DNA of 23,357 bases, from positions 1-23,357 of the IMG/VR virus record IMGVR_UViG_3300043467_000566. One strand, 5' to 3'. Under the pieces are notes generated by a model. The model was not told where the DNA came from. It did no database searches and saw only the letters and a list, made by a program, of their open reading frames with translations. Of this stretch, positions 1-23,357 are shown piece after piece (the stretch's first letter is position 1; the number at the start of each line of letters is the position of its first letter). Position numbers and translations under genes: made by a program. This DNA comes from a virus.

Positions 1-269
1 GAAAACTAAAACAAAGCATTAAGGCAAAAATTGATAAAAACGGATTGATAGGCAGAATTTCAGCGACAGAAGATTATGCACCTTATGTAGAGTTTGGAAC
101 AGGGCAGTTTGTAAAAGTTCCGGAAGGTTTTGATAAAATGGCGATGAGTTTTTTTGTTAACGGCAAAGGGAAATTAAAACCAAGACCATTTTTGATTCCA
201 AGCTGGGCAAGTGAAGTGCCAATTTTTAAAGCAGATTTAGAGAAGATAATTAAAGATTTGAGGTTATGA
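1..269 (+). CDS. HK97 gp10-like head-tail/tail completion protein (5' partial)
   Basis: The reading frame is open from position 3, without a stop, so this is the C-terminal part of a gene that begins upstream of the window; the TTG at position 45 is internal. The visible protein contains the stretch EDYAPYVEFGTGQF, which matches the 'YA.YVEFGT' signature of the HK97 gp10 family (known from established families), followed by a C-terminal segment with PRPFLIPSW, also typical. Proteins of this family act at the head-tail interface or in tail completion. The stop overlaps the next start (ATGA, 266-269), consistent with translational coupling. The position immediately before a DUF3168-like gene and the major tail gene supports the call. 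The N-terminal half cannot be seen. Confidence 0.8.
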   Translation, partial: KLKQSIKAKIDKNGLIGRISATEDYAPYVEFGTGQFVKVPEGFDKMAMSFFVNGKGKLKPRPFLIPSWASEVPIFKADLEKIIKDLRL

Positions 270-703
270 AATGGGCAGGATATGAATTACGGAAAGCTTA
301 CGTTACAGCGATAGGAAACTCCATAACAAGTTCGGGGCAAGTTGTAAAAGTTTACGACATGGAAGCACCGATAAATTCACCAAGACCATTTATAATTTTA
401 GGTTCATACGTTCAGACAGAAGACCAAAATACAAAGGACAATTTTGGAGGAACTGCAACGTTAAATATTGAAGTTAACACAGAGGTTATACCAACGTACG
501 GAGGCAGGAAACAAGCGGACGATATATTAAACGCAGTTTTAACAATAGTTAATCCAAGCAGAGACACAATTAATTTAACAAGTACAATATTTAATTTTGT
601 CAGTTTAGAATTAAGTGGTAGTTTTGATGGGTTTAATGATGGTAATAGTGAAACGAATTACAGGACAGTAGCAATTTTGCAACATAAATTTTTTGAAAAA
701 TAA
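266..703 (+). CDS. Tail terminator/completion protein (DUF3168-like)
   Basis: This is a 145-residue protein starting at an ATG that overlaps the preceding stop. Near residues 30-50 it has VYDMEAPINSPRPFIILG, resembling the 'VYD..P.....PYI.iG' core of DUF3168-type tail proteins, then alternating beta-rich segments and a conserved 'GGRKQADDILNAV' helix around residues 80-92. Proteins of this type cap or complete the tail tube and sit between the gp10-like and major tail genes, exactly as here. The family assignment is from motif memory and gene order rather than a search, so the general role is firmer than the exact family. Confidence 0.7.
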   Translation: MKWAGYELRKAYVTAIGNSITSSGQVVKVYDMEAPINSPRPFIILGSYVQTEDQNTKDNFGGTATLNIEVNTEVIPTYGGRKQADDILNAVLTIVNPSRDTINLTSTIFNFVSLELSGSFDGFNDGNSETNYRTVAILQHKFFEK

Positions 704-712
704 TATAATACA

Positions 713-1135
713 ATGCCAAGCGGAAAATTTAACGGAAAAGACATGAAGGTTTACACCGTTTCAGGTGGAACAGAAACCTTGATAACGGATACAGATTCAA
801 GTGAAATTAGTTTCACGATGTCTCCGATAGACACTACAACCAAAGATTCAAACGGTTGGAGAGAAGTAATTGCAGGATTAAAAGAAGGTTCAATTTCGAT
901 TAGTGGAATGGTGAATTTTTCAGGCACAAATCAAGTGGATCAACTGGTAGATGCTTTGGTTAATGGTACACAGTTAACTGTTAAGTTTAAGACCACAACA
1001 ACAGGAGACACAACCTACCAATGGGCATGCTTTGTGACCAGTGTACCTTTGACATTTGGACAGGATGAAGCCGCGACATTTACTTGTGATTTAACTCCAA
1101 CAGGAAGTCCGACTATTTCAACAGTAGCACCATAA
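713..1135 (+). CDS. Major tail tube protein
   Basis: This 140-residue protein is rich in Thr, Ser and Gly and predicted to be mostly beta strand. It shows the features of the TP901-1-like major tail protein family: an N-terminal 'GKDMKVY' strand, a central 'TTTKDSNGWREVIAGLKEGSISISG' region (residues about 41-65), and a C-terminal 'PLTFGQDEAATFTCDLTPTG' strand pair. It should polymerise into hexameric rings that form the tail tube. Position directly upstream of the G/G-T chaperone pair and the tape measure gene is the standard siphovirus order. It starts 9 nt after the previous stop, behind an AT-rich leader with no Shine-Dalgarno motif. Confidence 0.82.
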   Translation: MPSGKFNGKDMKVYTVSGGTETLITDTDSSEISFTMSPIDTTTKDSNGWREVIAGLKEGSISISGMVNFSGTNQVDQLVDALVNGTQLTVKFKTTTTGDTTYQWACFVTSVPLTFGQDEAATFTCDLTPTGSPTISTVAP

Positions 1136-1136
1136 T

Positions 1137-1502
1137 ATGAAGGGATTAGTAGAGTTCAAAAATAACGAGGGAGAAGTTGTTATCAGTTGTTTATTTGTGA
1201 TGACTTCAATCATGAATTTTTGTAAAGCAAGAAAACTTTCTTTTACGGAGTTTGAAAAAGAAATGTCAGATAGTTCGGACATGATCAAGGTTGTAGATAA
1301 TTTTGTAGGAATGGTTTACCATGGTGCTAAAACTTATGCTTCATTTAATAGACAACCTTTTGATAAAACAGAAGAAGAAGTTTCAATACTAATAGACATA
1401 AATGGTTTGATGAGCCAAGAAAGTTTAATTACTATGAACAGGGCTTTGTATGGTGGTTTTGATGTAGTAGAAAAAAAAACGGAGCAGGAGGTGACAACGT
1501 AA
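1137..1502 (+). CDS. Tail assembly chaperone, G-type product
   Basis: This 121-residue protein starts one base after the major tail stop. It is helical and charged, with no enzyme motif. Its place between the tail tube gene and the tape measure gene, and the presence of a -1-frame extension right behind it, identify it as the G-type tail assembly chaperone. Such proteins coat the tape measure protein during tail assembly and are absent from mature virions. The last codons read through GAA AAA AAA ACG before a short tail ending at TAA 1500-1502. The sequence alone is poorly conserved, so the call rests on synteny and on the frameshift layout. Confidence 0.75.
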   Translation: MKGLVEFKNNEGEVVISCLFVMTSIMNFCKARKLSFTEFEKEMSDSSDMIKVVDNFVGMVYHGAKTYASFNRQPFDKTEEEVSILIDINGLMSQESLITMNRALYGGFDVVEKKTEQEVTT

Positions 1503-1789
1503 ACGTAAGCTTATATAATTTATTATTGTATTGTTATGGAGAACTCGAATTAAGGGAAGATGATTTAATTACACTTACTTTGTTCGAGTTCTTTATGTTA
1601 TCAGAGGGGTACAAGAGAAGGGAAGAAAAAAAATGGTTACATACAAGGGAATTAATGACAATAATAAATAATACTTCATTTGGTGGCAAAGCTATAACGC
1701 CAGAAAAAATCAAACCTTTGGAATTGGACAAATCAATAGTTCAAGACCAAACTGCAAGTATAAATTTATTTAAAAATATGGTAAAATAA
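1137..1789 (+). CDS. Tail assembly chaperone, G-T fusion made by -1 frameshift
   Basis: The -1 frame is open from before the A-run at 1471-1479 through to TAA 1787-1789. A slip at A AAA AAA (1472-1478) would join about 114 codons of the G protein to about 103 codons of the T domain, giving about 217 residues. The T segment continues through 'LYNLLLYCYGELELREDD' and 'FFMLSEGYKRREEKKW', the pattern of a helical T domain with conserved Gly-Tyr and Trp that contacts the tape measure protein. The T segment has no ATG start: its first candidate is a TTG at 1526, and the coding-like sequence extends upstream of that. The stop overlaps the tape measure start (TAATG). The frameshift itself is inferred; family precedent is strong. 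Confidence 0.72.
1471..1480 (+). promoter_or_regulatory. Slippery A-run for -1 frameshift
   Basis: Nine A followed by C occur at 1471-1480. In the G reading frame the codons at 1473-1478 are AAA AAA preceded by A, so the heptamer A AAA AAA (1472-1478) allows tandem -1 re-pairing of lysine tRNA. The zero-frame stop lies 22 nt downstream. I did not identify a strong downstream stimulatory hairpin by eye; a GGAGCAGGAGG stretch at 1481-1491 follows directly. Confidence 0.7.
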
Positions 1790-3780
1790 TGGCGGCAGAT
1801 TTAGAAGTACAAATAGGGGTTGATTTAAAAGAACTAAAGACTGGTTTAGGAAAAGTTTCTGAACAATTAGAGCAATTTTCTAATAAAACAAGAAAAGATT
1901 CTAATTCAGTTGGTGAATCATGGACAACTAATTTAAGTAGTATTGTAAAAGGGTTTGTTTCTATTGAATTGGCTTCTAAGGCACTCACAGGAATAAAGAA
2001 TCTATTCTTATTAGAGGAAAGGTTTAATGCTCTTAAAATGCCTTTAAAAAACGTCACAGAAGCCACAGGAGATTATGGTGTGGCGTTAGGGTTTATTACT
2101 AAGCTTGCAGACCAAACAGGACAAGATTTATTTGTTTTAGGTGATTCTTATAAAGGACTTTATGCATCTGCTAAACAAGCAGGAATTGCAACTTCGGAAA
2201 TAAATAATGTATTTAAGTCAGTTGTGGATGCTGGGTCGGCATTAAAACTAAGCAATGAACAAGTTTCTTTATCATTGAAAGCTGTTGAGCAAATGATGAA
2301 TAAAGGTACTATTTCGAGTGAAGAGTTAAAAGGACAATTAGGTGAGCAATTACCGGGTGCTTATGGCATAATGGCTAAGGCAGCACAAGATGCAGGGCTA
2401 TCGGTTTCAGGAAGTACGCAAGAATTAGGGAAATTATTAGACGAAGGAAGATTAGCATCTGCTGAGGTTTTACCGTTTTTTGCTAAAAGAATGGAAGAAG
2501 CATTTGGTAAAAATGCGGAAGCAAATATAAATACCATTAGTGGTTCGGCAAATAGGTTAACAAATGAGCTTGCATTATTAATAACTGCCTTAGATGATTC
2601 TAAAGTAACTTCTTTTTGGGCATCAATGCAAAACGGATTAGCTAATATGGCTAAGGATTTGACTTATATTGTAAAGTCAGGAAGTTGGCAAGACTTCTTT
2701 TCTTTCTTTGGAGGCAATAGAATTGGTATTATGGGCAAAAGGTTAGGCACAGAAATGCAAGATGCTTTATTTGCTTCAAAAAGTGCAGCAGATCAAGCAA
2801 AAGAATATTCTAATTTAAATAAAGAACTTGCACAACATGTAAAGACAAGCAGAGAATTATTAGCTGTTGGTATAACTCCAAATACCAAAGCCATGGAAGA
2901 ACTGACACAAAAAGTAAAAAGATATAAAGAGTTAATGTCCGGTAGTGGTTCAGGTTCTGCTGCTAAACATCCGACAATAGTTCCGCCAGAAGAAACAAAG
3001 GCGGTAAAAGATTATACTTTTGAACTTGCTTTATTGAATTTAGAAATAAAAAACACCCAAAAAAATATAAAGGAATTAAATGAAGCAAGGGAACTTTCTA
3101 ATTTAAAAACATTGGGAAGAACTTCGGTAAATACTATTCCTTTTACAATGTCAAGGTCAGAAGATGCGAGCAAAAAAGACAAAGGGTTAATTGACCAATT
3201 ATTTGGTGAAGATTTAAAAAAGTCAACAGATAATTTGCAGTCAAAATTTGAAGCATTAAAAGGAAGTATAAAACCAATAATTTCAGGATTTAGCAGTGAT
3301 TTAGTTAGTTTTGTTAATAAGAATTTTTATACAATTAATGAAGCTATGACAATGGGAACTCAATTCTTAGGAGATGTTTTAGCAACAGGGTTAGCATCAA
3401 TTTTTAACAGAAATATAAAATTTGATTTCAAAAAGATGCTTGGTCAGTTTTTAAGTGCATTAGGAGATTTCTTTTTTAAAATGGCTACACCTTTAATAGT
3501 AGGAGGAATTTTAATGAATATAGCAGTACCGGGTTCTGGAACTGCTCAACTTATTTCAGGTGGCAAATTAGCAGCATTAGGTATAGGGTTAAAAGGTGGT
3601 GGTATGGCTTTGTCAAGTTCATCTGTTGGTTCTTCTTCTACTTCTGTTAGTACTTCAACAGGAGCAAGGAATATTGTACCATTCCAAAATCCATCAGGAT
3701 TTAACAACACCGTAAAATTCGAGATTCAAGGCAATACATTAGTAGGGGTATTAAATAACGTAAATAGAGCAAATGGCTAA
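1789..3780 (+). CDS. Tail tape measure protein (TIGR02675-type)
   Basis: This 663-residue protein sets tail length and is thought to be ejected ahead of DNA. Residues about 85-260 carry the tape-measure-domain signature: an 'ALGFITKLADQTGQDLFVLGDSYKGL' helix, 'VEQMMNKGTISSEELKGQLGEQLPGAYGIMAKAA' around residues 165-200, and 'LPFFAKRMEEAFGK'. Coiled-coil-prone segments occur near residues 320-380 and 405-440, and a hydrophobic Gly-rich stretch lies near residues 560-605. The rule of about 0.15 nm per residue would predict a tail near 100 nm. The start ATG overlaps the chaperone stop as TAATG, and the end overlaps the next gene by 8 nt. Confidence 0.93.
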   Translation: MAADLEVQIGVDLKELKTGLGKVSEQLEQFSNKTRKDSNSVGESWTTNLSSIVKGFVSIELASKALTGIKNLFLLEERFNALKMPLKNVTEATGDYGVALGFITKLADQTGQDLFVLGDSYKGLYASAKQAGIATSEINNVFKSVVDAGSALKLSNEQVSLSLKAVEQMMNKGTISSEELKGQLGEQLPGAYGIMAKAAQDAGLSVSGSTQELGKLLDEGRLASAEVLPFFAKRMEEAFGKNAEANINTISGSANRLTNELALLITALDDSKVTSFWASMQNGLANMAKDLTYIVKSGSWQDFFSFFGGNRIGIMGKRLGTEMQDALFASKSAADQAKEYSNLNKELAQHVKTSRELLAVGITPNTKAMEELTQKVKRYKELMSGSGSGSAAKHPTIVPPEETKAVKDYTFELALLNLEIKNTQKNIKELNEARELSNLKTLGRTSVNTIPFTMSRSEDASKKDKGLIDQLFGEDLKKSTDNLQSKFEALKGSIKPIISGFSSDLVSFVNKNFYTINEAMTMGTQFLGDVLATGLASIFNRNIKFDFKKMLGQFLSALGDFFFKMATPLIVGGILMNIAVPGSGTAQLISGGKLAALGIGLKGGGMALSSSSVGSSSTSVSTSTGARNIVPFQNPSGFNNTVKFEIQGNTLVGVLNNVNRANG

Positions 3781-6700
3781 GGCATTAAAATATTTCTTTG
3801 AGTTTTCAGATATTGACGCAGACGATTACAAAGTAGAAATTTGGGTCGAAGGTTTTGCAGGCACAGCGACAGAATTAATAGCAGGAGGTAATCCACTAAC
3901 ACGAACGTACAATAAAGACGTTGGCGAGAAATATCTCGGTGGAATTGTACCATCAGTTATTAGCATTGAAGCCATTTCGAATGCTTCGTTTCATGCGGTG
4001 GACTTTACCGGTCAAAATTATGGCGATGCTGTAGCGGTTGTTTACAAGAATACAGTATTGCAATACAATGCTATTATTGTGCCTTTTGAAGGTTCGGATT
4101 CAGATTTAAATGATGGGATTTATTCTGTTAATTTAAGTGCTGAATGTGGATTGGTAAATTTAAAAACTATAACTTTTTTACCATCAGGAACAAGAAAAAA
4201 GTTATTAGATGTAATAATACAATGTATTAACAATATTCCATACGTCAATAGCTTTGGATATTCAGTAGTTGATAATGTAGATTTAAGGGATGCAGATTTA
4301 AATAAGCCATACTATTATGAATCGTTTATAGAAGATAAGTTCTTTGAGGGGTTAAGTTGTTATGATGTTATTAATAGTATAATTCAGCAATACGGACAAT
4401 TTACGTTTACCGATGGAAGATGGGATATTAAAAACATTGCAGAAATATCAAAAGTAAATAGCGTAAAAAGGACTTATAGTAATGCTGGAGTTCTTCAATC
4501 AAGCACAACGTACACAAGACCAGATGAAAGCGTAACAAGGATAGCAGGCGGCGATTTTGGGCTTATGTTCAGCCAAAAGAGCGTAACGATTGAAAAGGCT
4601 AAATCAATATCAAGAAGTTTAAATTCAAATGCAGATTTTGAAAATGCAAGCGGTTGGACTTTTGAGGGTTTCGGGGCTGCAATTTTTGAGATTACAAATG
4701 GCTATTTGACAAATCTTGGAAATACTTTGTTTAATCCAGAAGTTGATGGTTCTTATGCTCAAAGTCCTCCAACAACATATTTTCCTTTTAAAAGTAGTTT
4801 TGAACTTACACCTAAACAAGAGCTAAAGATTAAATTTAAATCTACAAAAGGTAGTTTTATAAAAAATTTAAGGCTTCAAATAATAGCCGTTCAAGACTTA
4901 GATGTTAATTTTTATTATTTAACAAACGAGTCAAGTTGGTATAGAGCAGTTGAAGGTGTAGGCACTCCAATTTATGCTGCAAACTTTAAAGATGGTGTTG
5001 AAGAGGTAATACCAATCCCACAAGTTCCTTTTCTTTTACCGGACACACCTCCAGTTCTTTCAAACGTCATACCAGTTTATGGTGAATTTATGCCATTTCC
5101 ATATCTTGATGCAGTTTCTAATTTGCCTTATAAAATTTACGTTAGGGTATTTAGACCAGAAAGGTTGGGAGATGATATACCAGCAGGTTTACCAGCTTTA
5201 GATTTAACAACTCAAATAGATTATATTCATATAACAGCAGAGGAAATTAATAATGATTCCCTTAATGGTTTTACTAAAAAATTCGGGGTATCAAGCCAAA
5301 AAGATAGAAGTGGAGATTTAACGATAAAACTTGGTGTAGGTTATCCATCATTCCCAGTTTCTTATGATTCTTTGTTTTTTAACGGATCAACAACAAAGCC
5401 AATAACACTTTACAATTCTTTACCTATTGAAGAATTTATTGCTGATTCGTATTTAAGTGTTTTATCTCAAAGACAAAAGTTTTATCAAGGTACAGTAATT
5501 GCCAATATTGAGTTTGGAGACTTATTAGATATTGATGGCGAAAAGCACAGAATACATAATTACGAATACAACTATAAATTAAAGCAGGCAAATATTAAAA
5601 CAATCGGATTGGGAGTTAATGCTGATACGATTGAAGAATTACCAGTTTACGATTCGGATGTTAATTTAGATATTGATTCTATTCTTAATCAAGTTGATAT
5701 TGATATGAATAGAAAGTATGGAGACAACCTTAATTTAAAGTTTGTTGACAAAAATATTCAAATTAATACCTTAGCCGATGGGCAAAAGAGTTTAAGTCTT
5801 AGACAAGATTTTAGAATCAGCAGATTATATTCAACTGACGTATTTTTAAGGACTGCAAGCGATGGAAGTATTCAAGACGTTGCAGAAGATACAGAGGGGA
5901 ATTTTACACTAATAAAGCCAGCAAAAGATGGTACTTATGCTTTATTAGAAGATATTGAGGATTTAGCTTGGTTACAAGAGGGAAACACTGCAACGGTGGC
6001 GACAAAGAAGCTGGGAACGCTTGACAACTTTGATTTTAACATAATCAGGAACAATGTCAATATTGGACAAATTAAGTCCACAGGATTAGACCTTTTAGAT
6101 AATAGATTAGACGTTGGAGCGGTTCAGTATAACGTGGCAACGGCTCAAACTGTTGGCGTTGCTAAGACAATTTGGAACGATACATTTGGAACATTAGAAT
6201 TTGGCTTAAAAGGCGGAAATATTAATTACCGTTTAGGTCAAAGTTCAATCGTTTATGTTAAGAGTGCCGACAATGCAGGGCTAACAAAGGGAACGGTTGT
6301 TTATACAGCAGGAAGTGATGGCATTAATAAGACCGTAAGATTAGCACAGGCAAACGCAGAGAGTACAAGCAGCAAAACATTTGGTATTATAGCGGAAACC
6401 GTAACTGGTGGAGAAAAAGCATTTTGCACAACCTTTGGGAATATTGAGGGCATAAACACCTCCGCATTTGCTGAAGGTGCAACGATATATTTAAGCCCGA
6501 CAGTTGCTGGAGGAATGACAACAACAAAGCCATCAGCACCCAATCACATGGTGGTAGTTGGATTTTGTTTAAGAAGTCATGCAACGCAGGGGGTAATATT
6601 TGTAAAAGTACAAAACGGCTTTGAACTTGATGAGATTCACGATGTAGCCATTGGTACGTTGGCGAACAATAACCTTTTAGCTTACGAATCAAGTACGAGT

Positions 6701-9700
6701 TTATGGAAGAACAAAACTTTTGCGGAGTTAGGATTATCATCAGGAACAGGAACGACAAACTTTGTAACCAAGTGGTCAAACGCAACTGGAGGGTTAACCA
6801 ACTCGCAGATTTTTGACAATGGGGTTAATGTTGGGATTGGCACGCCAACACCTTTAGGATTATTAGAGTTGTACGGAACAGGCACACCAAGTGGTATGCT
6901 TAGAATAATAACTATTGGTGGAGGTGGATTTACTATTGGAGCTAAAGACAATACAGCAAACCCTATTTGGAGGATTGGTACTAATTCTGGAGAAAGTTTA
7001 GCTTTTGAAGTAGGAGGTGGCACATCGGGTTTGTTTTTGAATCCTTTTAACAACGTAGGGATAGGAACGGATAATCCGACCTATAAATTAGAAGTTGTGG
7101 TTGGAAGCACGGGGGCATTCTTTACAAGATTATCAGGTAATGTTGGAGTTACAGCACCTGCAATTGGTTTACAAACAGCAACAACAACAACAAGAATTAA
7201 CAGTTTTGGCGATGCATTGCAATTTTTTACGGGAGTAGTTGGTTCGACTACTACGCAAAAGATGACTATACTAGCGGATGGCAACGTAGGCATAGGCACA
7301 ACAACACCAGTATCTAACCTTACAATTAATGGGTCAACAGGATTATATTTAAGACACTCAAGTGGTGGCAAGATAATTTTTGATGACACTGACGTAGCCG
7401 ATGCATCAACACCTATGTCATGGATAGAGGGAGCTAATGGTGCAATTAACTTTTATAGAGCAAATAGAAACGCTACTACTGGATTAACTACTGGTTCTAC
7501 GCAATCAATGGTTATAAATGCAGGAGGTTCTGTCGGCATAGGTAGTACGGCTTTAACAGGTATAAGCCTTAGGAATGCGAAAATAGTTACAGGAGCAACA
7601 TCCGCTTATGGTTATTTACAAGACGGACAAATACAAAGTGATGTAACTACCTTTGCGTCTTTAATACAAAGCAATGTCTCGCAAGTCTCAGGTGTTACTA
7701 CGCCTAATGTATATGCCTTTATAGCCAATCAAGGGACAGTATCAGGCACAATAAGTAACCTTCATGGATATTTTGTTAATTCTAATTTAGTTGGAGGGGT
7801 AAATAATTACGGCTTTAGAGGATTGATACCTGCTGGAACTGGACGTTGGAACTTGTACATGGACGGTACAGCCCAAAACCATTTCAGAGGCAATGTAGGA
7901 ATAGGTGCAGGAAGTACAGTACCAACGACCGAATTAGATGTTTTGGGAATTACACGAACCACAAACCTAAGAATTACCAACGGTGCTGCGGTGGGTAAAG
8001 TTTGGCAGTGTAATAATGTTAATGGAACTGGTGAATGGGTCACTCCTTTGAGTTCTGAAAGGTACATTGGTGAATGGGCAGCAAATAGTGGTGTAGCACC
8101 AAGTGCAAGTCCTACAACAGGAGATTATTACGTGGTAAACACCGCAGGAACATATCTTGGGATTACTTACGCAGCAGGAGATGAAATATATTGGAATGGA
8201 ACGGCATGGCTAAAGAGGTCTAATTTCTTAACCTTACCAATAGCGACAGCTTCTGTTTTGGGTGGAATCAAAATAGGAACGGGATTAACAATAGATGGCA
8301 GTGGTGTTGTAAGTGTTGCAAGCTTGGCAACTGCGAGAACAATATCTGCAACGGGCGATGGTACTTGGTCGGTTAGTTTCAACGGAAGTGCTGATGTGTC
8401 AGGGGCTTTGACTTTGGCAAACGTAGCAACCGCAGGCACTTATAGGAGTGTTACAATCAACGCCAAAGGTTTAGTAACTGCAGGGACAAACCCGACAACA
8501 ATTTCAGAATATGGAATAACGGATTTTTATGCTCAAATAGTTAGTGGATTTGTTACAGGTGCAAATTCAACTGTATTAGATACAGATTCGTTGGAAGTTG
8601 CTTTGGAAAAGTTGCAAGGGCAAATAAATGCGAGAATTTCGGAGAATCAAACGATTACACTAAGTGGTATAGTAACAGGTTCGGGAACGACTGCAATAAC
8701 CACAGCAATAGCCGATGCAGCTTTAAGTATTGCTAAGACGTCAGGATTGCAAACCGCATTAGATAGTAAACAAGCCACATTAAGCGGAACAGGATTAGTA
8801 TTGTCAACTGCTGGAACAATAACTTATGTTACTAACAATTCAACGAATTGGAATACGGCATTTGCCGAAAGAAATAGATGGGATGGCGGGGCGACAGGAT
8901 TAGTTGCTGCGACAGGTAGAACTTCGCTTGGATTGGTAATAGGTACAGACGTTCAAGCTTATGATGCAGATTTGCAAGCCATTGGAGCATTAGCAGGAAC
9001 AAGTGGAATATTAAGAAAGACCGCAGCAAATACTTGGTCATTAGATACTAATACTTTTATCAATTCTGAAAACTTAATTGACTTTAGGGCTACCACAAGT
9101 CAACTTGGATTTGTTGCTATTGGTACAACAATGGAGGTTAACGGCTTTGGGGTTATAAACCAAAAGTCAGGAATAGTTACAACAGGAACTTATCGTAGTG
9201 TAACAGTTGATACTTATGGACGAATAACAGCAGGAACTAATCCGACAACTATATCAGGTTATGGCATAACGGATGCTTATACAAAAACAGAATCAGACGC
9301 AAGATTTGTGGCTTTGGCTGGAAGTTATGTAAACCCGACATGGATTGCATCATTAGCTTGGACAAAACTTACTGGAGTGCCGACAACGTTTGCACCATCA
9401 GCACATACGTTGGATAGCCACTCAAACGTAACGATTACAAGTAATTCAGCTGGGGAATTATTAAGATGGAACGGTACAGCATGGATTAATAGTACCTTAG
9501 CTGAATCAGGCATACAACCTTTAGATGCAGATTTAACATCAATAGCTGGTTTGACAGGTACAACTGGGTTACTTAGAAAGACCGCTGCCAATACTTTTGT
9601 TTTAGACACTGCGACATATTTAACAGGTATTACTTCTCTTCAAGTAACTACAGCATTAGGATTTACACCTTACAACGCAACCAATCCATCAGGATTTATA

Positions 9701-11092
9701 ACTTCTTCGGGAAGTATTACGGGGTCGGCAGCGACATTAACAACGGCAAGGACATTTACCATAGGCACTACAGGAAAAACTTTTAACGGAAGTGCAAATG
9801 TAGCTTGGACACTTGGTGAGATAGGGGCTGCTCCAACTGTTCACACACACGCAGCAGTGGATATTGTTTCGGGTGTCATTGCAACGGCTCGCTTGGCAAC
9901 AGGTACGGCATCAGCAACAACGTTCTTGAGAGGAGACCAAACTTGGGCGACATTGCCAGCACCTACACTTACAAGTACAAGAATAGGCTTTGGAAGTGGC
10001 TCAAACCTTCTGACAAGTAGTGCAAACTTTACATTTGAATCCGACAGGATTATCGCTATCAAAGAAGGTACTACAAGCAAAATGGAAGTAGCCAGATATA
10101 TTGGTTCAAGCAACTACGGGCTATATGTTACGGGTGGTAATTTGGAATTACAAAGTTTAACAGGTGGCACTGTTATTTCAAAGTCAAACCACAATTTTGA
10201 AGGTCGCATTTTGCTAAATAATGCCGCAGGAACAGCAGGTCAAGTTTTGACAAGTCAAGGGTCGGGAGCAAATCCGACATGGACAACTGTTAGCGGTGGC
10301 ACACAGAATTTAGATTCTGTTTTGGGAGTTGGTAATACTGCAATAAATAAGCAGATAATATTAAACGGCACAAACAGTGTATTTGATAGTGCAGCAATTA
10401 TGTTCTATAAAAACGGAGCGGAAAAAGGAAAACTACACTACGATAATCAGTTTGTAGAACGTTTACGTTTATCATCAACTTCAATAATACAGATTGAATC
10501 TTCAGTGAGTGTGGGTTTGTATGGAACAAGTGCAATTATTGGTAGTTTGTCAGGAACAGGAACAAGAATGGTTGTGACTGATGCAAGTGGTGTTTTATCC
10601 ACCCAAGCAATACCAAGCGGTGGCATTGGCAATATTGATCAAGTTTTAGCGGCTGGAAATACTTCAATAAACAAAAGTTTTAATATGCAAAATGGAGGAT
10701 TATTTTTCAATTCTCAAAATAATTCATTAGTTGGAGGTATATCGGGTTCTTCTTTCTTAGATGGTTCACCTGCAAGTTTAAGTATATCTACAGCTACAAA
10801 TATTATGATGCAAATTAGTGCAGGTTCATTTAATGTAATTTCGGAAAATGTAACAATAGGGATACCTAATACGACTGGATTAATAAATCTACATGGTACA
10901 CCATTTAATTTTAACGAAAATGCTCAAAATTTAGGCATGGGTGAAAATGGAAGCCAATGGGGATGGAACTTTATCCAATCTTCACCGCAACCGGGAGATA
11001 GAATAATATTCTTTTGGGATGGAACAAGGTTTGTAATGTCTCATGTTCATACATACACTTCAGGCGGTAAAACATATTTAACAATAGATTAA
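3773..11092 (+). CDS. Giant tail-tip / tail-fibre protein with fibre repeats
   Basis: This 2439-residue protein follows the tape measure gene and overlaps it by 8 nt (ATGGCTAA). Residues 1 to about 640 look like a tail-tip hub (beta-rich, with aromatic and Asp-rich loops). Residues about 826-958 match a domain frequent in phage fibres ('GTVVYTAGSDG', 'GFELDEIHDV'). Five 'NVGIGT'-like repeats follow (starting near nt 6825, 7050, 7283, 7527 and 7887), then a 'GDYYVVN..GDEIYWNGTAW' module near residues 1450-1485. Paired 'TYRSVT...GYGITD' modules (nt about 8434 and 9184), paired 'DADL..I..L' modules (nt about 8963 and 9522), 'HTHAAVDIVSGVI', and two 'NTxINK' modules (nt about 10308 and 10632) come next. 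I see no S74 chaperone motif at the C-terminus. Likely role: adhesion and host range. Confidence 0.85.
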   Translation: MAKALKYFFEFSDIDADDYKVEIWVEGFAGTATELIAGGNPLTRTYNKDVGEKYLGGIVPSVISIEAISNASFHAVDFTGQNYGDAVAVVYKNTVLQYNAIIVPFEGSDSDLNDGIYSVNLSAECGLVNLKTITFLPSGTRKKLLDVIIQCINNIPYVNSFGYSVVDNVDLRDADLNKPYYYESFIEDKFFEGLSCYDVINSIIQQYGQFTFTDGRWDIKNIAEISKVNSVKRTYSNAGVLQSSTTYTRPDESVTRIAGGDFGLMFSQKSVTIEKAKSISRSLNSNADFENASGWTFEGFGAAIFEITNGYLTNLGNTLFNPEVDGSYAQSPPTTYFPFKSSFELTPKQELKIKFKSTKGSFIKNLRLQIIAVQDLDVNFYYLTNESSWYRAVEGVGTPIYAANFKDGVEEVIPIPQVPFLLPDTPPVLSNVIPVYGEFMPFPYLDAVSNLPYKIYVRVFRPERLGDDIPAGLPALDLTTQIDYIHITAEEINNDSLNGFTKKFGVSSQKDRSGDLTIKLGVGYPSFPVSYDSLFFNGSTTKPITLYNSLPIEEFIADSYLSVLSQRQKFYQGTVIANIEFGDLLDIDGEKHRIHNYEYNYKLKQANIKTIGLGVNADTIEELPVYDSDVNLDIDSILNQVDIDMNRKYGDNLNLKFVDKNIQINTLADGQKSLSLRQDFRISRLYSTDVFLRTASDGSIQDVAEDTEGNFTLIKPAKDGTYALLEDIEDLAWLQEGNTATVATKKLGTLDNFDFNIIRNNVNIGQIKSTGLDLLDNRLDVGAVQYNVATAQTVGVAKTIWNDTFGTLEFGLKGGNINYRLGQSSIVYVKSADNAGLTKGTVVYTAGSDGINKTVRLAQANAESTSSKTFGIIAETVTGGEKAFCTTFGNIEGINTSAFAEGATIYLSPTVAGGMTTTKPSAPNHMVVVGFCLRSHATQGVIFVKVQNGFELDEIHDVAIGTLANNNLLAYESSTSLWKNKTFAELGLSSGTGTTNFVTKWSNATGGLTNSQIFDNGVNVGIGTPTPLGLLELYGTGTPSGMLRIITIGGGGFTIGAKDNTANPIWRIGTNSGESLAFEVGGGTSGLFLNPFNNVGIGTDNPTYKLEVVVGSTGAFFTRLSGNVGVTAPAIGLQTATTTTRINSFGDALQFFTGVVGSTTTQKMTILADGNVGIGTTTPVSNLTINGSTGLYLRHSSGGKIIFDDTDVADASTPMSWIEGANGAINFYRANRNATTGLTTGSTQSMVINAGGSVGIGSTALTGISLRNAKIVTGATSAYGYLQDGQIQSDVTTFASLIQSNVSQVSGVTTPNVYAFIANQGTVSGTISNLHGYFVNSNLVGGVNNYGFRGLIPAGTGRWNLYMDGTAQNHFRGNVGIGAGSTVPTTELDVLGITRTTNLRITNGAAVGKVWQCNNVNGTGEWVTPLSSERYIGEWAANSGVAPSASPTTGDYYVVNTAGTYLGITYAAGDEIYWNGTAWLKRSNFLTLPIATASVLGGIKIGTGLTIDGSGVVSVASLATARTISATGDGTWSVSFNGSADVSGALTLANVATAGTYRSVTINAKGLVTAGTNPTTISEYGITDFYAQIVSGFVTGANSTVLDTDSLEVALEKLQGQINARISENQTITLSGIVTGSGTTAITTAIADAALSIAKTSGLQTALDSKQATLSGTGLVLSTAGTITYVTNNSTNWNTAFAERNRWDGGATGLVAATGRTSLGLVIGTDVQAYDADLQAIGALAGTSGILRKTAANTWSLDTNTFINSENLIDFRATTSQLGFVAIGTTMEVNGFGVINQKSGIVTTGTYRSVTVDTYGRITAGTNPTTISGYGITDAYTKTESDARFVALAGSYVNPTWIASLAWTKLTGVPTTFAPSAHTLDSHSNVTITSNSAGELLRWNGTAWINSTLAESGIQPLDADLTSIAGLTGTTGLLRKTAANTFVLDTATYLTGITSLQVTTALGFTPYNATNPSGFITSSGSITGSAATLTTARTFTIGTTGKTFNGSANVAWTLGEIGAAPTVHTHAAVDIVSGVIATARLATGTASATTFLRGDQTWATLPAPTLTSTRIGFGSGSNLLTSSANFTFESDRIIAIKEGTTSKMEVARYIGSSNYGLYVTGGNLELQSLTGGTVISKSNHNFEGRILLNNAAGTAGQVLTSQGSGANPTWTTVSGGTQNLDSVLGVGNTAINKQIILNGTNSVFDSAAIMFYKNGAEKGKLHYDNQFVERLRLSSTSIIQIESSVSVGLYGTSAIIGSLSGTGTRMVVTDASGVLSTQAIPSGGIGNIDQVLAAGNTSINKSFNMQNGGLFFNSQNNSLVGGISGSSFLDGSPASLSISTATNIMMQISAGSFNVISENVTIGIPNTTGLINLHGTPFNFNENAQNLGMGENGSQWGWNFIQSSPQPGDRIIFFWDGTRFVMSHVHTYTSGGKTYLTID

Positions 11093-11110
11093 TTTAAACA
11101 AAATAAAAAC

Positions 11111-11500
11111 ATGGGTTACATTTGGGATGTAGAGCCGAAATCTTTCACGGACGAGGTAGGAGAAACAAGAACAATAGTAGGCATAATGTGCAGTGCAGTT
11201 TCAGCAGTTGAATACAGCAGAAACGAATTTAAAGTAAGAGACTTATGGATTGCATTTGTGCAAGATTCTGGCTCGCTTTATAATGCAAGATATTTTTCAA
11301 GCAATGACTTGGTTCAGAAATTGGTAGCAGGAGGAGAAACAGAAGATGAGGCAAAGTTAAATGTTAAGTCTATTTTAAAAGGGCTTGATTACGGAACACT
11401 TGAAGAAATAGAATTAAATGCCGAGAAATTGGCTTCAATGTATGGCTACGTTTTAGTAAAATCAAATTTAAATGCTACTTTTGTAGAAACTAAAATTTAA
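11111..11500 (+). CDS. Unknown protein downstream of the tail fibre
   Basis: This 129-residue soluble protein starts behind an A-rich leader (AAACAAAATAAAAAC before ATG). It has no signal peptide, no TM segment and no motif I recognise. It begins MGYIWDVEPKSFTDE, and ends with an amphipathic helical stretch (residues about 85-110). Its place directly after the giant fibre gene suggests a fibre chaperone, a fibre-tip component or another late structural accessory protein, but that is only position-based inference. There is an 18-nt gap from the fibre gene with no terminator, so it is probably co-transcribed with the tail genes. Confidence 0.7.
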   Translation: MGYIWDVEPKSFTDEVGETRTIVGIMCSAVSAVEYSRNEFKVRDLWIAFVQDSGSLYNARYFSSNDLVQKLVAGGETEDEAKLNVKSILKGLDYGTLEEIELNAEKLASMYGYVLVKSNLNATFVETKI

Positions 11501-11503
11501 TTT

Positions 11504-11860
11504 ATGACAAACAGAGAAGCAAAAGAAAAGTGTATCATTGCAAGCTTGTTAAGTTATTCTAATCAAGTAGGATTATTAACGGCATTGCAGTTAAGAAAAA
11601 ACCAATCGCAAATAGCTGAAAAGATTATTGCAGATGAAAATGAGATAAAGAAAATTTCTCAAGAAAAGGAAAGCAAAGACGAAGAAGAGGCATTGGAAGT
11701 TTTTTTAAACAAAGAGTTTGAAGGAAATTTCTTTTATGTCAATATAAACGACATTGGTAATATCAAAGGAGAGGTTATAAGCCTACAAAACGGAGGACAA
11801 GTAGATGCTAAATGGGCAGCAGAAAATTTAATCGGTAATATTATAATTGTACCAGAATAA
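11504..11860 (+). CDS. Unknown protein, helical and acidic centre
   Basis: This 118-residue protein has a helical N-terminal half with a lysine/glutamate-rich coiled-coil-like segment (residues about 35-70, including 'KKISQEKESKDEEEALEVFL'). A short beta-rich C-terminal half contains 'GEVISLQNGGQVDAKWAAENLIGNIIIVPE'-type alternation. I do not recognise the family. It starts 3 nt after the preceding gene and its stop overlaps the endolysin start as TAATG, so it is translated as part of the late operon. A tail-fibre accessory role is possible but not demonstrated. Confidence 0.68.
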   Translation: MTNREAKEKCIIASLLSYSNQVGLLTALQLRKNQSQIAEKIIADENEIKKISQEKESKDEEEALEVFLNKEFEGNFFYVNINDIGNIKGEVISLQNGGQVDAKWAAENLIGNIIIVPE

Positions 11861-12327
11861 TGTTAAGCACCAAACAAATAATATCAATCTTTGGCAAAGC
11901 AGGAGATGACAGAAACTTAATCACTGTTACCATGCCATATTCAAGGCGTATTGCTTGGGATTTAAAGGCACTTACCAATAAGATGCAATGTCACAAGTTA
12001 GTCGCTCCAGTATTTCAAAAGATTCACACCGAGATATTGAAGCATTACGGCATTGAGGAAATTAAAAGGCTGGAGATTGATATTTTTGGTGGGTGTTATA
12101 ACTTTAGGAAAATGCGAGGTGGTTCGGATTGGTCAAGGCATAGCTGGGGCATTGCAGAAGATTTAAACCCGATTAAAAATGGGTTGAAAATTAAGGCAGA
12201 TAAAGCACAATTTGCCAAAAAAGAATATAGAACTATGATGGAAATATATTATGCAAATGGGTTCATTAATCAAGGCGTTGAAAAGGGTTTTGATGCAATG
12301 CACTTCGAATTTAAAGAGTTTAAATAA
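11860..12327 (+). CDS. Peptidoglycan peptidase (M15-type endolysin)
   Basis: This 155-residue enzyme most likely cleaves peptide bonds in cell-wall peptidoglycan during lysis. The zinc-binding pattern of the M15/VanY-like peptidases is visible: S92-R-H94-S-W-G-I-A-E-D101 matches SxHxxGxAxD, giving His94 and Asp101 as metal ligands, and His148 in 'AMHFEF' is the probable third ligand. There is no signal peptide, which fits release through a holin. The next gene, starting immediately after the stop, encodes a holin-like protein. The size is that of a single catalytic domain with no separate wall-binding domain. Exact bond specificity (D-Ala-D-Ala carboxypeptidase or L-Ala-D-Glu endopeptidase) cannot be read from the sequence. 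Confidence 0.85.
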   Translation: MLSTKQIISIFGKAGDDRNLITVTMPYSRRIAWDLKALTNKMQCHKLVAPVFQKIHTEILKHYGIEEIKRLEIDIFGGCYNFRKMRGGSDWSRHSWGIAEDLNPIKNGLKIKADKAQFAKKEYRTMMEIYYANGFINQGVEKGFDAMHFEFKEFK

Positions 12328-12723
12328 ATGGTAACAAAAGAGCAGGTATTTGGCAAGTTGGTGGATGCGTTTATTACGTTAAGTGTACCGGCAACAACAT
12401 TTGCATTTTTAGCTGAATATAACATTGCTCATGCTATTGTAGGGGCAGGCGGTCAAGCCATTGCGATTGGTTCACGAAAAGTAAGCGAATTTAGAAAGAA
12501 AGGCAAAAGCAAAGAAGAGCCAGTTTGGTACTGGGTTGCATCAATTACGTTGGGTGCTATTTTAGCCTACATCAGCACACCGTTTATTTCATCAAGATTT
12601 AATCTTCCAGAGTTATTGGTTGGTTTAGGTATGGGATCCATTGCACAATTTACATGGGATATAATATTAGCATTTAAAGATAGTGTAATTAAAACCATAG
12701 GCAATGGAGAAGATAATGAATAA
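12328..12723 (+). CDS. Putative holin, multi-spanning membrane protein
   Basis: This 131-residue protein has three or four hydrophobic stretches: residues about 12-30, about 32-48 (Ala/Gly-rich), about 66-90 and about 95-115. A basic loop with several Lys residues (about 50-62) sits between the second and third, and the C-terminus is charged. This size and layout are normal for phage holins that open the inner membrane for the endolysin. It starts on the base after the endolysin stop. No specific holin family motif is recognised, so the call depends on topology and neighbourhood. It could alternatively be a small phage membrane protein unrelated to pore formation. Confidence 0.65.
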   Translation: MVTKEQVFGKLVDAFITLSVPATTFAFLAEYNIAHAIVGAGGQAIAIGSRKVSEFRKKGKSKEEPVWYWVASITLGAILAYISTPFISSRFNLPELLVGLGMGSIAQFTWDIILAFKDSVIKTIGNGEDNE

Positions 12724-12922
12724 GCTAATTAGCGAAGATACCTATTTGGTGTTTGTTTCGATTCTGTTGATAGTTTTATCGCTTGGTGGTATGATTCACT
12801 ACCAAAATAAATATAAGAGGTCAGAGGGCATAATTAAGGCAGTAATAAATGAATCAGTAAAAGAAGGTGTAAATAAAGATTCTTTAAAAAAAGCGGTTTA
12901 TAATTGCGATAAAAGTAAATAA
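12716..12922 (+). CDS. Small single-TM protein in lysis cassette
   Basis: The preferred start is ATG 12716, which overlaps the holin stop (12721-12723) by 8 nt, giving 68 residues; an in-frame ATG at 12704 would add four. The sequence is MNKLISEDTY followed by a hydrophobic helix (residues about 9-27, 'LVFVSILLIVLSLGG') and a charged, helical remainder of about 40 residues. This is N-in/C-out topology like an inner-membrane spanin or an antiholin, but it is short for a spanin. Its stop overlaps the next small ORF as TAATG. No family is recognised. Confidence 0.6.
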   Translation: MNKLISEDTYLVFVSILLIVLSLGGMIHYQNKYKRSEGIIKAVINESVKEGVNKDSLKKAVYNCDKSK

Positions 12923-13089
12923 TGGAATCAAAGGTTTGGGAGTATGCATCGATTATCTTGTTCGGGAGCATAGCACTGGCAGATTTAAAAGATATTGATT
13001 TATGGTTATTGATATTGAGTAGGATTGCAGCAACAGTTTTCTTTGTGGTTCGCACAATTTGTTACATCAAAAAAATTAAAAAGACATGA
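12922..13089 (+). CDS. 55-residue membrane protein
   Basis: This short ORF runs from ATG 12922 to TGA 13087-13089 and encodes 55 residues beginning MESKVWEYASIILFGSIALA. Two hydrophobic stretches (residues about 8-20 and about 27-44, 'LWLLILSRIAATVFFVVR') flank a short Asp-containing turn, and the C-terminus is Lys-rich (positive-inside). It is supported by junctions on both sides: its start overlaps the previous stop as TAATG, and its stop overlaps the next start as ATGA. It fills what would otherwise be a 160-nt hole in a tightly packed operon. A role in lysis (holin or antiholin partner) is inferred from location only. Confidence 0.62.
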   Translation: MESKVWEYASIILFGSIALADLKDIDLWLLILSRIAATVFFVVRTICYIKKIKKT

Positions 13090-13502
13090 TTTGGAAGTAT
13101 TTAAAGATGAGTAAAGTAATTACCTATATTGTAATAGGTATATTCATCATTATTAGTTTTTTTAGTTTTTGGAATTATACCACAGTCAACAACAGGAAGT
13201 ATAAGAAATTGTTAATCGAAAGAGACACATTAATTATACACAAAGCAAAATTGAATAAATGGGCTAATGAAACACAAAGAATGCTTGATGAGACCATTCA
13301 GGCAAAGAAGACCAACGATTCATTATTCCAGATATTAGTACAGGAGCAGAGCAAAGATATTAAAGCAAAAGCCAAAGCGATAGAAAGATATAAGAATGGT
13401 TTGATTTGTAAAGTTCCGCAAAAAATCAAGGTCGGGTTTATGAAACATAGAACGGTACTGGTGGAGGTGAATTGCGATAGTTTGGCAAAAACATTACGTT
13501 AA
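13086..13502 (+). CDS. Spanin-like TM plus coiled-coil protein
   Basis: This 138-residue protein has an N-terminal TM helix (residues about 10-30, 'VITYIVIGIFIIISFFSF') followed by a long charged helical region (about 35-110) with heptad-like spacing. Its C-terminus contains two Cys residues. N-terminal anchor plus periplasmic coiled coil is the architecture of inner-membrane spanins (Rz-like), which join inner and outer membranes in the last lysis step of phages of Gram-negative hosts. No lipoprotein o-spanin with a clear lipobox was found nearby. The gene is last in the lysis cassette and is followed by an intrinsic terminator. Start choice: ATG 13086 overlaps the previous stop; ATG 13107 (residue 8) is possible. 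Confidence 0.6.
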   Translation: MIWKYLKMSKVITYIVIGIFIIISFFSFWNYTTVNNRKYKKLLIERDTLIIHKAKLNKWANETQRMLDETIQAKKTNDSLFQILVQEQSKDIKAKAKAIERYKNGLICKVPQKIKVGFMKHRTVLVEVNCDSLAKTLR

Positions 13503-13535
13503 TCATTTTTTAAATTTTATTATTTATTTTAAAGA

Positions 13536-13562
13536 TAGGGCTAATTTAGTCCTATTTTTTTT
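13536..13562 (+). terminator. Intrinsic terminator after lysis cassette
   Basis: ATAGGGCTA (13536-13544) pairs with TAGTCCTAT (13548-13556) through nine base pairs including one G-U, with a 3-nt loop, and is followed directly by a T-run (13556-13562). It lies 34 nt after the last lysis gene. Confidence 0.85.
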
Positions 13563-13592
13563 GTTAATAAAAATAAATCAAATTATTTTTTG

Positions 13593-13600
13593 TACTTTTG
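13593..13600 (+). promoter_or_regulatory. Bacteroidota -7 promoter box (TACTTTTG), leaderless
   Basis: TACTTTTG fits the known Bacteroidota -7 consensus TAnnTTTG. It lies just after the terminator at 13536-13562, and its last base is only 4 nt before the ATG at 13605, so transcription would start at or next to the start codon. A TTG at 13561-13563 is the nearest -33-like element but is spaced too far (about 29 nt) to match the usual spacing. Confidence 0.6.
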
Positions 13601-13604
13601 TCAA

Positions 13605-13868
13605 ATGAAAAAGTATAAGATAAATGACGATGTACGATTAATAGTTAATCAGTACATGGAATTGATGAAAAAAGGCGTTTCAATGAAACGTTTGGCTGAT
13701 GATACAGGTATAAGTTATCATTACTTCTACAAGATGCTGGTGGAGCAGTCGATGCCAGTGTTTAAAACTCAAAAAATGAAAGACAAGGCAAATGTGTTTT
13801 TGGCTCGGGAAGATGTAAAGGAAATTTTAAAAATGAATAATAAATTGTATGAAAGAAAAACTGATTGA
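13605..13868 (+). CDS. Small HTH-like regulatory protein
   Basis: From ATG 13605 this encodes 87 residues; an in-frame TTG at 13590 lies within the promoter box and is rejected. Residues about 24-45 ('GVSMKRLADDTGISYHYFYKML') have the spacing of a helix-turn-helix: a first helix with Leu-Ala, a Thr-Gly turn, and a recognition helix rich in Tyr/Lys. This suggests a DNA-binding regulator, such as a Cro-like or phage activator protein. It is the first gene after a terminator and a promoter, so it begins the early transcript. Its end overlaps the next ORF by 20 nt. The HTH is visible by pattern only. Confidence 0.65.
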   Translation: MKKYKINDDVRLIVNQYMELMKKGVSMKRLADDTGISYHYFYKMLVEQSMPVFKTQKMKDKANVFLAREDVKEILKMNNKLYERKTD

Positions 13869-14016
13869 ATTGTATGGGTTCATTGAGCAACAACTTGCTG
13901 GAGAGCATGATTGGTATGTTCAAGCAATGTTAAGAGATAAATTAAATGCGATTAACACTATTTTAAAGAAGTTACCATATTACGATGTAATTGAAGACTA
14001 TGAAAGACAGATTTGA
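13849..14016 (+). CDS. 55-residue hypothetical protein
   Basis: This short ORF from ATG 13849 to TGA 14014-14016 encodes 55 residues starting MKEKLIELYGFIEQQLAGEH. It is predicted to be nearly all helical, with no TM segment and no recognised motif. It overlaps the preceding gene by 20 nt and the following gene (start 14000) by 17 nt, the same overlapping style as the rest of the operon, and no other frame is plausible across the gap between 13868 and 14000. Its function is unknown. The evidence is coding continuity and the coupled junctions. Confidence 0.6.
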   Translation: MKEKLIELYGFIEQQLAGEHDWYVQAMLRDKLNAINTILKKLPYYDVIEDYERQI

Positions 14017-14323
14017 AGAAGCCAAAAGGCTTATGTATTTAGCCCTTTTAAGCCAGTCGCTGATAGACGAAATTGATGATGGTATAGGATTGTTTAAGAT
14101 GAAGACAAAACAGCGAGCCAAAGCCTTGTTAGAAGACCTTATGATTTTAATGAATAAAGACCTTGGGAGTGAAGGAGCAGTTGACCAGCTTGTGAATCTT
14201 ACGGTATGGCATAAACAAATGTATAATATCTTGATTGCAACAGGCGAATTGTCAAGATTGGAACAGCAATGTTTTGAGCAAGATTGGAATGTTTTAATAA
14301 CTAAATACAAGTTGAAATCATGA
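14000..14323 (+). CDS. Hypothetical helical protein before the origin candidate
   Basis: The chosen start is ATG 14000 (107 residues); an in-frame TTG at 13991 would add three residues. The protein is helical and charged, with no TM segment, no Cys cluster and no recognised domain. The C-terminal half contains 'VWHKQMYNILIATGELSRLE'. It is the last gene before the 276-nt non-coding repeat region at 14324-14599, and its stop lies 8 nt upstream of the first GCAACACATT site. A role in replication or in control of the early operon is possible from position only. Confidence 0.65.
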   Translation: MKDRFEEAKRLMYLALLSQSLIDEIDDGIGLFKMKTKQRAKALLEDLMILMNKDLGSEGAVDQLVNLTVWHKQMYNILIATGELSRLEQQCFEQDWNVLITKYKLKS

Positions 14324-14330
14324 TGCAAAC

Positions 14331-14524
14331 GCAACACATTGAAAAAAAAAGTATCCGCCTATACTGCTTTAGCGGAAAAAATTAAAAAAATAAAAATTAC
14401 AAAAAAATGAGTTTCAATGTGTTGCAAGTGTTGCGGAGCTTATAACTTATTATAAATTAGATAGTTATAAACAACACTTTGCTTTTTTTAAGTGTTTTGG
14501 AAGTGTATCACGCAACACATTTGA
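14331..14524. repeat. Repeated GCAACACATT sites; origin or operator candidate
   Basis: The intergenic region 14324-14599 has no gene. GCAACACATT occurs at 14331-14340 (+), 14416-14425 (- as AATGTGTTGC) and 14512-14521 (+). The first two are extended to a perfect 14-bp inverted repeat (14331-14344 with 14412-14425). A further GTGTTGC lies at 14428-14434 and a variant ACAACAC at 14471-14477. A small hairpin (TCCGC/GCGGA with a bulge, 14354-14376) sits inside the inverted repeat, and the remainder up to 14599 is very A/T-rich, ending in a weak TACCT/AGGTA hairpin (14555-14568). The combination of spaced repeats and an AT-rich stretch directly upstream of the primase-helicase gene suggests an origin of replication, or operator sites for the primase operon. 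No consensus promoter is seen. Confidence 0.5.
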
Positions 14525-14599
14525 TTTTTTTTTAAGTAATTCTATTTTTTATTTTACCTAAAAAGGTATATTTTTATTTTTTAAAACTAAAATTTAACA

Positions 14600-16930
14600 A
14601 TGATTACTATTTTTAAAACACTTTACGGAAGTAAGGACGTGCCTTACCATGTAACCATGGAAAAGGTAATAGACCGAATAAAAAACGGATCCTCCGCTGC
14701 AACAATTCAAGCCATAGCAGATGCGGCAGATAAAGAGACAAAACAGAAGTTAAAACTTACTTTACCTTGCATTCTTTTTGCTGGCAATTTTTCAGAAAGA
14801 AATTCAAACTCCTTAATTAAGCATTCAGGGCTTTGTGTTCTTGACTTTGATGGAATACCATTGGATGAGATTAAATCATTTAAAGAAGTATTAAAACAGA
14901 ATGAGCATATTACATTAATCTTTAAAAGTCCCAGAGGTAATGGCTTAAAGGCTGTTATTAAAATACCAGAGGCAAATAAGGAAAGCCACAAAAAGTATTT
15001 TAAGGGGTTTGAAAATAAATTCAATTACGATTACTTCGATTCGGCTTGTTCAAACATTGATAGGGTATGTTTTGAATCCTATGATCCGGACTTGTATTAT
15101 AATCCAAATGCCAAGGTATTTGAATGTAATATTGAAAACGATGAAGGTTATCAAATGACAGAGAAAGTTCCTTTGCTCCCGATTGATAGCGAGGAAGAAA
15201 TAGTAAATCGTTTGATGAAGTGGTGGGATGCAAAATATGGTTTTGTTGCTGGCGAAAGAAATAAAAACATTTACGTTTTAGCTTGTGCTTTTTGTGAATA
15301 TGGAGTAAGCCAAGATTATGCTATTGGATATATTAACAACAATATTGTTATTGGAGACTTTCCAGAGAAAGAGGCTATAACGGCAATCCGGTCAGCATAC
15401 AAAAAGATGACTTTTGGAACTAAGTACTTTGAAAATGAGCAGAAGATTAATAAAATCAAAAGTTCGTTTAAGGACTTAAAAAAAAATGAAATAATTAACA
15501 AGTTTGGCATTGATGATTCAACCTATACTGAAATTAAAGAAGAAGTGGATCATGATTTCTTTTGGTATTATACCGAAGAGAAAAAGCCAAAATTAAAAAT
15601 AGATTCTTTGCTGTTTAAGAATTTTTTAGAAAGGCATGGCTATAAAAAGTTTTTCCCGCATGAATCAAATAATCCGACTTTGGTCTTTATTGAGTCAAAT
15701 AAGGTCGAGGAGACATCATCGGACAAGATTAAGGACTTTGTATTAGAATATCTTTTAAGTAAGCGAGAAAACGAAGTTTGGAACTATTGCAGTACTTCCT
15801 CCAAATTGTTTTCGGACGATTACCTAACTATGTTAAGCACCATTGAATTAATGATGCTCAAGGATGAAAAGGACAAATCTTACATAGCATTTAGAAATGG
15901 CATATTAGAAGTAACAGCAGACAAAATAGAACTAAAAGATTACATTGATATTGAAGGTTATATCTGGAAGAACCAAATTATAAATAGAGAGTTTAAAAGG
16001 ACATTAAATTATGAGAATGATTACAAAAGCTTTATAAACAATATTTGTAAGGATAAATCAATAGAATCTGTAATAGGGTATCTACTTAGCACTTATAAAG
16101 ACAATACCAATAACAAGGCTATAATATTAAATGATGAAGTAATAAGCGAAAACCCAGAGGGTGGCACCGGCAAAGGTTTATTTATTCAGGGAATTAAACA
16201 GATCCGAAAGGTTGCTATCTTGGATGGTAAAACTTTTGACGACAAGAAGTCTTTTCCATACCAAACAGTTCAGCAAGACACCCAAATACTTGTTTTTGAT
16301 GACGTAGTAAAGAATTTTAACTTTGAATCCAAGTTTAGTCTTGTTACTGAAGGCATGACATTGGAGCGAAAGAATAAAGATGCAATCAAGTTAACAGTGA
16401 AGGAAAGCCCGAAAATGGTTATCAGCACCAACTATGCAATAAAAGGCGAAGGGAACAGCCATGACAGAAGAAGGTTTGAAATAGAATTTGCCCAGCACTA
16501 CGGAAAGAAAAACACTCCTTTTGATGAGTTTAAGAGACAAATCTTTGACGACTGGACAGTCAATGATTTTACGCATTTCGATAATTACATGGTCTTTTGC
16601 TTGCAATCGTATTTAAGAGATGGATTAATGCAACAGGATGCCAAAAACATCAAGTTAAGGAAATTTATCGCAGAAACTTCAATGGAGTTTTACGAATGGA
16701 TCAATGACAGCGAAAACTTCAGGAGCAATACACGAAACAATAAGGGCAAAGCTTATGAAGCATTTGTGAACGAATATATTGACTACAAAAAACTATCAAG
16801 AAAGAGGTTTCATATTTGGGTTGAGAAGTATTCAAATTACAAAGGATTTATATTTTCGGAAGGAAATACACAGGGCGAAAGGTGGTTTATGGTTACAGAC
16901 GTTAATACATTGGAAGATGCACCATTTTAA
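14600..16930 (+). CDS. Primase-helicase: BT4734-like AEP domain plus SF3 helicase
   Basis: This 776-residue replication protein probably makes primers and unwinds the phage origin. Residues 1 to about 170 resemble the BT4734-like/VirE N-terminal domain common in Bacteroidota: LDFDG gives acidic residues D82 and D84, followed by 'FKSPRGNGLK' (about 108-117) and 'NIDRVCFESYDPDLYY' (about 152-167). A middle helical region (about 200-280) resembles a primase C-terminal linker. The C-terminal SF3 helicase shows a Walker A 'EGGTGKG' (K525), a Walker B 'ILVFDDV' (D567, D568), a sensor 'VISTN' (about 606-610) and an arginine-rich 'DRRRFEIEF' (about 621-629). The residue after the Walker A lysine is Gly rather than Ser/Thr. 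The start follows an A-rich leader. The stop overlaps the next gene by 14 nt. Confidence 0.85.
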   Translation: MITIFKTLYGSKDVPYHVTMEKVIDRIKNGSSAATIQAIADAADKETKQKLKLTLPCILFAGNFSERNSNSLIKHSGLCVLDFDGIPLDEIKSFKEVLKQNEHITLIFKSPRGNGLKAVIKIPEANKESHKKYFKGFENKFNYDYFDSACSNIDRVCFESYDPDLYYNPNAKVFECNIENDEGYQMTEKVPLLPIDSEEEIVNRLMKWWDAKYGFVAGERNKNIYVLACAFCEYGVSQDYAIGYINNNIVIGDFPEKEAITAIRSAYKKMTFGTKYFENEQKINKIKSSFKDLKKNEIINKFGIDDSTYTEIKEEVDHDFFWYYTEEKKPKLKIDSLLFKNFLERHGYKKFFPHESNNPTLVFIESNKVEETSSDKIKDFVLEYLLSKRENEVWNYCSTSSKLFSDDYLTMLSTIELMMLKDEKDKSYIAFRNGILEVTADKIELKDYIDIEGYIWKNQIINREFKRTLNYENDYKSFINNICKDKSIESVIGYLLSTYKDNTNNKAIILNDEVISENPEGGTGKGLFIQGIKQIRKVAILDGKTFDDKKSFPYQTVQQDTQILVFDDVVKNFNFESKFSLVTEGMTLERKNKDAIKLTVKESPKMVISTNYAIKGEGNSHDRRRFEIEFAQHYGKKNTPFDEFKRQIFDDWTVNDFTHFDNYMVFCLQSYLRDGLMQQDAKNIKLRKFIAETSMEFYEWINDSENFRSNTRNNKGKAYEAFVNEYIDYKKLSRKRFHIWVEKYSNYKGFIFSEGNTQGERWFMVTDVNTLEDAPF

Positions 16931-18161
16931 ATTAAGAGACTACCAGCAGGAAATAGCCAATAAGGCTTTAAATATATTGCAAGCCAAAAAGATTGTTTAC
17001 CTTAACATGGAAGTTAGAACAGGAAAGACTTGTACTTCATTAGAGGTGGCTAAAAACTACGGAGCTAAAAAGGTTTTATTCCTGACAAAGAAAAAAGCCA
17101 TTGGGTCAATACAAAGCGATTACAAAAGCTTTGGGCATAGTTTTGAAATACAAATCATTAATAATGAATCATTACATAAAGTAACTGACAAAGATTTTGA
17201 TTTGCTTATTTCTGATGAGCATCACAGGAACGGAGCATATCCCAAAATGAATATTGCTACAAAATTTATTAAAGAAAGGTTTTCACATTTGCCAATGATA
17301 TTCCTTTCCGGTACGATTTGCCCAGAATCATATTCACAGATTTATCACCAATTTGCAGTTTCTGATTATAGCCCTTTTATTAATTATAATAACTTTTATA
17401 AATGGGCTAAGGACTTTGTAAATATTAAAAAGAAATATGTATCTTACGGTGAATTAAACGATTACAGCGATGCTAATATAGAATTGATACAAAAGTACAT
17501 TAATCCTTATATTATAAGTTTTACGCAAAAGCAGGCTGGCTTTACAACGGAGGTTAAGGAAAATGTATTAACCGTAAAAATGAAGCAGCAGACATACGAC
17601 CTAATTAACAAGTTAAAAAAAGATTTAATAATAGAGGGTAAGCAGGAAGTAATACTGGCGGACACAGGCGTAAAGCTAATGAGTAAGGTACACCAGCTTT
17701 ATAGCGGAACGGTGAAGTTTGAAAGCGGAAATTCTATGATTATAGACGACAGTAAAGCCGAGTTTATAAAAGAAAGGTTTTCTGGAGTTAAAATAGGGAT
17801 ATTCTACAAGTTCAAAGAAGAATATAACCTATTAAAAAAGGTATTTGGCGAAAACTTATGTAATACAGTTGAGGAGTTTGACAGCACAGAAAAAAACATC
17901 GCTTTGCAAATTGTTTCGGGTCGGGAAGGCATAAGTTTGAAAAATGCCAAATATTTGATATATTTAAATATTGATTTTTCAGCGACATCATATTGGCAAA
18001 GCAGAGACAGGCTTAGCACGATGGAAAGGCTTAAAAACGATGTATTTTGGATTTTTGCAGAAGGTGGTATAGAGTTCTATATTTACAAGGCAGTTATGAA
18101 CAAAAGGGATTTTACACTACAATTTTTTAAACAATATGTTAGAAAGCAAGATACAAGCTAA
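16917..18161 (+). CDS. SF2 DEAD/SNF2-like helicase
   Basis: The preferred start is ATG 16917, giving 414 residues; an upstream in-frame start at 16779 would lie inside the primase gene and add unrelated sequence. Motifs appear in order: a Q-like 'LRDYQQEI' (residues 6-13), motif I 'VRTGKT' (33-38), motif II DEHH (100-103), motif III 'SGT' (131-133), and in the second RecA lobe 'GREGISLKNAKYLIYLN' (motif V, from about 335) and 'YWQSRDRLSTM' (motif VI, about 359-369). This is the phage SNF2-like helicase type, an ATP-driven DNA translocase used in replication or recombination. It overlaps the primase upstream and the VRR-NUC gene downstream (26 nt). Confidence 0.85.
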   Translation: MHHFKLRDYQQEIANKALNILQAKKIVYLNMEVRTGKTCTSLEVAKNYGAKKVLFLTKKKAIGSIQSDYKSFGHSFEIQIINNESLHKVTDKDFDLLISDEHHRNGAYPKMNIATKFIKERFSHLPMIFLSGTICPESYSQIYHQFAVSDYSPFINYNNFYKWAKDFVNIKKKYVSYGELNDYSDANIELIQKYINPYIISFTQKQAGFTTEVKENVLTVKMKQQTYDLINKLKKDLIIEGKQEVILADTGVKLMSKVHQLYSGTVKFESGNSMIIDDSKAEFIKERFSGVKIGIFYKFKEEYNLLKKVFGENLCNTVEEFDSTEKNIALQIVSGREGISLKNAKYLIYLNIDFSATSYWQSRDRLSTMERLKNDVFWIFAEGGIEFYIYKAVMNKRDFTLQFFKQYVRKQDTS

Positions 18162-18375
18162 GATAATAAAGCGGTTTACCGATGCAGGTTATTTGGTGAT
18201 TAAATTAATCAAAACATCAAAAAACGGAATCCCGGACTTAATGGCTTTAAAAGATGGTAAAACTATTTTTATAGAAGTTAAAAGACCATTGTTGGGCAAA
18301 TTGTCAAAGGTTCAGGAATACAGGATAAAGGAATTAAAAGAATATGGGTTCGATACATTAATATTAACAGAATGA
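18136..18375 (+). CDS. VRR-NUC domain nuclease
   Basis: This 79-residue protein is essentially one VRR-NUC domain, a PD-(D/E)XK nuclease found as a stand-alone protein in many phages and likely to cut branched DNA such as replication or recombination junctions. Visible motifs are GIPD (D34), the catalytic E47-V-K49 in 'FIEVKRP', and the 'GKLSKVQ' segment with Q60. It overlaps the SF2 helicase by 26 nt, and its stop overlaps the next start as ATGA. Pairing of a SNF2-like helicase with VRR-NUC is a recurrent phage arrangement. Confidence 0.88.
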   Translation: MLESKIQAKIIKRFTDAGYLVIKLIKTSKNGIPDLMALKDGKTIFIEVKRPLLGKLSKVQEYRIKELKEYGFDTLILTE

Positions 18376-18650
18376 ATTACAATAAAGAAAAACAAGAGAT
18401 AGAGACTTTGGAGAATCACAAAGCTTTTTATAAAACAATCAAACAAATATGCGACAGAGATTTTGTTCTTTCCGGATCCAAACCAATGAACCACATTTGT
18501 AGCCTGCAGGACAAAATAGGGGTTTTCATTAAAACAGAAAAAGGTTTAAAGTTAGCAAACAAAGACCAGCGATTAAGAGATGCGGAATTTGCTGACAAAT
18601 GGTTAGAAAAAGTAAGTTTAGATTTAATAGATTCAGGAATATCATGGTAG
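18372..18650 (+). CDS. Hypothetical protein in replication operon
   Basis: This 92-residue soluble protein is predicted to be mainly helical, with two Cys residues ('QICDRDFVLSG' and 'NHICSLQDKIG') that do not form a clear zinc motif. I do not recognise the family. The start overlaps the VRR-NUC stop as ATGA, and the stop overlaps the next gene's start as ATGGTAG, so it is coupled to replication genes on both sides. It may be a replication accessory factor, but nothing in the sequence fixes a function. Confidence 0.65.
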   Translation: MNYNKEKQEIETLENHKAFYKTIKQICDRDFVLSGSKPMNHICSLQDKIGVFIKTEKGLKLANKDQRLRDAEFADKWLEKVSLDLIDSGISW

Positions 18651-18901
18651 AAGAAAAACAAGCAAACAAAGTCAATCAATTTGCAACAAAAGGAAATAGG
18701 AATTTCCCAAAGGAAGATTTTACAAGAAATCATAAGAAATCAAAAGTAAAGTCAATAGCAGATCCAAGATTAGAAAAAATCAACATTTTGCTATCACACC
18801 AACGCAGAGGGTGTTTAAACAAAACAATAGAATTGCACCAGCTCGATATAATGAAAGCAAGGTGGGAAAGAGATGGTTATACCTTAACAGTAATAAACTA
18901 A
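18644..18901 (+). CDS. Small basic hypothetical protein
   Basis: The start chosen is ATG 18644 (85 residues), overlapping the preceding stop by 7 nt; an upstream in-frame start at 18599 would add an unconvincing Arg-rich segment. The protein is strongly basic in its first half (many Lys/Arg/Asn, 'FTRNHKKSKVKSIADPR'), then has 'RRGCLNKTIELHQLDIMKARWERDGYTLTVI', a helix-strand element. The basic charge suggests nucleic-acid binding, but no family is recognised. The stop overlaps the next start as TAATG. Confidence 0.6.
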   Translation: MVEEKQANKVNQFATKGNRNFPKEDFTRNHKKSKVKSIADPRLEKINILLSHQRRGCLNKTIELHQLDIMKARWERDGYTLTVIN

Positions 18902-19071
18902 TGCTAATAAAAGATATTCAAGACTTGGAGGTTAGAAAGCTGGCACTAATAAGGCAGCAAGCTTATCAAGGCAAATCAAACATAGAACAACCATTATTAA
19001 CTGCATTCCTTTTTAGTTCAACTCCAGAGGGCGGTTCTTTTTGGAGGAAAGTAAAGAATAAAAAAAAATAA
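18901..19071 (+). CDS. Small hypothetical protein with TPEG..FW motif
   Basis: The chosen start is ATG 18901, overlapping the preceding stop as TAATG, and gives 56 residues; an in-frame upstream start at 18811 is inside the previous gene. The C-terminal half 'AFLFSSTPEGGSFWRKVKN' has the 'TPEG..FW' pattern that I have seen in many small phage and Bacteroidota proteins of unknown function. The N-terminal half is a helix. It is the last gene before the internal promoter at 19104, and no strong terminator hairpin is visible after it. Confidence 0.65.
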   Translation: MLIKDIQDLEVRKLALIRQQAYQGKSNIEQPLLTAFLFSSTPEGGSFWRKVKNKKK

Positions 19072-19103
19072 TCGTATTTATTTTTTTAATCAAATTTTTG
19101 TTT

Positions 19104-19111
19104 TAATTTTG
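19104..19111 (+). promoter_or_regulatory. Second Bacteroidota -7 box (TAATTTTG), leaderless
   Basis: TAATTTTG matches TAnnTTTG and ends 3 nt before the ATG at 19115. As at 13593, this spacing would put the transcription start on or beside the start codon. No convincing -33 TTG is seen at the usual spacing in the T-rich upstream stretch. Confidence 0.55.
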
Positions 19112-19114
19112 GGC

Positions 19115-19225
19115 ATGGATAAAGCAACACGAAATAATTTAATTCAATTTGGAATTGGGTTAATTATAACGCTTACTTTAATCGGTGCGTTAACAGGTAT
19201 TATTTTAAAATTTTTAAACAATTAA
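19115..19225 (+). CDS. 36-residue single-TM microprotein
   Basis: ATG 19115 to TAA 19223-19225 encodes 36 residues: MDKATRNNLIQFGIGL, then one hydrophobic helix (about residues 11-32, rich in Ile, Leu, Thr and Gly), and a short Lys/Asn tail. It is the only ORF that begins directly after the -7 box at 19104-19111, which supports it as a real gene with a leaderless start. It is followed 5 nt later by the next gene. Its function is unknown; many phage microproteins of this type modify or occupy the inner membrane. Confidence 0.55.
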   Translation: MDKATRNNLIQFGIGLIITLTLIGALTGIILKFLNN

Positions 19226-19230
19226 AACAA

Positions 19231-19458
19231 ATGAAAAAAGAACTTAATTTAATTATGGAAATATTAGATAATTCCATAAGTTTTCAACTTCATCATATTT
19301 CATACAGGATTGATGGAGGTTACTTAGAAGTCTATTCTAAGGATTCAAGACATTTTAGTGCTACTAAGTTAATAGGCACTATAGAAGGTATTGATCATGT
19401 TGGCTGTTATATGGAGTACAATGAAAAGTTGGACAAGGTAGTATTAGTAATATTTTAA
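19231..19458 (+). CDS. Hypothetical small beta-rich protein
   Basis: This 75-residue protein starts behind an A-rich leader (AATTAAAACAA then ATG). A short N-terminal helix is followed by alternating strands: 'HISYRIDGGYLEVYS', 'TKLIGTIEGIDHVGCYMEYN', 'DKVVLVIF'. No catalytic or metal motif is recognised. It sits between the internal promoter and the SSB-like gene, so it is probably expressed with replication functions. It resembles a small single-domain phage protein, function unknown. Confidence 0.62.
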   Translation: MKKELNLIMEILDNSISFQLHHISYRIDGGYLEVYSKDSRHFSATKLIGTIEGIDHVGCYMEYNEKLDKVVLVIF

Positions 19459-19471
19459 ACAAGTAATAATT

Positions 19472-20083
19472 ATGGCTATAATAGCTAAAAATTCAGGCGG
19501 TGGAGATTATGCCCCAATGGAAAGTGGAATGTACGTTGCAAGATGCGTACAAATGATTCAAATCGGTACAATAACCGAAATAATAAATGGTGAAACAAAG
19601 ACACACCACAAAGTAAGATTAGGGTTTGAGTTCCCGACAGAAACAAAGGTATTTAAAGAAGAGAATGGAGAGCAGCCTTATTTCCTTTCAAAGGAATATA
19701 CACTAAGCTTCCACGAAAAAGCAACCTTACGCCAGCACTTGGAGACGTGGAGAGGCAAGAAGTTTACGGAGGAAGAAGCAAAAAGCTTTGATATAACAAA
19801 GCTAATTGGAGTTCCTTGCACTATTAATGTGGTTCATAAAGAAAGCAAGACTGCAAAGGTTTATGCCGAGATTGGAAGCATCAGCCCATTGATGAAGGGA
19901 ACGGCTTGCTTAGAGCAGGTAAACCCGACACAAGTTTTAAGTTATGATGAGTTCAACTGGGATTTATTTAATAGCCTTCCAGACTTCCTTAAAAAGAAGA
20001 TTGAGAGTTCTAACGAATACAAAGAAATGGCAACAAGTAAAGCTTTGGAAAACAATAAAACAACCGAAGAGGTCCCTTTTTAA
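19472..20083 (+). CDS. SSB-like single-stranded DNA-binding protein
   Basis: This 203-residue protein has a beta-rich N-terminal core (residues about 15-150) with features of phage SSB-like/DUF669-type proteins: a G-rich start 'NSGGGDYAPMESGMYVARC', 'HHKVRLGFEFPTE', 'FLSKEYTLSFHEKATLRQHLETWRGKKF' and 'LIGVPCTINVVH'. The C-terminus is a charged, low-complexity tail ending EEVPF, similar to the acidic-aromatic tip of bacterial SSBs that recruits repair and replication partners. It would coat single strands produced by the SF3 and SF2 helicases encoded upstream. The family call is by motif recognition. Confidence 0.72.
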   Translation: MAIIAKNSGGGDYAPMESGMYVARCVQMIQIGTITEIINGETKTHHKVRLGFEFPTETKVFKEENGEQPYFLSKEYTLSFHEKATLRQHLETWRGKKFTEEEAKSFDITKLIGVPCTINVVHKESKTAKVYAEIGSISPLMKGTACLEQVNPTQVLSYDEFNWDLFNSLPDFLKKKIESSNEYKEMATSKALENNKTTEEVPF

Positions 20084-20084
20084 T

Positions 20085-20522
20085 ATGAGAAACCCATTAG
20101 CAATATACAATGATTTTAGCCCGCTTTACGACATCAGTAAGGCGGAGCTTAAAAGTCTTGCCAAAGAACAGGCAGACTACATTTTAGAATCTGGATCATC
20201 AGAAAAAGCATTTGCCTTTCTTAAAAAAATATCAGAACTAATAGACAAGGTTGTCGATGGCATAAAAGACGATGCACTGGAGGAAGTAAGGAAAGGAAAT
20301 AATCATGCTCATGGTGTTAAAATGAGCGTGGCGGGTAAAACTACTTATGACTACTCGAACGATGCTGTATGGTCAGATTTGAAGGTAAAAATCAAAGAAC
20401 GTGAGGACTTCCTTAAGTCAATAAAATTTTTCATTGATGTAGTTGACGAAAACACTGGCGAAGTTACAAGAGTGATGCAGGCAGGCAGGAAGGTCACAGA
20501 TTACATTAAATCTGAATTTTAG
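20085..20522 (+). CDS. Hypothetical phage protein, recombination/replication operon
   Basis: From ATG 20085 this encodes 145 residues, starting one base after the SSB-like stop; an upstream in-frame start at 19944 is inside that gene and is rejected. The N-terminal half is helical ('KELKSLAKEQADYIL'-like segments), with a middle 'GVKMSVAGKTTYDYSNDAVW' (residues about 77-96) and 'VKIKEREDFLKSI' (about 99-111). The C-terminus 'DENTGEVTRVMQAGRKVTDYIK' is beta/helix. Similar small phage proteins with 'K.KERE.FLK' cores occur beside SSB genes, but I cannot name a family or activity. Operon membership with SSB suggests a DNA-metabolism role. Confidence 0.65.
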   Translation: MRNPLAIYNDFSPLYDISKAELKSLAKEQADYILESGSSEKAFAFLKKISELIDKVVDGIKDDALEEVRKGNNHAHGVKMSVAGKTTYDYSNDAVWSDLKVKIKEREDFLKSIKFFIDVVDENTGEVTRVMQAGRKVTDYIKSEF

Positions 20523-20523
20523 A

Positions 20524-20601
20524 ATGTTAGAATTAATTATTATAATCATAGTAGCTGACTTAGTAATAAGTTGGCTACTATCAGACAAAAAAAAGAAATG
20601 A
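20524..20601 (+). CDS. 25-residue TM microprotein
   Basis: ATG 20524 begins 1 nt after the preceding TAG, and the ORF ends at TGA 20599-20601. It encodes MLELIIIIIVADLVISWLLS followed by DKKKKK-like basic residues, so it is one TM helix with a positively charged C-terminus. The stop overlaps the next start as ATGA, which supports translation. It is too short for composition alone to prove coding. Confidence 0.42.
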   Translation: MLELIIIIIVADLVISWLLSDKKKK

Positions 20602-20702
20602 AAAAATATTTTGAAGACCCAGCAGAAAACACGAACCCATGGTTTCTGGTATCGTTTTTCTTATTCTCAATAATTTGCCTACTTTTAAAGGCATTACTCT
20701 AA
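20598..20702 (+). CDS. 34-residue TM microprotein
   Basis: ATG 20598 overlaps the previous TGA (ATGA junction) and the ORF ends at TAA 20700-20702. It encodes a polar N-terminus (MKKYFEDPAENTNPW) then one hydrophobic helix (residues about 16-34, 'FLVSFFLFSIICLLLKALL'). It and the preceding ORF form a coupled pair of membrane microproteins at the end of the replication operon. Function unknown; the TM pattern and start-stop coupling are the only evidence. Confidence 0.45.
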   Translation: MKKYFEDPAENTNPWFLVSFFLFSIICLLLKALL

Positions 20703-20811
20703 ACATCAAGTCCGAAAGACCATTTTTGCAAACGGTTAATTTCGGGCATGATACAATTTCACCTGATTTTTTTGGGTGCGATTGCAAAGGTCGGAGACGA
20801 CAATAAAGTTC

Positions 20812-20961
20812 TTTTAACCGCAAACCAAATGCGAAACAATCAGAGGGGGAAATCCGAATAGTTATAGGGCGAAAGTACGCTGATAGCTAATACCAAGTTA
20901 GCGAGGTTTCAATGTTGGGTGTAACTTTCACGACACTTGGAAATTGTCTTTGCGGTTAAAA
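20812..20961 (+). ncRNA. Domain closed by 13-bp perfect stem
   Basis: TTTTAACCGCAAA (20812-20824) is exactly complementary to TTTGCGGTTAAAA (20949-20961). Inside are a hairpin GCG-AAAGTA-CGC (20869-20880), a hairpin GCTAAT-ACCAA-GTTAGC (20886-20902, one G-U), and helices GAAAC (20833-20837) with GTTTC (20906-20910) and CCAA (20825-20828) with TTGG (20937-20940). The arrangement is a multi-branched RNA fold of about 150 nt. It ends 4 nt before the first tRNA-like acceptor strand. No known riboswitch or ribozyme signature is recognised. Confidence 0.6.
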
Positions 20962-20965
20962 AAAT

Positions 20966-21093
20966 GGTCAGGTGGCGGAAAAGTATAGACGCTAAAAAAC
21001 TGCAATGAGGTATGTCCAATCCTCACATTAAACAAAAAGGGTATCAACGCAGGAGTGCGGAAGATTTGCAGGTTCACAATCCTGCCTTGACCA
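20966..21093 (+). ncRNA. tRNA-like structure 1 (class II/Leu-like, aberrant centre)
   Basis: Acceptor strand GGTCAGG (20966-20972) pairs with CTTGACC (21086-21092; one G-U) with discriminator A21093. TG and a Leu-type D arm follow (GCG...CGC with 'TAGACGC'). The T arm is GCAGG (21068-21072)/CCTGC (21081-21085), but its loop TTCACAAT has 8 nt rather than 7. CGCA-GGAG-TGCG just before it sits at the variable-arm position. No 5-bp/7-nt anticodon arm can be drawn: after the D arm there is extra sequence including TGAGG-(10 nt)-CCTCA (21006-21025). The total of 128 nt is far longer than a tRNA-Leu. It is either a degenerate tRNA or a tRNA mimic. Confidence 0.5.
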
Positions 21094-21103
21094 CTTAGCA
21101 AGG

Positions 21104-21154
21104 TGTAAACGATAAGGAAATTTCGTCTCAGGTTTACATTAAGTTGCAGACGAA
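21104..21154 (+). ncRNA. H-type pseudoknot
   Basis: Stem 1 pairs TGTAAAC (21104-21110) with GTTTACA (21132-21138). Stem 2 pairs TTCGTCT (21122-21128), which lies in the loop of stem 1, with AGACGAA (21148-21154) downstream. Both are 7-bp perfect stems and interleave, the geometry of an H-type pseudoknot. A second possible tertiary pairing is ACTC (21183-21186, in a hairpin loop) with GAGT (21213-21216). Confidence 0.55.
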
Positions 21155-21239
21155 CCGAAATGCTTACGGGTAACGGGGCTTAACTCATAAAGTCCAGAGA
21201 GCATAATCTAACGAGTGACAGCCTGAAAGAAGGCAAAAT

Positions 21240-21393
21240 GGTCAGGTGGCGGAATGGTTTGGCGTTGGGATAAAAACTGAGGCCTGAGACATTGGTAGAC
21301 GCACACAGTATTAATAAACAAAGAAGTGATTTATATAGGCGTAAATATAAAGAAACAGCTATATAAATACAGGTTCAAATCCTGTCCTGACCG
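21240..21393 (+). ncRNA. tRNA-like structure 2 (class II/Leu-like, expanded D loop and variable arm)
   Basis: Acceptor GGTCAGG (21240-21246) pairs perfectly with CCTGACC (21386-21392), with G21393 in the discriminator position. The T arm ACAGG-TTCAAAT-CCTGT (21369-21385) is fully canonical. The D arm halves 'GGCGGAA' and 'TGGTAGACGC' are those of tRNA-Leu but are separated by about 36 extra nt. The variable-arm position carries a 10-bp perfect stem, ATTTATATAG/CTATATAAAT, with a 20-nt loop (21329-21368). The stretch where the anticodon arm belongs (about 21303-21328) cannot form a 5-bp stem. It shares the 17-mer ATGGTCAGGTGGCGGAA with structure 1. No encoded CCA. Confidence 0.52.
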
Positions 21394-21424
21394 CAACACG
21401 TATTTTCAGGTTTATTAGCTAAGA

Positions 21425-21456
21425 TTGGGGCAGGTTCTGCTTGCTCCAACTTTTTT
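21425..21456 (+). terminator. Intrinsic terminator ending the RNA locus
   Basis: TTGGGGCA (21425-21432) pairs with TGCTCCAA (21442-21449) through 8 bp (one G-U), loop of 9 nt, followed by C and TTTTTT (21451-21456). It lies 32 nt after the second tRNA-like structure and 25 nt before the next gene. Confidence 0.8.
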
Positions 21457-21480
21457 AAATGATTTAAACAAAAAACAACA

Positions 21481-21726
21481 ATGAAACAAGCATTTAAAAC
21501 TTGCAAGAATTGCAACATAAGTTATAACGTGAGCGACTCTCCTTCTCGAAAAGAAAATTGTAGAGATTGCTACAATGCTAACAGGAAGATAGTAAGGCAA
21601 GAGTTGGCGGAGAGAAATGGGTGTAGAAACTATGCCCACTACTTGAAGATGAAGAGAATAGAAAAAATCAACCAAGATAAGAGCCGAGAAGTATGGGCTG
21701 AAAATCTTTTAAAAACTTACTTATGA
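21481..21726 (+). CDS. Small zinc-finger-like protein
   Basis: This 81-residue protein has two Cys pairs at the N-terminus, C8-K-N-C11 and C27-R-D-C30 (CxxC...CxxC spacing), a treble-clef or ribbon-type zinc site. A basic, helical C-terminus (Lys/Arg-rich, 'YLKMKRIEKINQDKSREVW') follows. This suggests nucleic-acid binding or a small regulator. It begins behind the A-rich leader ATTTAAACAAAAAACAACA after the RNA locus terminator, so it has its own transcription or read-through. The stop overlaps the next gene as ATGA. No named family. Confidence 0.68.
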   Translation: MKQAFKTCKNCNISYNVSDSPSRKENCRDCYNANRKIVRQELAERNGCRNYAHYLKMKRIEKINQDKSREVWAENLLKTYL

Positions 21727-22091
21727 CAAAGAAACAGATTAAAGAAAAGTACAAAATAGAACTCATCATGAAAGAAATGTGGGTTTGGGATGATGACCCG
21801 AAAGATGCCTGTTTATCGCTGGTAGCTTATAAGTGTGCCGAAAATCATTATCCTTATTTTACCATTGACAATGATGGGGATACGGGTTACTTTCAGTGTG
21901 CATCAGAAACCAAGCCGAACAAACCAAAACAGCCAAAGGTTGGAGATATTGGCTACTTCTGGGATAATGAGGAAAGTTATCTTTGTAGCGTATTGAAAAA
22001 CATAGTCAATGATGGCAGACCAGCTTACTATTGTAGCTTAGGTTTGTGGTTTACCAATTTTTCAAAAGAGAAACAACCATGGATGAAATAA
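21723..22091 (+). CDS. Unknown protein, copy 1 of a paralogous pair
   Basis: This 122-residue acidic, aromatic-rich protein begins MTKKQIKEKYKIELIMKEMW, then VWDDDPKDACLSLVAYK. The N-terminal part is clearly homologous to the truncated gene at 23186 (see there), sharing 'EKY.IELI.KEMWVWD.D..DA...LV.YK'. The C-terminal half has 'PKVGDIGYFWDNEESYLCSVLKNI' and 'YYCSLGLWFTNFSKEKQPW', a small beta-rich domain often found in phage proteins of unknown function. Three Cys are scattered, no metal site is evident. Start overlaps the previous gene by 4 nt. Confidence 0.7.
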   Translation: MTKKQIKEKYKIELIMKEMWVWDDDPKDACLSLVAYKCAENHYPYFTIDNDGDTGYFQCASETKPNKPKQPKVGDIGYFWDNEESYLCSVLKNIVNDGRPAYYCSLGLWFTNFSKEKQPWMK

Positions 22092-22108
22092 TTAAAAATA
22101 ATAAAAAA

Positions 22109-22262
22109 ATGAGCAACGAAGCAATTAAATCAATTTTGGGCTTAGAACTGTGAGCTGCAAGACTTGAAAAAGGCGAAGTTTTATCTGGAGAGGAGAATTG
22201 CTAAGCTGGAGGTAATTGGTAAAAATAAGGAAAGAATGAATTATTTAACACGGCATTATTGA
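22109..22262 (+). pseudogene. Small coiled-coil gene split by a +1 frame change
   Basis: From ATG 22109 (or in-frame ATG 22079) a frame reads MSNEAIKSILGLEL and stops at TGA 22151-22153. The +1 frame from 22152 continues ELQDLKKAKFYLERRIAKLE and more, ending at TGA 22260-22262; it is charged, helical, and coding-like, but has no ATG near its beginning and is closed upstream by TAG 22143-22145. Joining the two frames gives a coherent protein of about 50 residues. Either a single-base indel has broken the gene, or CTG TGA G is a +1 programmed shift site like that of prfB. A sequencing error is also possible. Confidence 0.45.
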
Positions 22263-22282
22263 GGCTAAAAACTTAGAAGAAA

Positions 22283-22987
22283 ATGGAAACAAGTAAGACT
22301 AAAAAAATAGTAAAATCGGGTGGTGTTTTTCGCCCGATGCTTTTTTCAACGCTGATGGTACATGCGTTGTTGAGGGGAACAAAAACACAAACGAGGCGTG
22401 TGGTTAAAGCTGGATTTGATTTAGAGAAAACCAGCTTGGCAGCAGTGCTACAGGATCAAGCATATTTTAAAGACGTTAATAGCCTTAAAAATATGTGGTT
22501 GGGCACAAAAATCCCAAACGCTATCGGTGATATTATTTGGGTAAGAGAGACGTATTTTGATACTTCCATTGTACCTAAGGCGGAGTTGTTTAAAGGGGTT
22601 GGGAAGAATGTTTATAAGGCCGACAATGCTTTTATTGGGTGTAATAATTGGAGGCCTTCGTTATTTATGCCAAAGGAGGCTTGCAGGCTTTGGCTGAAAG
22701 TGACTGATGTAAGGGTGGAGAGGTTGACTGATATAACTGAAGAGGATGCCGAAAAAGAGGGTTTGTTAACTGAGGAATTAATGTCAGAAGCTTTTCGTAA
22801 ACATTTTGGATATTCAGTTGGCTATAAAAATTACTTATCTAAGCATACAGCTTTTGTAAAATGCCCTATTAAAAGTTATAAATCACTTTGGGAGTCTATT
22901 AACGGCAAAGGATCATGGGATGCTAATCCTTTTGTGTGGGTGTATGAATTTGAGGTTTTGAGGGATGCTCCTGAGGGGTTTAGGTGA
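22283..22987 (+). CDS. ASCH-domain-like phage protein
   Basis: This 234-residue protein begins with RPMLFSTLMVHALLRGTKTQTRRV (from residue about 17), the start of the ASCH-like family common in phages, sometimes annotated as morphogenetic protein. Further family features are 'GDIIWVRETY' (about 82-91), 'YKAD', 'WRPSLFMPKEACRLWLKVTDVRVERLTDITEEDAEKEGL' (about 118-156), and 'YKSLWESINGKGSWDANPFVWVYEFEV' at the C-terminus. ASCH domains bind RNA or modified nucleosides; the role in phages is not settled. It lies between two paralogous genes and is separated from the upstream gene by the disrupted ORF. Confidence 0.8.
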   Translation: METSKTKKIVKSGGVFRPMLFSTLMVHALLRGTKTQTRRVVKAGFDLEKTSLAAVLQDQAYFKDVNSLKNMWLGTKIPNAIGDIIWVRETYFDTSIVPKAELFKGVGKNVYKADNAFIGCNNWRPSLFMPKEACRLWLKVTDVRVERLTDITEEDAEKEGLLTEELMSEAFRKHFGYSVGYKNYLSKHTAFVKCPIKSYKSLWESINGKGSWDANPFVWVYEFEVLRDAPEGFR

Positions 22988-23027
22988 TTAATGATTATTT
23001 ATGACCTATGACAAGACTCCAAAAAAG

Positions 23028-23055
23028 CACAGAGTATCATCTGCGATACTCTGTG
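23028..23055. repeat. Perfect 11-bp hairpin
   Basis: CACAGAGTATC (23028-23038) pairs with GATACTCTGTG (23045-23055), loop ATCTGC. On the + strand it is followed by AAAATTAAAC, so it is not a normal + strand terminator. On the - strand it is followed by CTTTTTT, which would make a terminator for leftward transcription, although no - strand gene is seen. Confidence 0.7.
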
Positions 23056-23082
23056 AAAATTAAACAAAAATATCATCTCTAT

Positions 23083-23107
23083 TAAGCACATACGCTGCCT
23101 GTGCTTA
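23083..23107. repeat. Second perfect hairpin, 8 bp
   Basis: TAAGCACA (23083-23090) pairs with TGTGCTTA (23100-23107), loop TACGCTGCC. It lies 27 nt after the first hairpin, in the 198-nt gene-poor gap between the ASCH-like gene and the paralogue at 23186. No coding ORF longer than about 25 codons is credible in this gap. Confidence 0.65.
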
Positions 23108-23185
23108 TTGTAGTTTACATATTATTGGCGGCTTTGCAATTTTACAATTATGTTTCCAAGAGGGATGAATAATAAAGAAAAAGCT

Positions 23186-23357
23186 ATGACAAACGAAGAA
23201 ATTAACGAAAAGTACGGAATTGAACTAATTGGTAAAGAAATGTGGGTGTGGGATGAGGATAAATTAGACGCACAGTTTAGGTTGGTTTTGTATAAGAATA
23301 ATGATAAAACTCACTCTTTCAAGTGTTTGTTTGGCTTTTATGCAAATGCATCAGAAA
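23186..23357 (+). CDS. Unknown protein, copy 2 of the pair (3' partial)
   Basis: ATG 23186 opens a frame that runs off the window end after 57 codons. It begins MTNEEINEKYGIELIGKEMW, then VWDEDKLDAQFRLVLYKNNDK. The alignment to the gene at 21723 is obvious without gaps for the first 35 residues or so: the EKY, IELI, KEMWVWD, DA and LV.YK positions are identical. Codon choice differs enough that this is an old duplication rather than a recent copy. It follows an A-rich leader (AATAAAGAAAAAGCT). The function is unknown, and the C-terminal half is outside the window. Confidence 0.75.
   Translation, partial: MTNEEINEKYGIELIGKEMWVWDEDKLDAQFRLVLYKNNDKTHSFKCLFGFYANASE

Follow-up and report, generated by a model that had tools for sequence, protein, structure and literature searches.

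The window analysed here is the whole of a virus record of 23,357 bases. In it, an open reading frame ends at 14323 and the gene for a primase-helicase starts at 14600, and the segment between them is non-coding. The window holds only three exact copies of the 10-mer GCAACACATT, all within 191 bp of this non-coding DNA, and two of the copies lie in the arms of a 14-bp inverted repeat (14331-14344 and 14412-14425) that is 100% complementary, with 67 nt between the arms. The features of the locus are the following:

14331 to 14344, plus strand: iteron 1 and left arm of the 14-bp perfect inverted repeat, GCAACACATT(GAAA), with the exact 10-mer at 14331-14340.
14345 to 14411, no strand: AT-rich core of 67 nt between the inverted iterons, a candidate melting region.
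14358 to 14372, plus strand: inner box CCTATACTGCTTTAG, placed by a by-eye alignment of the window sequence, the family modules and the close relatives.
14412 to 14425, minus strand: iteron 2 and right arm, inverted, TTTCAATGTGTTGC, with the 10-mer at 14416-14425.
14426 to 14434, minus strand: degenerate tandem iteron GCAACACTT, head-to-tail with iteron 2.
14471 to 14480, plus strand: degenerate iteron ACAACACTTT, with two mismatches and weak on its own.
14512 to 14521, plus strand: third exact iteron GCAACACATT.
14522 to 14599, no strand: run of almost only A and T, reaching the start codon of the primase gene.
14600 to 16930, plus strand: primase-helicase, the proposed initiator, with a BT4734-like N-terminus, PriCT_1, a helicase core and a putative C-terminal winged helix.
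16697 to 16897, plus strand: putative C-terminal winged-helix region (codons about 700-766), assigned from secondary structure and from co-variation with iteron class.

A preliminary description of this DNA had reported three copies of the 10-mer in non-coding DNA ahead of the primase gene, and the count is far above expectation (mean of 0.08 and maximum of 1 in 100 dinucleotide shuffles). The perfect inverted repeat, the shorter variants (14426-14434 and 14471-14480) and the A/T-rich run that it had listed are also present. When up to two mismatches were allowed, the motif was not enriched window-wide (38 matches vs 35 expected), so the claim of enrichment rests on the exact and near-exact sites. 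The 7-mer GCAACAC occurs 7 times in the window vs 2.4 expected, with 4 occurrences in the cluster. The preliminary description had singled out distant copies of this 7-mer; those at 19124 and 21393 are real, but with the one at 8313 they are at background level and carry no significance. As a separate observation, Rfam matched window positions 21240-21393 to a tRNA at 32.5 bits; the match extends over 154 bases that include additional internal sequence, and ARAGORN makes no call there.

Folded as single-stranded DNA, the 95-nt element had a z-score of -4.9, and none of 200 shuffles folded equally well. The inner box CCTATACTGCTTTAG appears to be a degenerate version of the family box CTATATACC/CCTATACCCCCTTAG, and its position reads CTATATAC in the close relatives L006-L008 and L010. 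The core of the window lacks the G tract present in most relatives. Beyond the third iteron, the A/T stretch at 14522-14599 is a possible second melting region, promoter or both; a search for a sigma-70-type promoter within it found none.

The repeats are conserved among other phages. The near-identical relatives (L004-L010) keep the sites; both inner 10-mers are invariant in seven close relatives, and the third site at 14512 is kept in six of the seven, the exception (L008) reading GCAACAGGTT. In two more distant phages (L011/L012), whose primase-helicase is 60% identical, this 10-mer is again present as two inverted copies, amid neighbouring sequence that is unrelated. Counting beyond the window, a check for which the preliminary description had named copies scattered through coding genes as adverse evidence, placed 28 of 29 exact GCAACACATT copies in the cluster, in 10 related virus records, with one stray copy in G010.

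We also scanned IMG/VR for GCAACACATT-N55-85-AATGTGTTGC, that is, for opposed 10-mers at 55-85 bases, and 24 stretches matched. Half of the matches were discarded, being inside coding genes of two unrelated families. The non-coding matches all adjoin this primase-helicase, including those in L011/L012 (60%), L113/L114 (55%) and L099 (40%). Inverted repeats around a core are also known at sites of recombination, integration or packaging, and the locus could be read as one of these. We regard that reading as very improbable, given that every non-coding match adjoins a primase-helicase, that no integrase or terminase lies beside the module in the list of open reading frames, and that third and tandem copies misfit a simple crossover site.

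The 10-mer module lies at the same place amid different surrounding genes in relatives with a primase-helicase 40-61% identical, and the primase-helicase is the only gene common to all lineages with the 10-mer. The helix-turn-helix (HTH) protein at 13605 and the open reading frames at 13849 and 14000 occur in the near-identical phages only. In L113, an XRE-like HTH fragment, unrelated to the HTH protein of the window, lies directly upstream of the module (upstream of 4395). Outside the near-identical group, the closest relative (L119, 70%, from a Flavobacterium MAG) has the iteron GCAACACTTT in a tandem arrangement (AAAGTGTTGCAAGTGTTGC) that is the same as at 14416-14434 of the window, and AGTACACATT-type relatives share the tandem arrangement as well. 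The L119 iteron also serves as evidence for reading the degenerate ACAACACTTT at 14471-14480 as an iteron.

Across the wider family, whose records are mostly metagenomic fragments, we found a common layout upstream of the primase gene: an iteron, a core, an inverted iteron that is often present twice in tandem, and further copies beyond. The core is about 55-95 bases in length and holds a (C)CTATA(TA)CC box, often with a C tract and a G tract. The two arms change together across relatives. The layout is kept, and the words used as iterons vary among lineages: GCAACACATT, AGTACACATT, AGTGCGAAGTT, AGAACGAAGTT, AGTCAACATT, ACGCAACGATAA and AAACGGATT, with CGTGACGAT further off. Using thresholds chosen after viewing part of the data, we detected the outer inverted repeat upstream of the primase gene in 21 of 41 non-redundant relatives (shuffle mean 0.7), and the repeat together with an inner TATACC or C/G tract in 18 of 41 (0.1 in shuffles). 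Because of that choice of thresholds, we used as a held-out test a second set of 40 relatives, fetched later and 41-56% identical. In this set the inverted repeat was present upstream in 13 of 40, vs 1.45 in shuffles, and in 2 of 40 in the 700 bases downstream of the gene; the repeat with the inner box was found in 5 of 40, vs 0 in shuffles. At the strict thresholds the module is missing from about half of the first set and from more of the distant set, and several distant members seen by eye to have iteron pairs and a CTCTTATATACC box were missed by the strict rule. Automatic calls that resemble chance pairs (e.g. L120, L123, L127, L013 and L069) were not counted.

The position of the module relative to the gene also varies. 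Six relatives have it flipped (L053, L068, L071, L084, L085 and L087). In L053 and L066 it is found hundreds of bases ahead of the gene, separated from it by other sequence, and in some relatives an open reading frame intervenes. The flipped and displaced modules argue that the module functions as DNA and not as an mRNA leader. An explanation at the level of RNA was rejected, as there was no Rfam match in the region and the flipped modules speak against it.

Separately, we observed a recurrent candidate RNA, consisting of a TAnnTTTG promoter box followed within about 10-20 nt by an H-type pseudoknot whose second stem resembles an intrinsic terminator. It precedes the primase gene in about 18 divergent phages and other genes in some (L022:3914-3984, L052:1201-1275, L067:3896-3972, L077:1928-2005, L088:928-1007, L094:3889-3960 and others; also L043:7036-7101, L047:8180-8245 and L168:1465-1543). 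The stems differ in sequence and keep their pairing, and a few weaker matches occur in shuffles too. The candidate RNA is absent from the window, and the loci tested gave no Rfam match.

Repeats directly upstream of a gene could instead be operators, through which a repressor, or the primase itself, controls transcription of the replication operon, with replication starting elsewhere. Iteron-based autoregulation is common in plasmids, a TAnnTTTG promoter lies between module and gene in relatives, and the third iteron (14512) might share bases with a promoter element. Operators, however, would have no need for opposed sites to enclose an AT-rich core whose length stays similar, and would not be expected to be flipped or displaced as the module is in several relatives. 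Further, no repressor is common to the lineages with the same 10-mer, and the domain that co-varies with the iterons (see below) belongs to the helicase. We consider the operator explanation unlikely.

We then considered the protein encoded beside the module. The primase-helicase has Pfam matches to BT4734_N and PriCT_1 and belongs to PHROG 28855/18375. A search of solved structures by sequence with the primase profile gave no match, and matches came from the fold search alone: the AlphaFold2 model (mean pLDDT 83) matched AsfvPrimPol, SaPI5 Rep (7OLA) and poxvirus E5 in Foldseek. At its C-terminus the model has helices at 715-725 and 734-748 and strands at 751-757 and 760-766, and we read this helix-helix-strand-strand unit at 715-766 as a winged helix. 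Both this label and the SF3 label for the helicase rest on fold, without a Pfam match.

The putative winged helix tracks the iteron word. With iteron classes assigned by eye, a sliding-window comparison, corrected for overall identity, placed the strongest link to class at residues 691-760 (0 of 2000 label permutations). Among pairs of proteins 80-90% identical elsewhere, winged-helix identity was 83% for a shared iteron (n = 22) and 62% for different iterons (n = 8); L052 and L033, for example, are 82% identical elsewhere and 58% in the winged helix. Column mutual information favours the winged helix only marginally (p = 0.076): iteron class and clade overlap, and this measure could not tell their effects apart. 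The putative recognition helix reads LKRN in GAAGTT-type proteins, VKTF in GCAACGATAA-type proteins, and LTNKK or LSQKK in AGTACACATT-type proteins. In GCAACACATT-type proteins it is mostly LTRK or LSRK, the exceptions being L094 and L099, which have Q where most have R. Since the winged helix diverges as the iteron changes, the primase-helicase most likely reads the repeats, probably through its C-terminal winged helix. This co-variation is good support for iteron recognition, but not proof.

A different protein could recognise the same origin, namely a host initiator, the HTH protein at 13605 or a helicase at about 16779. The preliminary description had put forward the HTH protein as a binder, which its absence from other lineages with the same 10-mer argues against, limited as it is to the near-identical phages. 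Most loci encode a relative of the helicase at 16779, but none was found in the L113/L114 loci, which carry the same 10-mer. For a host initiator, there is a DnaA-box-like TTATAAACA at 14465; against it, matches to the DnaA box (TTATNCACA with one mismatch) were below chance window-wide (27 vs 37 expected), with one near the module and no cluster, and host proteins would not account for iteron words that differ among phages. Recognition by any of these proteins seems to us improbable, slightly more so than the operator explanation.

Taken together, we conclude that a phage replication origin very probably occupies 14331-14521 and the A/T run that continues to 14599, and that the winged helix of the primase-helicase probably binds its iterons. 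The preliminary description had suggested a phage origin, and the comparison among phages strengthens that suggestion: the module recurs before divergent primase-helicases, and the winged helix tracks the repeat sequence. In the mechanism we propose, the primase-helicase, an AEP primase fused to an SF3-like helicase, would bind the GCAACACATT iterons via its C-terminal winged helix. The opposed iterons flanking the AT-rich core would then allow two helicase rings to assemble head to head and to melt the core, where the AEP domain would lay the first primers, with phage or host enzymes extending them. We infer the steps of this scheme: that the protein binds directly, that the core melts, that a double ring is loaded, that priming occurs within the core, and which way replication proceeds. 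The GC-skew check suggested by the preliminary description was informative neither way: skew has the same sign on both sides of the site (0.21 to the left, 0.175 to the right), and it gives the origin reading no support because it follows gene direction. Likewise, in a complete circular relative with 42% primase identity (MW202828.1; L206/L207), GC skew switches at ~43.9 kb along with gene direction, and not at the primase gene.

A broader possibility, which we put forward tentatively and hold at somewhat less than even, is that the module represents a distinct class of origin in a large group of Bacteroidota phages. Such an origin would consist of opposed lineage-specific iterons, a core of near-fixed length, a TATATACC box and paired C/G tracts; the primase-helicase would read the iterons via its winged helix and use the inner tracts for melting or for the start of primers, and iteron words and winged helices would change together in the manner of incompatibility groups. 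We found no description of the module in a literature search limited to open-licence papers. The origins of most uncultured phages are unknown; if the proposal is true, both the origin and the protein that recognises it could be read from sequence for hundreds of Bacteroidota phages. The natural pairs of iteron word and winged helix would also provide a test set for origin choice by a primase-helicase initiator, and the conserved inner box points to one particular place where melting or priming may occur.

Several features of the module recall known replication systems. In the SaPI and SCCmec elements, the proteins Rep and Cch2, respectively, use a C-terminal domain to bind iterons that adjoin their own genes (PMC7581432). 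The likeness lies in a self-loading helicase, here a proposed one, and in a repeat cluster found beside the initiator gene and nowhere else, and Rep of SaPI5 is, like the protein of the window, a primase-helicase fusion, one that matched the primase model in Foldseek (7OLA). Their origins, however, are downstream of the gene, whereas the module is upstream, and its opposed sites enclose about 55-95 nt of core sequence with a TATACC box and, frequently, C/G tracts; the primase domain here is of the BT4734 type, and the phages are those of Bacteroidota.

The origin of pRN1 is an inverted repeat of ~100 bp, with a 21-nt stem and a 58-nt loop; replication requires this repeat, and the repeat and the replication operon together suffice for it. 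The repeat is movable, and its shape is conserved while its sequence conservation is very low (PMC4234260). The same authors proposed this type of origin for phage BIP-1. The pRN1 protein (ORF904) also combines an AEP primase, an SF3 helicase and a C-terminal winged helix, and the inverted repeat here is of similar size (95 bp) with shape conserved above sequence. Unlike pRN1, which has no iterons, the arms here are shorter (14 bp) and are repeated as extra copies at 14426, 14471 and 14512.

Two phage systems offer further parallels. In phage P4, a single protein, alpha, has primase and helicase parts along with a winged helix for binding the origin repeats (PMC4234260); its primase, however, is of the Toprim type, and the likeness is one of protein plan. 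The NrS-1 primase-polymerase is likewise a phage-encoded primase of the AEP superfamily, one whose start site is sequence-specific (PMC8718748), but its recognition site TTTGGTTA is found in the window a single time, fewer than expected by chance, at 955 and far from the module. By analogy, the module probably works both like the iteron origins of SaPI and SCCmec and like the inverted-repeat origin of pRN1. It would thereby join two schemes that have been described apart, the iteron origins (SaPI, P4) and the pRN1 inverted-repeat origin, and combine the features of both.
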